DNA of 64,000 nucleotides. Origin: Halarcobacter sp. (GTDB lineage Bacteria > Campylobacterota > Campylobacteria > Campylobacterales > Arcobacteraceae). The DNA is taken from the NCBI GenBank assembly GCA_030145305.1, contig JAQYVX010000002.1:186001-250000 (forward strand). The letters are read 5' to 3'. The notes beneath the pieces were generated by a model. That model saw only the letters and a list, made by a program, of their open reading frames with translations, was not told where the DNA came from and searched no databases. How positions within the stretch are numbered: position 1 is the stretch's first letter; each line of letters starts with the position of its first letter. The translations under genes and the position numbers were made by a program. This document shows, piece by piece, positions 1 through 64,000 of this stretch.

Positions 1-364
1 CTATATCACACCAATCTAAACCATGTAAATGATAAAAATGAACAGGATGATCATGCATAAATAATGCTTGACTCATTAATGATCTAGTTAATTTTGCATT
101 TAAAGGAGGAGTAATATTAAGAGCATCTTCAACTGCTTCAATTCCTGCTTTATAGTGTGAATATGTACAAACACCACAAATTCTTTGCATTAAAAAACCT
201 GCATCTCTTGGATCTCTATTTTTTACAATAGTTTCTAATCCTCTCCATAATGTAGAAGAAGAAAATGCATTTTGTATTACGTTATTTTCATCAACTTCAA
301 CTTCAATTCTTAAATGTCCTTCAATTCTTGTAATTGGGTCAACGATTACTCTTTTATTTGCCAT
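1..364 (-). CDS. hydB: [NiFe] hydrogenase large subunit HydB, N-terminal part (truncated by window edge)
   Basis: Catalytic large subunit of a periplasm-facing uptake hydrogenase; only the first 121 codons are in the window. The protein begins [20 protein letters not shown], the family's conserved N-terminus, and contains the L1 nickel-binding motif [10 protein letters not shown] (RxCGxCxxxH). The ATG at 364 is preceded by GGAG and lies 3 nt after the hydA stop codon, so the two are translationally coupled. The C-terminal DPCxxCxxH motif lies outside the window. The family transfers electrons from H2 through the small subunit to a membrane cytochrome b (HydC), expected just beyond the left edge. 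Confidence 0.95.
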
Positions 365-367
365 TAT

Positions 368-1528
368 CTACTCCTCGCCTTCTTTTGGATTTTTAAATTT
401 AGAAATTGCTGCATGAGCTGCAATTCCGACACCAGTTAGAGCTAATAAGCCAATACCGATTTTATCAGCAGTTGCATCAGCACCTAAGCCACCAAAAGTA
501 GTATTATAAAGTTTATTTGCAACTGGTTCTTCAAATGGTCCCATTGTATCCCAAAAATCAGGTTCAGAACATCCAATACAACCATGTCCAGCTTGAACTG
601 GCCAAGAAGTATGTTGATTAAATTTATTTTTTGCACAGTTGTTAAAAGTATATGGTCCTTTACAACCTACTTTATATAAACAGTAACCTTTTTTTGCACC
701 TTCATCACCAAATTGTTCAACAAACTCACCAGCATCAAAACGACCTCTTCTTTCACACATGTCATGAATTCTAAGTCCATATGCCCATTTTGGTCTATTA
801 TATGCATCAAGAGATGGAAGTGTTCCATAAAGGATATATTGTAAAAGTGTTCCTACGATATTTTTCTCACTTGGAGGACAACCTGGAACATTAATTACAG
901 ATTTATTTGTAACTTTTGAAAGAGGAACAGTTCCTGAAGGATTTGGAATAGCAGCTTGCACTCCACCAAATGAAGAACAAGTACCAATTGCAAAAATAGC
1001 TTTTGCATCTTCACATGCAATTTTTGCATTATGTTCTCCTGTATGACCATGACCACCTATTGTTAAATAAAAGTCATTTTTACCTGCTGGAATTCCACCT
1101 TCAACCATTAAGATGTAATTACCTTTATGTTTTTTTAATGCATTTTCCAAATTTTGTTCTGCTTGCCAACCTGCACTTGCCATTAATGTTTCATGATATT
1201 CTAAAGATATATAATCAAAAATCAAAGAGTCTATTGTTGGAGCATCAGTTCTTAATAATGACTCTGAACAACCTGTACACTCTGCCATATGTAACCAAAT
1301 AATTGGTAACCTATCACTCAGTTCAGCAGCTTTAGCAACTAAAGGTGTGAAGTTTCCAGGAAGTGCTAACATAGCTGTAATAGCAGTTGCCCACTTCATA
1401 AAATCTCTTCTTTCTATACCTTTTTCTTCTAAAACTTCAGGTATTGATTTCGCCTCATTCAACTTAGGTAATTGCTCTAAGTCTTCTAAACGCTTAGACA
1501 ATTTTTTAAATAAATTTAAATCTTCCAC
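368..1528 (-). CDS. hydA: [NiFe] hydrogenase small subunit HydA (Tat-exported)
   Basis: Iron-sulfur small subunit of the group 1 respiratory uptake hydrogenase. A 39-residue leader precedes the Tat motif RRDFMKW (RR at 40-41), followed by a hydrophobic stretch; proximal-cluster cysteines are in CTGCSE (C84, C87), a GHGCIGCSEPDFW cluster motif lies near the C-terminus, and a C-terminal membrane anchor (about 353-376) precedes a charged tail. I chose the GTG at 1528 because AAGGA sits 6 nt upstream; an in-frame ATG at 1564 has no ribosome binding site. Length (386 aa) fits Campylobacter/Wolinella HydA. Followed by hydB with a 3-nt gap. A TetR-type palindrome lies 53-64 nt upstream of the start. 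Confidence 0.95.
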   Translation of the reverse strand: MEDLNLFKKLSKRLEDLEQLPKLNEAKSIPEVLEEKGIERRDFMKWATAITAMLALPGNFTPLVAKAAELSDRLPIIWLHMAECTGCSESLLRTDAPTIDSLIFDYISLEYHETLMASAGWQAEQNLENALKKHKGNYILMVEGGIPAGKNDFYLTIGGHGHTGEHNAKIACEDAKAIFAIGTCSSFGGVQAAIPNPSGTVPLSKVTNKSVINVPGCPPSEKNIVGTLLQYILYGTLPSLDAYNRPKWAYGLRIHDMCERRGRFDAGEFVEQFGDEGAKKGYCLYKVGCKGPYTFNNCAKNKFNQHTSWPVQAGHGCIGCSEPDFWDTMGPFEEPVANKLYNTTFGGLGADATADKIGIGLLALTGVGIAAHAAISKFKNPKEGEE

Positions 1529-1580
1529 GTATTTTCCTTTTAAAGTTTTTAAATAAATATTCATTAATTAAGCTTAAATG

Positions 1581-1592
1581 AATGAATACTCA
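1581..1592. promoter_or_regulatory. Palindromic operator candidate upstream of hydA
   Basis: ATGAATACTCAT, near-perfect palindrome with flanking T/A bases, lying between the hydA start and its probable promoter. It differs at one base from ATGAATATTCAT upstream of the tetR gene at 7055. The shape matches known TetR-family operators of the TGAATGAnTAnTCATTCA kind. Binding by the neighbouring TetR protein is inference. Confidence 0.5.
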
Positions 1593-1800
1593 TTTTTATG
1601 TCTATCAAAATACTACATTACTTAAACTTAACTTTAACTAAATTAATAACTTATTTTTTAAATACTTTCATAATAATAAATTCTTATACATGGAGGTAAC
1701 ATAAATTTAGGTTTTTAGGCTCTTCTATAAAATAATAATAAATACGTTTTTTGCATTTATTCAATTATTATTATAATATTTTTTAATATTTTCTCTTAAA

Positions 1801-3336
1801 TTAGTAGTCTAAAGGATACTCTTTTGGAATTATAATATTCATAGAATCATTAGCTTTTTTTATTTCTGAAAGTAATATTTGATTAGAAAAAAGATCACCA
1901 CATAATATTAGATTTTCTGCATTTAATTCTTCATTAATTAGAATGACATTTGTATTAATAAATTCAGCTAAACTTTCATAAAAAGAGTATGCAAGCTTAG
2001 GATTATCGACATCAGCTATTTTGTAACTCATAATACTTTGAATAATTTTTCTATAATCTAAGTATCTCTTACCATCAATTTTAATAATATTCATATTGAT
2101 TTGAAGCGCATTCTCTCCATCATAGGAAAGTGCTGTATCTTCAAACTCATTATTGTTTTTTATTCCCATGATATAAGATAATAAATTTAAAATTGAAGCA
2201 AAACTATTAAAATCTTTTTTAATAAACTCTTCTTCAAAATATTTACTAAATTTCTTTTTATAATTTATAACTAACCTAGCAGCATTTTCATCAATATTTT
2301 TAATATCTTCTAAACAATTTTCAATATTATTCAAAACATTTGGAATTAAAATTACATCTTTTTCTCCAAGACTTGGAACATTTATCTTTATTGCCGATTC
2401 TTCACTTTTTTGAGAAAAATATATTCCAATAGAAGGAACATATTTTTTATCAAATTGGGCCAAAATAGATTTATAAATAGACCCATACTCTTCAAAGTAA
2501 TCATTACATGAAAAAACTTTTCTTTTTAATTCATAATCATATTTAGGAAAAATTCCTTTTTCACCATGAATTATTATATTTTGACTCTGTGTATAGGTAA
2601 CTTTTAATCCATCTTGGTAAACATCATCATTTACATAAAGTAAATAATCAATCCCTTCTTTTTTTAAAGATTGTGAAAATAGAACTGTTTCCTTATCATC
2701 TGCAATTTTTGCATAAATAAAATTTGTATTTGAATACTCATTATTAATATTTTGTGAATGTTTAAATTTTAATTTAATAAGAGGTCTTTCTATAGAGCAA
2801 AGTAATTGTAAATCTTTTTTAGAAACTTCAAGCAAAGTTGATAGCTTATTAATATTAGTAATTAAAAGTTTAACTTCATAACCTTTTGATTCAAACTCTT
2901 TTCTAATTTTCAAAGAAGGAAGGAAAAGATCTTTTAAGCCATTGTGAGTTTCAAATCTTGAAACACCACCTTTTTTTATTTTATTTATATCATTTGAAAA
3001 ATCTATATTATTTTCTGAGGTGATTTTAACAATTTCGTCATTTGTTAATAAAGATAGATTTATTTTTATATCTTTTTCTTCTAACTCTAAATTTACATCA
3101 AAATCAAATTTATCAATAAATTCAGAATTTGCAAGGAATATTGAATTAGGTAACTTTTCTTCTAGTATTTTGAAAAAAATCTCAAGTTCTTCTTTTGTAT
3201 CATTACAGATTAAAAGAATAAACCCTTTATACATTTTAGCTTTGATATTTACCTTTGTATTACTTATCAAATCATCAATAATATGTTTAAAATAGAAGTT
3301 TGTTGAGTTAAATTCTATTTTATATATTAATTTCAT
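1801..3336 (-). CDS. HydE-like hydrogenase accessory protein (HypF C-terminal-like)
   Basis: A 511-residue protein with no signal peptide, lying directly upstream of hydA on the same strand. Its C-terminal third resembles the Kae1-like carbamoyltransferase region of HypF: a stretch near residues 455-475 (YSFYESLAEFINTN) and LILCGDLFSNQILL near 480-495 occupy the place of HypF's xSGGVFxNxxL motif. The glycines of that motif are mostly lost, so catalytic activity is doubtful. Helicobacter and Wolinella hyd operons carry a HydE of similar size and uncertain role; the assignment here rests on context and these weak motifs. AAGGA lies about 10 nt upstream of the ATG. It is separated from hydA by 272 nt, so it may be its own transcript. 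Confidence 0.5.
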   Translation of the reverse strand: MKLIYKIEFNSTNFYFKHIIDDLISNTKVNIKAKMYKGFILLICNDTKEELEIFFKILEEKLPNSIFLANSEFIDKFDFDVNLELEEKDIKINLSLLTNDEIVKITSENNIDFSNDINKIKKGGVSRFETHNGLKDLFLPSLKIRKEFESKGYEVKLLITNINKLSTLLEVSKKDLQLLCSIERPLIKLKFKHSQNINNEYSNTNFIYAKIADDKETVLFSQSLKKEGIDYLLYVNDDVYQDGLKVTYTQSQNIIIHGEKGIFPKYDYELKRKVFSCNDYFEEYGSIYKSILAQFDKKYVPSIGIYFSQKSEESAIKINVPSLGEKDVILIPNVLNNIENCLEDIKNIDENAARLVINYKKKFSKYFEEEFIKKDFNSFASILNLLSYIMGIKNNNEFEDTALSYDGENALQINMNIIKIDGKRYLDYRKIIQSIMSYKIADVDNPKLAYSFYESLAEFINTNVILINEELNAENLILCGDLFSNQILLSEIKKANDSMNIIIPKEYPLDY

Positions 3337-3477
3337 ATAATATTTTCCTTGCTAGCTAATATATCTTAATACGATTATTATAACTTGCACTTTGTTTAAC
3401 TTCAATAGTTTTTATATTTTTTTTATATTTTCTTAAGTTTGTGATACAAATTGTCTCAATTTTTATATAATTCTTCT

Positions 3478-4833
3478 TTAATGAGTTGTACAAACAGAAC
3501 AAACATCAAAACTTCTTAATATTATTTTCGCTTTTTCTATGGAATCATTTCCAATTATTGCCTTTTGTGCAACTGAAAGATTTTTTTTATCTCCAGGCCC
3601 TAAATTCCAAACAGTAGGAGTTATAACATTATAATTACTTATTTTTCCATCTTCAATTAAAACTTGGTGTAATAATGAACCTCTAGTTGCTTCAACAACA
3701 GCTGTACCTTCGGCTTTTTTTACATCTTTTAAAGATATTTTAGGTTTTATAAATGATTCTTCACTAATATCAACTTGCTTGATCAAACTCTTTGTAGTAT
3801 AAAGAAGATGTGCTAATTCATCCATTCTTGCCATTACTCTAGTAAAAACTGAATCATCATATATTTTATGTATATCTTTTATAAAATCCCTATTTTGTAC
3901 TATTGCTCTTGACAAGGGTCCTGTTTCATAAAAACTTTTTTGATATGTAACGTTTTTTGCCCAACCAAAAGCATCTGCACTATCTTTTGATTTATCGATA
4001 TTGTAAGTATAATGGCTATCTTCTCTTATATTTTTTAAATCAAGTTTATGAATCATTCTTTTATTGATTTTTCCACTTCTAAATAATGAAGATTCTCCTA
4101 ATACAATATGTCTATTATAACTTTTTCCAATTTTTTCTAAACTATTTTCAAAAGAAAGCTTAGCAAAATCTTTTAAATCACCTTTTATTTTTTCAAGTTC
4201 CCCTACTTTTGAAAAAGATAAATATTTTTCAAATTCAACACCAGCAAAATCTTTTTCAAAAAAACTAATTGTATTATCTAGATAGTTTTGCATAGAACTT
4301 AAATCTAAAAGAGTAGGATCACAAACAACTCCTCCTGGAATCATATAAGAAGTATGTGGCCATTGACCTCCTATTATTGCCAAAGATTTTATAGTTTCAC
4401 TAGCAACAGAAGATGCTTTTAACCATTTTTTGCCTTTTAAAGGTGAGTATAAAGAGTAGTCATTTTTTGATAATGCTGTAATATCTGGCATGATAAACAT
4501 ATAAAACCATTTAATATGGGAATCAATTATCTCAATATTTAAACCAATTTCTCTTAAAAGTTTAGCCTTTCTTGTAATAGTTAACTTTTCACCTATATTT
4601 TCATAAATATTTTCTAAAGCTTCAACAGTTGTTTTTAAATGAGCTTGTCCACAAATTCCACAAATTCTTGGAGTATAAACCAAAGCATCTAAGGCAGATT
4701 TCCCTTTTAACATATATTCAAATCCTCTAAAATTCAAGAATTCGATTCGTGCATCACTTATAATTTTATTATCCCAAGAACAAACTAATTTAGCCTCACC
4801 CTCAATTCTCTCAACAATATCAACTGTTTTCAT
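3478..4833 (-). CDS. Group 2-type cytoplasmic [NiFe] hydrogenase large subunit (HupV/HupL-like)
   Basis: 451-residue catalytic subunit. The N-terminal L1 motif RICGICGQAH (residues 56-65) is intact. The protein ends exactly at DVCSVCTTH, the L5 nickel motif, with Pro replaced by Val (usual DPCxxCxxH) and no C-terminal extension after the final His. Lack of that extension is a property of regulatory (HoxC/HupV) subunits, which mature without endopeptidase cleavage. AAAGG lies 5 nt before the ATG. Its small-subunit partner is encoded at 5573-6475, but a gene on the opposite strand sits between them. It could act in H2 sensing or cytoplasmic H2 oxidation; the sequence alone does not decide. Confidence 0.85.
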   Translation of the reverse strand: MKTVDIVERIEGEAKLVCSWDNKIISDARIEFLNFRGFEYMLKGKSALDALVYTPRICGICGQAHLKTTVEALENIYENIGEKLTITRKAKLLREIGLNIEIIDSHIKWFYMFIMPDITALSKNDYSLYSPLKGKKWLKASSVASETIKSLAIIGGQWPHTSYMIPGGVVCDPTLLDLSSMQNYLDNTISFFEKDFAGVEFEKYLSFSKVGELEKIKGDLKDFAKLSFENSLEKIGKSYNRHIVLGESSLFRSGKINKRMIHKLDLKNIREDSHYTYNIDKSKDSADAFGWAKNVTYQKSFYETGPLSRAIVQNRDFIKDIHKIYDDSVFTRVMARMDELAHLLYTTKSLIKQVDISEESFIKPKISLKDVKKAEGTAVVEATRGSLLHQVLIEDGKISNYNVITPTVWNLGPGDKKNLSVAQKAIIGNDSIEKAKIILRSFDVCSVCTTH

Positions 4834-4940
4834 AATAGCCTTTCAAATAATAAGCAATTTTAACATATTATCGATAATAGCATTATTTTTAAATCAGTAA
4901 TTTTTAAGATTAGAATTAACAATTACTATATAATAAACTA

Positions 4941-5576
4941 ATGAAATTAATACTAATTATACTAATATGCACAAATTTTTTGTTTGCATCAACTTTAAAA
5001 GATTTAGATATTACTGATGATGATTTTTTAAAAATACTTCATTCTACTAAGAAGAATTTTATTCTAGATAGAATAAATGATTTAATACTTTTAAAAAAAT
5101 CTTTAAAGAATATTGATGATGATTTTATAAAGTTAAATGCTATTAATGACTATTTTAATGAATACAACTTTAGCTCTGATTTAAAAGTATATAAAAAAAA
5201 TGATTATTGGGCGACAAGAAAAGAGTTTATTTTTAAAGGTAGTGGAGATTGTGAAGATTTTGTTATTGCAAAATATTTTACTTTATTAGAAGCAGGTGTT
5301 GATGAAAATAAATTATCACTTCTACATAATATAAGAAAAAATGAATATCATTTAGTTTTAGCTTATCAAGAAGAACAATTCTCTGATGTTTTAATCTTAG
5401 ATAATATTGAGAAAAAGATTCTACCACTTACTAACAGACATGATATACTTGTTTTATATACGCTTGAAACTATAGATTTAAAAGAATCTATAGATTTAAC
5501 TACAGATTTGCAAAATCTTAGTAATTATAAATGGACTGAAATTTATTTAAAATCAAAAAGAAACTATAATAATTAA
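4941..5576 (+). CDS. LapG-like periplasmic transglutaminase-like cysteine protease (BTLCP family)
   Basis: 211 residues with an N-terminal signal peptide (about 1-17). The catalytic triad of the bacterial transglutaminase-like cysteine proteinase family is visible: Cys104 in GDCEDF, His137 in YHLVL and Asp154 in ILDN. LapG members cleave large adhesins at the cell surface under control of a c-di-GMP receptor (LapD); no LapD or adhesin gene is in the window. The gene lies between the two group-2 hydrogenase genes on the opposite strand, overlaps the hupU-like stop by 4 nt, and diverges from the hupV-like gene. Confidence 0.8.
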   Translation: MKLILIILICTNFLFASTLKDLDITDDDFLKILHSTKKNFILDRINDLILLKKSLKNIDDDFIKLNAINDYFNEYNFSSDLKVYKKNDYWATRKEFIFKGSGDCEDFVIAKYFTLLEAGVDENKLSLLHNIRKNEYHLVLAYQEEQFSDVLILDNIEKKILPLTNRHDILVLYTLETIDLKESIDLTTDLQNLSNYKWTEIYLKSKRNYNN

Positions 5577-6475
5577 TCATTTAATTTTTTATGAAGTCTT
5601 TCAATTTTAAAAGTCTTTGCAATTCCTGTTAAAGAAAGATATGCTCTTTTTGAAATACCTAAGGGAACTTCATGGGGAATTCCGATGTTCTTTCTCGTCT
5701 CTAACATATTATCTCTTGGAAAATCACTTTCTGTACACCCAATACATGGCATTCCAACTCTAGTTTTGCTGTTAACATCGTTCCATAAAATTTTATTACA
5801 ACTAGCATGAGTCATAGGACCTCTACATCCTTGTTCATAAAAAAGACAGCCTTCTTTATGTCCAAAGCTTTCTGCTTCAACTTTCCATTCAAAATACTCA
5901 TTTCTAGTACATCCATGATGTGCTAAAGAAGAGTACAATTCAACTGGTCTACCTTCTTCATCTAATTTCATTTTCCCATACTCTTTTAAAGAAAAAAGCG
6001 TTTGAAGAATCCATTCAGGATGAACAGGACAACCTGTTAAATTAATAATAGGGTGTTGTAATAAAGATAAGCTTTTAGCTTCTATTGACTTACTTAAACT
6101 TTTTATATCTTTATTCTCTTCAAATTTTGCATGAATTCCACCATTTGAAGCGCAAGAACCAACAGCAATTAGGTATTTTGTTTTTTTTATTAATTTATTT
6201 ATTAAAGAATTAGTAGAAAGATTTGAAAGAGAAAAAAACCTCTCATTGGAGCTAATTGCACCTTCAACTAAAAGATAATCTATTTCAATATTGGAGCTTA
6301 AAATCTCTTTTAAAGTAATATTTACTGTTAAAGAAGGATGATAAATCAAATCAAAACTATCTAAAAATAGTCGCATTCTATTATCATTTGCACTTAAAAA
6401 GGAGTGTGTATTTCCATTACAAGTGATAGCTTGAAACCATAATACTTTTGGTTTGCTTTTTTTATGAATCCTCAT
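5573..6475 (-). CDS. Group 2-type cytoplasmic [NiFe] hydrogenase small subunit (HupU/HupS-like)
   Basis: 300 residues with no Tat signal, so cytoplasmic. Cluster motifs are visible: TCNGN at residues 18-22 replaces the usual CxGC, so the second proximal-cluster ligand position is Asn; VGSCASNGG, GCPVHPEW, HHGCTRNE, GCLFYEQGCRGP and GMPCIGCTESDF provide the rest. Asn at this position is, to my knowledge, found in cyanobacterial-type group 2 subunits. The ATG at 6475 overlaps the end of the TetR gene by 14 nt and has no clear Shine-Dalgarno sequence, suggesting translational coupling. Its large-subunit partner is at 3478-4833. Confidence 0.88.
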   Translation of the reverse strand: MRIHKKSKPKVLWFQAITCNGNTHSFLSANDNRMRLFLDSFDLIYHPSLTVNITLKEILSSNIEIDYLLVEGAISSNERFFSLSNLSTNSLINKLIKKTKYLIAVGSCASNGGIHAKFEENKDIKSLSKSIEAKSLSLLQHPIINLTGCPVHPEWILQTLFSLKEYGKMKLDEEGRPVELYSSLAHHGCTRNEYFEWKVEAESFGHKEGCLFYEQGCRGPMTHASCNKILWNDVNSKTRVGMPCIGCTESDFPRDNMLETRKNIGIPHEVPLGISKRAYLSLTGIAKTFKIERLHKKLND

Positions 6476-7055
6476 ATTTTAAAGCTCTATAAATATTTTC
6501 AGCAACAGAATCTGAATATTCTAAAATATCTTTTTCTAAAACTTTTTCTCCACATAAAAATGCAAATCCACCAAGAGCACCCATTATCATAGCAAAAGCA
6601 GAAAAGAATTCTTGTTGTCTAAATTCTTTTTTAGCAGCTCCATCATCAAGTAAAATCATTACTTCAGTAACAAAATCACTTACACATAAAAATCCCTCAC
6701 AACCATCGTTAAATACTTCTCTATTTGAAAGATAAACTCTTAAAAAATATTCAATTACTTCAGGTGACTTCTTTACATTTTCTAAATATGCCTTTGTAAA
6801 AACAAAGATTTTATCTCTTGAAGAAATATCTTGTTCATTTATTTTTCTAAGTTCAGTTGCTAAAACATTTGTTGAATATTTAATCGCATATTTTGCTAAC
6901 TCTTCTTTAGATTTAAAATAGTTATACATATTGCCAACGCTCATTTTCATTGATTTAGCAATATCTGGAATTGTTGTATTATAAAAACCTTTTGTAGAAA
7001 AGAGTTTTAATGAGTTTTCAATAATTGTATTCTTTTTTTCTTCTTTTGTAGGCAT
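6462..7055 (-). CDS. TetR/AcrR family transcriptional regulator
   Basis: 197 residues. The N-terminal helix-turn-helix is typical (GFYNTTIPDIAKSMKMSVGN, then MYNYFKSKEELAKYAI); the remainder is an all-helical ligand-binding region. AAGGA lies 7 nt before the ATG. Its 3' end overlaps the hupU-like gene, so the two are co-translated. A perfect palindrome upstream of the gene has a near copy upstream of hydA, which suggests autoregulation plus control of the respiratory hydrogenase. The ligand is unknown. Confidence 0.92.
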   Translation of the reverse strand: MPTKEEKKNTIIENSLKLFSTKGFYNTTIPDIAKSMKMSVGNMYNYFKSKEELAKYAIKYSTNVLATELRKINEQDISSRDKIFVFTKAYLENVKKSPEVIEYFLRVYLSNREVFNDGCEGFLCVSDFVTEVMILLDDGAAKKEFRQQEFFSAFAMIMGALGGFAFLCGEKVLEKDILEYSDSVAENIYRALKYEDS

Positions 7056-7118
7056 GGTTTATCCTTAATATAGGTCTAAAATCCGTATAAAGTATAGTAT
7101 TAAAAAAATTAATTATAA

Positions 7119-7130
7119 ATGAATATTCAT
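7119..7130. promoter_or_regulatory. Palindromic operator candidate upstream of tetR
   Basis: ATGAATATTCAT is a perfect 12-bp palindrome (extended as AAATGAATATTCATCT), 64-75 nt upstream of the tetR start. A one-mismatch copy occurs at 1581-1592 before hydA. TetR autoregulation through such a site is common in the family; binding here is inferred. Confidence 0.55.
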
Positions 7131-7165
7131 CTATATAAAAAAAATTTGATAGATTTCTTAAGAAA

Positions 7166-7195
7166 AAAACCTAAGCTTAATAAAGCTTAGGTTTT
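7166..7195 (-). terminator. Rho-independent terminator of acnB
   Basis: Perfect 13-bp stem AAAACCTAAGCTT with loop AATA. T-runs follow on both strands, so it could also stop rightward transcription. It begins 13 nt after the acnB stop codon. Confidence 0.85.
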
Positions 7196-7207
7196 ATTTT
7201 TTCAAGA

Positions 7208-9781
7208 TTAAGAGTGAACTAAATTAGTTAATTCTTCACCTGTTAATTGGTGGAAATTTAAGTATTTATAAATATCATCTCTTTTTTCAGGAGTGATTTT
7301 CTTAGGTACCATATCTAGGTATTCTTCTTTAGTTGGAAGTCTTCCTAAAAGTGCAGATAAAGCTGCTACTTCTGCAGAACCTAAATAAACTTGAGAATCT
7401 TTTCCAAGTCTATTATCAAAGTTTCTTGTAGATGTAGAGAATACAACTGCACCTTGACCAACATTTGCTTGGTTACCCATACATAAAGAACATCCAGGAA
7501 TTTCAAGTCTAGCACCTGCTGCTCCAAATACTGAATAATAACCCTCTTCTGTTAATTGTTGTTGATCCATTTTTGTTGGTGGTGCAATCCATAATTTAGT
7601 AGGAACTGGACCTTCACCTTTAAGAACTTCACCTAAAGCTCTAAATAATCCAATATTAGTCATACAAGAACCTACGAATACTTCGTCAATTCTATCTGTA
7701 ATTCTTTTTGGATCTGCTAAGATGTTTGTTAAAGTATCAACATCATCTGGATCATTAGGACAAGCTAATAATGGTTCTGTAATTTCATTTAAATTAATTT
7801 CAATAGTTGCTAAATATTCTGCGTCTGAATCAGGAGTAATTAATTCAGGATTAGCAATCCATTCTTTCATTTTATCAGCTCTTCTTTGTAATGTTCTAGA
7901 GTCTTCATAACCCTCTTCAATCATTTTTTCGATTAAAGCGATATTTGAAGATAAGTACTCAATAATTGGTTCTTTATCTAATTGTACAGAACAAGCTGCT
8001 GCACTTCTTTCTGCTGCTGCATCAGATAATTCAAATGCTTGCTCAACTTTTAGTTTTGGAAGTCCTGAAATTTCCATTACATTTCCAGCAAAGATATTTT
8101 TCTTACCTTTTTTCTCAACAGTTAATAAACCATCTTTAATAGCTTGGTATGGAATAGCATTAACTAAATCTCTTAATGTAATTCCAGGTTGTAATTCACC
8201 TGTAAATTTAATATGAACAGATTCAGGCATAGTTAAAGGCATCATACCTGTAACTCCTGCAAAGGCAACAAGACCAGAACCAGCTGGGAATGAAATACCA
8301 ATTGGGAATCTTGTATGTGAATCTCCACCAGTACCAACAGTATCAGGTAAACATAATCTATTTAACCAAGAGTGAATAACACCATCACCTGGTCTTAAAG
8401 TAACACCAGCTCTACTTGTAATAAACTCAGGAAGTGTATGTTGTAAGTTAATATCTGCTGGTTTTGGATAAGCAGCTGTATGACAGAATGATTGCATAAC
8501 CATATCAGCACCAAAAGAAAGTGCTGCTAGTTCTTTAATCTCATCTCTAGTCATTGGTCCTGTTGTATCTTGCGAACCTACTGTTGTACAAATTGGCTCA
8601 ACATACATACCAGGTTTAACACCTTCAATACCACATGCTCTTCCTACCATTTTTTGAGCTTGTGTAAATCCATTAGTAGAAGCAGCTGGTTGAGAAGCTG
8701 TTATAAATATATCAGAAGCATTTAAACCTAAAGCAGTTCTTGCTTTTGCAGTTAAACCTTTTCCAATAATAAGTGGAATTCTTCCACCTGCTCTCATTTC
8801 ATCAGTTAATGTGTTTGGAGCTAAATTAAATTCAGAAACTACTTCACCATTTTTAAGAATTTGACCTGCAAATGGTTTTAAAGTAATTACGTCACCAGTT
8901 TCTAATTCATCAACAGGAGCTTGGATTGGTAAACAACCTGAATCTTCCGCTGTATTAAAGAAAATTGGAGCAATAATAGAACCAATAACAACCCCACCAG
9001 TTCTTTTATTTGGAACACCTGGAATATCTCTACCCATATGCCATTGAACAGAGTTGATACCTGATTTTCTAGAACTTCCTGTTCCTACAACATCACCAAC
9101 GTATGCTAAAGGATGCCCTTTTTTCTTTAATTCTTCCATAGTTTCAAGTGGATTTTCCATTCTTGATTGTAACATTGCAGTTGCATGTAATGGAATATCT
9201 GCTCTTGTAAATGCTACAGTTGCAGGAGATAAATCATCTGTATTTGTTTCACCAGGAATTTTGTATACAGTTAATGTAATTTCTTCTTCAAGTGCTGGTT
9301 TATTTGTAAACCATTCAGCATTTGCCCATGATTCAATAATTGCTTTTGCATGTGCATTTCCAGCATCTGCTAAATCTTTTACATCATTGAATGAATCATA
9401 AACTAAAATTGTATTCTTTAATTGTGCAGCTGCAATTTCTGCAACGTCATCGATTTTTAATGCATCTACAAGTGGAGTAACATTAAATCCACCCATCATT
9501 GTTCCTAAAATTTCAATTGCTTCTACTTTTGAAATAACTGAACAAGTAGCTTTATCTTGTACAATATCATTTAAAAATGCAGCTTTAACATAAGCGGCAT
9601 CATCAACACCTGGGCTAACTTTATTTTTAAATAAATCTAGTGCGTAATTGGCATCAGAAGTATTTGCTTTTAAAACTTCTACTAATTGTGCAGTTTGCTC
9701 AGCAGTTAATGCTAATGGTGGTAAACCACCTTCTTGTAGTCTTTCTTCAGTATGTGCTCTATAATCAGCGATTAAACTCAT
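7208..9781 (-). CDS. acnB: Bifunctional aconitate hydratase 2 / 2-methylisocitrate dehydratase AcnB
   Basis: 857 residues, the usual AcnB length. It converts citrate to isocitrate via cis-aconitate in the TCA cycle. Domain order is the AcnB type: helical HEAT-like N-terminus, swivel domain ([17 protein letters not shown], residues about 170-190; GTGSSRKSG), then the iron-sulfur domains. The [4Fe-4S] ligands are visible as the Cys in [10 protein letters not shown] and the two in [18 protein letters not shown] precedes the ATG by 7 nt. Monocistronic, with its own terminator. Long TGTACA-containing spacer upstream. Confidence 0.98.
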
Positions 9782-10129
9782 ATATAACTCCTAATTAATT
9801 TGTTAAAATAGTATATCATAATGTTTATTTGCTTGAATGTACAATTTTTGTAATTCAGGATACAATTTTTCATTATATAAATTAAGTTACTAAAAGTAAT
9901 AAAAAATCAAACATAATCCTTATACTTCGATAATTTAGCAATCTTTTCATAAGATATTTTGCTTTATATTTTATTTAAATGAAAGAGTGCAGTTCAAAAG
10001 TGCCGTAGATATGTACAATTATTGTACATCTATATATTAATATGTACATTCCTTTGGGGAGTAGATATTTTGAAGCTTTGTACAATGAAATTTTTTTAGT
10101 ATAATCGGGAAAACTTAAAAAGGAAAAAA
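9782..10129. promoter_or_regulatory. Divergent intergenic region with five TGTACA motifs
   Basis: 348 nt without a gene, between acnB and the thioesterase gene. TGTACA occurs at 9838, 10012, 10023, 10043 and 10079. Two of these form the palindrome ATGTACAAT-T-ATTGTACAT at 10011-10029. At this base composition fewer than one copy would be expected by chance. Several TATAAT-like -10 candidates are present on both strands. The cluster looks like a regulator-binding region; the regulator is not identifiable. Confidence 0.45.
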
Positions 10130-10573
10130 ATGTTAAAAGATTTAGAAAAAACTCTACATACTCAAATTCCAATGACAAAACTCATGCGACTTCAGGTGGA
10201 ATCACTAGATAAAAAGGAATTAATTACAACAATGCCTCTTGATGTAAATATAAATGATAAAGGTAGTGCTTTTGGTGGAAGTTCAAATGCATTAACAATT
10301 ATTTCAGGTTGGGCTGTATGTATTTTACTTTCAAAAGAAATGGGCTTAGGTGACACTATGATTGCTATAATTAAAAACCAATCTTCTTTCCGTGCTCCAA
10401 TTACAAAAGATTTAATATGTCATACATATTTACCTTCTGAAGAACAAATTAGTAAAATGAAAGAAAAAATACTATCAAAAAAAAGCATTACACTTAAACT
10501 TAAATCAGAAGTTATTCAAGATAGTAAAATATGCTTAGATTTTGAAGGTATGTATATAATAAAGTTGAAATAA
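10130..10573 (+). CDS. YiiD C-terminal-type hotdog thioesterase
   Basis: 147 residues with the hotdog-fold signature of the YiiD_C thioesterase family: an N-terminal helix, then VNINDKGSAFGGSSNALTIISGW (central helix start near residue 45-60) and FRAPITKDL. Probably hydrolyses acyl thioesters; substrate unknown. AAAGGA lies 7 nt before the ATG. The DUF3108 gene follows 7 nt later on the same strand, so they form an operon. Confidence 0.75.
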   Translation: MLKDLEKTLHTQIPMTKLMRLQVESLDKKELITTMPLDVNINDKGSAFGGSSNALTIISGWAVCILLSKEMGLGDTMIAIIKNQSSFRAPITKDLICHTYLPSEEQISKMKEKILSKKSITLKLKSEVIQDSKICLDFEGMYIIKLK

Positions 10574-10580
10574 TTCAAAT

Positions 10581-11327
10581 ATGAAAAAATTAATACTATT
10601 ACTTCTTTTTCTCTTCTTTACACTTGAAATATTTGCTAAACAAATCGAAGCAAAATACAGTATAAGCTATGGAAATTTATTAAACCTTGGAATTGCAACT
10701 AGCACTTTAGAAATAAATAATGATAATTATAAAATTAAAATGGAAGCTAAAACTACAGGAATGACAAAATTTCTTACAAATAATCGAATGGAAATATACG
10801 AAAGCCATGGAAAGATTATAGATAATCAATTTGTTCCTAATAAATTTATAAAAACAAAAAAAACTAATGATAAAAAAAGGGTAAGAACTTATATTTTTGA
10901 TTATGAAAATAAAAAAGTTTTACTTAATGATAAAAGAAGTGATAAAAATAGTGATAAAAAATCTATTTTAAATTATTTTGCAAAAAATGATATTCTCTCT
11001 TTATTTTTTAATTTAAAAAATAAAATAAAAGCATTTGAAAATGGTGAAAAATATAGTTTAAAAGCAGTTGGAGCGAATAAGACAAAAGGAATTATTGATA
11101 TATTAATGCCTACAAAAGAATCTTTAAAAAACTTGAATGAAATTTTAAAAACTGAGGATAAATTGAAGTTTACGGTGTTTATAAATCAGAAAATTTTTCA
11201 AAGTAAAAAAGGAGAACTTCTTATTTCATTAAATAAAGAAGGCTTTTGTTCTTATGCTATTTTAAAAGATGTTTTATTTTTTGGAGATATTGTAGGCGAA
11301 ATACTAGAGTTAAAAATAAAAAACTAA
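10581..11327 (+). CDS. DUF3108 family periplasmic protein
   Basis: 248 residues beginning with a signal peptide (about 1-19, ending ...LEIFAK). The body resembles DUF3108 proteins: YSISYGNLLNLGIATSTLEI near the start, then beta-rich repeats with TTGMTKFL and FVPNKFIKTKK. DUF3108 proteins are envelope-localised and poorly understood. Its stop codon lies inside the hairpin shared with the converging yebC gene. Confidence 0.65.
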   Translation: MKKLILLLLFLFFTLEIFAKQIEAKYSISYGNLLNLGIATSTLEINNDNYKIKMEAKTTGMTKFLTNNRMEIYESHGKIIDNQFVPNKFIKTKKTNDKKRVRTYIFDYENKKVLLNDKRSDKNSDKKSILNYFAKNDILSLFFNLKNKIKAFENGEKYSLKAVGANKTKGIIDILMPTKESLKNLNEILKTEDKLKFTVFINQKIFQSKKGELLISLNKEGFCSYAILKDVLFFGDIVGEILELKIKN

Positions 11328-11350
11328 ATAGAGATTTCTCTATTTAGTTT
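11321..11350. terminator. Bidirectional terminator between DUF3108 gene and yebC
   Basis: Perfect 13-bp stem AAACTAAATAGAG / CTCTATTTAGTTT with an ATTT loop. It contains the stop codon of the rightward gene and touches the yebC stop. A/T runs on both sides fit termination in both directions. Confidence 0.8.
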
Positions 11351-12060
11351 TATGCCATATTTGTAAATACAGCTTGAACGTCATCGTCTTCATCAAGTTT
11401 TTCTAATAACTTTGCTATTTCTTCTTGCTGTTCATCAGAAAATTCTTGAGGATTATTTGAAATTCTCTCTAGTTTTGCTTTTGTAAGTTCAATTCCTAAA
11501 TCTTCAAAGGCACTTGTTAAAGCACCAAAATCTTTATAATCAGCTGTTACTAAAACAATACCATCTTCTTCTTCAATTTCTTCAAGTCCAGCATCAATAA
11601 GCTCTAATTCTAACTCTTCTATATCCATATCTTCTGCTTTATTAAATTCAAAGATAGCTTTTCTATCAAAGAAAAACTCTAAAGAACCTGTAGGGGCTAG
11701 TTGTCCACCATTTTTATTAAAATACATTTTAACATTTGCAACTGTTCTTGTATTATTATCTGTTGCAGTTTCTACAAATATTAAAGCACCATGAGGACCT
11801 TTTCCTTCAAAATTTACATCAGTATAATTTGCAGAGTCTTTTCCACTCGCTCTTTTAATAGCAGCTTCAATATTAGTTTTTGGCATATTTTCAGCTTTTG
11901 CATTTAAAATTGCAGTTCTAAGAGCAGAATTCATCTCAGGATCAGGAACTCCTGCTTTTGCAGCTATTTCAATAGCTTTTGCAAGTTTTGGGAACAATCT
12001 AGACATTGCTCCCCATCTTTTCAATTTTGACGCTTTTCTATATTCAAAGGCTCTACCCAT
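11350..12060 (-). CDS. YebC/PmpR family regulator
   Basis: Conserved bacterial/mitochondrial (TACO1) family acting in translation or as a DNA-binding regulator. The start chosen is the ATG at 12060, giving [17 protein letters not shown], the family's invariant N-terminus, with GGAG 6 nt upstream; an in-frame ATG at 12072 would lie upstream of that ribosome binding site. 236 residues. Conserved segments include [11 protein letters not shown]-like [27 protein letters not shown] and [18 protein letters not shown]. Acidic C-terminus ([14 protein letters not shown]) as usual. Confidence 0.95.
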
Positions 12061-12157
12061 AAATAACTCCAATTCATTTCATTTTTTGGGATTATAGCGT
12101 GTTTGTAATAATAACTTTATAAGATAGACAAAAATTGTTTTTAGATATTATAAAATT

Positions 12158-13030
12158 ATGAAAAAATCAATACTCATATTATTAATATTAATTGTAGGTT
12201 TAAATGCACAAGAGGTTTTAAATAAAAATTTGTATCTTAGTTCAAAAAAAGTAAAAAATGCCAATACATTTTTACTTACATTAAATGAAAAAGATATACA
12301 AAATCCAAAATTAACATTCGATAAACATAATATTAATTTTTACAAACATCCTAAAAATGAAAATTCTTATTATGCTCTTGTTCCTGTTTCTTACTATAAA
12401 GAATTCGGTACTTACAGAATAATCGTCTCATATATAAAAAATGAAAAAAAAGTTTTTAAAGGCTTAGATATAAAAGTAATAGATGGAAAATATAAAAGTG
12501 AGACCATTAATGTAGACAAAGGAAAAGTAAGTTTAACTTTGAAAAATAAAAAACGAACAAAAAAAGAGTATGAAAGTGCTATGCGAGTATACAATACAAG
12601 TTCAGAAAAACTATACTTAAAAGAAAAAACTTTATATCCTTTAAATTCAAAAATCACAAGTTCTTTTGGTAAAAAAAGAGTCTATAATAATACTTTTAAA
12701 TCTTATCATAGTGGCACAGATTATAAAGCAGCTATTGGTACACAAATTAAAGCAATAAATAATGGAATAGTTTCCATATCACAAAATAGATTTTATGCAG
12801 GAAATTCTATAGTTATTAATCATGGTCAAGGCATATATTCTTGTTATTTCCATTTAAGTAAAATGAATTTTAAAAATGGTGATTTTGTAAAAAAAGGAGA
12901 AATTATTGGATTAAGTGGAAGGACAGGAAGAGTAACCGGACCACATTTGCATTTTGCCTTTAGAGTCCATGGAATACAAGTAGATCCCTTACAATTAATT
13001 AGATTATTAAATACTAATAAACTATATTAA
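12158..13030 (+). CDS. M23 family peptidoglycan endopeptidase
   Basis: 290 residues, signal peptide 1-17. The C-terminal lysostaphin-type peptidase carries the zinc ligands: H in YHSGTDYKA, and HLHF in GPHLHFAFRVHG, with the catalytic-site YSCYFHLS. An N-terminal beta-rich domain precedes it. Members in Campylobacterota (Csd/Pgp types) trim peptidoglycan crosslinks and set helical cell shape; which one this represents cannot be told from sequence alone. Located upstream of the mla cluster, 72 nt away. Confidence 0.88.
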   Translation: MKKSILILLILIVGLNAQEVLNKNLYLSSKKVKNANTFLLTLNEKDIQNPKLTFDKHNINFYKHPKNENSYYALVPVSYYKEFGTYRIIVSYIKNEKKVFKGLDIKVIDGKYKSETINVDKGKVSLTLKNKKRTKKEYESAMRVYNTSSEKLYLKEKTLYPLNSKITSSFGKKRVYNNTFKSYHSGTDYKAAIGTQIKAINNGIVSISQNRFYAGNSIVINHGQGIYSCYFHLSKMNFKNGDFVKKGEIIGLSGRTGRVTGPHLHFAFRVHGIQVDPLQLIRLLNTNKLY

Positions 13031-13102
13031 GTAAAATTTTAAAAAATTTTAGTAAAATATCAGATTCGCACGCACAAATACAATTCGCAAGGTCACAAAT
13101 TA

Positions 13103-13951
13103 ATGAGAAGTTTGATTATTTTTATTTTTATAATTATTACGTTTAATGCCTGTACTTTTACAAGCCACAATAGAATAGATTCTAATTTAGAACTTATTCC
13201 CATTCCCGAAAATGAGAGAAAAACTTATGTTCTTTTTGGGAAAGAACAATTTCTTCAAGAAAAAGAAAATGAATCAGATAATTTTTTATCTGAGCAAAGT
13301 TTTGATGATGAATATGCACAAAAAGCTGAAAATGCTGATCCCTTGGAACCATATAATAGGCTTGTAACTTCATTTAATGATATTTTATATGTAAATGTAT
13401 TAAATCCTACTGCAAGAACTTATGCAAACGTTGTTCATCAAGATATTAGAGTTGGTATTTCAAACTTTTTCCATAATATCACATTTCCTATACGATTTGC
13501 TAATAATATATTGCAATTTAAATTTTCTTATGCAAGTGAAGAGTTAGGAAGATTTTTACTTAATTCAACTGTTGGAATATTAGGATTTATGGACCCTGCT
13601 AAAGAGCAATTTAATTTACAAAAAAGAGAAGAAGATTTTGGACAAACATTAGGTTATTATGGTTTTAAAGAAGGATTTCATATTGTTCTTCCAATTTTAG
13701 GCCCATCAAACTTAAGAGATCTTGCTGGTAATTTAGTAGATAATTATATAGATCCTTTATCTACAGGAGAAATAAAATATAAGATCCCAAATAATATAGA
13801 AAAAACAGTGGCTATAAAAACTTTTGATACAGTAAATAAAATATCTTTAAACCTTGGAAAATATGAAAATGTAAAAGAAGATGCAATTGATTTATATCCA
13901 TTTTTAAAAGATATCTATACACAACAAAGAGAAAAACTAATTAAGGAATAA
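13103..13951 (+). CDS. mlaA: MlaA/VacJ family outer-membrane lipoprotein
   Basis: 282 residues with a lipoprotein signal (lipobox FNAC, Cys17). The MlaA core begins at DPLEPYNRLVTSFND (about residue 75) and continues with NFFHNITFPIRFANN, GFMDPAKEQF and ILGPSNLRDLAGN. The family extracts mislocalised phospholipids from the outer leaflet of the outer membrane. It is followed after 1 nt by an mlaC homologue and then an RND transporter; C. jejuni Cj1371-Cj1373 has the same order. Confidence 0.92.
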   Translation: MRSLIIFIFIIITFNACTFTSHNRIDSNLELIPIPENERKTYVLFGKEQFLQEKENESDNFLSEQSFDDEYAQKAENADPLEPYNRLVTSFNDILYVNVLNPTARTYANVVHQDIRVGISNFFHNITFPIRFANNILQFKFSYASEELGRFLLNSTVGILGFMDPAKEQFNLQKREEDFGQTLGYYGFKEGFHIVLPILGPSNLRDLAGNLVDNYIDPLSTGEIKYKIPNNIEKTVAIKTFDTVNKISLNLGKYENVKEDAIDLYPFLKDIYTQQREKLIKE

Positions 13952-13952
13952 A

Positions 13953-14534
13953 ATGTTTAAAATTTTTATATCAATATTTTTACTTTTTACATCATTATCT
14001 TTTGCTATGACAAAAGATGAAATAAAAATAGAAATGACAAATAAAATCGATAAAGTCTTGATAATATTAAAAGACTCAAACTTGTCAAAAGACCAAAAAG
14101 GTGAAGAGATTATTTCTATTATGGATAATGTTTTTGATTATAACTTAATGTCAAGACTATCTTTAGGAAATAAATGGAAAGAGATTTCAATTGATCAAAA
14201 AAAAGAATTTATAACTTTATTTACAAAAAAATTAAAAGATTCATACATTGAAAAGCTTGATTTATATACAGATGAATTAGTTAAAATAGTAGGAATTGAA
14301 CAAACTAAGAAAACAAGAATTAAACTTAAAACACAACTAGTTGGTAAAGATGCTACTCATGATATTTTTTATAAATTTTATAAAATGAGAAATGAAGACA
14401 ATTGGCTAATTTATGACGTAGATGTAATTGGTGTTAGTATAATTCAAGCATATAGAAAACAATTTTCAGGTTTTTTAAATGACAAATCATTTAATGAACT
14501 TTTAGTTCATCTTAAAAATCCTAATAAAAAATAG
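13953..14534 (+). CDS. mlaC: MlaC-like periplasmic phospholipid-binding protein
   Basis: 193 residues with a signal peptide (1-18, cleavage near SFA). The family pattern is present: NVFDYNLMSRLSLGNKWKEI, then QKKEFITLFTKKLKDSYI, and WLIYDVDVIGVSIIQAYR at the C-terminal side. MlaC shuttles phospholipids between MlaA and an inner-membrane partner. The partner here is probably the adjacent RND protein, since no MlaBDEF ABC genes are present nearby. Confidence 0.9.
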   Translation: MFKIFISIFLLFTSLSFAMTKDEIKIEMTNKIDKVLIILKDSNLSKDQKGEEIISIMDNVFDYNLMSRLSLGNKWKEISIDQKKEFITLFTKKLKDSYIEKLDLYTDELVKIVGIEQTKKTRIKLKTQLVGKDATHDIFYKFYKMRNEDNWLIYDVDVIGVSIIQAYRKQFSGFLNDKSFNELLVHLKNPNKK

Positions 14535-14537
14535 TTT

Positions 14538-17039
14538 ATGACTAAAAAGTTTTATGATAATTATGTTTTAAAATATCCTATAAAAGTTCTTTTAATACTT
14601 TTTATATGTATTGCTTTTCTTGGATATCACTCAAGTAAATTAGAGATAGATGCTTCTTCTGAAACACTTTTACTTGATGATGACAAAGATTTAAAATTTG
14701 CAAGAGAAGTTAATAAAAATTATCATAATCCTGATTTTTTACTAATAACTTATAAACCAAAAGATGATTTACTTTCAGATATAAGTTTAGAAAATTTAAA
14801 AAAGCTAAGTGATGAATTAATAAAATTAAAGAAAGTTAAATCTATAATTTCTATTTTAAATGTTCCTTTACTTCAATCTCCTGTTCAAGAAATCTCTCAA
14901 CTTGTAAATAATATTAAAACTTTAAGTAATTCAAATCCTAATAAAGACTTAGTTAGAAAAGAATTTTTAGAGTCTGAACTTTATAAAAATAGTTTAGTAA
15001 GTAAAGATTTTACTACCACTGCAATTTTACTTAATTTAGAACCTGATATTAAATATTTTGAACTTTTAGAAAAAAGAAACTCTTTATTGTCAAAAAGAAG
15101 AGATAATTCAATCAATGATGAAGAAGAAAATGAATTAACTACAGTTGTAGCTGAATTTAAAGCTTATAGAGATATTCAAAGAGAAGAAGACCACGAAAAC
15201 ATTGTTGCAATTAGAAATATAATAAAAATGTATCATAATGATGCTGATTTATTTTTAGGTGGCGTTGGAATGATTGCTGATGATATTATTGGCTTTGTAA
15301 AAAATGACCTTTTAATATATGGTTCAACACTCGTTTTTTTACTTATTTTTATCCTTTGGCTAATTTTTAGACAAGTAATTTGGATTATATTACCTATTAT
15401 AATTTGTTCTTTATCAGTGGTATCAACAGCTGGAGTTTTAGGACTATTTGGCTGGGAAGTTACAGTTATATCTTCAAACTTTATTGCCTTACAACTTATT
15501 ATTACAATTTCAATTGTTTTACATCTTATTGTAAGATACAAAGAATTAAGTGATAAATATACAAAATCAAGTCAATATAAACTAGTAATTAATACAATTC
15601 TTTCAAAATTAAATCCATCATTTTTTGCAATAATAACTACAATCGCAGGTTTTGGTTCACTTGTACTATCTGGAATTCATCCTGTGAAAAACTTAGGTTG
15701 GATGATGAGTGCAGGTATTGCAATTTCATTAATAATTTCATTTTTTATATTTCCAGCTATTTTAATTATGATAAAAAGAATAAATAGTGTTAAACAATCA
15801 AAATTTAAACTAAGTATTATTAAGGCCTCATCAAACTTAGTTCAGAAAAAAGGTCCTTTAATTATTATATTGTCAACTGTTATTGTGATATTCTCATTAA
15901 CTGGTTCTTCAAAACTTATTGTTGAGAATAGTTTTATAAATTATTTTAAAAAATCAACAGAGATTTATAAAGGAATGGAAGTAATTGATGAACAATTAGG
16001 AGGAACTACTCCACTTGATGTCATTTTAACTTTTAACACAGAAGAAAAAAATTTAAAAGAAGAAAAAAAAGAAAAGAACTCAAGTGAAAATGACTTTGAT
16101 TCTTTTGAAGATGAATATGCCAAATCAGAAAATGATGCTCAATATTGGTTTTCAGAAGATAAAATGAATATCATCTTAAGAGTTCATAATTATTTAGAAA
16201 GTATCCCTGAAGTTGGAAAGGTTCAATCTTTAGGAACAATTCTTAAACTTGGGAAGACTTTAAATCATGGAGAAGAATTAGATGGTTTTAAACTAGCAAT
16301 TTTATACAATAAGCTTCCTTTAGAGTATAAAAAAATACTATTATCTCCATACGTAAATATAGAAAAAAATCAAGCTAGAATAAACATTAGAGTGGTAGAT
16401 TCAAACCCAGAGCTAAGAAGAAATAATTTGATTAATAAAATCAATAAAGATTTAGATAAAATTTTAAAAGATAGATCTGTTGAATTTAGATTATCAAATC
16501 TAATGATTTTATATAATAATATGCTTCAATCACTATTTGACTCACAAATCAAAACTTTAGGTTTTGTAGTTGGGATTTTATTTATTATGTTTTTAATTCT
16601 TTTTAGATCAATTACTGTTGCTATTATAGCAATAACAGCTAATGTAGTACCTATTTCAATTCTTTTTGGAATAATGGGCTGGTTAAATATTCCTTTAGAT
16701 GTAATGACAATAACAATTGCAGCAATCTCAATAGGAATTGGTGTTGATGATACAATTCACTATATTCATAGATTTAAAGAAGAGTATAAAAAAGACCATA
16801 ATTATATAAATGCAATGAAAAGATCTCATGAAAGTATAGGTTATGCAATGACATATACTTCTTTAGTAGTAATAATTGGTTTCTCAATACTTGTCTTATC
16901 TAACTTGATTCCTACAATATATTTTGGACTTTTAACAGTAATTGTTATGATTACAATATTAGCTTCTGCTTTAGTTCTTTTGCCGAAGCTTTTAATAATA
17001 TTTAAACCTTATGGAAATAAAGAAAAATCTCATGTTTGA
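14538..17039 (+). CDS. RND/MMPL-family lipid transporter (HpnN-like)
   Basis: 833-residue inner-membrane protein with the two-fold RND layout: TM1, a periplasmic loop (about 35-240), five TM segments, TM7, a second periplasmic loop (with an acidic stretch near 505-535) and five more TM segments. The SSD-like second TM set carries IGIGVDDTIHYIHRF, the proton-relay-region motif of MMPL/HpnN proteins. It follows mlaC by 3 nt. Probably moves lipids toward or from the outer membrane with MlaA/MlaC. Start ATG at 14538 directly after the mlaC stop. Confidence 0.88.
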   Translation: MTKKFYDNYVLKYPIKVLLILFICIAFLGYHSSKLEIDASSETLLLDDDKDLKFAREVNKNYHNPDFLLITYKPKDDLLSDISLENLKKLSDELIKLKKVKSIISILNVPLLQSPVQEISQLVNNIKTLSNSNPNKDLVRKEFLESELYKNSLVSKDFTTTAILLNLEPDIKYFELLEKRNSLLSKRRDNSINDEEENELTTVVAEFKAYRDIQREEDHENIVAIRNIIKMYHNDADLFLGGVGMIADDIIGFVKNDLLIYGSTLVFLLIFILWLIFRQVIWIILPIIICSLSVVSTAGVLGLFGWEVTVISSNFIALQLIITISIVLHLIVRYKELSDKYTKSSQYKLVINTILSKLNPSFFAIITTIAGFGSLVLSGIHPVKNLGWMMSAGIAISLIISFFIFPAILIMIKRINSVKQSKFKLSIIKASSNLVQKKGPLIIILSTVIVIFSLTGSSKLIVENSFINYFKKSTEIYKGMEVIDEQLGGTTPLDVILTFNTEEKNLKEEKKEKNSSENDFDSFEDEYAKSENDAQYWFSEDKMNIILRVHNYLESIPEVGKVQSLGTILKLGKTLNHGEELDGFKLAILYNKLPLEYKKILLSPYVNIEKNQARINIRVVDSNPELRRNNLINKINKDLDKILKDRSVEFRLSNLMILYNNMLQSLFDSQIKTLGFVVGILFIMFLILFRSITVAIIAITANVVPISILFGIMGWLNIPLDVMTITIAAISIGIGVDDTIHYIHRFKEEYKKDHNYINAMKRSHESIGYAMTYTSLVVIIGFSILVLSNLIPTIYFGLLTVIVMITILASALVLLPKLLIIFKPYGNKEKSHV

Positions 17040-17226
17040 ACAAAAGCTTCAATGTCCATATTGTAGACAAGCCATAACTATATTACTAGATACAGGAGCA
17101 CAAGGTTATACTTCGATTGTAGAAGACTGTGAGGTTTGTTGTAGACCTATAGAAGTTGATTATTATATAGAAGATGGAGAAGTTACGGCTTTTTCTTACA
17201 ATTCAATCGATGGTAATGAATTTTAA
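17032..17226 (+). CDS. CPxCG-motif cysteine-rich small protein
   Basis: 64 residues starting at the ATG at 17032, which overlaps the RND gene stop by 8 nt (an in-frame start at 17011 is possible but adds residues not typical of the family). Cys pairs CPYC near residue 10 and CEVCCRPI near residue 35 form a zinc-ribbon of the CPXCG family (PF14255). Function unknown. Translationally coupled to the RND gene. Confidence 0.75.
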   Translation: MFEQKLQCPYCRQAITILLDTGAQGYTSIVEDCEVCCRPIEVDYYIEDGEVTAFSYNSIDGNEF

Positions 17227-17337
17227 GAATAAATCACATAAAATTCACACTAAAATTGTATAATTGTTTCATATAATATACTAACTGTAATATTTTTTAG
17301 TATAATTCAAAAAAATTTATGAAGGTAAAAAATTGAT

Positions 17338-17745
17338 ATGAAAAAACTTGATAATATTCAGACTGATTTATTACTAACAAATCTAGATGAAGATCAAAAG
17401 TTATCTTGTTTAAAAGCTTTTAAAGTAGCACGATTAATTGGTGTAAAACCAAAAGAGATGGATAAGATAACAAAATCACTAAATATTAAAATAACAAATT
17501 GTGAATTAGGAGTTTTTGGAAAATTACATTTCTCAGAAATTGAAGATACTATTTATAATAAATTATCTAAAAATTTTACCACTGGGAAAAAAGTTGAATG
17601 TCAAATTGCTTGGCACACAGCAAAGGACAAAGGTTCAAGTCTTAGAAAAGTAGGCTCTACTATAAATAACTCAGATATAAAAGTTACTCACTGCCAACTT
17701 GGTTGTTTTTATGATGAAGAATTTGAACAATACAACGATAAATAA
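17338..17745 (+). CDS. Unrecognised protein with an internally duplicated C-x30-C-x-L-G-x-F unit
   Basis: 135 residues, no signal peptide. Residues 24-60 and 88-124 align without gaps: C24/C88, A27/A91, A31/A95, G35/G99, I50-K51/I114-K115, T53/T117, C55/C119, L57-G58/L121-G122, F60/F124. Each unit looks helical with a closing I-K-(I/V)-T-x-C-x-L-G-x-F strand. The spacing between paired cysteines is identical (31), suggesting metal or redox binding. GAAGG precedes the ATG. It is followed by a HAD phosphatase after 12 nt. Function not recognised. Confidence 0.7.
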   Translation: MKKLDNIQTDLLLTNLDEDQKLSCLKAFKVARLIGVKPKEMDKITKSLNIKITNCELGVFGKLHFSEIEDTIYNKLSKNFTTGKKVECQIAWHTAKDKGSSLRKVGSTINNSDIKVTHCQLGCFYDEEFEQYNDK

Positions 17746-17757
17746 GGGACAATATAA

Positions 17758-18387
17758 TTGAAAAAATTTATTCTCTTTGATAACGATGGTGTTTTAGTTG
17801 AAACTGAAAAGTTTTATTATCAAGCAAATGTAAAAGCACTCAAAGAGCTTAATGTCAATCTAGATTTTGATACTTACATGGAGATAATGGCAAGAGGTGG
17901 AACTGCCTGGGAAGTAGCTAAAAAGCAAGGTATTTCAAAGGAAGTTATTGATAAAAAAAGATTTCAAAGGGATATTTATTATCAAGAATTTTTGAGAAAA
18001 GAAGATATTGAGATTCCTGGTGTAAAAAATATTTTAAAAGAACTTTCACAAAACTATAAAATGGCAATAATTACAACTTCTAGAAGAGTTGATTTTGACT
18101 TAATTCATAAAAATAGAGGTATAGTGGATTTTATGGATTTTACACTTTGTGTAGAAGAATATAAAAGAGCAAAACCTTATCCTGATCCATATTTAGCAGG
18201 TCTTAAAAAATTTAATGCAAAAAAAGAAGAAACTATTGTAGTTGAAGATTCACAAAGAGGTCTAACATCAGCTTATAATGCTCAAATTGAATGTATTATT
18301 GTAAAAAATGAATTTACTAAAACACATGATTTCTCAAAAGCTGATTACTTTATAAATAAGCTAGAAGAGTTAAAAACTATTCTTTAA
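17758..18387 (+). CDS. HAD-superfamily phosphatase (beta-phosphoglucomutase/PGP-like)
   Basis: 209 residues starting at TTG (17758), with AAGGG 8 nt upstream; no ATG fits because the nucleophile motif begins at residue 8. Motifs: FDNDGVLVETE (motif I with DxDGV), TTSRR (II), K in KRAKPYPDPY (III) and EDSQRGLTSAYNA (IV). A helical cap of subclass IA follows motif I. Substrate is not evident. Probably co-transcribed with the duplicated-motif gene upstream. Confidence 0.85.
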   Translation: MKKFILFDNDGVLVETEKFYYQANVKALKELNVNLDFDTYMEIMARGGTAWEVAKKQGISKEVIDKKRFQRDIYYQEFLRKEDIEIPGVKNILKELSQNYKMAIITTSRRVDFDLIHKNRGIVDFMDFTLCVEEYKRAKPYPDPYLAGLKKFNAKKEETIVVEDSQRGLTSAYNAQIECIIVKNEFTKTHDFSKADYFINKLEELKTIL

Positions 18388-18402
18388 ATCTTACCTTCTA
18401 AA

Positions 18403-19527
18403 TTATTTACAAGCTCTATTTTTTAGATATTTTTTTAATCTTTTAATACCCTCTTTCATATGCTTTATATCCCTTGTGTATGCAAACCTTAGATACTTAT
18501 TAGTTTCATTACTTCCAAAGTCTATTCCTGGCGTTGTAGCTATATGAATTTGCTCTAAAAGCTCTTTTGCAAAAGCAAAGCTATCATCTGTGTATTTTGA
18601 TACATCAGCCCATAAATAAAATGCCCCATCAGGTTTAGCATCAACTGTAAATATTTTATTTAATTCTTTATATAAATAATCTCTTCTATCTTTAAAAGTA
18701 TCTTTTATATTTTCTAAATGTTTATAATTAAAGGCTTTCAAAGCTGCATATTGCGATAAAGTAGGAGCAGAAATAAAAATATTTTGTGCAATAATTTCAG
18801 CTTCTCTGGATAAATGTTTTGGAACTATTAGCCACCCTAGCCTTAAACCTGGCATACAATAATATTTTGAAAAACCATTTATTACAAAAACACTTTTACT
18901 AAATTCTAAAGCTGTATGAGCTTTTTTTTCATAAACTAATCCATGATAAAGTTCATCTGAGATAAAAGAAACACCATTGTCATCACAATAATTTACAAGT
19001 TCTTTTAGATTTTTTTTATTATATATATTTCCTGTTGGATTTGAAGGAGATGAAATTTGTAAAGCATTAATTTTTTCATTTTTTAAATGTTCAATAGTTA
19101 GTTGATAATCACAAGACTTATCTATATTCATAAATACAGGTTCTAAGTCTAACATTTCGGCAAAATTTTTGTAACATGGATAAGAAGGATCACTCAATCC
19201 TAATCTCTCATTATGCTTTAAAGTCAAAGTATAGGCAACTAAAAAAGCTCCTGAGGTTCCAGGAGTTAATAAAACCTGAGAAGGATCTATTTTGACATTA
19301 TAAGTTTTTTTGTAGTGTTTAACTATTTTTTTTCTTAAGTCTAAAAGACCTAAACTTTGAGTATATGAAAATTTATCCTCTTTAACTGCTTTTTTAAGTG
19401 CTTTTTTTACTTTTAAACTTGGCGTTAAATCTGGTTGTCCTATTTCAAAATGTATTGCATCATCGTATTTTAAAGCATCTCTTACAATATCCATCACAAT
19501 AAAAGAACTCATTTTTTCATATCTCAT
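18403..19527 (-). CDS. PLP-dependent class I/II aminotransferase
   Basis: 374 residues with the fold-type I aminotransferase pattern: FEIGQPDLTPS near the N-terminus, LTPGTSGAF, SSPSNPTGNIY, SDELYHGLVY and the PLP lysine in GFSKYYCMPGLRLGW (K about 235), with YLRFAYTRD near the end carrying the carboxylate-binding Arg. Aspartate/alanine-type aminotransferase; exact substrate not determinable. Converges on the HAD gene with a 15-nt gap. Confidence 0.88.
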   Translation of the reverse strand: MRYEKMSSFIVMDIVRDALKYDDAIHFEIGQPDLTPSLKVKKALKKAVKEDKFSYTQSLGLLDLRKKIVKHYKKTYNVKIDPSQVLLTPGTSGAFLVAYTLTLKHNERLGLSDPSYPCYKNFAEMLDLEPVFMNIDKSCDYQLTIEHLKNEKINALQISSPSNPTGNIYNKKNLKELVNYCDDNGVSFISDELYHGLVYEKKAHTALEFSKSVFVINGFSKYYCMPGLRLGWLIVPKHLSREAEIIAQNIFISAPTLSQYAALKAFNYKHLENIKDTFKDRRDYLYKELNKIFTVDAKPDGAFYLWADVSKYTDDSFAFAKELLEQIHIATTPGIDFGSNETNKYLRFAYTRDIKHMKEGIKRLKKYLKNRACK

Positions 19528-19912
19528 ATATTATCCTATTAATTAAAGCCTGAATTATAGCAAAGAGTAAATTTAACTAAGTATAAAAAAATGATTTTTG
19601 AATAGTAGAAGAATATAACACAATGAAACTAACAAAAGCGAAGGAGAAGAATTAATACTTAAACGTTAGTTTCATTATGATTATTGTGTGTTTTGGCTGT
19701 GTATTTGTACATCAAATAATTAATGTAATGAAAGTATAGAGTTTTAATCTTAAAGAGTTTTATGCATAAAAAAGAAATAGGAGTTTTTTAGTCTTATTTA
19801 AGTTTTATTTATTTTTTACAAATTCAATCTATAAATTAAAATAATAAGTCTCTATTTTACTTGATTCTGTGTATTATTTTGTTACTATCTCATATATTAT
19901 TTAAGGATTACT
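19528..19912. other. 385-nt intergenic region with a long hairpin
   Basis: No gene of normal size. The main structure is a perfect 12-bp inverted repeat AATGAAACTAAC (19622-19633) / GTTAGTTTCATT (19665-19676). Its 31-nt loop contains AAGGAGA, and outer arms ACACAAT / ATTGTGT extend it. A 10-codon ORF (ATG at 19624) runs into the loop. The rest is AT-rich with -10-like boxes before the gene at 19913. Confidence 0.5.
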
Positions 19913-20659
19913 ATGCAATATTTTGGAATTTTAGAAACTAAATACGAAGAAATTTTTTTAACTTCAAGCTTTATGTACTTTAATAAAGAAGATGAAGTTA
20001 TAAGTTCAAAAGAATTAAAACAACTTATTAAAACAAACAAAGATAGAAAAAAAAATATAGCAGCTACAATATTTTTATACAATCCTATTGTTACTCCTGT
20101 TGGTTTTGATTCTAATAAATATTTACTAGAACAAAACTTTGATCAATTTGGAGAGTATATTGAATTAAAATGTGAGACTTATATTACTACATTTAAACAA
20201 GCAATGAAAGAAAAGTTTGAAGGTAAACTTGTAGAAATAAAAAACCTATTTAATCTTGTTGAAGAAAACATAGATGCATCACAATTACTTATGAAATTTA
20301 ATGCAGATTTAGAGACATATAACTCTGCGCAGAACACAGAATTTGATAGAGATATTATGTATCTTGATGCTCAAAATATTATTCCTGCAGGTAAATTTGT
20401 ATTTTTTGCATGGGGTGAAAAAATAAACCCAAAAGAGTTTCCTTATATAAATGATTATGCAAAATTAATCTATGAAAGAACTGTTCAAATGGGCAAAAAA
20501 GTGGCTTTTGTCTATAAAAAAGAGAAAACATTACAAGGCTCAATTGAGCTAATGCAATTTGCCTCACCAACACAATATTCAAAATATAAACATGCAATTT
20601 CACATTCAATAAAAAAGTCATTTGAAACAATTCCACCAATACCTGTTGCTTATGAATAA
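19913..20659 (+). CDS. Unrecognised 248-residue protein
   Basis: No signal peptide or membrane segment. The N-terminal half is charged and helical (residues 80-120). The C-terminal half has AGKFVFFAWGEKIN (near 160) and YAKLIYERTVQMGKKVAFVYK, faintly reminiscent of DUF1643 proteins, but the match is too weak to assign. AAGGA lies 5 nt before the ATG. Stands alone between a structured spacer and the ferritin-like gene. Confidence 0.65.
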   Translation: MQYFGILETKYEEIFLTSSFMYFNKEDEVISSKELKQLIKTNKDRKKNIAATIFLYNPIVTPVGFDSNKYLLEQNFDQFGEYIELKCETYITTFKQAMKEKFEGKLVEIKNLFNLVEENIDASQLLMKFNADLETYNSAQNTEFDRDIMYLDAQNIIPAGKFVFFAWGEKINPKEFPYINDYAKLIYERTVQMGKKVAFVYKKEKTLQGSIELMQFASPTQYSKYKHAISHSIKKSFETIPPIPVAYE

Positions 20660-20728
20660 TATCTTGTAAATTTCATATACTTATGATATTATATTATATT
20701 ATTAAATCTTATTTTAAAGGAATATAGT

Positions 20729-21196
20729 ATGAACGTATATGAATATGCTATGAAAGTAGAAAAAGAAGGTGAAGCTTACTATAGAGAGATGGCTGTTGCT
20801 GCATCAAATGCAGGACTAAAAAAAATCTTTACTATGCTTGCAGATGAAGAGATTAAGCACTATAATGTTTTTAAAAACATGATGAAAAAAGAAAAAATGG
20901 ATTTAGCAAAATTAGATTTAATTACAGATACTAAAACTATTTTTCAAACACTTTTAGAAGAAAAAGATAATGTAACTTTTGATATTGATCAAATTCAATT
21001 TTATAAAGATGCAATTGTAAGAGAAGAAAAATCTCATGATTTTTATGCAGAAAATGCTAAAAAGATCGAAGATGAAAAAGAAAAAGAAATCTTCCTTCAT
21101 ATTGCAAATGAAGAAACAAAACATAAAAAGATTTTAGAAGAAATCGTAATATTCCTTGAAGAACCAGCGGATTGGGTTGCAAGCGCAGAATTCTAG
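20729..21196 (+). CDS. Ferritin-like (rubrerythrin-domain) di-iron protein
   Basis: 155 residues forming a four-helix bundle with di-iron ligands in pairs: E in KEGEAYY, ADEEIKHY, REEKSHDFY and NEETKHKK (two ExxH motifs at the expected positions). No C-terminal rubredoxin domain, so it is not a full rubrerythrin. Likely involved in peroxide detoxification or iron handling. AAAGGA precedes the ATG. Followed by a strong terminator. Confidence 0.85.
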   Translation: MNVYEYAMKVEKEGEAYYREMAVAASNAGLKKIFTMLADEEIKHYNVFKNMMKKEKMDLAKLDLITDTKTIFQTLLEEKDNVTFDIDQIQFYKDAIVREEKSHDFYAENAKKIEDEKEKEIFLHIANEETKHKKILEEIVIFLEEPADWVASAEF

Positions 21197-21215
21197 AATA
21201 AGATTAAAAACCTTA

Positions 21216-21247
21216 GGAGTGAAATAGTTCTTCACTCCCTTTTTTTG
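21216..21247 (+). terminator. Rho-independent terminator of ferritin-like gene
   Basis: Stem GGAGTGAA / TTCACTCC with a 7-nt loop, then CTTTTTTT. 20 nt after the stop codon. Confidence 0.88.
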
Positions 21248-21257
21248 TATAAACTAT

Positions 21258-21554
21258 TTAAAAAGAAGCTAATTTTTGAATAATAGCTTTCGCCTCATAT
21301 TCATCAAAAAATATATTATTATGAAGTTCATTACTAGCCACTTTTAAAAATTCTATCTTTTTTTTCTGAAGTGTTGTTTTATCATTTTCATATTTACTAA
21401 TAAGTTTTAACATTTCATATTCATAATTTTTAATTAATTCTTCTTTTTTTATAATTGATGGTTTATGATTTTTTTTATTTTTAAAAAAAATCATAAAAAT
21501 AAAAGCAGAAAGAATTAAAAATATTAAAAGATAAATTAAATTATATCCTTGCAT
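21258..21554 (-). CDS. Small membrane-anchored protein, unknown
   Basis: 98 residues: an N-terminal transmembrane helix (about 5-24, IYLLIFLILSAFIFMIFF) followed by a basic, helical cytoplasmic region. No family recognised. It lies 15 nt downstream of the 402-residue membrane protein gene and probably forms an operon with it. Confidence 0.65.
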   Translation of the reverse strand: MQGYNLIYLLIFLILSAFIFMIFFKNKKNHKPSIIKKEELIKNYEYEMLKLISKYENDKTTLQKKKIEFLKVASNELHNNIFFDEYEAKAIIQKLASF

Positions 21555-21569
21555 TTTTAATTCTTTTTA

Positions 21570-22772
21570 CTAATTTAATGCAGTAGTAGATGGAGAAGAA
21601 GTAATAGGTCTTTTATTTAACGATTTAGCTTCTAAGGCAATTGATTCTGCTCTTTTTGCAATTGATAAGGCTTCTTCAACCATTTTTCTATTTTCATTTT
21701 CAATACTTATATTGTCCATTCTTTCAATAAGTGTTCTAAACTCCATATGTCCTAAAATATCAATTACTCCTGGAGCTTTTGAGATAAAATCAATATATTC
21801 AGAATCTCTCCAATTATTTGTTAATGCTTCATCTAAATATTTTTTATATGCTGAATTAATTTTTGTAGGATTTGCAATAAAGGCTAAGTCTAAATTAAGA
21901 TCATCTTTTTTATTAAAATATAGATTATAAAGTTGTTCTAAATATAAAGTAAGTTCTAAAGATGAGATATATTTATAAACTTTTTCTTTTTCATTTTTTT
22001 GAAGTAAGTAATCTAAAATATTAATTGAAACCTCTGCTTTACCACTTGTAAATAATTCATCAAGTTTTTCATGACAATTTACAAAAATCTGTTTAGACTC
22101 TTTTTCATTAAGTTTTTCAATAAACTTAAATAAATCAATATTATATCCATATGAGAATTTATTAATCTCTACAAGCATTGGGTTTAAAATTAAATCTGTA
22201 TTTAAAGTATTGTTTGCATATTTTACAATTGCATTTACATTATTAACTTCAGAACTTGTAAAATATGTATTTTGATAATAATAAGCTATTTCTTCGTTTA
22301 AATTTATTTCTAATAATTCTTTTGATTTTATTTCATAAAATTGTGTAAGTTCTTCAATATTGTATTTTTTTGAAGCCTTTGCTAATTGTGAATAAGCAGA
22401 AGAAACTTCTAAATATTTTTCAACTTTTTGCTCAATATTCATATTTGCCAAAAGTTTTGAAGTTCTTAATAAAATATGTTCTTTACTTGTATTTAAAGCT
22501 TGAGCAACTTTTATACCTCTTTTAGGCAATTCTTCAATTAATAATGAAATCTTTTGATTATATTCATCATAAGTTTCTGAATCTTGTATTTTATCAACAA
22601 GTTTAAGTGCACTTGAGATTTTTATAGATCTTCTTATAAAAAAAAGTATTAAAAAAATAGCTAAAAGTAATACAGATAAAACTATTAAAGTTTCATCTTG
22701 TGCTTGTTTATATATTTCTATTATATTATAATTTGACTCTTTAACAATTGATAAAAATTGACTTACTGACAT
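21570..22772 (-). CDS. Membrane-anchored helical-repeat protein, unknown
   Basis: 400 residues. One transmembrane segment near residues 27-46 (IVLSVLLLAIFLILFF), then a long all-helical region resembling alpha-solenoid repeats, and a Ser/Thr-rich tail. The start at 22772 is preferred since AAGGA lies 6 nt before it; the ATG at 22778 abuts the AAGGA. No family recognised; similar proteins seem typical of Campylobacterota, but that is from memory. Confidence 0.7.
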   Translation of the reverse strand: MSVSQFLSIVKESNYNIIEIYKQAQDETLIVLSVLLLAIFLILFFIRRSIKISSALKLVDKIQDSETYDEYNQKISLLIEELPKRGIKVAQALNTSKEHILLRTSKLLANMNIEQKVEKYLEVSSAYSQLAKASKKYNIEELTQFYEIKSKELLEINLNEEIAYYYQNTYFTSSEVNNVNAIVKYANNTLNTDLILNPMLVEINKFSYGYNIDLFKFIEKLNEKESKQIFVNCHEKLDELFTSGKAEVSINILDYLLQKNEKEKVYKYISSLELTLYLEQLYNLYFNKKDDLNLDLAFIANPTKINSAYKKYLDEALTNNWRDSEYIDFISKAPGVIDILGHMEFRTLIERMDNISIENENRKMVEEALSIAKRAESIALEAKSLNKRPITSSPSTTALN

Positions 22773-22883
22773 TCTCATTCCTTATAAATATTTATAAATA
22801 ATAGTATACAAAAATAAACTTCATATTTATTTATATTTTATTAAATTTAGCTTAAAAAAAGTCTAGTGATTTTTTAAACTTAC

Positions 22884-23438
22884 TTAATTTTTATTTATTA
22901 AAGATTCAAGACCAGCTTCGTCAACTACTCCTACATATTTTTTTAAAAACTTACCATCTTTGCCAAAAACAAAAGATTCAGGAAACATCTTAACATCATC
23001 AAATGCTTTTGCTGCTCTATAATTTTCATCTCCAACAACAACAGGAAACTTCATATTAAGTTTTGTCATAAACTCTTGTAATTCTTCTGGCTTTTTATTT
23101 TTTTCTATTAAAATACCAATGATTTCTAATTTGTCATTATATTTCTCATAAAGTTTATTAAATAAAGGAATTTCCTCTAAACAAGGTGCACACCATGTAG
23201 CCCAAAAATTAAGCAATACTGTTTTGCCTTCTAATTGTTTTGAAGTTAAAACATTATTATCAACTTTTAAAGTAATTGATTTACCCTCAGTTGTCACAAA
23301 ATTGTAGGTTTTATTTCCTTGAACTTTTAAGTCGTTAAAACTACCTTCATCTTCAATAATAGTTTTTGCATCGTCACCACAACCAGTAAATAAAAGTACA
23401 AGTAAAATTGAACTAAAAATTAAAAAAAGTTTCTTCAT
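22884..23438 (-). CDS. TlpA/ResA-like thioredoxin-fold lipoprotein
   Basis: 184 residues from the ATG at 23438. Lipoprotein signal with lipobox LFTGC (Cys20), then a thioredoxin domain with active site WCAPC (C83, C86) in LNFWATWCAPCLEE. Membrane-tethered periplasmic reductase of the TlpA/CcmG type, supplying electrons for disulfide reduction, often cytochrome c maturation. The upstream DsbB-like gene ends 12 nt before, so the two form a redox pair. Confidence 0.88.
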   Translation of the reverse strand: MKKLFLIFSSILLVLLFTGCGDDAKTIIEDEGSFNDLKVQGNKTYNFVTTEGKSITLKVDNNVLTSKQLEGKTVLLNFWATWCAPCLEEIPLFNKLYEKYNDKLEIIGILIEKNKKPEELQEFMTKLNMKFPVVVGDENYRAAKAFDDVKMFPESFVFGKDGKFLKKYVGVVDEAGLESLINKN

Positions 23439-23449
23439 AGTATTTCCCA

Positions 23450-23878
23450 TTATTTTTTGATTTTATTTTGACCAAGAAGTAATAAAACTAAAATTAAAAA
23501 GTATGAAAAAAGAGATAAAAATGGAATATTTATAAATCCTAGATACTCAAAGTATTCAGTTGAACAAGGTACTCCTTGTTTACATGGCACTGCACTTTCG
23601 GGAATAATTCCCCACATTAACAAATTATGATAAAGAGCAAATAAAAAACCCAATAAAACTAAAGGCATTGAATATTTAAATATTTTTTCATCAGGATAAA
23701 GTAAATTTATTAGAAATATCAATACTAAAGGATACATAAATATTCTTTGATACCAACACATAGAACAAGGAACAAATTCCATTACTTCACTAAAAAACAG
23801 CGAGCCTAAAGTTGCAACACTAGAAATGAGAAAACACCCAAATATTATCATTGAGCTTATACTTTTTTGATTATTCAT
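23450..23878 (-). CDS. DsbB/DsbI-type disulfide bond formation protein
   Basis: 142 residues with four transmembrane helices. The first periplasmic loop has CSMC (C38, C41) followed by WYQR, and the second has C99 and C105 (PCKQGVPC), the two redox pairs of DsbB. It reoxidises a periplasmic DsbA-type oxidase and passes electrons to quinone. Sits between mltB and the tlpA-like gene on the same strand. Confidence 0.9.
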   Translation of the reverse strand: MNNQKSISSMIIFGCFLISSVATLGSLFFSEVMEFVPCSMCWYQRIFMYPLVLIFLINLLYPDEKIFKYSMPLVLLGFLFALYHNLLMWGIIPESAVPCKQGVPCSTEYFEYLGFINIPFLSLFSYFLILVLLLLGQNKIKK

Positions 23879-23934
23879 TATTTGCCTATTTTTTTTGAAA
23901 TTTTAACTCAAAATATGTGCAGTTTTCGTGGATT

Positions 23935-24945
23935 TCAACTTCTTAATTTATATTCTTTTCTAATCTCTTTTGCTAACTTATGAACAGCCATTGCATAATA
24001 ACTACTTCTATTGTATCTAGTTATAACATAAAAATTTTTTGTTCCATACCAAAGTTCATCAAATTTTTTTCTATTTAACTTTACTAAATGAACTTTATTA
24101 TTATAAAAAAAATTCTTATTCTTTGGACTAATTCCTCTTAATTTAGAACGTTTATATTTGTGTTTAAATCCTGTTTTAAATTTTGTAAAACGTTTCCCTT
24201 TATATGAAACTCTTGTTGCAACAGGAAGATATTTATTCCAACCAGATTTTTGAAAATAATTAGCCACGCTTCCTATTGCATCAACTTCATTATTTAAATC
24301 AACTTTATTGTCTTTATTAAAATCAACTGCTAGTCTTTTAAAATTACTTGGCATAAACTGGGCTAGTCCAATTGCCCCAGCAAAAGAACCATTTATACTT
24401 TTTGGATTTTGTTTATTTTTTTTTGTTAATTTTAAAAACTCTTTTAACTCATTTTTAAAAAACTTATTTTTTCTATTTTCTTCAAATGATAAAGTGCTTA
24501 AAGTATCAAAAACCGGATAGTTTCCCATAAATAAGCCATAATAACTTTCAACACCAATAATTGCAGTAATATATTCAGGTTGAACGCCAAATTTTTTATA
24601 TGCTTGAACTAGAACCTTTTTATTTCTTTTCATAAATTCTATACCAAGATCAATTCTTTTTTTATTTAAAAGTTTTTCCTCATATCTATCCCAGCTCCCA
24701 TAATTTTTTTTCATAATTTTAATATCAGATTTTTTAGCTTTCAAATAGTATTTTAAGGCACTATTTTGTACTTCAACTTTAGAAAAAAGATTGATTAATT
24801 CTTTTTTATCAAAACCCTCATTCTTTGCCAAATCATTTATAAAAATTTTTACATCTGAATTATTTGCGTAATTTTTATTATAAGCAAAGCTATTTGAACA
24901 AAGAAAAATCAAAAAAATAAATATAATAATAATGTTTTTTTTCAT
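23935..24945 (-). CDS. mltB: MltB-family lytic murein transglycosylase
   Basis: 336 residues with signal peptide (1-21). Catalytic Glu133 in IIGVESYYGLFMGNYPVFDTL, the MltB motif; GAIGLAQFMPSNFKRL and SVANYFQKSGW follow. A calcium-loop-like DFNKDNKVDLNN matches the EF-hand found in Slt35/MltB. Cleaves peptidoglycan glycan strands to 1,6-anhydro products. First gene of a run with the DsbB and TlpA genes (56-nt gap). Confidence 0.92.
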   Translation of the reverse strand: MKKNIIIIFIFLIFLCSNSFAYNKNYANNSDVKIFINDLAKNEGFDKKELINLFSKVEVQNSALKYYLKAKKSDIKIMKKNYGSWDRYEEKLLNKKRIDLGIEFMKRNKKVLVQAYKKFGVQPEYITAIIGVESYYGLFMGNYPVFDTLSTLSFEENRKNKFFKNELKEFLKLTKKNKQNPKSINGSFAGAIGLAQFMPSNFKRLAVDFNKDNKVDLNNEVDAIGSVANYFQKSGWNKYLPVATRVSYKGKRFTKFKTGFKHKYKRSKLRGISPKNKNFFYNNKVHLVKLNRKKFDELWYGTKNFYVITRYNRSSYYAMAVHKLAKEIRKEYKLRS

Positions 24946-25094
24946 AATAAAACAATATCATAAAATCCAAAAAATTATATAAAAATTATATTTTAAAAAT
25001 TAAATTTAGATTAATATGAATAAATAAAATTATTGCAAAATATTTTATCATCATAATTAAGATATAATTCAAAGAAATAATAAAAGGATCTGAC

Positions 25095-25331
25095 ATGAAT
25101 ACACGAAAAGGAATAGCTTTATTATTGGCCTCTTTAATAGGTTTAAGTTCTTTTGCTTTTGCAAATCAAAACCAAGAAAAAAAAGAAGAGATGAAAAAAG
25201 AAATGCTAAAAAAAGTAAAACCAGAGAATATTGATAAAAACAATGTAAGTGATACTTCAAATGAAAAACCAGATCAAACAGACCCTACATTAATTGAAGG
25301 GAATTTGGAGAATAATGATTTTAAAAATTAA
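25095..25331 (+). CDS. Small exported charged protein, unknown
   Basis: 78 residues: signal peptide (1-23, cleavage after FAFA), then a Lys/Glu-rich segment and an acidic tail with NDPT-like TDPTLIEGN. AAAGGA precedes the ATG. No family recognised. Monocistronic with a terminator. Confidence 0.6.
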   Translation: MNTRKGIALLLASLIGLSSFAFANQNQEKKEEMKKEMLKKVKPENIDKNNVSDTSNEKPDQTDPTLIEGNLENNDFKN

Positions 25332-25352
25332 GAGATTTTTCTCTTAATTTTT
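25323..25352. terminator. Bidirectional terminator
   Basis: 12-bp stem AAAAATTAAGAG / CTCTTAATTTTT, loop of 6. It overlaps the stop of the small exported protein and ends next to the stop of the converging methyltransferase. Confidence 0.8.
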
Positions 25353-25353
25353 T

Positions 25354-26292
25354 CTATCTAATAGAAGTAGCTGTTAAAAATATATAATATTTTCCTGTTA
25401 GAGTTACTCTAAATTTTTTTTGTTGTAAATATTTTTTACAAAAAAATGCATCTTTATAAAGTATTGACATTTCAGAATACGAGTAATTTGGTGCTTTAGC
25501 TCCATAAATAATTTCACCATCAATCCATCTACAATTTGGAAACCCTAAAATCATACTTCCATCTTTTTTTAAATTTTTTTGAACAATATCCATAAAGATT
25601 TTATTAAAATCAAGATTAGAACTTTGAAGAGTTCCAATTGAGATAATTAAATCAAATTCACCTAAATTTAACTCTTCCAAATTGTTAATATCATGAGAAT
25701 AAAAGTTTACATTAGTATTTTTTTCAAATTTCTTTTGTGCAAGAGTAATTGCAGATTCACAATAATCAATACCCACAAACTCTATATTTTCAAAATCTTC
25801 TAAGTGTTTAGCTAAATGTTCTTTTATTAACTCAAACTCTTCTCCACTATTAATTCCTAAATTTAAAACTCTTTTTTTAGATTCAATTTTTACATTATTC
25901 AAAGCTTGTAAATATGTTAATAAAACCTCGGGTTCTTCATTTTTATTTATCAAAGAAAAAGTTGATTCTATTCCATATTTTTCTTCTTTTTTTTCTTTTA
26001 TTTTATGAAAAGATTCCTCTACTTTTAGTTTTTCAAAACTAATTATTATGCTATGCTCAGTTTTTTTAATTGGAGTTAAGATTCTACAAAAAAGCTTAGA
26101 AGCTAAATCTGTCCAAGCTTTGTATGATCTATAAATAAACTTTTCATTATCTATATTAATTACTTGACCTGCATATGTTGAACTTATAAAATCTGGATTT
26201 AAAACTTCAAAAGATATTTTTTCTTTTGATAATAAGTCTAGTTCTATTATTTGGATAATTTGATACATTGTTTCATTTGTGAATTTATTCAT
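25354..26292 (-). CDS. Class I SAM-dependent methyltransferase
   Basis: 312 residues. The C-terminal half is a Rossmann methyltransferase: motif I VLNLGINSGEE, FVGIDYCESAI (motif II acid), YSHDINNL (III), FDLIISIGTLQSS (IV) and DGSMILGFPN. The N-terminal 120 residues have no recognised domain. Substrate unknown. Its start faces the integrated element. Confidence 0.75.
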   Translation of the reverse strand: MNKFTNETMYQIIQIIELDLLSKEKISFEVLNPDFISSTYAGQVINIDNEKFIYRSYKAWTDLASKLFCRILTPIKKTEHSIIISFEKLKVEESFHKIKEKKEEKYGIESTFSLINKNEEPEVLLTYLQALNNVKIESKKRVLNLGINSGEEFELIKEHLAKHLEDFENIEFVGIDYCESAITLAQKKFEKNTNVNFYSHDINNLEELNLGEFDLIISIGTLQSSNLDFNKIFMDIVQKNLKKDGSMILGFPNCRWIDGEIIYGAKAPNYSYSEMSILYKDAFFCKKYLQQKKFRVTLTGKYYIFLTATSIR

Positions 26293-26343
26293 GTGTGATT
26301 ATATACAATTATCACTTTGATTTTTAATATTCTAAAAAAAAAT

Positions 26344-26366
26344 TATTACAAAATGTCATATTTTTT
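26344..26366. repeat. Candidate left attachment-site repeat
   Basis: TATTACAAAATGTCATATTTTTT matches 33466-33488 at 21 of 23 positions (two differences, at the centre). AT-rich context makes a chance match possible. Confidence 0.35.
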
Positions 26367-26522
26367 TTAAATTAATATTACCAATTTATGGTAACTATAT
26401 TAAAAAAGAGACTAACTTTTCAAGATTTTCTTAAAAAGTTGGAATAAAAAGGGCAACAAAGAAATAGACCACTTATAATTATTTTGTATCAAAATAAGTC
26501 TACGGACAAAAAGGTACACAAT

Positions 26523-27743
26523 ATGAATAAAAAAAATACAAGTTGGATAAAAAGAATCCCTCATCAATATACTACAAGATTTGAAAATCTTGATAGATTT
26601 AAAATTAGTTTAAGAGAGTGTGAAAATAAAACACAAATTAAAAGAGCTAAACAACATTTAGACCTTTATGTAATTAAATACATATTCTCTGATAATAATA
26701 TAAATAAAATTCAAGCACAGGAAATGTTGAAACTGAGTTTAAAAGAATACTTATATAACTTAAATCATTCCAATACTATTAACATGAAAATTATAAGTAA
26801 AAATGTTGATGATATGCAAAATAAATTTACAATAGTTGATTTAATGAATAAAGAGATTGAAAAAAGACAAAAAGAATACAAGCTAAAACAACAACAAAAA
26901 GAAAAAATTGGTGTTGATGTTGAAATCAAAGTTGATACGACACTTAGTGGCTATAAGACTATTAGAAATCATCTTATTAGATATAACTCAGATAAAGACT
27001 ACTCACAAATTACAAATGATGATATAGATGATTTTAAATATTTTATATTAGATGGAAATGCTAATATTGGTGGAGTTATTGGATATTTTAAATATTTAAA
27101 AGCTATTTTTGGTAGATTGGTTAAGTCAAACAAAATCTCACATAATCCAATTATTATTCCAAAGAAACTAAGTTTGGAAGAAGAAGAAAAAATAATTTTT
27201 ACTTATCAAGAAATCACAAATATTTTAAATAATGCAAATTGTGAAGATTGTATTATATTCAATACTTTGCTACATACAGGAATGAGACTAGATGAATTAT
27301 GCAGCTTAAAGAAGAAAGATATAAAGAATAACAATTTTAACTTTTTTGATAGTAAAGACTATTTTAAAAAAGTTGTACCTATTCAAATCACTATATTAGA
27401 TGATATTATAAATAAAACTTCTAATTTAAATGATGATGATTATTTATTCTATAACTCGAAAAAAGGTAAATATAGAGTTCAAAATGTAAGAACTCAAGTT
27501 TCTAAAATTGTGAAAAAATATTCTTCTGGAAAAACTATTCATAAAACAAGAACTACCTTTATCTCTTATTTAAATTATCATTGCGAAGGTTTTAATGATA
27601 AAGATATTAAGTCAATTACACATAAGTTAAGTGGTATTGACGATAAATACTATGTGAAAATCAGGAATGTAAATAATTTAAGAACTATTATTAACTCAAT
27701 TTCTCTGGAAAAATTACAGGAAATTGAAGATTTAACTACATAA
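26523..27743 (+). CDS. Tyrosine recombinase / phage-type integrase
   Basis: 406 residues from the ATG at 26523 (AAGG 8 nt upstream; a TTG at 26484 lacks one). The catalytic tetrad is complete: R255 in HTGMRLDEL, H340 and R343 in HKTR, H367 in THKLSG, and the nucleophile Tyr376 or Tyr377 in DDKYYVK. The N-terminal arm-binding and core-binding parts (about 1-215) are present. Located at the left end of the element next to the candidate attachment repeat, so it probably drives integration and excision. Confidence 0.92.
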   Translation: MNKKNTSWIKRIPHQYTTRFENLDRFKISLRECENKTQIKRAKQHLDLYVIKYIFSDNNINKIQAQEMLKLSLKEYLYNLNHSNTINMKIISKNVDDMQNKFTIVDLMNKEIEKRQKEYKLKQQQKEKIGVDVEIKVDTTLSGYKTIRNHLIRYNSDKDYSQITNDDIDDFKYFILDGNANIGGVIGYFKYLKAIFGRLVKSNKISHNPIIIPKKLSLEEEEKIIFTYQEITNILNNANCEDCIIFNTLLHTGMRLDELCSLKKKDIKNNNFNFFDSKDYFKKVVPIQITILDDIINKTSNLNDDDYLFYNSKKGKYRVQNVRTQVSKIVKKYSSGKTIHKTRTTFISYLNYHCEGFNDKDIKSITHKLSGIDDKYYVKIRNVNNLRTIINSISLEKLQEIEDLTT

Positions 27744-27756
27744 AAAAGAATTAGTC

Positions 27757-27837
27757 AATATGAGTTATTTATAATAACTCATATTAACTTATAATAGTTA
27801 TAAAAACTACATAGCTAATTAAGCTAGTTTTTATTTT
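27757..27837 (+). terminator. Two hairpins after the integrase gene
   Basis: Stem AATATGAGTTAT (27757-27768) / ATAACTCATATT (27774-27785), then an imperfect hairpin with AAAAACTA...TAGTTTTT arms ending in a T-rich run near 27826-27837. Probable terminator for the integrase. Confidence 0.55.
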
Positions 27838-27879
27838 ACTCATGTTACTATGAAAAAGATAAAACGAGAAAGGATAGTT

Positions 27880-28395
27880 ATGAAAGAAGTTATAGAAAGT
27901 ATTTTATTAAATACAAAAGAGGCTTATAAGGAAAGTATTCTTATAGATAATGAAAAGTTACAAAATCTATTATTAGATGCTTTAACATCTATAAAAACGC
28001 TACAAAATGATATTCCCAACGAACCAATTGTTGTAGAAGATAAGCAAACTAAAAAAAGATACTCTTACGAGCAAGTAAAAGGTATCACAAAAGTTCAAAT
28101 CAAATTAACAAATGATTTAATCAATATGGAAACTGCAAAGAAAGAGATTCTAGAAATTGCAAGCTTTTTCCCTGTGCATAATTTACCTGCATATAATAAA
28201 AGATTGAAAAGTTATTTAGATGGAATTGGTTCATATGGCTTTGCAATGCCAACTAATTGGGCAAAAGCTTTATTAGAAGAAACAAATAATAATGAAAAAG
28301 TGATTCAAGCATTAAATGAACAACAATCACTATATATGGAAAAAGATGGTGTTAATAATCAAAGATTAGCAAAATTATTAAATGAAGTTAAATAA
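27880..28395 (+). CDS. Element-borne protein, unknown (KfrA/plasmid-type helical)
   Basis: 171 residues from the ATG at 27880 (AAAGGA 7 nt upstream; an ATG at 27850 lacks one). Predominantly helical, no signal or membrane segment; a segment SFFPVHNLPAYNKRLKSYL in the middle suggests a compact globular part. No family recognised. First of three small genes following the integrase; overlaps nothing, and the next gene follows 10 nt later. Confidence 0.6.
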   Translation: MKEVIESILLNTKEAYKESILIDNEKLQNLLLDALTSIKTLQNDIPNEPIVVEDKQTKKRYSYEQVKGITKVQIKLTNDLINMETAKKEILEIASFFPVHNLPAYNKRLKSYLDGIGSYGFAMPTNWAKALLEETNNNEKVIQALNEQQSLYMEKDGVNNQRLAKLLNEVK

Positions 28396-28405
28396 GGAAT
28401 TTACA

Positions 28406-28792
28406 ATGACTAAGCAAGAAATATTAAAACAAAAAGAAATACTAAGAAAATTTCTAGAAGAAGCTAGAGAAAAAAGTAGTTATTTAGATGATAAGGGTAA
28501 AGCTGAATATAAAACTATTATATCAGTATTAAAAAAAGAAGAGACAACAATTGTCCCAGAGAATTCATTAAGATATTTATTAAAAATTGGTATGAAGGGA
28601 GTAATCGTTGAAGATATGTTATTTGATACAGGAAGACATCAAATTGATTTTGAAAATATATTCTTTTGCAATGATTCTGAAACAGGAACAAATCACATGG
28701 TTATGAGTTGTTATTATACATTTATTCTTACTCCAGAAGATGAAGAACTAGTTAAAAATGCAATGATACAATTTAATACTAAAAGTGCTTAA
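28406..28792 (+). CDS. Element-borne small protein, unknown
   Basis: 128 residues from the ATG at 28406, with AAGGA 7 nt upstream. Helical, charged N-terminal half, then a beta-rich part (KIGMKGVIVEDMLFD) with YYTFILTPEDEE near the end. No family recognised. Immediately followed by a long perfect palindrome containing its stop codon. Confidence 0.6.
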   Translation: MTKQEILKQKEILRKFLEEAREKSSYLDDKGKAEYKTIISVLKKEETTIVPENSLRYLLKIGMKGVIVEDMLFDTGRHQIDFENIFFCNDSETGTNHMVMSCYYTFILTPEDEELVKNAMIQFNTKSA

Positions 28793-28804
28793 GCACTTTT
28801 AGTA
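28777..28804 (+). terminator. 28-bp perfect palindrome at the end of the gene
   Basis: TACTAAAAGTGCTT mirrored with no loop, including the stop codon TAA. Probably a terminator hairpin, though no clear T-tract follows; it could also be a protein-binding site. Confidence 0.45.
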
Positions 28805-28835
28805 CACTAATCAAAATAAATTATTTAGGATTAAC

Positions 28836-29123
28836 ATGACAATTGAAGAAAAAAGATATGCACAATTGGTAAAAATGCGTGAAGAGATAGGAATTAAAAG
28901 AAAAATTAATATTTTACTTCATGAAAGCATTATTTCAAATGATTCATTATTAGAAATTGCAAATAAAAACCCTACGAAGAATGAATTAAAAAACTTATTA
29001 GATATGTTAACATTAAAAAGAAATAGCTTTTGGATTATTCAAACATTACGTAATTTGGAAAAAGAAGAAGCAATAATTATTGATAATTATTTGGATTCTT
29101 ATCCAAACTTGATAGTATCTTAG
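28836..29123 (+). CDS. Element-borne small helical protein, unknown
   Basis: 95 residues, charged and helical, no recognised domain. AGGA precedes the ATG. Its end overlaps the converging NADAR gene by 4 nt. Could be a regulator of the element; this is a guess from position only. Confidence 0.55.
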   Translation: MTIEEKRYAQLVKMREEIGIKRKINILLHESIISNDSLLEIANKNPTKNELKNLLDMLTLKRNSFWIIQTLRNLEKEEAIIIDNYLDSYPNLIVS

Positions 29124-29791
29124 AAAAGTTCTCCTTGTTTAAATTGTCTTTTATAAATAATTTCAATAAACCTTTTTTTAGAACTCATTGCCTCATCATA
29201 TAGGTTTCTTTTTAATAATGAAACTATTATTGCACACGTTCTAGCTTGGCAATTAATTGACTTATTGGGATTAAATTCTATATCAGTAAAACCTTGATAT
29301 TTATATAACTTTTTTAGATAATCTTTGTGTGGATATAGTGCTTTGATATATAACCAATCATAAAAAGCACTTTTGGGTTCTAAATCCCATTCTTCATCCT
29401 CAAATTTAAATCTAATCAATTTTCCAGAAGAATTTAATTTATGAAATCTTTTTGCATCGAGACTTGACTTTGTATATATTTCAGAATATTGTCGATTTCC
29501 TTCAAAAACTTTACTACCTTGAAAAGCACATTCAACACTTATCTTTTGATATTCTTTTGTATCGATTTCTAAACTAAAGGCACTAAGTCTTTGTCCTAAA
29601 AGTTCAGAAGATTTTGATGATACTTCTAATAGTGTTCCAAAACCTTGTTCTAAAGCTTTTTCATGTAAAGACTTAATACTTTTTTGTTTTTGAGATGCAG
29701 CAAAACCTGCATGCCAATAAAAATCTATATCGATTTCCGTAAATAATTGATTTCCGTTTATATCAGGAACAAAAATTGGTCTTTTTGCCAT
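29120..29791 (-). CDS. DarT-associated NADAR antitoxin (ADP-ribosyl-guanosine hydrolase type)
   Basis: 223 residues beginning MAKRPIFVP. Central features match the NADAR/YbiA-like fold of DarT-linked antitoxins: VECAFQGSKVF (E87, Q91, K94), a SSLDAKR segment near 110, AFYDWLYIKAL near 142-152 and SINCQAR near 185. Known DarT-associated NADAR proteins remove ADP-ribose from DNA guanine and neutralise the toxin. It lies 6 nt downstream of the darT-like gene, so the two are co-expressed. Confidence 0.75.
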   Translation of the reverse strand: MAKRPIFVPDINGNQLFTEIDIDFYWHAGFAASQKQKSIKSLHEKALEQGFGTLLEVSSKSSELLGQRLSAFSLEIDTKEYQKISVECAFQGSKVFEGNRQYSEIYTKSSLDAKRFHKLNSSGKLIRFKFEDEEWDLEPKSAFYDWLYIKALYPHKDYLKKLYKYQGFTDIEFNPNKSINCQARTCAIIVSLLKRNLYDEAMSSKKRFIEIIYKRQFKQGELF

Positions 29792-29797
29792 TTGTAA

Positions 29798-30412
29798 TTA
29801 TCTCCAATGTTCATAATCTTTTCTATAGCTAAAAAAGTCACTATTATAAATGAATTTAAAGCCATTGTAAAGTCTTTTATACTCATTTTTTCTATCTTCA
29901 TTTTGAAAACAAACACCAATTATATCATCAGGTTCGATTTTATCAAAAACTAATATCTCTGCTTGAGGGTTGGTTGGAAAATTATCTGGGATTTTTAAAT
30001 CCTCTCGTTTAGGAAAACCATCAATCTCATCAAATAGTTTTTCTAATGAATCTTTACCTTTTCTTTCATCTACAGGAATTGATGTAACACTATTTTTTGC
30101 AGCATTTTCAATACAAAATGCACAATCTTTTTCCCATAAAACTTTCTTTTTAATTCCCAAAACACACCATTCTACATCAGGGTTTTCCATTCTTAAAGAA
30201 TAAAACATTTTATAATTAGGATGTGAGACTGAACAACATAGAGCATCTTTACAATTATCATATCTAGGTTCATCATTAAAAGTCGAATCTATTGCACTTG
30301 ATTCTAATTCATTTCTAGGGATTAGCCCATTTTCTAAAATAGAATTTAAATTTTCTAATCTTGTAAAATGAACAAGATATTTTATTCCTTTTTTTTCAAC
30401 AAAATCTTTCAT
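29798..30412 (-). CDS. darT: DarT-like DNA ADP-ribosyltransferase toxin (DUF4433)
   Basis: 204 residues with DarT motifs: YLVHFTRLENLNSILENGL (H15 in the NAD-binding segment), R50 in PRYD, SVSHPNYKMFYSLR, FCIENAAKN near 100 and the catalytic Glu152 in NPQAEILVF. DarT enzymes transfer ADP-ribose to bases of single-stranded DNA and act as toxins, often against phage. The partner is the adjacent NADAR protein, which suggests the guanine-modifying DarT type rather than the macrodomain DarTG type. AGGGAAG lies upstream of the ATG. Confidence 0.85.
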   Translation of the reverse strand: MKDFVEKKGIKYLVHFTRLENLNSILENGLIPRNELESSAIDSTFNDEPRYDNCKDALCCSVSHPNYKMFYSLRMENPDVEWCVLGIKKKVLWEKDCAFCIENAAKNSVTSIPVDERKGKDSLEKLFDEIDGFPKREDLKIPDNFPTNPQAEILVFDKIEPDDIIGVCFQNEDRKNEYKRLYNGFKFIYNSDFFSYRKDYEHWR

Positions 30413-30509
30413 AAATTTTCTTCCCTCTTTAGTTAAGTATTGTCATAAAATAATGATATATAATATAATTATATTACTTAATTTGAGTTATTTTCTTGAA
30501 ATATTAAAG

Positions 30510-30800
30510 TTATAAATTAGTAAAATTCATATTTGAATCTATAGAAATCAATTTATTAGAATAACTTAAAACCTTGTTCATTCTTTTCATAGCATCTTTT
30601 AATACAAATGTACTTTCTTTTGTCTCTTTAGCTTGCTTAATAAAATAGCCTTTATCTTCGTTTTTAAGCTCATTTTGAAGAAGTATCAAAGCTTTTAACT
30701 CATTATTCACAATATCAAGATTTTGTCCTAAAATGGCATTTATTGTTATATATTGCTCCCTTATGATAAAACTATCTTTTTTGAGTTGTTTAAAGTTCAT
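30510..30800 (-). CDS. Small Mob-linked helical protein, unknown
   Basis: 96 residues, predicted all-helical with coiled-coil character (NNELKALILLQNELKNEDKG). Its start overlaps the end of the 72-residue gene by 11 nt. No family recognised. Position downstream of the relaxase suggests an accessory mobilisation role. Confidence 0.6.
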   Translation of the reverse strand: MNFKQLKKDSFIIREQYITINAILGQNLDIVNNELKALILLQNELKNEDKGYFIKQAKETKESTFVLKDAMKRMNKVLSYSNKLISIDSNMNFTNL

Positions 30801-31008
30801 CTAAATCTCTTGTAATTTTATTGTGTCTTTCTTGTTGTTCGAACTTTCTTTTTGACTCAATATCTTTAATCATTTTTTTAATAAACTCTTGTGATGAGGC
30901 GTGTTCTTTTGCTTGTTCTTGTTCTAAAATTCTAATTACAAATTTAATATTATTTGCATTAATGTTGTAATCAAACTTTTTTAATATCTCAAGTAGTAGT
31001 AATATCAT
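30790..31008 (-). CDS. Small Mob-linked protein, unknown
   Basis: 72 residues; hydrophobic first ten residues, then a charged helical region (EFIKKMIKDIESKRKF). AGGGAT lies upstream of the ATG. Overlaps the next gene by 11 nt. Not recognised; possibly an accessory to the relaxase. Confidence 0.55.
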   Translation of the reverse strand: MILLLLEILKKFDYNINANNIKFVIRILEQEQAKEHASSQEFIKKMIKDIESKRKFEQQERHNKITRDLDEL

Positions 31009-31103
31009 ATTATCCCTCTTTTTATTTTGATTTTATAAATTACTATTTTAAGCAGTAAATGTAGTGTAACAATTATATTAAAACAGGAAGAATTCTTCCT
31101 GTT

Positions 31104-32378
31104 CTATCTATTATTAGAAAAAGAATCTTCTTTTTCTTTATCATTTATGTTTTGAAGTTTACTTCTAAGCTCATTATTCTCATCATCTAGTTTATTAATA
31201 ATTTTACTTTTACCTGCAATTTCATCTTCCAGTATAATTATTTTAGAGGTTAAATATTCCGTTTTTTCTTGTTCCTGTAAAAGTAGATTTTGGAAATCAA
31301 GTTTTGATTTTGTCAATTTTTGTAAATGCTGGATTTGATTTTCTAACTCTTTATTTTTTGATTTTAATCTTTCATTACTTGCTTTAATCATAATATAACT
31401 TGAAAACTCTTTTAATATTGATTCTTTTAAAGTTTCATTATTTGATAATTTTGAGTGATATTTTTTAAATAAAGTATTTAACTTTTCTTTTTCATCAAGA
31501 ATAACTTTTTTCTCAATTTGGAAATCTTTTCTTAATGACCTTAGTTGTTTTTGAGTTTTAGTAATTTCCACATAGACTTTTTTCTTTTCATTCTTTGCTA
31601 AATTATTGTCATTAGATATGCTATTTCTTAAAGATTTAAGTTCTTTGATATTTGTATCAATAGATTGTATTTCTTGCTTTTTTAGGCTTATTTCATTGTT
31701 TATAGCAATAAGTTCTTTTTGATGAAATTGTTTAGTTGTTTTATAATCGACAACACCTTGAAGTTCTTTGTTTTTTGAGATACCTCTATTCATCCCTAAA
31801 ACTTTAAAATGTTTAAATCCAACATCTTGCATATGCTCTAAAAATTGTGTGTTTTTATGCTTATAATAAATACTTGCTCCTGCATCATCAAAGTTTTTAA
31901 AGAACATTTGGAAATGCAATCTCTGCTCGTCAAAATCTAAATTCATCATTTTTAATTGAGTTCCCATCTCTTTACATAATTCTAATGCACAATTATGAGC
32001 AACCTTAATAAGTTCTTCTTTTGAATATTTCTTATTTAAGTCGTTATCTATTGCTTCAGAGAAAGTAAAGACCATTTCGCCCCATGTTCCAAATGATTCT
32101 TTTACTTTTCTATTAGACCTTTTAGCTTTATGTAAGATATGGTGTTTTTTTCTATCTTTTTTATATTCTTGTGCAAAATTTTGATATAAAACTTTTGTTA
32201 CATCCTTATCTCTTGAACTAAACTCTTGAATTGAGATTCCCCTCTCAATACAAATTAATTCATTTTTCATCTTACTATATTCACTTAATGATTTTTTATA
32301 TCTCGTATTATGCTTGATATTATTAAAAATCTTTAGATTATTATGAGATGTCATTCTTATGTTTATAAAATTGTTCAT
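31104..32378 (-). CDS. MobV/Pre-like relaxase, divergent
   Basis: 424 residues. The N-terminal 200 residues resemble MobV (plasmid recombination/mobilisation) enzymes: HNTRYKKSLSEYSK (motif I, H23-N24-x-R26 followed by later N) and LDFDEQRLHFQMFF (D150, E151, H155), which corresponds to the family's HxDExxPHxH motif but lacks its first and last His. The C-terminal 220 residues form a long coiled coil, as in Mob proteins. GGGGA is 7 nt upstream of the ATG. Nicks DNA at oriT in the family; the lost histidines make activity uncertain. Confidence 0.65.
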   Translation of the reverse strand: MNNFINIRMTSHNNLKIFNNIKHNTRYKKSLSEYSKMKNELICIERGISIQEFSSRDKDVTKVLYQNFAQEYKKDRKKHHILHKAKRSNRKVKESFGTWGEMVFTFSEAIDNDLNKKYSKEELIKVAHNCALELCKEMGTQLKMMNLDFDEQRLHFQMFFKNFDDAGASIYYKHKNTQFLEHMQDVGFKHFKVLGMNRGISKNKELQGVVDYKTTKQFHQKELIAINNEISLKKQEIQSIDTNIKELKSLRNSISNDNNLAKNEKKKVYVEITKTQKQLRSLRKDFQIEKKVILDEKEKLNTLFKKYHSKLSNNETLKESILKEFSSYIMIKASNERLKSKNKELENQIQHLQKLTKSKLDFQNLLLQEQEKTEYLTSKIIILEDEIAGKSKIINKLDDENNELRSKLQNINDKEKEDSFSNNR

Positions 32379-32672
32379 ATAAATATCCCCAATATTTACA
32401 GAACAATTTTAAGTGCGATTTCGAATTTTATAAAATAAATTAATAGTTCTCGAGCTATTCACTCACTGAACAGCTCCTAAAGGAGTCTGTTCTATTCGCT
32501 CAATGGAAATAAATTCCCTTAAGAAACCCTTTTTTTTCTTTGATTTAAATTCTACGGGTAAAGTTGATTTTTGTTTATTATAATTGAGAGGTAATAAAAG
32601 GTAAAGTTTGCAGCTTTACCTTTGGGTTATACTTTTTATTTTAAGTACTAACCTATAAATAAAAGGCTTATT
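32379..32672. other. Hairpin-rich divergent spacer, candidate oriT/origin
   Basis: 294 nt between the relaxase and HUH genes. Hairpin 1: GAACAG-CTCCT (32468-32478) / AGGAG-T-CTGTTC (32481-32492). Hairpin 2: AAAGGTAAAG (32597-32606) / CTTTACCTTT (32614-32623). Relaxase genes normally sit beside their oriT, so this is the best candidate. The HUH gene start follows hairpin 2. Confidence 0.45.
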
Positions 32673-33104
32673 ATGGGTTATAACAAATATTTTACAAAAG
32701 AAGATGAAAGCTATATTTATAGTAAACAATATTCGTATCAATTTCAATATCATGTTATTGTGACATTTCCTAATATTGCTAATGTTAATAAATATATGGA
32801 TAATTTATATGAGAGTTTAAATACAAAAACTTTTTTCCTGTATGCTTGGCATTGTAAAACAAAGAGAAAGTATAAGAAAAAATCAAATCAACATCCCAGA
32901 AGAAAACATTTACATTTAATCTTATTTTCAAATAGCACATTTGACTATTCAAAATATGATACGTTAAAAGTAGAGATTTTTCATTTAGAAAAACTATTAG
33001 ATTATATACATGATGGGCATCACACAATTTCAAAAAAATATTTTAATATGAAGTCTAGCCAATTTAGAGAAGTACTAAAAAATCTTAGAATTAGTAATAA
33101 TTAA
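32673..33104 (+). CDS. Small HUH-endonuclease-like protein
   Basis: 143 residues, no other domain. Contains FQYHVIVTFPN (beta strand like Rep motif 1), an HxH motif KHLHLILF (H79, H81) and a candidate catalytic Tyr in LLDYIHDGHH (Y111). This order fits Y1-type HUH rolling-circle or transposase nucleases, though at minimal size. Located at the right end of the element, divergent from the relaxase. Could be a replication initiator or a degenerate relict. Confidence 0.45.
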   Translation: MGYNKYFTKEDESYIYSKQYSYQFQYHVIVTFPNIANVNKYMDNLYESLNTKTFFLYAWHCKTKRKYKKKSNQHPRRKHLHLILFSNSTFDYSKYDTLKVEIFHLEKLLDYIHDGHHTISKKYFNMKSSQFREVLKNLRISNN

Positions 33105-33538
33105 TACCTTGATAAAATAAACTTGTGTTAGTTAACTACAAGTTATATTTTAAGTAGTAAAGTTTAATTTCAATAATAAATACAAACTATTAAAATATCA
33201 ATCAATTTATAATATTATTAGACTAAAAAAAGGTACATGGTGATAGTACCCTTAATAATTACCTTTTAAATTATCTATATAGCTATATAAAGCCCATTTT
33301 ATAGCTATTTATTCAAAATAATATAGGGTAAATAAGGGAAACATTAGCAAAAAAGTCAATTTAACAATATTTAAGTTTATGAATGTTATTTCAAATTGTT
33401 TTTTTACTTAATATTAAATTAAATTCAGGCAATATTAAAGTTAATGTTACGGAATAATTATTAACTATTACAAAATGAAATATTTTTTCATCACTTTTTA
33501 GATTAATGGTAAAATCCAAATAAAAAAGGAGTTTTATC
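33105..33538. other. Gene-free right end of element
   Basis: 434 nt without a gene. Contains GGTAC...GTACC arms (about 33233-33249), TATAGCTATATA-type short palindromes near 33277-33310, and the right attachment-repeat candidate at 33466-33488. AAAAAGGAG precedes the next gene. Confidence 0.4.
33466..33488. repeat. Candidate right attachment-site repeat
   Basis: TATTACAAAATGAAATATTTTTT, matching the left copy at 26344-26366 except for two central bases. Confidence 0.35.
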
Positions 33539-33904
33539 ATGTCAATATTAGGTAAATGCCCTTATTGTAATGCTAATGTACACTCAAAAAAAATTGTAGC
33601 CCAAGGCAAAAAGATTAAACTATATTCATGTGAAAATGCAAAAAAAGAGTATGATGAAAGTGAACAATATGTTTTTACTGCTGATTCCACATGTACTTTT
33701 AGAGTTTATTCAAATGCTTTTTTAAAATGGAACAAACGTTCTTTTTCTGAATATGAAATGAAAAAACTACTTCAGGATGAGCAAACAATTGTTAGACTTC
33801 ATGGAAGAGCTGGTACAAAAGAGTATTTTAAATATGTGATTTTGGATAAAGAGTATGGAGTCTCTATTTTATGGGATGAAGAAGTAGAAGAAGAAAAAGT
33901 TTAA
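33539..33904 (+). CDS. Zinc-ribbon (topoisomerase C4-like) protein
   Basis: 121 residues. CPYCNANV at residues 8-11 and a later C-x-n-C pair (SCENAKK, STCTF) make a topoisomerase C4-type zinc ribbon, with a C-terminal acidic tail. AAGGAG precedes the ATG. Function unknown; probably a chromosomal gene flanking the element. Confidence 0.55.
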   Translation: MSILGKCPYCNANVHSKKIVAQGKKIKLYSCENAKKEYDESEQYVFTADSTCTFRVYSNAFLKWNKRSFSEYEMKKLLQDEQTIVRLHGRAGTKEYFKYVILDKEYGVSILWDEEVEEEKV

Positions 33905-33996
33905 TAGAAATATTAAATAAATAATTTGAAGAATAGTTCCTTTTAAAAATATTTAAATTTATCATTTTTAAAAGGAATCTAAGTCTTTGTATTAGA

Positions 33997-34278
33997 TTAA
34001 TCTTCTCTTGAAGTTGTTTCTAGTAAGTGGTATCCAAATTGAGTTTTAACTGGTCCATGAACCACATTTATAGCATCATTGAAAACTACTTTATCAAATT
34101 CTGGTACCATTTGACCTTGTGAAAAGTGACCTAAATCTCCACCTTGTGCACCTGAAGGACAAGTAGAATGTTCTTTTGCTACATCTTCAAATTTTGCACC
34201 ATCTGCGATTTTTTGTTTTAATTCATTACATAATTCTTCACTTTCAACAAGTAAATGTCTAGCTGTTGCTGTTGCCAT
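33997..34278 (-). CDS. Parvulin-type peptidylprolyl isomerase
   Basis: 93 residues, a single PpiC domain: ARHLLVESEELCNELK, STCPSGAQGGDLGHFSQGQM and FGYHLLE. No signal peptide, so cytoplasmic; PpiC of E. coli is the same size. Catalyses cis-trans isomerisation of prolyl bonds. Preceded by a structured leader. Confidence 0.93.
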   Translation of the reverse strand: MATATARHLLVESEELCNELKQKIADGAKFEDVAKEHSTCPSGAQGGDLGHFSQGQMVPEFDKVVFNDAINVVHGPVKTQFGYHLLETTSRED

Positions 34279-34309
34279 ATAGTTATCCTTTTAAATATTT
34301 CATTTAAAA

Positions 34310-34365
34310 GGGACTTTCATCTTTAAATATACTTTAAAGAGAAACAAATGCTCTTTTGAGGTCCC
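34310..34365 (-). promoter_or_regulatory. Structured leader or terminator upstream of the parvulin gene
   Basis: On the minus strand GGGAC (34365-34361) pairs with GTCCC (34314-34310), closing an inner AAAGAG / CTCTTT hairpin and an AT-rich arm; TTTT follows the closing stem. It may be the helicase terminator, a structured leader, or a small RNA. Confidence 0.35.
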
Positions 34366-34393
34366 ATCTAAACTTTTGAGAATTCTAACATAA

Positions 34394-35764
34394 TTATTTT
34401 TCAAAGACTTTAAAGAACTTTCCTTTTATCTTTCCTTTTTCTAATCCCATAACTGCTTTTTTAATAAACTCTTTTTTAACAGCAACATAAGAAACAAAAT
34501 CTAAAATATCAATTTTTCCAATTTCATTTTTATCAATTCCAACACCTGCTGTTAATGCTCCTAAAATATCGCCTGGTCTAATCTTTTGTTTTTTACCACC
34601 TAAAATAAAAATTGATCTATAATCTGCATCAATTTTATAATCAAAATCATCAACAATACTTTTAAGACTATCAAAACTAAGATCTTCAAATTTATCTTTT
34701 ATTAAATCAACTCTACTATCATCTTCAAAAGTACATAAACTAACAGCAAGCCCATTTTTTCCAGCACGTGCAGTACGCCCTATTCTATGAGTATGAACCA
34801 TCTCATCTCTTGCTATATCATAGTTTATAACTAAGTCGATATCATCAATATGTAAACCTCTTGAAGCTACATCTGTTGCTACCATAATCGGGTATGATTT
34901 ATTTGAGAATAAAATGATTGTCTCATCTCTATCTCTTTGTTCTAAATCAGAATGCAAAGTTAATACATCCAATCCTAAGTCAATTAAATCATCACTTAGT
35001 TCATCACATTTTATTTTTGTATTACAAAAAATTAATACTGATTTTGCTTTATTTGAAGAGATTAAAGAAGGGATTAAAGAAGTTTTATTTTCATCTTTTA
35101 CCTCATAAAACTTTTGGTTAATAACCTCATTTTCATGAATACTTTGAGTTTCCACAAATTTTGGTTTATTTAAAATTGCTTTTGATAAACCTTCAATATT
35201 TGTTTCATAAGTTGCTGAAAATAAAAGTGTTTGTCTCTGTTTTGGGATATTTTCAATTACTTTTAAAATATCATCATAAAAGCCCATATCAAGCATTTTA
35301 TCACCTTCATCTAAAACAAGCATATTCACATTTGACAAATCAATTTTTGTTTCATTTATATGTTGAAGTATTCGCCCTGGCGTTGCTACAATTATATGAG
35401 CTCCATGTTCTAAAGAAGCTACTTGAGGCTTGAAAGGAACTCCACCACAAAGTGTTAAAACTTTTACATTATGAATATGTCGTGAAAGTTTTCTTATTTC
35501 TATTGCAATTTGATTTGCTAACTCTCTTGTTGGAGCTAAAACTATTGATTGAATTCTAAACTTTTTTACATTTAGTTTATTTACAATTGGAATAGAAAAA
35601 GCAACAGTTTTTCCTGAGCCTGTTTTAGCTTTAGCAACTACGTCTTTATTATTTAAGATATCTTCTAAACAAAGTGACTGAATATCAGTCATCTCTTTAA
35701 ATCCTAAAGAATCAATATTTTTTAAAAAATCTTTTGTAAGATTTAAATTATTAAAGTGTTTTAT
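34394..35764 (-). CDS. DEAD-box ATP-dependent RNA helicase (DbpA-like), no standard start codon
   Basis: The coding frame shows the Q motif (GFKEMTDIQ), Walker A AKTGSGKT, DEGD (DEAD variant), SAT, and HRIGRTAR, with a C-terminal DbpA-like RNA-binding domain. The first ATG (35692) falls inside the Q motif and would remove the conserved upstream Phe and Gly-Phe. The open frame continues upstream as KHFNNLNLTKDFLKNIDSLG to a stop at 35771-35769, but offers no ATG, GTG or TTG. The best candidate start is ATA at 35764, preceded by AAAGG about 8 nt away. Rescue by ATA is inference. Confidence 0.75.
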   Translation of the reverse strand: MKHFNNLNLTKDFLKNIDSLGFKEMTDIQSLCLEDILNNKDVVAKAKTGSGKTVAFSIPIVNKLNVKKFRIQSIVLAPTRELANQIAIEIRKLSRHIHNVKVLTLCGGVPFKPQVASLEHGAHIIVATPGRILQHINETKIDLSNVNMLVLDEGDKMLDMGFYDDILKVIENIPKQRQTLLFSATYETNIEGLSKAILNKPKFVETQSIHENEVINQKFYEVKDENKTSLIPSLISSNKAKSVLIFCNTKIKCDELSDDLIDLGLDVLTLHSDLEQRDRDETIILFSNKSYPIMVATDVASRGLHIDDIDLVINYDIARDEMVHTHRIGRTARAGKNGLAVSLCTFEDDSRVDLIKDKFEDLSFDSLKSIVDDFDYKIDADYRSIFILGGKKQKIRPGDILGALTAGVGIDKNEIGKIDILDFVSYVAVKKEFIKKAVMGLEKGKIKGKFFKVFEK

Positions 35765-35790
35765 TTTCTAGCCTTTCTTTTATTTTTGTA

Positions 35791-36330
35791 TTATATTTTC
35801 TTAAAATAATACGATGTTCCAAATACTATAGCTAAAATAAAAGCCACCCCATAATATTTATACTCTTCTGCATAAGTTAAAATTATTTCACCTAGCATAT
35901 AACTTGAATATCCTATAACAATTGCCCAAAGTACTGAAGCAAAAGCATTATAAATTGTAAACTTTTGATATGAATACTTAGTAAGCCCCATAGCTAATGG
36001 AATTAAAGTTTTAATTCCATAAATATATTTTTGAATAAAAACAACCGGAGAACCATGCCTTCTCATTAGCAAATGTGCAAGAGCAACTTTTCTTCCGTAC
36101 TTTTTCATAGTATCTCTTGCATAAATTTTATTAGTTCTTGCCATATAAAATAAAAACTGGTCACCAATAAAATTTGCACTTCCTGCAACTATCATTGATA
36201 CAACAATATTTAAGTCTCCTGCATATGATAAAACACCTGCTATTACCAATCCTACGAAGCCTCCGCCAAATGAATATAAAAATAGTATTACATAAGCAAA
36301 ATATCCACCACTTCTAATTAAATCTTCCAA
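35791..36330 (-). CDS. DedA family membrane protein
   Basis: 179 residues, mostly membrane-spanning. The DedA signature is visible: VAGSANFIGDQFLFYMAR, then HGSPVVFIQKYIYGIKTLIPLAMG (R/Y-rich re-entrant region). DedA proteins support membrane homeostasis and lipid carrier recycling. One nt separates it from the unknown gene upstream, so they form an operon. Confidence 0.85.
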   Translation of the reverse strand: MEDLIRSGGYFAYVILFLYSFGGGFVGLVIAGVLSYAGDLNIVVSMIVAGSANFIGDQFLFYMARTNKIYARDTMKKYGRKVALAHLLMRRHGSPVVFIQKYIYGIKTLIPLAMGLTKYSYQKFTIYNAFASVLWAIVIGYSSYMLGEIILTYAEEYKYYGVAFILAIVFGTSYYFKKI

Positions 36331-36331
36331 G

Positions 36332-36964
36332 TTACACCTTTATTTCAAAAAATGCTAATGCTTCAATAACATCATCATCTTCAATATCAATTAAATTTTT
36401 AACAATTTTTTCTTTTATAATTTTGATTATAAACTCTTTTACAAGTATTCTTGTTTTTTCTATATCCTCAACTATTACAAATCCATTAAACTGTATTTCA
36501 TTATCGTAGTATACTAAAATTCCTTCACAATTACTCTCTATAAATTCTGAAATTTCTCTATATGAAATATCACAAGGAATTGCATTCCAACCTATATCTT
36601 CTAATTGCTTATCTTCAAATAATTCAACACCATCACTTTGGTGATCAAAATACAACATTCTAGTTTGATTTAGTGAAATTACTTCTTGCCATGCTTTAAG
36701 TGGACTTAAAATACAAGAATTGTTTTTTATAATAGGGTTATAACTTTTGAATATTTTATTTACTAAAGCTTTTATTTCTAAAATACTTGAAATATTATCA
36801 AAATTATCAAGTTTAAAAATAATTACTTTTTTCAAATTATAATTTTTATTAAAATATATTTCACCCTCAATATCAATCTCAATATTCTTCTTTTGAGAAA
36901 CTGCATTTAGAACTTCTGTTAAATTAATCTCTACTTTTTTATCTTTTATATTTATTTTTTTCAA
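36332..36964 (-). CDS. Unrecognised 210-residue cytoplasmic protein
   Basis: No signal or membrane segment; alternating strands and helices with a strongly acidic C-terminal part (IDIEDDDVIEALAFFE). No domain recognised. Immediately upstream of the DedA gene and probably co-transcribed. Confidence 0.6.
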   Translation of the reverse strand: MKKINIKDKKVEINLTEVLNAVSQKKNIEIDIEGEIYFNKNYNLKKVIIFKLDNFDNISSILEIKALVNKIFKSYNPIIKNNSCILSPLKAWQEVISLNQTRMLYFDHQSDGVELFEDKQLEDIGWNAIPCDISYREISEFIESNCEGILVYYDNEIQFNGFVIVEDIEKTRILVKEFIIKIIKEKIVKNLIDIEDDDVIEALAFFEIKV

Positions 36965-37154
36965 TTTATACCTTTAAAATAATTTGAGATTGTAACTAAA
37001 TAATATTTAAAAGCTAAAAATTATACAAAATGTATATTTTATAAAAAATATTTTATAAAAATTTAAAAATTTAAATTTTTATAAGATTTAAATATACAAT
37101 TCTTAAGATTAAATTATATATACTAATTGTATTTATATAAAAGAAGGTTATAAA

Positions 37155-38384
37155 ATGTCCTTATTCCAAAGGTTTTGTAAATATTTTTATAAAGACCGAA
37201 CTAAAACTATATATATAATTGATATCCTTTATATGAAAGATATTAATGCTGTTTATGGTTTTGAAAATGGCGACTATATAATAACCCAACTTCTTAAACT
37301 TTTAAAAACAACTATAAAAAAAGAAATAATTTCTTTTCTCGATAGAAGAATATCAATTGAAATAAAAAATACACATGTAGATGTATTTACTTTAACAATC
37401 TTTGAAGAACTACATGAGATGGAAATTATGAAAATAAGAAACATAATTTTTAATACTGTTGTTAGCTCTCAATTTTCGTTATTAAAAGATGAAATTAAAA
37501 TAGATATTGATATTACAATTGGTTGTTCAAAAGGGCAAGATGAAGAATTACTTGTTTATGCAGAAAAAGCTTTACATAATGCAAAACTAAATTATTTGCA
37601 TTTTATGTATTATGATTCAAATCTTTACAAAAACCATTTTTTAAATGAAGAACTTCTTTCAACACTTCATAGAAGTATAAAAGAAGAGACAGTTGAACCC
37701 TATTTCCAACCTATACAAGATAACAAAACCTCTAAAATCATAAAATATGAAGCTTTAATGAGAATATTTGATAAAGAAGGAAATCTTATTATGCCTCAAG
37801 CTTTTCTTGGAAAAGCTAGAAAATATAGATTATTCAATAAATTAATGAAAATATTAATTTTAAAAGTTATTAATTATATTAAAAAATATGAAATTGATGT
37901 TAGCATAAATCTAGATTATAATGATATTTTAAATCCTACTATCAAAAATTTGATAATAAATAATATAAAAGATACAAAAATTGGTAGCCATTTAACTATA
38001 GAGATTCTTGAAAGTAAGAAAATCAATAATTTTTATTTAGTAAATGATTTTATTAATGACTTAAAAAAATACAATGTCCAAATTGCGATTGATGATTTTG
38101 GAAGCGGCTTTTCAAATTATGAACATATATTAAATATTAATACAGATTTTATTAAATTAGACGGAAGTCTAATAAAAAAAATCGATGAAGATATTTATTA
38201 TAACCTAGTAAAAAGTATAGTTTTATTTTGTAAAGAACAAAATATAAAAGTCGTAGCTGAATTTGTAAGTGATTTAAAAATACTAAGATATGTAAAGTCT
38301 CTTGATATAGATTATTCTCAAGGTTATTATATAGGAAAAGCTGTACATATTGATGAAATAATTGGAAAAATTGATGAAAACTAA
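37155..38384 (+). CDS. Degenerate GGDEF plus EAL domain c-di-GMP phosphodiesterase
   Basis: 409 residues. The N-terminal 1-155 region resembles a GGDEF domain that has lost the GGDEF motif. The EAL domain (about 170-405) keeps the catalytic set: Glu199 in YEALMR, DDFGSGFSNY, IKLDGSLI, and Glu in VVAEFV, with QGYYIGKA, so phosphodiesterase activity is likely. AGAAGG precedes the ATG. Overlaps the degenerate GGDEF gene. Confidence 0.88.
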   Translation: MSLFQRFCKYFYKDRTKTIYIIDILYMKDINAVYGFENGDYIITQLLKLLKTTIKKEIISFLDRRISIEIKNTHVDVFTLTIFEELHEMEIMKIRNIIFNTVVSSQFSLLKDEIKIDIDITIGCSKGQDEELLVYAEKALHNAKLNYLHFMYYDSNLYKNHFLNEELLSTLHRSIKEETVEPYFQPIQDNKTSKIIKYEALMRIFDKEGNLIMPQAFLGKARKYRLFNKLMKILILKVINYIKKYEIDVSINLDYNDILNPTIKNLIINNIKDTKIGSHLTIEILESKKINNFYLVNDFINDLKKYNVQIAIDDFGSGFSNYEHILNINTDFIKLDGSLIKKIDEDIYYNLVKSIVLFCKEQNIKVVAEFVSDLKILRYVKSLDIDYSQGYYIGKAVHIDEIIGKIDEN

Positions 38385-39174
38385 ATTAAAAGAAATAACA
38401 GACTTAACAATGAGTGAACTTCTATCAAAAGAGATAGTTCTTCCTTCAAACTATTTTCAATGCTTTGACAAATATGCAAAAACTGTTGATATAAATATTG
38501 ATGGTGAATTTTTCGAAAAAGAACTAAGTGAGTTGATATTAAATGAATTTAATATTATCAATGACTATGTTAATGATGCTGCAAAAACTATTGATAATGT
38601 GGCTACTTTAACTTTAGAGGCACAAGAAGCAATAAAAGAACAAAATGCACAACTTTTAAAAGATTTATATTCTCAAATAAAAAACTTACAAAATGAACTT
38701 CAAGATATTACAAATAATATTTATAAAGATTACTTAACAAAAGCTAATAATAAAAAATGGCTCTATCATAAATATCTTAATAAAGATGCAAACTATAAAG
38801 AAAATGCAATAATTATTTTAATTGATGTTGTAGATTATAATTATATTGCAAAAACGTATAGTAAATTAATATCTGATAACCTATTAGTTTATATTGCAGC
38901 ATATTTTAAAAATAAATTTAAAGAAGAAAAGTTAAACTTTGAAATAACAAGATTCTTGGATAATAAATTTATAATAAGCTTACATGAAGAAGATTTAGAT
39001 TCTCTTAAAACTTTATTATATACTACTTCAAGCATACTCTTTAATACAACATTAAAAAGTAATTCAGGAGTAATTATCAAACCAACTTTTCAATACTCAA
39101 TTACAGAAGTTAAAAAAGATGAATCATTTCATGAATCTATGAATGCTCTTTTAAAAGATATTAAGAAAAAATAG
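38374..39174 (+). CDS. Degenerate GGDEF-domain protein
   Basis: 267 residues from the ATG at 38374, which overlaps the EAL gene stop by 11 nt. An N-terminal helical region (about 1-110) leads to a GGDEF-like domain where ITRFLDNKFIISL replaces the RxGGDEF signature. No metal-binding or active site residues of a cyclase remain, so a sensory or scaffolding role with the EAL protein is likely. Overlaps the converging pxpC stop by 14 nt. Confidence 0.7.
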   Translation: MKTKLKEITDLTMSELLSKEIVLPSNYFQCFDKYAKTVDINIDGEFFEKELSELILNEFNIINDYVNDAAKTIDNVATLTLEAQEAIKEQNAQLLKDLYSQIKNLQNELQDITNNIYKDYLTKANNKKWLYHKYLNKDANYKENAIIILIDVVDYNYIAKTYSKLISDNLLVYIAAYFKNKFKEEKLNFEITRFLDNKFIISLHEEDLDSLKTLLYTTSSILFNTTLKSNSGVIIKPTFQYSITEVKKDESFHESMNALLKDIKKK

Positions 39175-40081
39175 AATAAAAAGATTTTAGTTTTTCTTGA
39201 GCTTCTTTAATATCTATTTCTTTAAATCTTATTTTACTTCCTATTTTCATTTGGGCTAATTTAAAACAATCTATACTTAAAACTGCACCAATTTTTGGAT
39301 AACCACCAATTGTTTGCCTCTCTTTTAAAAGTATTATAGCTTGACCGTCATTTGGTATTTGAATACTTCCAAAAGCTATGCCTTCTGAAATAACTCCATT
39401 TAAACTTGACTTAATTGCTTCACCATTTAATTTACAAGCCATTCTATTAAAATCAGGTGTTATGGTATAAATACTATTAAAAAACTTCTCTTTTTCTTCT
39501 TTTGAAAAACTCTCTTCTTGATAGGAAAGAATCACTCTTGTAGTCAATTCTTTTTCATAAATAGGTATATATCTTTCATGCCATCTTTTTCTTAAATTTT
39601 CATTGTTTTTTGTAAATAAAAGGATGTCTCCATTTTTAATTTGACGCCCTCTTATTCCACCTAAAGACTCTTTTGTAGTAGTAGAATTACTCCCAAACTC
39701 TTTAGGAATATCAAAACCATTTTTAACAGCTAGATATACTCTTTGTCCTTCTAAAAATTTTCCAATTCTTAGAATATCGCCTTTTTTAATTTTATGTAAT
39801 TGCCATGTTTTTTTTAACTCATTATTTATAAAAAACTCACAAAAAGCTCCTGTAATAGAAAGAGTTGTATTGGCATTTGATTTTAATTCAAGATTTGGAA
39901 AAGCTATTTCTAAAATATTAGTATTTAGTTTATTATCCAAAAGTTTTTGTGCTGCTAGGGCTGAATATTCATCTGCAATCCCAGAATTTGTAACACCTAA
40001 ATGCGTAAATGAGAACCTTCCCCTATCTTGAAGAGTAGTGAAAATTCCTGCTTTTATAACCTCAAAACTCAATTTGTCCAC
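39161..40081 (-). CDS. pxpC: 5-oxoprolinase subunit PxpC (KipA-like carboxyltransferase)
   Basis: 306 residues, biotin-dependent carboxyltransferase-like family. Typical features: IKAGIFTTLQDRGRF, GVTNSGIADEYSALAAQKLL, and GSNSTTTKESLGG. With PxpA and PxpB it forms the ATP-dependent prokaryotic 5-oxoprolinase. The GTG start at 40081 overlaps pxpB by 20 nt; a TTG at 40072, with AGGTGG 5 nt upstream, is an alternative. Confidence 0.93.
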   Translation of the reverse strand: MDKLSFEVIKAGIFTTLQDRGRFSFTHLGVTNSGIADEYSALAAQKLLDNKLNTNILEIAFPNLELKSNANTTLSITGAFCEFFINNELKKTWQLHKIKKGDILRIGKFLEGQRVYLAVKNGFDIPKEFGSNSTTTKESLGGIRGRQIKNGDILLFTKNNENLRKRWHERYIPIYEKELTTRVILSYQEESFSKEEKEKFFNSIYTITPDFNRMACKLNGEAIKSSLNGVISEGIAFGSIQIPNDGQAIILLKERQTIGGYPKIGAVLSIDCFKLAQMKIGSKIRFKEIDIKEAQEKLKSFYSIFS

Positions 40082-40757
40082 CTTGTTTTAAAAATTCTTC
40101 TTTAGTAATAGGATTAAATTTTATTCTTGATTCAATCGTTATAGGAGATAAAGATTCTAAGTTTTTATCAAAAAGTTCAAAAGCAGTTTTTCCTAAAATA
40201 TTCCATCCACCAGGCGAATTTTGAGGGTAGATAGCACTTTGATTATCAGCTATTGCTACACTACCTTTTGGTATTTTTTTTCTTGGAGTTTTTAACCTTG
40301 GAGTAATAATTCTATCGTCGATTGCCGCTAAATATGCAAAACCTGGAAGAAAACCAATAGCATAAACATCATAAACTTTTGAACTATGAATTTTTATTAC
40401 CTCATCAATAGATATATTTGCATTTAAGGCAACTTTTTCTAAATCAAAGCCAACATCATCTCCATAATAAACATCAACATTTATAACTTTTAAATCTTTT
40501 TCTTCTTCTATTTTTAAATCTTTTAAAAGCTCTTTTAAAAATACTTTTATTGAATTAATATCATATTTAAAAATATCATATGTTATTAAAATAGAAGTGT
40601 AAGAAGGAACAATCTCAATTAAAGCCGTATCTTCTAATGATTTCAAAATCTTATAAGCTGCTTTTACTTTTAAAGAAGTATTCTTTGAGATTGTCTTATC
40701 AAAATAAATAATTACTGAATCAACAGAGGCTACTTTTATTTCCATTTTTATTTCCAT
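40062..40757 (-). CDS. pxpB: 5-oxoprolinase subunit PxpB (KipI-like)
   Basis: 231 residues. Shows GFLPGFAYLAAID, TPRLKTPRKKIPKGSVAIA and SPGGWNILGKT, typical of KipI/PxpB. Its start shares one base with the pxpA stop (TAATG). ATGGAAATAAAA occurs twice in a row, so the start could be either ATG (40757 or 40745). Confidence 0.95.
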   Translation of the reverse strand: MEIKMEIKVASVDSVIIYFDKTISKNTSLKVKAAYKILKSLEDTALIEIVPSYTSILITYDIFKYDINSIKVFLKELLKDLKIEEEKDLKVINVDVYYGDDVGFDLEKVALNANISIDEVIKIHSSKVYDVYAIGFLPGFAYLAAIDDRIITPRLKTPRKKIPKGSVAIADNQSAIYPQNSPGGWNILGKTAFELFDKNLESLSPITIESRIKFNPITKEEFLKQGGQIEF

Positions 40758-41488
40758 TAAATTAAAACTTTATTTAAGGCCTTTATAAACGATAAAGCAT
40801 TTCCCCCATCGCCATGAACACAAATTGTGTCAGCTTTTAAAAATAGTTTTTTACCCTTTATACTTTCAAGAAAACCATTGTTTTTTAAAATTTCTATTCT
40901 TTGCATTACTTCTAATTCATCATTAATAACAGCATCAGGAAGCATACGAGAAAGTAAGCTACCATCATCATTATAATTTCTATCTGCAAATACTTCATAT
41001 AAAAGATTAATATTATATTTCTTTGCAGTGTGTTCATAAGCTTCATTATCAGGCTTTGATAGAACCATCAGTTTAATATTTTTATCATATGAAGAAAGTG
41101 CACTAAGTATTGCTTTAAAGATATTTTCATCTTTCATCATATCATTGTACAAAGCACCATGAGGTTTTACATAAGAAATAGCTACGCCATGAGCTTTACA
41201 AAAGGCACTTAAAGCCCCTATTTGATATAAAATAATTGATTTGATTTCTTCAAGAGAACAAGACATACTTCTTCGTCCAAAACCTACTAAGTCTTGATAT
41301 GAAGGATGTGCTCCTATTGTTACGTTATATTTTTTGGCTAATTCAACAGATCTATTCATAGTAATTGCATCAGAAGCATGAAAACCACAAGCAAGATTTG
41401 CCAAAGATATATATGGCATAACTTCTTCATCTTTTCCCATTTTCCAAATGCCAAAACTTTCACCCATATCACAATTTAATTTAATCAT
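40757..41488 (-). CDS. pxpA: 5-oxoprolinase subunit PxpA (LamB/YcsF family)
   Basis: 243 residues from the ATG at 41488, which has AAGGA 7 nt upstream. Begins MIKLNCDMGESFGIWKMG and contains CGFHASDA, GAHPSYQDLVGFGRR, VKPHGALYNDM and CVHGDGGNA, the family hallmarks. Opens the pxpABC operon. A terminator lies between the upstream dctM and this gene, so its expression may be separate. Confidence 0.95.
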   Translation of the reverse strand: MIKLNCDMGESFGIWKMGKDEEVMPYISLANLACGFHASDAITMNRSVELAKKYNVTIGAHPSYQDLVGFGRRSMSCSLEEIKSIILYQIGALSAFCKAHGVAISYVKPHGALYNDMMKDENIFKAILSALSSYDKNIKLMVLSKPDNEAYEHTAKKYNINLLYEVFADRNYNDDGSLLSRMLPDAVINDELEVMQRIEILKNNGFLESIKGKKLFLKADTICVHGDGGNALSFIKALNKVLI

Positions 41489-41575
41489 TTGATTTCCTTG
41501 CAATTAAATTTTATAAATTTGCACTTATATAATAATATCATACAAGTACAAAATAAAGAATACTTAAAAAAATAA

Positions 41576-41598
41576 AGAAGTGAAGCTTGTTCACTTCT
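41576..41598 (-). terminator. Terminator between dctM and pxpA
   Basis: 9-bp stem AGAAGTGAA / TTCACTTCT with loop GCTTG. On the minus strand it is followed by a T-rich run. It would end the TRAP transcript. Confidence 0.75.
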
Positions 41599-41608
41599 TC
41601 AAAAGAAT

Positions 41609-42943
41609 TTACTTAATCATTTGATTAGGCAAGTAATGAACAATTTCAGGGAAGAAGGTTATTGCCATTACTGTTATAATCATCATAACAAAGAATGGAA
41701 ATGTTGCTTTTAAAATTGTTTCAATCTTTTCATTGGAGATACTTTGTATTACAAAGAGTGAAAAACCAACAGGCGGTGTTATTTGCGCCATTTCAACCAT
41801 AAATACTAAGAATATACCAAACCATAAAGGGTCAAATCCAGCAAGAATTACGATTGGTAATACAATTGGAAGTGTCATTACAACTATTGAAATAGCTTCA
41901 AGAATCATTCCTAAAATAATATACATAATACCAATAAGTAAAATAAGCATTAAAGGAGATAAACCAAGTCCTATAATAAACTCACTCATAGCCCTAGCAA
42001 TTCCTAAGAATCCAATTACTTGAGAAAGAAAAACTGCTCCTGCTATTATAAAACTAATCATTGTTGAAGTTTTAACAGAATTTAAAAGAGCAGTTCTAAA
42101 AATTTCCCAAGTAAAACTTTTAAAATATATAGCTAGAATAATTGCACCAAAAACTCCTAAAGCAGCAGCTTCAGTTGGAGTTGCAAATCCACCATAGATT
42201 GATCCTAAGATTAATGTAATTAATGAAAATACAGGAACTAAATCTTTTAAAGAATCTAACTTCTGTGACCAAGTAAAAGTCTCTTTTATCTCTGGTTCTA
42301 TACTTGGGTCTATTTTTGCCGCAACCATAATATATACTGAATATAAAGTTGCAAGTAAAAGTCCGGGAATAATTCCTGCTATAAACAGTTTACCAATAGA
42401 AGTATCAGCTAAAACTCCGTAGATAATCATAATTAGTGAAGGAGGAATTAGAAAACCTAAAGTTCCAGCACCAGCTAGAGAACCCATAGCAATTGATTTT
42501 GAATAACCTCTTTTTTCAAGCTCTCCTAATGTGATTTTACCAACTGTTGCAGTTGTAGCTGCACTTGAGCCTGAAACTGCTGCAAAAAGAGAACAAGCAG
42601 CAACATTTACATGTAATAATCCACCAGGAATATATGAAAGCCAAGGTTTTAAACCATTTAACAATCTTGTTGAAATTGATGATTTATATAAAATTTCACC
42701 CATAAGAATAAACATTGGAAGAGCAGCTAAGGACCATGAATTTAAAGCATCATAAAGTGAAGAAGCTAATAAATCCCCTATCTTGTCATAGATACTAATT
42801 GCAATAGGTAAATTATGGTCAAATAAAAGCATTCCTAAAATACCTGTTAAAATTAAAGATACACCAATCCAAATAGATGAAAGTAAAAAAGCAAACATTA
42901 CTAAAATTATAATTACAGATAAAACTAATGGATCAGATATCAT
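41609..42943 (-). CDS. dctM: TRAP transporter large permease DctM
   Basis: 444 residues, about 12 TM segments. Family motifs: AAVSGSSAATTATVGKITL, IPPSLIMIIYG, and PTEAAALGVFGA. Imports a carboxylate using the periplasmic binding protein and a sodium gradient. Overlaps the dctQ end by 11 nt. Confidence 0.95.
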   Translation of the reverse strand: MISDPLVLSVIIILVMFAFLLSSIWIGVSLILTGILGMLLFDHNLPIAISIYDKIGDLLASSLYDALNSWSLAALPMFILMGEILYKSSISTRLLNGLKPWLSYIPGGLLHVNVAACSLFAAVSGSSAATTATVGKITLGELEKRGYSKSIAMGSLAGAGTLGFLIPPSLIMIIYGVLADTSIGKLFIAGIIPGLLLATLYSVYIMVAAKIDPSIEPEIKETFTWSQKLDSLKDLVPVFSLITLILGSIYGGFATPTEAAALGVFGAIILAIYFKSFTWEIFRTALLNSVKTSTMISFIIAGAVFLSQVIGFLGIARAMSEFIIGLGLSPLMLILLIGIMYIILGMILEAISIVVMTLPIVLPIVILAGFDPLWFGIFLVFMVEMAQITPPVGFSLFVIQSISNEKIETILKATFPFFVMMIITVMAITFFPEIVHYLPNQMIK

Positions 42944-43421
42944 TTTTCAGCCTTTTTATAATAAATGCAATAACTGACAGAATAAATAAAGCTGTTCCTA
43001 AAGGCATTACTATTTGTGTTAAATAAAGTGGTGTTTCAGAAACTGCCTCTGATAACATCTCAAATTCATAAGAATCGTATGTAAATAAAACTGTTCTATA
43101 TAAAATAAAAGCTAGCACAGACAAAGTAATAATTGAAGCAAAAATATCAATAAATTTATTCGCTTGCTTATTTAATCTTGAAGTAACAATATTTATACGG
43201 ATATGTCCATCTTTTGTAAAGGTATATGCCAAACCTAAAAAAATTGAAGCTAAATATAGATATCCACTATATTCATCTGCAATCATTGTAGACTTATCAA
43301 AGAAATATCTTAAAAAAATCTCTGTTAAAATTAGACAAACTAGAGATACTAATAAAAGTCCTGATAAATAAGCTCCACCTTTGGAGAGCCTATTTATAAA
43401 ATTTGTTAAAGTATTCATCAC
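42933..43421 (-). CDS. dctQ: TRAP transporter small permease DctQ
   Basis: 162 residues, four TM helices, with the ADEYSGYLYLASIFLGLAY pattern of the small subunit. It couples to DctM. It starts 2 nt after the dctP stop. Confidence 0.92.
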   Translation of the reverse strand: MMNTLTNFINRLSKGGAYLSGLLLVSLVCLILTEIFLRYFFDKSTMIADEYSGYLYLASIFLGLAYTFTKDGHIRINIVTSRLNKQANKFIDIFASIITLSVLAFILYRTVLFTYDSYEFEMLSEAVSETPLYLTQIVMPLGTALFILSVIAFIIKRLKNDI

Positions 43422-43423
43422 TA

Positions 43424-44380
43424 TTACTTTCTATATTCTTCAAAAATCTTTTTGATTTGAGAATTTGCACCATCTAAATATTCTGATAATAAAGCATTTG
43501 CAATTTTGTCAAGTTCAGCTTTTAATTCATTCGATGCTTCATCTACTTTAAGTCCATTTTCAACTAATGTTTCTAAAGCAACTTTATCTTCAATTTTTGA
43601 AGCTTCCCATTGAGTTTTTTCTATTTCTTTTGCTGCTTTTAACATAGCTTTTTGTTGAGACTTATCTAAACTATTCCAGTAATCTAAGTTAATAGTAACA
43701 GCTTGTAATGGATAGGCATAATTGATTTTTGTGAAATTATCTAGAACTTCCCAAAATTTACCATCTTTTCCTGAAGCTGAAGAAGTAACAACTGAATCAA
43801 CCATTCCTGTTCTTAAAGATGAATAAACTTCACCCCAAGGTAAAGCAACAGCATTTCCCCCTGCACTATTTACAAAAGCTGCTGAATTTTTATCATAAGT
43901 TCTTGTCTTTGCACCCTTAAAATCATCAATTGAACTCATTTTTTTATTTGAATAAAATCCAGATGGTGGCCAAGTTACACTATAAAGAAGTTTTTGATTC
44001 CACTTTCTTGCAGTTTTTTCATAAGCTGGCTTTGAAATTTGATAAAGTCTAAAAGCATCATCATATGATTGTGCAATAAACGGTAATGCAGAAATCCCAA
44101 ATACTTTTCCCCCACCTGAAGTGAAAGGAATGAACATATCAGTCATTGCAACTGTTCCATCTTTTACAGCTTTTAATGGATTTCCCTTAATTAGTGAAGA
44201 TCCAGCATGAACTGTAATATCAATACTTCCCTTTGAATAATTTTTAACTAGTGCTGCAAATTCTTGCGCACCTTTTGTATGAAAATTATTTGCCCCATAT
44301 TTTGCATTTAAATCCATTTTAATATCACCCGCTAAAAGTGATGCAGCAAGTCCTGCAATAAATAAACTTTTTTTAATCAT
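43424..44380 (-). CDS. dctP: TRAP transporter substrate-binding protein DctP
   Basis: 318 residues, signal peptide (1-18). DctP family features: GTVAMTDMFIPFTSGGGKVFGISALPFI, RTYDKNSAAFVNSAGGNAVALPWGEVYSSLRTGMVDSV and the conserved Arg (RTYD) that binds a carboxylate. Substrate specificity is inferred as 5-oxoproline from linkage to pxpABC. GGAG precedes the ATG. Starts the dctPQM operon. Confidence 0.93.
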   Translation of the reverse strand: MIKKSLFIAGLAASLLAGDIKMDLNAKYGANNFHTKGAQEFAALVKNYSKGSIDITVHAGSSLIKGNPLKAVKDGTVAMTDMFIPFTSGGGKVFGISALPFIAQSYDDAFRLYQISKPAYEKTARKWNQKLLYSVTWPPSGFYSNKKMSSIDDFKGAKTRTYDKNSAAFVNSAGGNAVALPWGEVYSSLRTGMVDSVVTSSASGKDGKFWEVLDNFTKINYAYPLQAVTINLDYWNSLDKSQQKAMLKAAKEIEKTQWEASKIEDKVALETLVENGLKVDEASNELKAELDKIANALLSEYLDGANSQIKKIFEEYRK

Positions 44381-44447
44381 ATAACTCTCCTTAAAATTAA
44401 TATCTGCAAGTTTATCTATTAATGGTGAGTTAGTGGTGAGTTTTATA

Positions 44448-45146
44448 TTAGGAGTTAGTATTTGCTAGTTTATATCCTGTTTGAGAGATGTTTTGAATTA
44501 ATTCAATTGGTAGTTTTTGTCTTAACTCTTTAATAAATGTTTTTAAAGCTGTCATACTCATAGATTTATCTTTCCATATATATTCTTCAATTTGATAATA
44601 TGTAAGCACTTGATTTCTATTTTTATATAAAAGTATTAAAAAATCTTTTTCTCTTTTTCTTAAAGTAATTTCTTCATTATTATAAAAAAGTTCATGTTTT
44701 TGTACATCAAAATAACAATTATTACTAAAAATTAGATTTTTTGTTAGTTTATCACCTAGTCCTTTTATTATCCCATTTAATAGATTATCCGCATAAATTG
44801 GCTTCAATACATATTGATTAATATTAAGATTAATCAAATCCATTAAATACTCTTCACTTGAATAAGCTGTAACCATTATAATAATAGTTTTTAAATCTTT
44901 CTCTCTAATCTTTTTTACCATATAAATACCATTTTTATTTGGCATTTCAATATCGCTTAAAATAATATCTGGTTTGTATTCAAGATATAATTCATATCCC
45001 TCCTCAGCATTAGAAGCTTCCAAAACATCTTTAAAATAGTATTTTAGAGTATTAACTACTCTTTTTCTAATCCCGTCTTCATCTTCTACACAAAGAATTG
45101 TATAATTCTTAAATTGATTTAATAAATTGTCTGTTTTATTGTCCAT
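44448..45146 (-). CDS. OmpR-type response regulator
   Basis: 232 residues from ATG at 45146 (GGAG 7 nt upstream; a TTG at 45161 is less likely). The receiver has CVEDEDG (acidic pocket) and phosphoacceptor Asp65 in DIILSDIEMP, K in VLKPIYA; the C-terminal winged helix begins with ITLRKREKDFLILL. Overlaps the kinase gene by 11 nt. Probably regulates the dctPQM promoter beside it. Confidence 0.93.
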   Translation of the reverse strand: MDNKTDNLLNQFKNYTILCVEDEDGIRKRVVNTLKYYFKDVLEASNAEEGYELYLEYKPDIILSDIEMPNKNGIYMVKKIREKDLKTIIIMVTAYSSEEYLMDLINLNINQYVLKPIYADNLLNGIIKGLGDKLTKNLIFSNNCYFDVQKHELFYNNEEITLRKREKDFLILLYKNRNQVLTYYQIEEYIWKDKSMSMTALKTFIKELRQKLPIELIQNISQTGYKLANTNS

Positions 45147-46668
45147 TATCCATCTCCACAACTATTTTAAATAAAGCACCTTTTTTAGTATTTTCAACTG
45201 TTAATTCACCGTTCATATTTTTTTCAATAATCATTTTTGACATATAAAGTCCAAGCCCTGTACCTTTTGAACTCTCTTTTGTTGTAAAATATGGCTCAAA
45301 AATCAAATCAAGATGTTCTTCTTTTACCCCACCTGCATTATCTTCAACAGTAAGAGTAGCACTCTTTGCTTCTACATCAATTACAATTTCTATTTCTGGT
45401 TTTTCTATTTTTCTTTGGTTTAAAACATCTTTTGCATTTGAAATTAAATTTAACATAACTTGAGCAAATTCTCTTTCATATCCATTTATTACACTATTAC
45501 AATTTACTTTTTTATTTAATTTAATATCATAACTCTTAATAGAAGCACTTACTAAAGAAATGGCTTCATTACAAGCATCATCCACATAAAATCTAATTTT
45601 CTTTTTATCAGGTTTAAAGAAATTTCTAAAATCATCAATTGTGTGAGACATAAATTGAATTAATTTATTAGATTCTTCTACACTTTCACGAATCAATATA
45701 TCATCTGCTTTATTAAATTTATTTGCAGTTTCAAGTTCCATCAAAATCCCAGAAACTTCACTTAAAGGTTGCCTCCATTGATGAGCAATCATTGAAAGCA
45801 TTGCTCCCATTCTTGCAAGTCTTGATTGATGAAGCATTGCTCTATCTTTTTTCTTAGTTTCAAGAATTCCTTTTTCAACTCTTTTTTCTAAATTTTTATT
45901 AATATCAGATAATTGTAATTCTTTTTTCTTAACTTTTATTTTGTAGCTTGAGAAAGCACTATTTATTTTTCTTGATATAATAAAAGATAAAATTCCAATT
46001 ACAAAAATAATCATTATTGAAACAATTAAAACCTGTCTAATATATTTATTAATTCTTTCTTCTAGAGCTTTTTTACTTTTGTATATTGATTTCTCAATAT
46101 CATCTATATATAAACCAGCTCCAATCACCCAATTATATTCTTCAAAAATTTTGAAAAAAGCAAGTTTTTTAGAGGGATGTACTTCTTTTGGTTTTTCCCA
46201 ATAGTATTCAATAAATACTCCTTCTGGATTATTTAGTGTTTCTTTAATAAACTTCTTCGTAATTAAAATTCCCATGGCGTCTTTTAAACCAATATCATAT
46301 AAACCAATATTATCTTGTCTATAAGGATGTGCTCTTAGATAGTAACTAGTATCATGAATCCAAATATAGCCATTATCCTCAAACCTAATTGTTTCAATAT
46401 ATTTAATTAGCTTTTCTTTTAACTCTTTTTGACTTAATTTTTTATTTTCATGAACATGAAATTTTATATAATTTAGTATAGAAGAAATCTCTTTTTTTAA
46501 AATATTTCTTTGTTTTTGAATATACTCTTTTTCTACACGCAAGCTCTCTTCTTCAAAATAGTTATTTTGATTTTTAACGAAAAAATAAATGGTAAAAAAT
46601 GCACTAATTAATACGGAAAGAACAGGTGTAAAAACTATAAGTTTTGGAATATTTTTCTCATTAAACAA
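45136..46668 (-). CDS. Cache-domain sensor histidine kinase
   Basis: 510 residues. TM1 (11-31), a periplasmic Cache_2 sensor (about 40-205; GYIWIHDTSYYLRAHPYRQD), TM2 (211-232), then the H-box MIAHQWRQP with phospho-His296, N-box NLISNAKDVL, G1 DNAGGV and G2 GTGLGLY. It overlaps and likely phosphorylates the downstream OmpR-type regulator. Likely ligand is the substrate of the adjacent TRAP system. Confidence 0.93.
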   Translation of the reverse strand: MFNEKNIPKLIVFTPVLSVLISAFFTIYFFVKNQNNYFEEESLRVEKEYIQKQRNILKKEISSILNYIKFHVHENKKLSQKELKEKLIKYIETIRFEDNGYIWIHDTSYYLRAHPYRQDNIGLYDIGLKDAMGILITKKFIKETLNNPEGVFIEYYWEKPKEVHPSKKLAFFKIFEEYNWVIGAGLYIDDIEKSIYKSKKALEERINKYIRQVLIVSIMIIFVIGILSFIISRKINSAFSSYKIKVKKKELQLSDINKNLEKRVEKGILETKKKDRAMLHQSRLARMGAMLSMIAHQWRQPLSEVSGILMELETANKFNKADDILIRESVEESNKLIQFMSHTIDDFRNFFKPDKKKIRFYVDDACNEAISLVSASIKSYDIKLNKKVNCNSVINGYEREFAQVMLNLISNAKDVLNQRKIEKPEIEIVIDVEAKSATLTVEDNAGGVKEEHLDLIFEPYFTTKESSKGTGLGLYMSKMIIEKNMNGELTVENTKKGALFKIVVEMDNGQ

Positions 46669-46831
46669 AAAAATCTCCTATATTTTAATAGAAAAATTCT
46701 ATTATTTATAGGTGAGATTATAGTGAGTTTTTTATTTAGAGAAAATTTTTTATTAATAAATATTATAAAAAGAAGAGTTCAATCATATTTACTCTATAAT
46801 ACTCGATTAAATTAAATATGAAGAGAATAAT

Positions 46832-47458
46832 ATGAACGATAATAAAAAAAGTATTTATACAGAATCAATTATAAATGATTTTAAAGATGGCGAAAAACTA
46901 TTAGAAGGTTTAAAAAATTGCATTACTATCTTTGGAAGTTCTAGAACACCTGAATGTGATGACTATGCACTTTTAGCACAAAAACTTGGTTTTAATTTAG
47001 CTCAAAAAGAGATTAATGTTATAACAGGTGGAGGAAATGGTATTATGCAAGCAGCTAACAAAGGTGCTTACAAATCACATAATGCGGAATCTGTTGGATT
47101 AAACATTCTTTTACCCTTGGAGCAAACACTAAACCCTTATACAACAAAGAGTTTAAGATTTAACCATTTTTTCTCTAGAAAATATATGCTTGTTAAGTAT
47201 TCAAAAGCGTGTGTAGTTTTTCCTGGGGGATTTGGAACTTTAGATGAATTATTTGAAGTTTTAACTTTGGCACAAACTGGAAAACTAAATGGATTTAAGG
47301 TTTTCTTAGTAGGTGAAGAATATTGGAAATATCTTATTAAATTCTTAAAAAAATCTTTATATAAAAATGGAATGATAGAGAAAAAAGATTTAGAAATTAT
47401 AAAACTAACTGATGATATTAAATTTATTGAAGAAGAAATAGAGAAACTACTAGATTAG
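46832..47458 (+). CDS. LOG family protein (TIGR00730)
   Basis: 208 residues with ITGGGNGIMQAANKGAY and FPGGFGTLDELFEVLTL, the PGGxGTxxE signature. The family hydrolyses nucleoside 5'-monophosphates to base and ribose-5-phosphate (cytokinin-activating or PpnN-type). Substrate unknown here. AAGAG precedes the ATG. Confidence 0.92.
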   Translation: MNDNKKSIYTESIINDFKDGEKLLEGLKNCITIFGSSRTPECDDYALLAQKLGFNLAQKEINVITGGGNGIMQAANKGAYKSHNAESVGLNILLPLEQTLNPYTTKSLRFNHFFSRKYMLVKYSKACVVFPGGFGTLDELFEVLTLAQTGKLNGFKVFLVGEEYWKYLIKFLKKSLYKNGMIEKKDLEIIKLTDDIKFIEEEIEKLLD

Positions 47459-47466
47459 TAGTTTCT
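47442..47466 (+). terminator. Terminator of LOG-family gene
   Basis: 11-bp stem AGAAACTACTA / TAGTAGTTTCT, loop GAT, including the stop codon. T-rich sequence follows. Confidence 0.7.
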
Positions 47467-47901
47467 TTAATACTGATACATGTGGTATTTTTTATTCTCA
47501 CTTGATTTTCTATCTTCTATCTTTTTATAAGTAACCAAAGCTTTTTTCTTTAGTTCCTCATCTATAATGCTTGTATTAAACTCCTTTATAAGCTCATCTA
47601 AAACTAAAATATAAACAATAGAGTTTAATCTTTCAGAATCTTCATTTCTCATTAATTTATCTAAATCAATTGCATATACAGATTCTTGAAAAGTAAAAAA
47701 TAGTCTTTGGGAAATATTTTCTAATCTATAAGAATAACCCAATATTGTTAAAAAATTTTCTTCAAATTCTATATCTAATTTTTCTTTTCTCAACTCTTTT
47801 GCAAACTCTTCAATTTGGGTGTTTAACTTTGAAGCAAGCTCCTCTGCTTCGATAACTTTATTTTTAAAATTATATAAATAGCTTGAAATCTCATTTGTCA
47901 T
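47467..47901 (-). CDS. Small helical protein, unknown
   Basis: 144 residues from the ATG at 47901 (AAAGG 8 nt upstream). A longer reading to 48087 would overlap the DUF4197 gene and has no ribosome binding site. Helical with acidic and basic stretches (IEAEELASKLNTQIEEFAKELRKEK). No family recognised. Divergent from the DUF4197 gene. Confidence 0.65.
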   Translation of the reverse strand: MTNEISSYLYNFKNKVIEAEELASKLNTQIEEFAKELRKEKLDIEFEENFLTILGYSYRLENISQRLFFTFQESVYAIDLDKLMRNEDSERLNSIVYILVLDELIKEFNTSIIDEELKKKALVTYKKIEDRKSSENKKYHMYQY

Positions 47902-48007
47902 ATGTACTACCTTTTCTTTTTCACAATTATTATATAAAAAAATACTAAAATAACCTACTTTTATGTGAAATAACATATAATAACAAAAAAATTTATTAGG
48001 AAATAAC

Positions 48008-48811
48008 ATGATAAAAAAAACATCAATCGTGGCATCTTTGGTTTTATGTACTACTTTAGGCTTTGGTTTTGATTTAGGAAGTATCACTAAAGGAGTAATG
48101 GATAATATGAAATCTTCAACAACCTCATCTACTTCAAAAACAGAATTAAGTAATTCAAGTGTAACAAATGGATTAAAAGAGGCTTTAAAAGTAGGTGTAG
48201 ATTATGCTGTTAAAAATTTAGGCTCTAATAATGGTTATTTAAATAATTCTTTAGTAAAAATTCCATTACCTGAGAACTTACAAAAAGTTGAAGGAATTAT
48301 TAGAAAAGCTGGTGGAGACAAAATGGCTGATGATTTAATAAACTCAATGAACAATGCAGCTACTCAGGCAGCGCCTAAAACTGCAGAAATTTTCGTTGAA
48401 GCGATTGATAAGATGAGTTTAAGTGATGCACAAAAAATCCTAGCAGGAGATGAAAATGCGGCTACTGATTATTTTAAATCTAATACTGTAACTTCATTAA
48501 AAAAGATGATAACGCCAATTATTCAAGAAACTATGAAACAAAATCAAGTAGCAAGTTATTATGACTCAATTAACAGTTTTTATAAAACAAATGCAAAAGA
48601 TTTTGTAAACAATAGTGCCGTTATGGGGATGGCTAAAGATTTTGGAGTTGATTCTTATCTTCCAGGAAGTTCTGATCAAAATTTAGATGAATATGTCACA
48701 GAAAAAGCTATAGATGGTTTATTTAAAATGATTGCAGAAAAAGAAGCAGCAATTAGGTCAAACCCTCTTGCCCAAACAACTTCATTGTTAAAACAAGTAT
48801 TTGGCAAATAA
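48008..48811 (+). CDS. DUF4197 family exported protein
   Basis: 267 residues with signal peptide (1-20). DUF4197 features: VTNGLKEALKVGVDYAVKNLG, YLNNSLVKIPLPENLQKVE and a C-terminal LDEYVTEKAIDGLFKMIAEKEAAIR. Function unknown; helix-rich. AGGAAAT precedes the ATG. Has its own terminator. Confidence 0.9.
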   Translation: MIKKTSIVASLVLCTTLGFGFDLGSITKGVMDNMKSSTTSSTSKTELSNSSVTNGLKEALKVGVDYAVKNLGSNNGYLNNSLVKIPLPENLQKVEGIIRKAGGDKMADDLINSMNNAATQAAPKTAEIFVEAIDKMSLSDAQKILAGDENAATDYFKSNTVTSLKKMITPIIQETMKQNQVASYYDSINSFYKTNAKDFVNNSAVMGMAKDFGVDSYLPGSSDQNLDEYVTEKAIDGLFKMIAEKEAAIRSNPLAQTTSLLKQVFGK

Positions 48812-48830
48812 AAGGGAAACCTTTTATTTG
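48805..48830. terminator. Terminator of DUF4197 gene
   Basis: 11-bp stem CAAATAAAAGG / CCTTTTATTTG with a GAAA loop. It overlaps the stop codon of the gene. Confidence 0.85.
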
Positions 48831-48843
48831 TTATAAAAAAAGA

Positions 48844-49470
48844 CTATCTCCAATCATTTTCTATAGAACTTTTCTCTTCTGAAAAGTAGTGATTTACAAT
48901 ATTTTTTCTAACTAAACTATCATCATATTTACCTTTAAATCTTTTTTGAAAAGCAATTTTATTTTGATAATCAGGTTTAAAACTTTTTAATAATTTTGTA
49001 TAGAATTTTCCTTCATAATCAAGAATAAATCTATCTGTATTATTACCAAACATATAAATCATTGATAAATATGTATCCTTATCAATTTTGAATGTTTTAA
49101 AATTATAAGTACCAAAATCAAACTCTTCAACAGTCTCTAAAGTATCTATTTTCAATTCATATCTTAAATTTGTTTCAAAAAAGCTACTAGCTAAGCCATT
49201 CCATTGACAATTAAAGCCTAAATAAATATATTCAATAAATAATTGGCCATACAAATCATTATCATCAAGTAATGTATAAGAATTAACATTACATGCAAAA
49301 GTATATTGATTTTTAAAAATTGGATTAGTAAGTTTTATAGAAACTGCATCTTTTCCACTTTTACCAAAATATAACGCACTATTTTTATTTATAGTATTTG
49401 TAGTACAAGCTGCAAAAAAACTAACAATAAAAAGAATAGAAGATATAAAAATTAAGCTTTTTTTAATCAC
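48844..49470 (-). CDS. Lipoprotein, paralogue of the gene at 49463
   Basis: 208 residues from the GTG at 49470; TTG/GTG starts at 49479 or 49476 are also possible. A lipoprotein signal (FFAAC, lipobox) is present. Shares with its neighbour the pattern Q-W-N-G-x-A-x-S-x-F-E then Y-x-F-K-T-x-K-I (here GTYNFKTFKID), so they are paralogous. Otherwise unrecognised. Co-transcribed and overlapping with the upstream copy. Confidence 0.65.
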   Translation of the reverse strand: MIKKSLIFISSILFIVSFFAACTTNTINKNSALYFGKSGKDAVSIKLTNPIFKNQYTFACNVNSYTLLDDNDLYGQLFIEYIYLGFNCQWNGLASSFFETNLRYELKIDTLETVEEFDFGTYNFKTFKIDKDTYLSMIYMFGNNTDRFILDYEGKFYTKLLKSFKPDYQNKIAFQKRFKGKYDDSLVRKNIVNHYFSEEKSSIENDWR

Positions 49471-50026
49471 TAGCACCAAAGAATCCTTTAAAACAATTTT
49501 CTTTTACCATTGAAATATTAAAATTAATATCACCTTTTTCTTCTTTGTCAAATTTATATTGATAATTACCATCTAGTCTAAACAATAAATTTTTATATAA
49601 ATCACCTTTTGTGTCTAATATAATTACATCCGAGATAACGGTATAAATAGCTATCATATGAATAACAAAAGACTCATTTATTTTATAAGTTTTAAAAGTA
49701 TAATGTTCAATATCTTTTTTTTCAATAACTTCAAAATCTTTGATATTTAATTTTTCAACAAAAAAACTCTCAAATAAAGAAAGAGCTTGTCCGTTCCATT
49801 GAGTATTATGTTCAATTTTAATATATTCTAAAAAAATATTTTTTGTTGTTAAAGTATAAGCTTCCATAATAAAAGGATCATGGCGAGTTTTAATATCATA
49901 TTCGATTAAGTCATATTCATAATATTCTTCTGATTTTACTTTAAAATAAAGTTTATCATCTTCAAATTTATATGTAGGGATTGATGCTTTGGCTATAAAT
50001 TTTAATATTTTATCGAAGAAACTCAT
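49463..50026 (-). CDS. Unrecognised cytoplasmic paralogue of the lipoprotein at 48844
   Basis: 187 residues, no signal peptide. Contains QWNGQALSLFES and YTFKTYKINESF matching the downstream lipoprotein. One lacks a secretion signal, the other has a lipobox, so the same fold appears to be used on both sides of the membrane. No family name. Confidence 0.65.
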   Translation of the reverse strand: MSFFDKILKFIAKASIPTYKFEDDKLYFKVKSEEYYEYDLIEYDIKTRHDPFIMEAYTLTTKNIFLEYIKIEHNTQWNGQALSLFESFFVEKLNIKDFEVIEKKDIEHYTFKTYKINESFVIHMIAIYTVISDVIILDTKGDLYKNLLFRLDGNYQYKFDKEEKGDINFNISMVKENCFKGFFGASD

Positions 50027-50097
50027 TTCATATCCATAAAGTTATTTTTAAATAATCACTTTATCATATTTTTAGTTATATTACAAGTAAAAAAAAT

Positions 50098-50126
50098 GAA
50101 TAAACTCATATAAAATGAGTTTATTC
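50098..50126. terminator. Terminator of the chemoreceptor gene
   Basis: 12-bp perfect stem GAATAAACTCAT / ATGAGTTTATTC, loop ATAAA. Confidence 0.8.
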
Positions 50127-50135
50127 TATATTCAA

Positions 50136-52553
50136 TTAAAAAGACTCCCAATCATTATTTGAGTCCTCATCTGCTTTTATTTTTTTTGGATTTTTTAAAA
50201 ATTTTTCTTCTGTTTTTTGATTAGAAGGTTTTACATGATTTTCTTCATAATTATCTTCAAGTGAAATATTAATATTATTTTTACCTTTAAACTCTTTCTC
50301 ATCTGCTTTAGAAACAATCTCTTTTGCAAGTTTAGATGTATTTAAAGCAATCTCTTTGGTTTCACTTGCTACTGATGCATTTTTTTGAGTTTGTTGATCA
50401 AGAGAATTTATTGCATCATTAATTTGTACAATTCCTATTTCTTGTTCTTTAGAAGCATTAGTAATATCAGAAATAAGTTCTATGGTTTTATCAATATTAG
50501 TATTTAAACTTTCATAACCATTAATCATTTTATCTGAAATAGATTTACCTTCATTTGCTTTTAAATTTGCACTCTCGACTAAATTTTTAATCTCTTTTGC
50601 TGCTTCTGCAGATCTATTAGCAAGATTTCTAACCTCTTGGGCAACAACGGCAAAACCTTTTCCTGCTTCACCAGCAGTTGCAGCTTCAACGGCTGCATTT
50701 AATGATAAGATATTTGTTTGAAATGAAATTTGATCAATCACTGTAATAGCTTCATTAATAGCAGACACTTGAGTATTAATTTCAGTCATTGCTAATGTAG
50801 TTTTTGAAGCTAAAACTTCTCCTTCACTTGCTGATTTTGTGACTTCTTTTGCAAAATTTGACATTTGAGTAATTCTTCCAGTTGTAGAAGTAACATTACT
50901 TGTAATCTCTTCCAATGCGGCTGCTGTTTCTTCTAATGAAGCGGCTGCTTCATTTGAAGCTTGATTTAATTTATCTACATTTTTTAACAAGACATTAGAA
51001 GAGTTATCCATTATTAAACCATTTTTCTTATTATCAATTAACATTCCAGTAATAGAATCTCCTAAAGAGTTTACACCCAGTGCTAATTTTTCTAAATGTT
51101 CTTGTATCCCTGTAGTATCGACTTTGTTCATATAATTATAGTTTGTAAATTGATTTAATACTTTAAGAATATTATCAATATTTTTTTCTAAATTATCTCC
51201 CATTTTATTAAGAACATCTTTTAATTCATTTAAAGCAGGATTATCAACTTGAGTATTTATTCTTTGACTTAAATTACCAGTTTCAAATTCACCAAGCACT
51301 TTTATAGTTTCATCTATTATAGCCCTATCTTCTTCTATTCCTTTTTTTGCTTTTAGAATATTATTATTTACTACCTTTGCCATAAGCCCAATTTCATCTA
51401 GGCTGCTAGCTTCTAATTCTTTTACATCTGTAGCATCCCTATTTACATAATTAAAGAAACCAATTAGTCCTTCTTGGAAATTATGAAGTCTTTTTACAAC
51501 AATATTATTTATAATCATAATTGCACCAATTACAACAAAAATAAGTAAAGCTAGTGATATAATTATAATTATATTTCTTATAGCATTTGGAGCTTCTAAA
51601 ACTTCTGCCTCATCAATTTCTGACATAATTGCCCAAGTAAAATCATCCCCAATTGAAATAATATTATATGCAGATAATACTGGATGTCCATTATAATCAA
51701 TAACAATTTCTGTATTTGATTTACCTGCAAGTGCGTTATTACTAGCAGTTGTGGATACTTCTACATTTTCTGAAAAAGAGACTTTTAAAGAGTGGCCTTC
51801 AGGGTCTAAAAAACTATCACTTCTCATTAATTTATCCATACCAACTAAATAATCTTCTTGTGTAGAACCGTAACCTTTTCTAAATTGCATAATCTTATTG
51901 ATAGCTTTATCACTAATTTGAAAAACTAAAACTGCAAGGATTTTTCCTTTTTCAAATATTGGTGTTCCTAAAAACATAGCAGGAGCATTATTACTAGGAG
52001 CATAAGGTTTCATATCAATAAAAGTAGGTCTTTTATTTTCTAATGTTTTAGCCCAAGCATGACCTAATCCACTATCTTTTAAAGAACCATATTTTACATT
52101 TTTACCATAATCAGACTCTTTTCCTGCTGTATATACAACATGTCCAGTATCAGCTCTAATAATAAAGACATCATAATATCCATACTCTTTCATATAAGTT
52201 TGGAAAAAGTCCTCATGAGGCTTTGTTGCATCTTTTATAGCCATTTCATTAATAGGAAATTCTCCTTTTTCTTCAATATCAACTAACTCATATGCATTAT
52301 CTAAATCATAAGTAAGCTCTTTTACATTTGAACTTTTTGATAAAATATTAATATCAGCAATTCTTTCATGAAAGAAATTTTCTAATTGATTTGTTTTTCC
52401 ATCTCTAGCTGATGTTAAAGCGGAATAACTTTGAGTTAGAGAACTCTCTTTTACTTTACTTACAGAAAATACTGTCAAAATCACAGTTAATATACTTAAC
52501 GAAATAACAAGAAGTGAAATAACTTTTGCTTTAATGGTTATGTTTTTAAACAT
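50136..52553 (-). CDS. Methyl-accepting chemotaxis protein (dCache sensor)
   Basis: 805 residues. TM1 (about 9-30), a large periplasmic dCache sensor (about 35-320; [38 protein letters not shown]), TM2 (about 325-350), HAMP-like segment, then the cytoplasmic hairpin with tip [24 protein letters not shown]. Helical methylation regions flank it. The ligand cannot be read from sequence. A long Lys-rich tail ends in NNDWESF, a CheR-type tethering pentapeptide-like end. Confidence 0.95.
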
Positions 52554-52738
52554 TTTGTTTCCTTAATAAACTTATATTTATTTTATTATAGATTGATTAT
52601 TATTTATATAACTTTAATCAGGATAAATATATATAAAAATTACCTTATTTTTATTAAATAATTTATAATAATTTTTTAAATTTTAAATTTTTACTCTAGA
52701 GGAATAAGATATTTGATACAATACAAAAAATATTATAT

Positions 52739-53215
52739 ATGGATTATCAAATGATTATAGAAAAATATTACAGTAGAGAGAATATTATAAAAAATCTTTC
52801 AAAATATGAAGCTAATTACCAAATTGCCCTTGGTAAACTTATACATTTAAGTGGAATAAAGGAGACTTCTTATGAAGTTGACTTTAAACTTGCCTTAGGT
52901 TCAATATATGAACTTATTAATGATTTAAAAGAAGTAGAGAATTTAGACTCTATTTTTGAGGAAGAACTAAGAAAACAAACGGCAATGGATGTACTCCAAA
53001 AATTTGTAAATGAAAATATGGAATTAATACAATCAAAAAATTTTGCAATTGAACCAATAATAAATGAAATAAATGATAATAATTATTTTAATGAAACAAT
53101 GAATGAAGTTTATGAAGAAAATTTAAAATTATATTTTCAAAAATACAATGATTTTATTACAGAAGAATTAGCATTTCAAATTAAAGGTGCCGTAGAAGAA
53201 CTAGCACAAAAATAG
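52739..53215 (+). CDS. Small helical protein, unknown
   Basis: 158 residues, acidic, without signal or TM segments; helical throughout. Two in-frame ATGs (52739 and 52751) are possible starts. No family recognised. Followed by a strong bidirectional terminator. Confidence 0.6.
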   Translation: MDYQMIIEKYYSRENIIKNLSKYEANYQIALGKLIHLSGIKETSYEVDFKLALGSIYELINDLKEVENLDSIFEEELRKQTAMDVLQKFVNENMELIQSKNFAIEPIINEINDNNYFNETMNEVYEENLKLYFQKYNDFITEELAFQIKGAVEELAQK

Positions 53216-53235
53216 AAAAAACTATTTTTGTGCTA
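53202..53235. terminator. Bidirectional terminator
   Basis: 14-bp perfect stem TAGCACAAAAATAG / CTATTTTTGTGCTA, loop AAAAAA; contains the stop of the upstream gene and serves the converging gene. Confidence 0.85.
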
Positions 53236-53239
53236 AAGT

Positions 53240-53701
53240 TTATTTTCTATATTTTAAACAATCTTTTTCTGTCATTGAAAATCTAAATAATTCTTTTTTT
53301 GTTGATGCATTTAGGTATATATAAGTAATACCTATATCACTTTGTAAAAATCTTTTAGAACTTTGACAAATACCTTTTTTAATGAATTGCTCCATTCTTG
53401 GTTTATCTTCTTCAATTACTTTTTCATCACTTTTAGGTGTAGTATTAATCTCAAATGTAGAAATAAGATTTAAGCCTTCAGATTTGATAGACACATATTT
53501 TGTATAATCATCAACTTTTTGAGGAAGTTTCTTACTTGCTGCTTCAACAACTAACTTTACAATCTCTTTATTTTGTATTTTTAATTGTTCATCTGCTTTT
53601 GCTTGTGCCATAGGGTCATTAGTTTTCACTAATTCATCTTTTGCTAAAATACAAGTGTTAATTGAAACTAAGGCTAAAGCTGTAAATAAAAGTTTTTTCA
53701 T
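53240..53701 (-). CDS. Exported protein, unknown
   Basis: 153 residues, signal peptide (1-20). Mixed helical and strand sequence with two cysteines near the C-terminus (GICQSSKRF and EKDCLKYRK) that could form a disulfide. No family recognised. Confidence 0.65.
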   Translation of the reverse strand: MKKLLFTALALVSINTCILAKDELVKTNDPMAQAKADEQLKIQNKEIVKLVVEAASKKLPQKVDDYTKYVSIKSEGLNLISTFEINTTPKSDEKVIEEDKPRMEQFIKKGICQSSKRFLQSDIGITYIYLNASTKKELFRFSMTEKDCLKYRK

Positions 53702-53820
53702 ATAATTCTCTTTCCAATAAATTTAGAAAATCATTTTATCTAAAATAAGATTTTGAAATAATGACATAAATCAAAATTATGTTATTATAGAAAATACAAA
53801 AAAGGACAAAATAAAAGATA

Positions 53821-53931
53821 ATGAGACAGATAAATACAAAACTATCTTTTAATACTGCTATTAAAGAAGAGCTTTTAAACTCTATTTTTAAACTAACAAA
53901 TCAAGAAAACGAGCAACAAGAAAGCCTTTAA
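53821..53931 (+). CDS. Possible 36-residue peptide
   Basis: ATG-started frame encoding a charged peptide ending NQENEQQESL. AAAAGGA lies about 15 nt upstream, a distant spacing. Lies just before yitT. It may be a real small protein or leader; low confidence. Confidence 0.3.
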   Translation: MRQINTKLSFNTAIKEELLNSIFKLTNQENEQQESL

Positions 53932-53979
53932 AAGTTTTTTCATCATTTTAAATTAAAAACTTTTTATATAGGATATATC

Positions 53980-54828
53980 ATGTCAAAAATATTTACATCT
54001 AATGAGCTAAAAAATAGCTTTTTTATTTTACTTGGAGCAATTTTTATTGCACTTTCTGTTGTACTTTTTTTTATACCTAATAATTTTACTACAGGTGGAA
54101 CACCTGGTATGGCAATACTCTTACACCATTTAAGTGGTTTTTCTATTGGTGAAATGGTTATTGCAACAAATGTACCTTTACTAATCTGGGGAACAAAATA
54201 TTTAGGGAAAAAGTTTGCAATAAAAACTATTATTACTATTATCTTGATTTCATTTTTTATGGATTTATTTACACAAATATTTTCTTCTATCACAATTACA
54301 AATAACATTCTCTTGGCTTCGATTTTTGGAGGAGTTATTATAGGTTTTGGAGTTGGACTTATAATAAAAGGAAACTCAAGTGCAGGAGGTTCTACAATTA
54401 TTGCAAGAATTATTTCTGCAAATTCTCATATAAAATCTGCTCAAATTATACTTTTTGTTGATGTTATTATTGTAATTTGTTCAATATATATTTTTAAAGA
54501 TATTGAAAAAGCTTTATGGAGTATTATGAGTATTTATGTCACTTCAAAATCTATTGACATAGTATTAACAGGTACACTTAGTACAAAAGTAATTCATATA
54601 ACCACAAATAAAGCAGAAGAACTTAGCCATGCAATTACAGAATATTTAGGAAAAGAAGGAACTATATTAAAAGGTTCAACACTTAAAACAAAAGAAGATA
54701 AAACACTTATTTTTATAGTTATAGATATTAAAAAAATTGGTCGGTTAAAAGAGATAATTCAAGAAACTGATGATGAAGCTTTTATGATAGTAATGGAAGC
54801 AGCTGAAATGTTAGGAAGAGGTCATTAG
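53980..54828 (+). CDS. YitT family membrane protein (DUF2179)
   Basis: 282 residues. Five to six TM helices (FFILLGAIFIALSVVLFFIP, GVIIGFGVGLIIKGNSSAGGS), then the C-terminal DUF2179 domain with VIHITTNKAEELSHAITE and EAFMIVMEAAEMLGRG. Function of the family is unclear. AGGATAT precedes the ATG. Confidence 0.9.
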   Translation: MSKIFTSNELKNSFFILLGAIFIALSVVLFFIPNNFTTGGTPGMAILLHHLSGFSIGEMVIATNVPLLIWGTKYLGKKFAIKTIITIILISFFMDLFTQIFSSITITNNILLASIFGGVIIGFGVGLIIKGNSSAGGSTIIARIISANSHIKSAQIILFVDVIIVICSIYIFKDIEKALWSIMSIYVTSKSIDIVLTGTLSTKVIHITTNKAEELSHAITEYLGKEGTILKGSTLKTKEDKTLIFIVIDIKKIGRLKEIIQETDDEAFMIVMEAAEMLGRGH

Positions 54829-54931
54829 CTTTACAAAATTCTTAAGAAAATGTACTTATCAAATAGTTATTGTATAATTTAAATTTTCAAGGGTAAGATA
54901 CTCTATAAACAACAATAAAAAGGTATATATT

Positions 54932-55324
54932 ATGAAAATTGCTATTCCAGTAAAAGATGAAAATTTAACATTCTTTCCAAATGCAGGACATACTCCAAAA
55001 TTTGCAGTTTACACCATGACTGGTGCAGGAATGTTCAAATCTTTTAATCTTGAGAATATAAAAAATAATCCAAGAACAGATATTGATCATGACCACGCAG
55101 AAGAAGAACATGAATGTAATCATGGTCATGATGATAAAGAACATATTGAGCAACACAACAAAATGGGCAAAGCCTTAAAAGATTGTAATTATATAGTTGT
55201 TAAAAAAGCTTGTAAAAATACAGCTTTATCATTTACATCTGAAGGTATAAAAGTTGTTAAATATAATGGTGAATCTTTTGAAGCAGCTAAAATATTAAAT
55301 GAAATTTCTTCAAAGTTTATCTAA
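54932..55324 (+). CDS. NifX/NifB-like dinitrogenase cofactor-binding family protein with His-rich insert
   Basis: 130 residues, PF02579-type: MKIAIPVKDENL at the start, AGHTPKFAVYTM, and a conserved C-terminal part with KACKNTAL. A His/Asp/Glu-rich insert (about 50-76) holds seven His residues (53, 55, 60, 64, 66, 71, 75). Family members bind iron-sulfur or metal clusters. No nif genes are nearby, so a metal-handling role seems likelier. Confidence 0.82.
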   Translation: MKIAIPVKDENLTFFPNAGHTPKFAVYTMTGAGMFKSFNLENIKNNPRTDIDHDHAEEEHECNHGHDDKEHIEQHNKMGKALKDCNYIVVKKACKNTALSFTSEGIKVVKYNGESFEAAKILNEISSKFI

Positions 55325-55358
55325 AAAAATTTTAACTCTTTTTATCTTTTAAACTTAA

Positions 55359-55390
55359 GCCATGAAAAGAATGTTTATTCTTTTCATAGC
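55359..55390. terminator. Bidirectional terminator
   Basis: Stem ATGAAAAGAAT / ATTCTTTTCAT with GTTT loop, extended by a GC pair across one mismatch. Serves both converging genes. Confidence 0.75.
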
Positions 55391-55436
55391 TATATTCAAA
55401 TCTTTTTTTTAATCTCTTTCTCATTATTTTAGAAAA

Positions 55437-57242
55437 TTAATTCATGGGAAAAGGAAACATAATAATTACAAGAGATAGCATAACTAAGGCTACTCTACTA
55501 ATATATTTCAAGTTATCATTTACCAAAGCATTTGATAAAAGAGCAAGGCCAAGAGCTATTTTAATAAATGAAATAAAAGCTAAGAGAAAGTTTTCATTAG
55601 GATAAATCAAATATTTATTTGAAATAAAAGCTAAAGGAACTATATATAAACCTATTCCTAGTTTCATTGCTTTTGAAACAACACCCAACCAATTTGTTTG
55701 TGCCATTCCTGAGGCTATAAATACTGTCCCACATACAGGAGGAGTAATTGTAGATAATAAGGCAAACCAAAAAATAAATAGATGTGCTTGAAGAGCTGAA
55801 AGCCCAAACTCTTGTAAAATAGGACCAGCAACGGAAACACAAATAATATATGCAGCAGTAGTAGGGACTTCCATTCCTAAAATCAAACAAGCAAGTGCTG
55901 TTAAAAGTAATGCTATCCAAAGATTATCACCAGCTAAAAATAAAATAGCAGAGGTAATTTTTACACCAACTCCTGTAATATTTAAAACACCAATAATAAT
56001 ACCAGCACAAATAATAACAGAAGCAATAGTAGCAATCTGTTTTGAAGCAGTAATACAAGCTTCCAAAAATCTAATAACAAAACCTTTAAAAGAAACTTTC
56101 CAATCTTGATTTACAAGTAGTAAAGATATACTTGCAAAAATAGCTATTGCTGCTGAATATTGTGGTGTTTTTCCTAGAACTAAAAGTAAATATAAAAGTA
56201 TTCCAAAAGGAATTATAAAAAATGGTGCAAGTTTTAAAACTAAGCTTGATGAGGGAATCTCATCTTCATTCATAGCAAGCAAATTATATTTTTTTGCAAA
56301 AACATTAATTCCAATCCATACAGTAAAAAAGAATAAAATTGCTGGAAATATTGCAGCACTCATAATAACAGAATAATTCACTCTTAATAATTCTGCCATA
56401 ATAAAAGCTCCTGCTCCCATAAGTGGTGGCATAATTTGTCCACCAGTTGAGGCAACCGCTTCAACAGCTGCTGCTAAACTTGGTGGATATTTTAATCTAA
56501 CCATAGTAGGAATAGTAAAAGCACCTGTTGAAGCTACATTTGCAGAAGCAGAACCAGAAATAGAACCAAAAAATCCAGAAGCTAATACAGAGACTTTAGC
56601 AGCTCCTCCTGTTAATCTTCCTGCAAGTTTTGTAGACATGGACATAAAAGCATTTCCACCTTCTCCTACTCCTACAAACGCTCCAAGGATTACAAATACC
56701 GCAACTACATTTACAGAAATACCGGTTAAGCTTCCAAATATTCCACCTTCTGCAATAACTAAGGTTCCTAAGAAACTATCCATTGGTATTTCTTGATGTC
56801 CAAAACTTCCAGGAATATAATGTCCCCATAAACCATAAGCTAAGGCAATAGCAGCTGTCATAGGAAGGGCCAATTTAACTGCTCGTCTTGCCATTTCTAA
56901 AACAGCTAAGAGCAAAGAAATAGCAACAAAATATTGTAAGTTTCCTTCTAAAGAACCATATTGATCTTCTAAATATACATGATTATTTATAATATAATAT
57001 GTAGAAAAAAGTGCAGACATTACTAATATATATCCAAAATACCTACTTAGTTTAGAACTATTTCCATCTTGTGAAAATATAAATATCCAAGGCAATACTA
57101 AAGCCAAATGAATAGGTCTACTAACTAAGTTTGGCATTAAGCCTGTAAATATTAAATAAATATGAAAAAATACAGTAATAATAGCTAGAAAAGCTACAAT
57201 CAAATATTTTTTAGAATTTAATTGTTTTTTTAACTCTGTCAT
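55437..57242 (-). CDS. TAXI-TRAP transporter fused 4TM/12TM permease
   Basis: 601 residues; fuses the small DctQ-like and large DctM-like membrane parts, as in TAXI systems. Motifs: GSISGSASANVASTGAFTIP (large subunit), PPLMGAGAFIMAE and EVPTTAAYI. 9 nt downstream of the TAXI binding protein. Substrate unknown; many members import glutamate or other dicarboxylates. Confidence 0.92.
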   Translation of the reverse strand: MTELKKQLNSKKYLIVAFLAIITVFFHIYLIFTGLMPNLVSRPIHLALVLPWIFIFSQDGNSSKLSRYFGYILVMSALFSTYYIINNHVYLEDQYGSLEGNLQYFVAISLLLAVLEMARRAVKLALPMTAAIALAYGLWGHYIPGSFGHQEIPMDSFLGTLVIAEGGIFGSLTGISVNVVAVFVILGAFVGVGEGGNAFMSMSTKLAGRLTGGAAKVSVLASGFFGSISGSASANVASTGAFTIPTMVRLKYPPSLAAAVEAVASTGGQIMPPLMGAGAFIMAELLRVNYSVIMSAAIFPAILFFFTVWIGINVFAKKYNLLAMNEDEIPSSSLVLKLAPFFIIPFGILLYLLLVLGKTPQYSAAIAIFASISLLLVNQDWKVSFKGFVIRFLEACITASKQIATIASVIICAGIIIGVLNITGVGVKITSAILFLAGDNLWIALLLTALACLILGMEVPTTAAYIICVSVAGPILQEFGLSALQAHLFIFWFALLSTITPPVCGTVFIASGMAQTNWLGVVSKAMKLGIGLYIVPLAFISNKYLIYPNENFLLAFISFIKIALGLALLSNALVNDNLKYISRVALVMLSLVIIMFPFPMN

Positions 57243-57251
57243 AAAGATAGA

Positions 57252-58202
57252 CTATTTTAAATTTTCTGGAATATCTACATTTATTTCATTATAATATTTC
57301 AAAGCACCTTTATGAAGTTTTACATTAAACATATTTAAATTTTTTGTAGTAATAGCTTTCCACCATACACTTTGTTTTTCTAAGTTTGCTTTAGATTCCC
57401 AAAATGCTTTTGTAAATTTATATGCAGTTTCTTCACTCATTGTAGTTGTAGTATAAACTCCAACAGGTAAAGTTGTTGTAGAAACATCTTCATCAACTCC
57501 CGCATAAGTATTTGCAGGAATAATCAATTTATCTCTTTTTGTTTTTGCAATTTGTTCATCACTCATAGATAAAATTTTGATTTTACTACTAGCAGCAGCT
57601 TCAATTATATTTGGAGCAGGATAAGATCCAGATGTAGCAAATCCATCTATTTGCCCATTTTTAAGAGCAGCAACTGCTCCTGAAAGTTCCGCACCTATAA
57701 GTTTTACCTGACCTTTTAAGCCAAATAATTCAATATATTTCTGAGCTTCTTTAGCCCCAAAACTTCCCTTACCTATAAGCAAAGATTTTCCTTTTAAATC
57801 AGAAAAAGTTTTTATTCCTGAATCTTGTCTAACAACCATGTGCATAGTTAAATAAGGAATAGGGAAAAGCGTTCTAATACTACTGTAGTCTTCTGCTTTA
57901 TCTCTTTTAAACATAGCTTTTTGTCCAAGAGCAAGTTTTACTAAAATAGGAGGTGAAGTGAAAACGTAATTACCTTTTCTTTTTCTAACCTCTTTTACAT
58001 TTTGTACAGAACCTTGACTCTCTTCTATAGTAATATTAATTTCATTATTACTTTTTTTAGCAATATTCTCACCCACCTGTACTGCCATTTGATAATAAGA
58101 TGATGACGATTTTGCAGATTTATAAGTGATTCTCTCACTTGCATTTAAATTTAAACTCAAGGCAGCAATAGTACCTACAATAAGAATATTACGTAATTTC
58201 AT
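57252..58202 (-). CDS. TAXI family TRAP substrate-binding protein
   Basis: 316 residues, signal peptide (1-21). TAXI features: SSSSYYQMAVQVGENIAKK, the SLLIGKGSFG segment and ALKNGQIDGFATSG. First gene of a two-gene transporter operon with the fused permease. Confidence 0.9.
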   Translation of the reverse strand: MKLRNILIVGTIAALSLNLNASERITYKSAKSSSSYYQMAVQVGENIAKKSNNEINITIEESQGSVQNVKEVRKRKGNYVFTSPPILVKLALGQKAMFKRDKAEDYSSIRTLFPIPYLTMHMVVRQDSGIKTFSDLKGKSLLIGKGSFGAKEAQKYIELFGLKGQVKLIGAELSGAVAALKNGQIDGFATSGSYPAPNIIEAAASSKIKILSMSDEQIAKTKRDKLIIPANTYAGVDEDVSTTTLPVGVYTTTTMSEETAYKFTKAFWESKANLEKQSVWWKAITTKNLNMFNVKLHKGALKYYNEINVDIPENLK

Positions 58203-58267
58203 TTTTTCTCTCCAAAGATTAAGTTAGTAAATTATAACAAGAAAAAATTTATCTTTAATAAAAAAGC

Positions 58268-58747
58268 TTAACTCTTCGCAAAATTAGTTAATCTATCACC
58301 TTCAAGTCTATATCCAATCCATTCATCTTGAGAAACAGCACCAATACTTTCATAGAAATCTCTTGATGGAGTATTCCAATCTAAACAAGACCATTCAAAA
58401 CGTCCGCAATCCTCAGACAAAGCTTTATTTGCAAGATGTTTAAGTAGAGCTTTTCCAGCTCCTTGTCCTCTTTTAGATTCAGTTACATATAAATCTTCAA
58501 GATAGATACCATTTTTCCCAAGCCAACTTGAATAATTATAAAAATAAATGGCATGACCTATTGCGTTTCCCTCTTCTTCACATATCAATGCTTTTACTGT
58601 AGAGTTTTCCCCAAATATCATCTCACGTGTTTCTTCTAGGTTTGTTTTAACTGCATCTGGTTCTTTTTCATAAATAGCAAGTTCTATAATAAAATCTAGT
58701 ATTGTTTGAGTATCAGATGCTTTTGCATCTCTTATTGTTATTGACAT
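58268..58747 (-). CDS. GNAT family N-acetyltransferase
   Basis: 159 residues from the ATG at 58747 (AAGGA 7 nt upstream; the longer reading at 58780 lacks a signal). Acetyl-CoA binding motif in LYVTESKRGQGAGKALLKHL, then DWNTPSRDFYESIGA. Resembles diamine/thialysine acetyltransferases (SSAT-like). Substrate inferred as polyamine-like at best. Confidence 0.88.
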   Translation of the reverse strand: MSITIRDAKASDTQTILDFIIELAIYEKEPDAVKTNLEETREMIFGENSTVKALICEEEGNAIGHAIYFYNYSSWLGKNGIYLEDLYVTESKRGQGAGKALLKHLANKALSEDCGRFEWSCLDWNTPSRDFYESIGAVSQDEWIGYRLEGDRLTNFAKS

Positions 58748-58813
58748 ATATATCCTTTTTATAAAAGAGAAATATAACAAGATAGACTTAATTTTTTATA
58801 AATAGATTCTTTA

Positions 58814-59638
58814 TTAGCTTAGTTTCATATTTCTTAAATAATTTTCAATCATAGGAATATAATCTTTTCTGCAAATAAGATAAGTATCTAAATTAAAATC
58901 CATTTTTGTAATCTTAAGTTTATCTGCATATTCAAACTTTTCAATAATCTCTCTTGAAAATAATGCTACTCCATACCCTGCTTTTACACAAGCTAAAATC
59001 AGTTCATAATTTTCTAAATTTACTTTTTTATATATGTTTTCTTTTTTTTGTTCACTTAAATATTCTTCTAAAAATATACGATTTAGACAGCCATTTTTAT
59101 ATGCGAAGATGGTATTTTCGGGAACTTTATCTTTTGCTTCAACTAAAACAATATCTTCTTTGATTACATTTAAAACTTCTAAATCTTTGTGATTAGGATT
59201 TCCATTTACAAAAGCAATATCAAGTTTATAATTAAGCAATTGATCAATAAGATTTAAACTACTATCAACTACAAATTCTAGTTTCATATCTTCATAATCT
59301 TTGTTTATTTTTTTTATAAACTTTGTTAATCTAATTGTAGTATTTGACTGAGTTGAACCAATTTTCAAAAGCGTTTGATAATCAATATTTCTCATTTTTA
59401 ATGTTGCTTCTTCAACTTTTTTTACTATATCAACTGCATAAGGGTAAAGTTTTTCTCCTGCTACAGTTAATATCACTCCTCTATTTGTCCTATGAAATAA
59501 ATCATAGCCTAAACTCTTTTCAAGTTGTTTTATTCTTAAAGTTACATTTGATTGAGTAAAATTTAACTGCTTGGCACCTAAAGATATACTTTTTGTATTT
59601 GCTACGTTGATAAAAACTTTTAATAAATTTAAATCCAT
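58814..59638 (-). CDS. LysR family transcriptional regulator
   Basis: 274 residues with the N-terminal winged helix (LNLLKVFINVANTKSISLGA, then KQLNFTQSNVTLRIKQLEKS) and a truncated-looking effector domain. 11 nt downstream of the TauE/SafE gene, so may regulate it. Confidence 0.93.
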   Translation of the reverse strand: MDLNLLKVFINVANTKSISLGAKQLNFTQSNVTLRIKQLEKSLGYDLFHRTNRGVILTVAGEKLYPYAVDIVKKVEEATLKMRNIDYQTLLKIGSTQSNTTIRLTKFIKKINKDYEDMKLEFVVDSSLNLIDQLLNYKLDIAFVNGNPNHKDLEVLNVIKEDIVLVEAKDKVPENTIFAYKNGCLNRIFLEEYLSEQKKENIYKKVNLENYELILACVKAGYGVALFSREIIEKFEYADKLKITKMDFNLDTYLICRKDYIPMIENYLRNMKLS

Positions 59639-59649
59639 TTTTTCCCTTT

Positions 59650-60393
59650 TTAAGAGTTTAGTGTTTGATAAACTAAGATTAATGCAATAAAAAACAATAA
59701 TACTTTTAAAATTTTAGTATACAATTTTGAATCTATTCTTTTTTTGATTTTTGTTCCAAAAAACATACCTAAACAAACTACTATAATACTTATCATAGAT
59801 ATATTAAAAGTATCAGCTGTAAATCTATCAAAATATAAAAATACAGATACCTGCCCTATTTTTGTAAATAAGAAACATAAGTTTGATAATTGAATAGTAT
59901 CTTTTCTTGTATATTTTAATTCCAAAGTATACATAATCATCAAAGGAGCTACAATATTTGTAAGCCCTGATACAATACCACCAAATATTCCTAAACTATA
60001 TGTTGAGACTCTTGGATAAGTTGATATAAAAGTAGCTTTTATATTTATTACAGATTGAAGAAGATATATGAAAATAATAAATGCTAATAAAAGTTTAAAA
60101 TAATCAGAATTGGCATAAATAAGTAAAGCTGTACCCAAGGCACTTCCAATTATCATAAGTAAAATTATGAACCAAAATTTTCTTAATGCTTCAAAAAACT
60201 TACCTTCACTTAAAATACTTATAATATTTACAACCATAGTTGGAAGTAATACACAAATAATAGTAGTTTCTATATCAGTAAATAAAGCAACTAAAGGTGT
60301 AGAAATCATGCCAAAACCAAAGCCAATACTTCCATGAACAATAGAAGACCAAAAAACAATAATGAGAAAAATGAGAATAAAATTCATTTCCAT
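59650..60393 (-). CDS. TauE/SafE (TSUP) family transporter
   Basis: 247 residues from the ATG at 60393 (AAGGA 7 nt upstream). Eight TM helices with SIVHGSIGFGFGMISTPLVALF (family repeat 1) and GIFGGIVSGLTNIVAPLMIMY (repeat 2). Exports or imports sulfonates or sulfite; substrate unknown. Upstream partner of the LysR gene. Confidence 0.9.
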   Translation of the reverse strand: MEMNFILIFLIIVFWSSIVHGSIGFGFGMISTPLVALFTDIETTIICVLLPTMVVNIISILSEGKFFEALRKFWFIILLMIIGSALGTALLIYANSDYFKLLLAFIIFIYLLQSVINIKATFISTYPRVSTYSLGIFGGIVSGLTNIVAPLMIMYTLELKYTRKDTIQLSNLCFLFTKIGQVSVFLYFDRFTADTFNISMISIIVVCLGMFFGTKIKKRIDSKLYTKILKVLLFFIALILVYQTLNS

Positions 60394-60577
60394 ATGAGTA
60401 TCCTTAATATTACATATAATTATCAGTAATACCAAAAAGCATTACTAAAGATTATATCAGAAAATGTTAAAAACTATATAAAATACAAGATGACTACGTT
60501 TTTATTTAATAAAAAAGATAATTAAGATAGCATACTTTTAGTTCCTATATGAAAGAAATACATTCAAAGGTAATAAT

Positions 60578-60814
60578 ATGAAAAGAATTTTAATTTCTAT
60601 GATGATAATAAGTAGTTTCTTATTTGCAGCACCTGTTAATCAATGTAAAGAAACAAAGTTAACAGAAACAACAAGTATTCTTTCTTGCCCAAGTGGTGAT
60701 TATGAAGCAACTTTCAAATTAAACTTAGGAAAAAGAGATATGAGTGAAGAACCTAAGTTAAAGTTACTTGGTAAAAGAGAACCTAATATTATAAATAACT
60801 ATAATCGAAACTAA
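60578..60814 (+). CDS. Small exported protein, unknown
   Basis: 78 residues: signal peptide (1-18), two cysteines (NQCKET and LSCPSG) that could form a disulfide, and a Lys/Arg-rich tail. AAAGG precedes the ATG. No family recognised. Confidence 0.6.
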   Translation: MKRILISMMIISSFLFAAPVNQCKETKLTETTSILSCPSGDYEATFKLNLGKRDMSEEPKLKLLGKREPNIINNYNRN

Positions 60815-60943
60815 GTTTTGGTTAGTTTAGTATTTAAATAGTCCGTTAAGAATCAAAAACTATTAATCAGTATACTATAACTTTAGATGGAAAAATTTTC
60901 CATACTTATGAATTAAGGTAAATAATACCTATAAGGGTATCAT

Positions 60944-61963
60944 TTACCTACTATTGATATTCCATTTCCCTTTTTCATCTCTTTTGTAAATACTTCCATC
61001 TTTTAAATCAACTGTAAAGGTGATAATTAAATCATCTTTTGTATTAATAGAATTATATTTTATATTTAAAATATTATCTTTATTAAAACTTCCTAATTCA
61101 ATTTTTAATTCTTCGGTAAACTTATCAATTAAATTTATATTTATATTACATCCAATATGAACAGAAGAAGCTATCATTAATTTGAAATTATGATATGTCG
61201 AATAGTCTATTATTTTTTTGTTATAAAATATTTTTGCAATAGGAGCATATCTACCAAGGTCATCTCTTAATATTTCTAGATCGTAACCAGCATTTAGTGC
61301 TTTATTAATCAATACAATCATACTTTGAAACTTAAAAGCAAATAATATACACTTATACTTATTATCATCTAACTTTGATAAGTCTATATTTGAACCTATA
61401 AAAATATTAAGTTCTCTTTCAATTGTTTCTAATGAAATCAGTATATTCTCAATCTTTTTTTCTAAATGATTTAATTGTATTGCATTAAATTGTTGTTGCT
61501 GTTCTTTTATTAATAATTTTAAATTAGCATCATTGGCTTTTTTATGTTCTTTATTTTGAATTTTCAATTCATTTATTTGTGAGCGTGAACTCCAAAACAT
61601 CGACAAAACACTTAATGCTGTTAGAAAAGCTATAATTACTGTAGCAATATCAGATGGAGACCATCTGTTTTGATTAAGAACATTATTTTTATTTAATAAA
61701 TTAACTTCAGATAAAAAAATAGTTGACTTTTCTTTTAGAAAGTCTAATATCTCTTTGTTTAAAATAGTGGAATCATTATTTTTTTCTATTTTTTTTTCTA
61801 TTTTCCTAATATCCTCTTTTAAAGTATTTATCTCCTTATCTTTTTTCACTTTTTCTATTTCTACATAAATATCTGTTATTTGATTATGTATATCATGGGA
61901 TTCAGCAAAAAGATTTAAAGTTATAAAAATAGTAAATGAAAGTATAAAAAGTTTTTTAATCAT
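60944..61963 (-). CDS. Membrane protein with coiled coil, unknown
   Basis: 339 residues: signal-like segment (1-20), coiled-coil region (about 30-85, with EKVKKDKEINTLKED), TM helix (about 105-125, DIATVIIAFLTALSVLSMFW), a second coiled coil, and a globular C-terminus. No family recognised; the layout resembles membrane-linked defence or stress proteins, but that is only an analogy. Confidence 0.6.
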   Translation of the reverse strand: MIKKLFILSFTIFITLNLFAESHDIHNQITDIYVEIEKVKKDKEINTLKEDIRKIEKKIEKNNDSTILNKEILDFLKEKSTIFLSEVNLLNKNNVLNQNRWSPSDIATVIIAFLTALSVLSMFWSSRSQINELKIQNKEHKKANDANLKLLIKEQQQQFNAIQLNHLEKKIENILISLETIERELNIFIGSNIDLSKLDDNKYKCILFAFKFQSMIVLINKALNAGYDLEILRDDLGRYAPIAKIFYNKKIIDYSTYHNFKLMIASSVHIGCNININLIDKFTEELKIELGSFNKDNILNIKYNSINTKDDLIITFTVDLKDGSIYKRDEKGKWNINSR

Positions 61964-62035
61964 ATTATTCCAATAAATAATTTTTTATTATTGTATTACG
62001 TAAGTCCTAGAAAAGTAATTAAATAAATAACTAGT

Positions 62036-62141
62036 TGTATGTAGATTCAAGGCGCTAATATTTTTTATTGATTGAGCCTACAATAAGTAGGTGATTGAAA
62101 GAAAAACTATTTGCAACGCAAAAGATGCGTGCAAATAGTTG
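62036..62141 (-). terminator. htpG terminator region with stacked hairpins
   Basis: The hairpin AACTATTTGC-A-ACGC (62105-62119) / GCGT-GCAAATAGTT (62127-62140) is a 14-bp stem with one bulge, followed on the minus strand by a T-run; it ends htpG. Beyond it lie CCTAC/GTAGG arms (62077-62091) and TGTAG/CTACA arms. The block is less AT-rich than its surroundings. Confidence 0.65.
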
Positions 62142-62149
62142 ATTTATTT

Positions 62150-64000
62150 TTAAAGAGCTTTTGCTGTAATTCTATTTAATCTTTGTGCAAAGGCTACTGC
62201 ATCAGTAATTTCCATACCTTCTGATAGTTTTGCTTGGTCTAATAATACCCATGAAACATCTTGAACTAAAGAATCATTAGCTAACCCATTTAATTTAGTA
62301 ACAATTTCATGCTCTGGATTGATTTCTAAGATTGGAGCAGTTTCTGGCATTGCTTGTCCCATTGCTCTCATCATTTGAGCCATTTGAGCCATTTGTGCAT
62401 CACCTGAGTCTTTAACAACACAAGATGGAGATTCAGATAATCTAGTTGTAACTCTTACATCTGAAACAGCTTCACCTAAAATATCTTTAATTTTTTTAGT
62501 GATGTCTTCAAATTTCTCTTCAACTTCTTTTTTCTCTTCTTCTGTTTGTTCAACTTTTGGAGCTTCACAAGAAGTAATATCTTTGAATTCCCATTCTTGG
62601 TATGCACCATACATTGGAGTAATAATTTCATCAATTTCTTTATCATCTAAGATAAGAACTTCAATATCATTTTTCTTATAAGCTTCTAATAATGGAGAGT
62701 TTCTAAGAACATTTTCATTTTCACCTACAATATAGTAGATTGCTTTTTGTTCAGAATCTGCTGCTTCTTTATAAGCTGCAAGTGAAGTCATTTTTCCACT
62801 CTCTGCTTTTGAAGACTTGAATCTGATTAGTTCTAAGATTGCTTCTTTATTTGTAAAGTCTTGGTAAGCACCTTCTTTTAAAGGTCTGTTGTATTGTTCA
62901 ATAAAAGTAGCATATTTTTCTTCATCTTTAGACATTTTTTTGATTTCAGATAAAATCTTTTTAACAGAACCTTGTTTGATATTTGCCATTACTCTGTTTT
63001 CTTGTAAGATTTCTCTTGAAACATTTAATGGTAAATCTTCAGAATCAATAATACCTCTTACAAATCTTAAGTAAGTTGGTAATAATTCTTTTTCAGAATC
63101 TGTAATAAATACTCTTTTTACATAAAGCTTAACACCTGGTTGGTAATCAGCTCTATACATATCCATTGGAGCAATTGCAGGGATATAGAAAAGAGTTGTA
63201 TATTCATTTACACCTTCAGCTTTTGTATGAATAACAGCCATTGGATCTTGTGAATCATGAGAAATTGATTTATAGAAATCATTATACTCTTCTGCTTTTA
63301 ACTTAGATTTTGCTTGCATCCATAAAGCTGTTGCCTCATTGATTTTTTCATTTCTTTTTTCAATTGTTTTTTTAGCTTCTTTTCCAGCTTTTGTATCTTC
63401 TTCACTTAACTCTTCAGTTACTTCTTCTGAGTAGTTTAAGAAAATAGGATATGCAATATGATTAGAGTATTTTCCAACTATTGTTTTAATTCTTTCTTTA
63501 ACTGCAAATTCATCTGCTTCTTCATCTTTTAATTTGATGTAAATAACAGTTCCAGAAGACTCTTTTGTAACTTCTGTTAAATCAAATTCACCTGTACCAT
63601 CACTTGACCATTTGTAAGCAACTTCTTCACCTGCTTTTTTAGAAATAACATCTACATGAGAAGCTACCATAAATACAGAGTAAAAACCAACTCCAAATTG
63701 ACCAATAAGATTTGAATCTTTTTTAGCATCACCTGTCATTGCTTCAACAAATGATTTAGTTCCTGATTTTGCAATTGTACCAATAGAAGCAATTAAATCT
63801 TCTCCATTCATACCAATACCATTATCAACAATTGTTAAAGATTTATCTGCTTCGTCAAAAGAGATATTAACTTCACCTTTCCAATCTTCAGGAAGTGCTG
63901 CTTTAATTTTTTCATCTGTAAGTTTTAAATAATTTAATTTATCAATTGCATCACTAGCATTTGATACAAGCTCTCTTATAAAAATCTCTTTATTAGAGTA
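62150..64000 (-). CDS. htpG: Chaperone HtpG (Hsp90), 5' end beyond window
   Basis: 617 codons present; the open frame runs off the right edge, so the start is missing. The window's first residues include IFIRELVSNASDAIDKL, the ATP-binding Glu/Asn/Asp helix, then DNGIGMNGEDL and GQFGVGFYS. The middle domain and C-terminal dimerisation region follow. The ATP-dependent chaperone folds client proteins under stress. Followed by a hairpin terminator. Confidence 0.97.
   Translation of the reverse strand, partial: YSNKEIFIRELVSNASDAIDKLNYLKLTDEKIKAALPEDWKGEVNISFDEADKSLTIVDNGIGMNGEDLIASIGTIAKSGTKSFVEAMTGDAKKDSNLIGQFGVGFYSVFMVASHVDVISKKAGEEVAYKWSSDGTGEFDLTEVTKESSGTVIYIKLKDEEADEFAVKERIKTIVGKYSNHIAYPIFLNYSEEVTEELSEEDTKAGKEAKKTIEKRNEKINEATALWMQAKSKLKAEEYNDFYKSISHDSQDPMAVIHTKAEGVNEYTTLFYIPAIAPMDMYRADYQPGVKLYVKRVFITDSEKELLPTYLRFVRGIIDSEDLPLNVSREILQENRVMANIKQGSVKKILSEIKKMSKDEEKYATFIEQYNRPLKEGAYQDFTNKEAILELIRFKSSKAESGKMTSLAAYKEAADSEQKAIYYIVGENENVLRNSPLLEAYKKNDIEVLILDDKEIDEIITPMYGAYQEWEFKDITSCEAPKVEQTEEEKKEVEEKFEDITKKIKDILGEAVSDVRVTTRLSESPSCVVKDSGDAQMAQMAQMMRAMGQAMPETAPILEINPEHEIVTKLNGLANDSLVQDVSWVLLDQAKLSEGMEITDAVAFAQRLNRITAKAL

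Follow-up and report, generated by a model that had tools for sequence, protein, structure and literature searches.

When an enzyme consists of two subunits, operon coupling normally keeps the corresponding genes together. The LapG proteases of the LapG-LapD system belong to the peptidase C93 family and carry a signal-like N-terminus, a Cys-His-Asp triad and a GDCED motif. For the group 2 [NiFe]-hydrogenases, the available parts of the HydDB description (PMC5037454) and of the work on Sulfurimonas Hup, which was placed in group 2b (PMC7952632), give the same subunit architecture as that of the pair considered here, and a three-hydrogenase gene cluster (hupSL, hyd, hya) has been reported for Arcobacter butzleri (PMC2147049). 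The Staphylococcus aureus locus menE-menC-MW1733-ytkD-MW1731 holds an opposite-strand coding gene between co-directional linked genes, with overlapping transcripts expected and with co-transcription and reciprocal control demonstrated, in the portion of PMC7154746 that defines such noncontiguous operons. In the Epsilonproteobacteria, the arrangement gnTAnaAT-N5-9-ATG is predicted to be leaderless, and the leaderless genes are poorly conserved, one of 23 being predicted leaderless in all species containing it, according to the accessible text of PMC3847290.

The present work concerns a window of 64,000 nucleotides, i.e., the whole stretch of DNA that was analysed (contig C6:186001-250000 of a 3.03-Mb genome of Halarcobacter sp. 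in 77 contigs), in which the genes for the two subunits of a group 2-type [NiFe]-hydrogenase are separated by an antisense gene of a LapG-like protease. Probably, a hupUV operon that already existed received an orphan LapG-type gene in antisense orientation, and separate promoters have replaced the operon coupling.

Organization and intactness of the locus

The coordinates and strands given for the three genes in a preliminary description were reproduced, each gene being complete in the window: the large subunit (hupV/hupL-like, 451 aa, without a C-terminal extension) at 3478-4833 on the minus strand, the protease (211 aa) at 4941-5576 on the plus strand, and the small subunit (hupU/hupS-like, 300 aa) at 5573-6475 on the minus strand. 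The tail-to-tail overlap of the protease and small-subunit ORFs is indeed 4 nt (5573-5576), and the start of hupV on the minus strand lies 107 nt from that of the protease gene on the plus strand. The gene of a TetR-family regulator (6462-7055, minus strand; ORF and Pfam) overlaps the start of the small subunit by 14 nt, an order kept in the relatives. The locus is adjoined by the gene of a HypF C-terminal-domain-like protein (1801-3336, minus strand; HypF_C_2 at 1.2e-07, and synteny) and bounded, by ORF and synteny, by a minus-strand gene at 7208-9781, which we take to be that of aconitase B.

The large subunit matched Pfam NiFeSe_Hases (3.1e-44) and the small subunit both Oxidored_q6 and NiFe_hyd_SSU_C, and their best solved relatives were the 'Hydrogenase-2' chains 7utd_A (6e-45) and 7uur_D (4e-52), respectively, with 7utd, 7uus and 7uur top-ranked for both subunits; the 7utd/7uur chains we take to be the group 2a enzyme Huc. 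The earlier assignment of the pair to a group 2-type hydrogenase is thereby upheld by domains and solved relatives, the latter being presumably group 2 enzymes. Both subunit domains and the L1/L2 cysteine motifs of the large subunit that mark a group 2 [NiFe]-hydrogenase were found; the L1 motif RICGICGQAH and the HupV C-terminus D(V/I)CSVCTTH, with no extension to cleave, were each present in 19/19 homologues compared.

No second pair of the hupUV kind was found in the window genome, where the other matches to nickel-hydrogenase large subunits belong to the neighbouring gene of group 1-like type and to a distant gene of contig C38. The latter, outside the window (C38:181234-182562), encodes a large-subunit-like protein 26% identical to HupV. 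A hya-like second hydrogenase operon with its maturation protease lies between hupV and the HypF-like gene in all 14 other members of the genus that show the locus, and is missing in the window genome (site: window 3337-3477).

This missing neighbour of hupV, together with an in-frame TAG in the hupU of G060 (L063:10756-11658), would suit the explanation that the hydrogenase genes are degenerating leftovers and that the insertion was tolerated for that reason. However, hupV, hupU and the protease gene are under purifying selection, the pairwise dN/dS among five genomes with the split arrangement being 0.12-0.27, 0.13-0.21 and 0.14-0.25, respectively, as low as among five contiguous relatives (0.05-0.33). 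In-frame stops were absent from hupV, the protease gene and tetR in all five split genomes and from hupU in four of them, G060 being the exception, and the cofactor motifs of the large subunit are intact. The proposal that these might be degenerate copies beside an intact hupUV pair elsewhere is rejected on the dN/dS values and the intact motifs, and degeneration as the general cause is highly improbable.

The nested protease and its relatives

The middle gene matched Peptidase_C93 (1.5e-12) and the solved structure 4fgo ('Periplasmic protein') with 2.8e-23, or 7e-29 with a profile, so that protease homology at 4941-5576 is real; 4fgo is presumably the LapG of Legionella. Its Cys104, His137 and Asp154 align with the catalytic residues of this solved relative, and its N-terminus is signal-like. 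Thus, the C93 domain and the triad of LapG are both present. However, the protein reached 108.4 bits against the cut-off of 320 bits of the NCBIfam model for LapG (NF045674), and its neighbours are hydrogenase genes instead of an adjacent lapD. The earlier naming as a LapG-type protease therefore stands for the family and the structural match and falls for LapG in the strict sense: with this score and no LapD neighbour, the hup-nested gene is regarded as LapG-like only, an orphan paralogue with a peptidase C93 domain, whose product is probably periplasmic and may act as a cysteine protease.

Protease trees were built for 75 LapG-like proteins of the family and for 59 proteins, 18 of which belong to further families of the order. 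The LapG-like trees give four types, designated A to D, of which A and D are sisters and have no LapD neighbour in the loci seen, and of which B and C include canonical pairs, a B gene in the genome of the window and a C gene in G063 being located directly before the gene of a LapD_MoxY_N-GGDEF-EAL protein. The hup-nested genes belong to type D in six members of the genus, and were grouped both in the type-A tree of 75 family proteins (all six, 95/89) and in the order-wide tree of 59 proteins (the five included, 100/99). Intact type-D relatives are found in G086 and G087, where they lie between the aconitase and HypF-like genes in the same orientation, and C-terminal type-D fragments adjoin the aconitase gene at contig ends in G088 and G089; none of the four genomes of this genus (G086-G089) gave a match to either hydrogenase subunit. 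Since the two type-D groups stand on long branches, with a warning from the tree tool, their union is unsure. A short divergent protease fragment of G093 (L169:8979-9392) took a place close to type D, its branch being very long.

In the order-wide search of 398 genomes, the listed matches from outside the genus reached at most 49% identity to the protease, with part of the protein aligned. The protease was called as an ORF at 18 of the 20 order-wide places fetched, directly before a gene of 629-653 aa in 17/18 and before a contig end within such a gene in 1/18. From their size and by analogy with the canonical pair, these neighbours are taken as probable lapD genes. All the 18 proteases fell outside types A and D in the 59-protein tree.

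A second antisense nesting was found for the sister type A, in the 33 loci that were fetched out of all its matches. A class-IV aminotransferase gene stands beside the protease in 31/33 loci, always on the opposite strand and with an overlap of exactly 19 nt with the protease tail (31/31), and both flanking genes, where found (27 loci), are antisense to the protease. A -10 box lies exactly 5 nt before the ATG in 30/33 loci (TATTAT in 29, TACTAT in one), with the start of three loci set 15-21 nt inside the longest possible ORF, and a Shine-Dalgarno-like site occurs in 1/33. Such a -10 box was absent from all the 17 type-B genes and present in 8/14 type-C genes, with hexamer and spacing more varied. 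The constancy of type A stands out because leaderless genes are otherwise poorly conserved in the accessible account (PMC3847290). An example of this type-A arrangement, with the orphan LapG-like gene lying antisense to the adjacent aminotransferase gene, is L171:5381-6022.

Distribution and direction of the split

A total of 104 family genomes were searched with each protein, the listed matches of at least 40% identity being used, and the hupU-hupV distance was taken between the aligned ends on one contig, with the hupU stop codon counted in. Both subunits were on one contig in 62 genomes among the matches listed, and the distance was -2 to 28 nt in 54 of these, belonging to the window's genus and 13 other genera; the subunits are thus normally adjacent, as had been assumed, and the split is therefore derived. 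A distance of 693-751 nt with the protease inside was found in G000, G055, G059, G060, G065 and G066, i.e., in 6/16 genomes of the window's genus and in that genus alone among the family genomes measured. The overlap of protease and hupU is 4 nt in the window genome and 12 nt in the other five. Because the six genomes share both position and orientation, the placement of the protease is not due to chance.

The 77 contigs of the window genome and the uncultured origin of two split genomes (G065 and G066, one of them metagenome-assembled) might suggest an artefact of assembly or binning; however, the same junctions recur in six genomes with about 67-84% protein identity, and in five of them a contig runs through all three genes. 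An artefact is refuted for practical purposes by the six genomes, and its probability is negligible.

Two further genomes have separated subunits. In G057, 369 nt lie between the aligned ends with no ORF inside, and in G074, of another genus, hupU and hupV are 1888 nt apart with same-strand ORFs between them. The G057 spacer (L071:7242-7607) consists of 366 ORF-free, repeat-like bases, pieces of which are seen at contig ends of G061, where a transglycosylase gene lies upstream of hupV; in G074 (L173:2275-4138), the intervening same-strand ORFs are of 185, 98 and 317 aa. Four further genomes yielded no distance: in G020, G061 and G071 the subunits lie on different contigs, and for G103 hupU was the one subunit among the matches listed.

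The direction of change can be read from the end of hupU. In five of the six split genomes, the last four codons of the protease are the antisense of the hupU Leu-Ile-Asp-stop, and the protease stop is the complement of the hupU Leu codon. The hupU C-terminus KKLID also occurs in G054, G057 and G061, all without a protease insert, with KKLI in G067 and G068 and other ends in G056 and G058. Since the insert-free G054, G057 and G061 share the KKLID end, the protease came into an existing hupUV. The opposite course, with the split being ancestral, the contiguous pairs rejoined secondarily and the genus of G086-G089 having kept the protease after loss of its hydrogenase, is quite improbable: it would agree with the co-oriented type-D genes of G086 and G087 and the fragments of G088 and G089 beside aconitase at loci without a hydrogenase match, but the rejoining must have recreated the short junctions of 13 other genera many times, the protease tail of the six split genomes is read from the hupU antisense, and the two type-D groups are only doubtfully united. 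The type-D genes of G086 and G087 have no hupU-antisense tail.

The split genomes were not recovered as a clade in the trees of tetR+hupU, the HypF-like gene and HupV, and such a clade was not rejected, with p-AU of 0.475, 0.158 and 0.195, respectively, for five of the six genomes; in the HupV tree, G055 joins relatives without the protease (92/92). The most parsimonious course is one insertion of the protease, after which sister lineages may have lost it. G057 and G061 share 48 nt that include the hupV promoter region (96% identity), as well as repeats downstream of hupU. Protease remnants were found neither in the G057 spacer, which shares repeats with G061, nor at the G061 contig ends (best E 2.6). 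The cut-off hupV of these two genomes means that detachment there occurred without the protease or outlived its loss; hence, the detachment of hupV may predate the insertion, or the protease may have been lost in G057 and G061.

In the aconitase tree, G000 and G060 fall together with the genus of G086-G089 (100/100). A joint transfer of the protease and aconitase genes out of this genus was considered and rejected: the remaining four split genomes lie apart from it in the tree, and a joint transfer therefore cannot explain the insertion. The placement of the aconitases of the window genome and G060 with this distant genus, unlike the LapG type-A tree, likely reflects gene exchange.

Promoter-like motifs and expression of the split operon

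Upstream of hupV, the minus strand carries a Shine-Dalgarno-like GAAAGG (4839-4844, read by eye) and a candidate -10 octamer, GTTAAAAT (4857-4864), which fits gnTAnaAT and was found by comparison with TGNTARAAT. The latter motif ends 20-23 nt before the ATG in 8/8 cut-off hupV genes of the genus (the six split genomes, G057 and G061) and occurs within 60 nt upstream in 0/23 contiguous hupV genes, the 23 being those tested of 54. TGNTARAAT was defined after the sequences had been seen, and the published epsilonproteobacterial sigma-70 consensus gnTAnaAT gives the same counts (8/8 versus 0/23); the looser TANAAT does not discriminate (8/8 versus 22/23), largely because the codons of hupU contain it. 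The separate promoter earlier suggested for the large subunit thus finds support as a conserved motif, of which the promoter function is predicted. In G074, the octamer is absent before both candidate hupV starts. The eight cut-off genes all have, by eye, an ATG and a Shine-Dalgarno-like GAAAGG or similar.

The protease gene has a candidate -10 box TATAAT (4929-4934, plus strand) 6 nt before its ATG and is predicted to be leaderless. The hexamer stands at exactly this spacing in 6/6 nested type-D genes of the genus, whereas among 198 ATG-initiated ORFs of 120 aa or more, drawn from 16 loci of the genus, an exact TATAAT 4-8 nt before the ATG was found for six, four of them being this protease gene. 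A scan for paired -35/-10 boxes was no better than shuffles (30 found versus 27.7 expected). Terminator-like sites, in a scan for intrinsic terminators of four genomes, were absent from the hydrogenase strand between the hupU stop and the hupV start in 4/4; in two of these genomes, such sites were listed for the same strand within hupU, tetR or hupV.

Accommodating these motifs, the probable course of insertion would be as follows. An orphan gene of a putative periplasmic LapG-type protease would have been inserted antisense at the tetR-hupU-hupV junction in one lineage of the genus, bringing its own, presumably leaderless, transcription unit with the -10 box against its ATG, and would end within the antisense of the last hupU codons, a Leu codon giving its stop in five of six genomes. 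The detached hupV would be driven by its own sigma-70 promoter with a Shine-Dalgarno site, so that the two subunits would be made from two units, tetR-hupU being transcribed from upstream. Given the absence of terminator-like sites from the hupU-hupV interval of the four genomes on the hydrogenase strand, some read-through from tetR-hupU across the antisense protease gene into hupV is possible, and overlapping transcripts, from which the transcriptional interference suggested earlier might arise, are plausible on this ground and from the tail-to-tail geometry.

The same geometry fits the noncontiguous operon as defined in the accessible portion of PMC7154746, with an opposite-strand gene within a co-directional gene set. 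There would then be one long tetR-hupU-[antisense protease]-hupV transcript, fully complementary in its middle to the protease mRNA, and the two would suppress the expression of each other through polymerase collision and RNase III cleavage. Besides the terminator scan, the tail overlap, which leaves no space for a terminator, speaks for this mechanism, as does the likewise nested sister type A with its invariable overlap in another gene set. However, the scan is confined to intrinsic terminators and did list candidates within hupU, tetR or hupV for two of the four genomes, and a promoter-like site and a Shine-Dalgarno sequence precede hupV itself, so that co-transcription is not needed; such an operon is a possible but rather doubtful explanation. 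A further extension, in which types A and D would be leaderless antisense genes with fixed tail overlaps residing in metabolic operons by design, as noncontiguous operons in which an adhesin-releasing protease of the periplasm would be linked with the off state of the host operon, is unlikely. If true, type A would be tied to the aminotransferase gene set and type D to hydrogen metabolism, and a link of hydrogen metabolism with adhesin release is speculation.

With antisense insertion and separate promoters as the preferred reading, the locus is a natural example of an operon interrupted but not broken, in which the change is readable base by base: before it, a junction of a few bases and GTG or TTG starts in 10/23 contiguous hupV genes; after it, a hupV with its own promoter motif, Shine-Dalgarno site and ATG, and an intruding gene whose stop codon comes from the antisense of the adjacent gene. 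In a limited literature search, nothing was found on an orphan LapG type that is conserved and whose antisense overlap is exactly constant, nor any paper joining LapG with Arcobacter, LapG/LapD with Campylobacterota, or LapG with hydrogenase. With this orphan type, the Campylobacterota offer a natural setting in which to test both noncontiguous operons and leaderless genes.

Comparison with known systems

The nested protease shares with the LapG-LapD system the C93 family, the signal-like N-terminus, the Cys-His-Asp triad and the GDCED motif, but differs in having no LapD neighbour, in scoring below the NCBI LapG cut-off and in belonging to a subfamily sister to another orphan type, while a canonical lapG-lapD pair is present elsewhere in the window genome. 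Compared with the group 2 [NiFe]-hydrogenases, in the parts available (PMC5037454, PMC7952632), the neighbour of the pair is a TetR-family gene and not that of a histidine kinase. The accessible account of A. butzleri mentions no interruption of hupSL (PMC2147049), and the window genome differs further by lacking the hya-like operon. The proteases show the same gnTAnaAT-N5-9-ATG arrangement as the leaderless mRNAs of Epsilonproteobacteria in the corresponding part of PMC3847290, but type A, unlike those poorly conserved genes, keeps the -10 box and the 5-nt spacing in 30/33 loci. Finally, the S. aureus noncontiguous operon (the relevant portion of PMC7154746) likewise has an opposite-strand coding gene between co-directional linked genes, and its co-transcription and reciprocal control were demonstrated, whereas both would be predictions for the locus in the window; in the latter, a promoter-like site precedes the downstream gene itself, and the parts that have been split are the two subunits of one enzyme.
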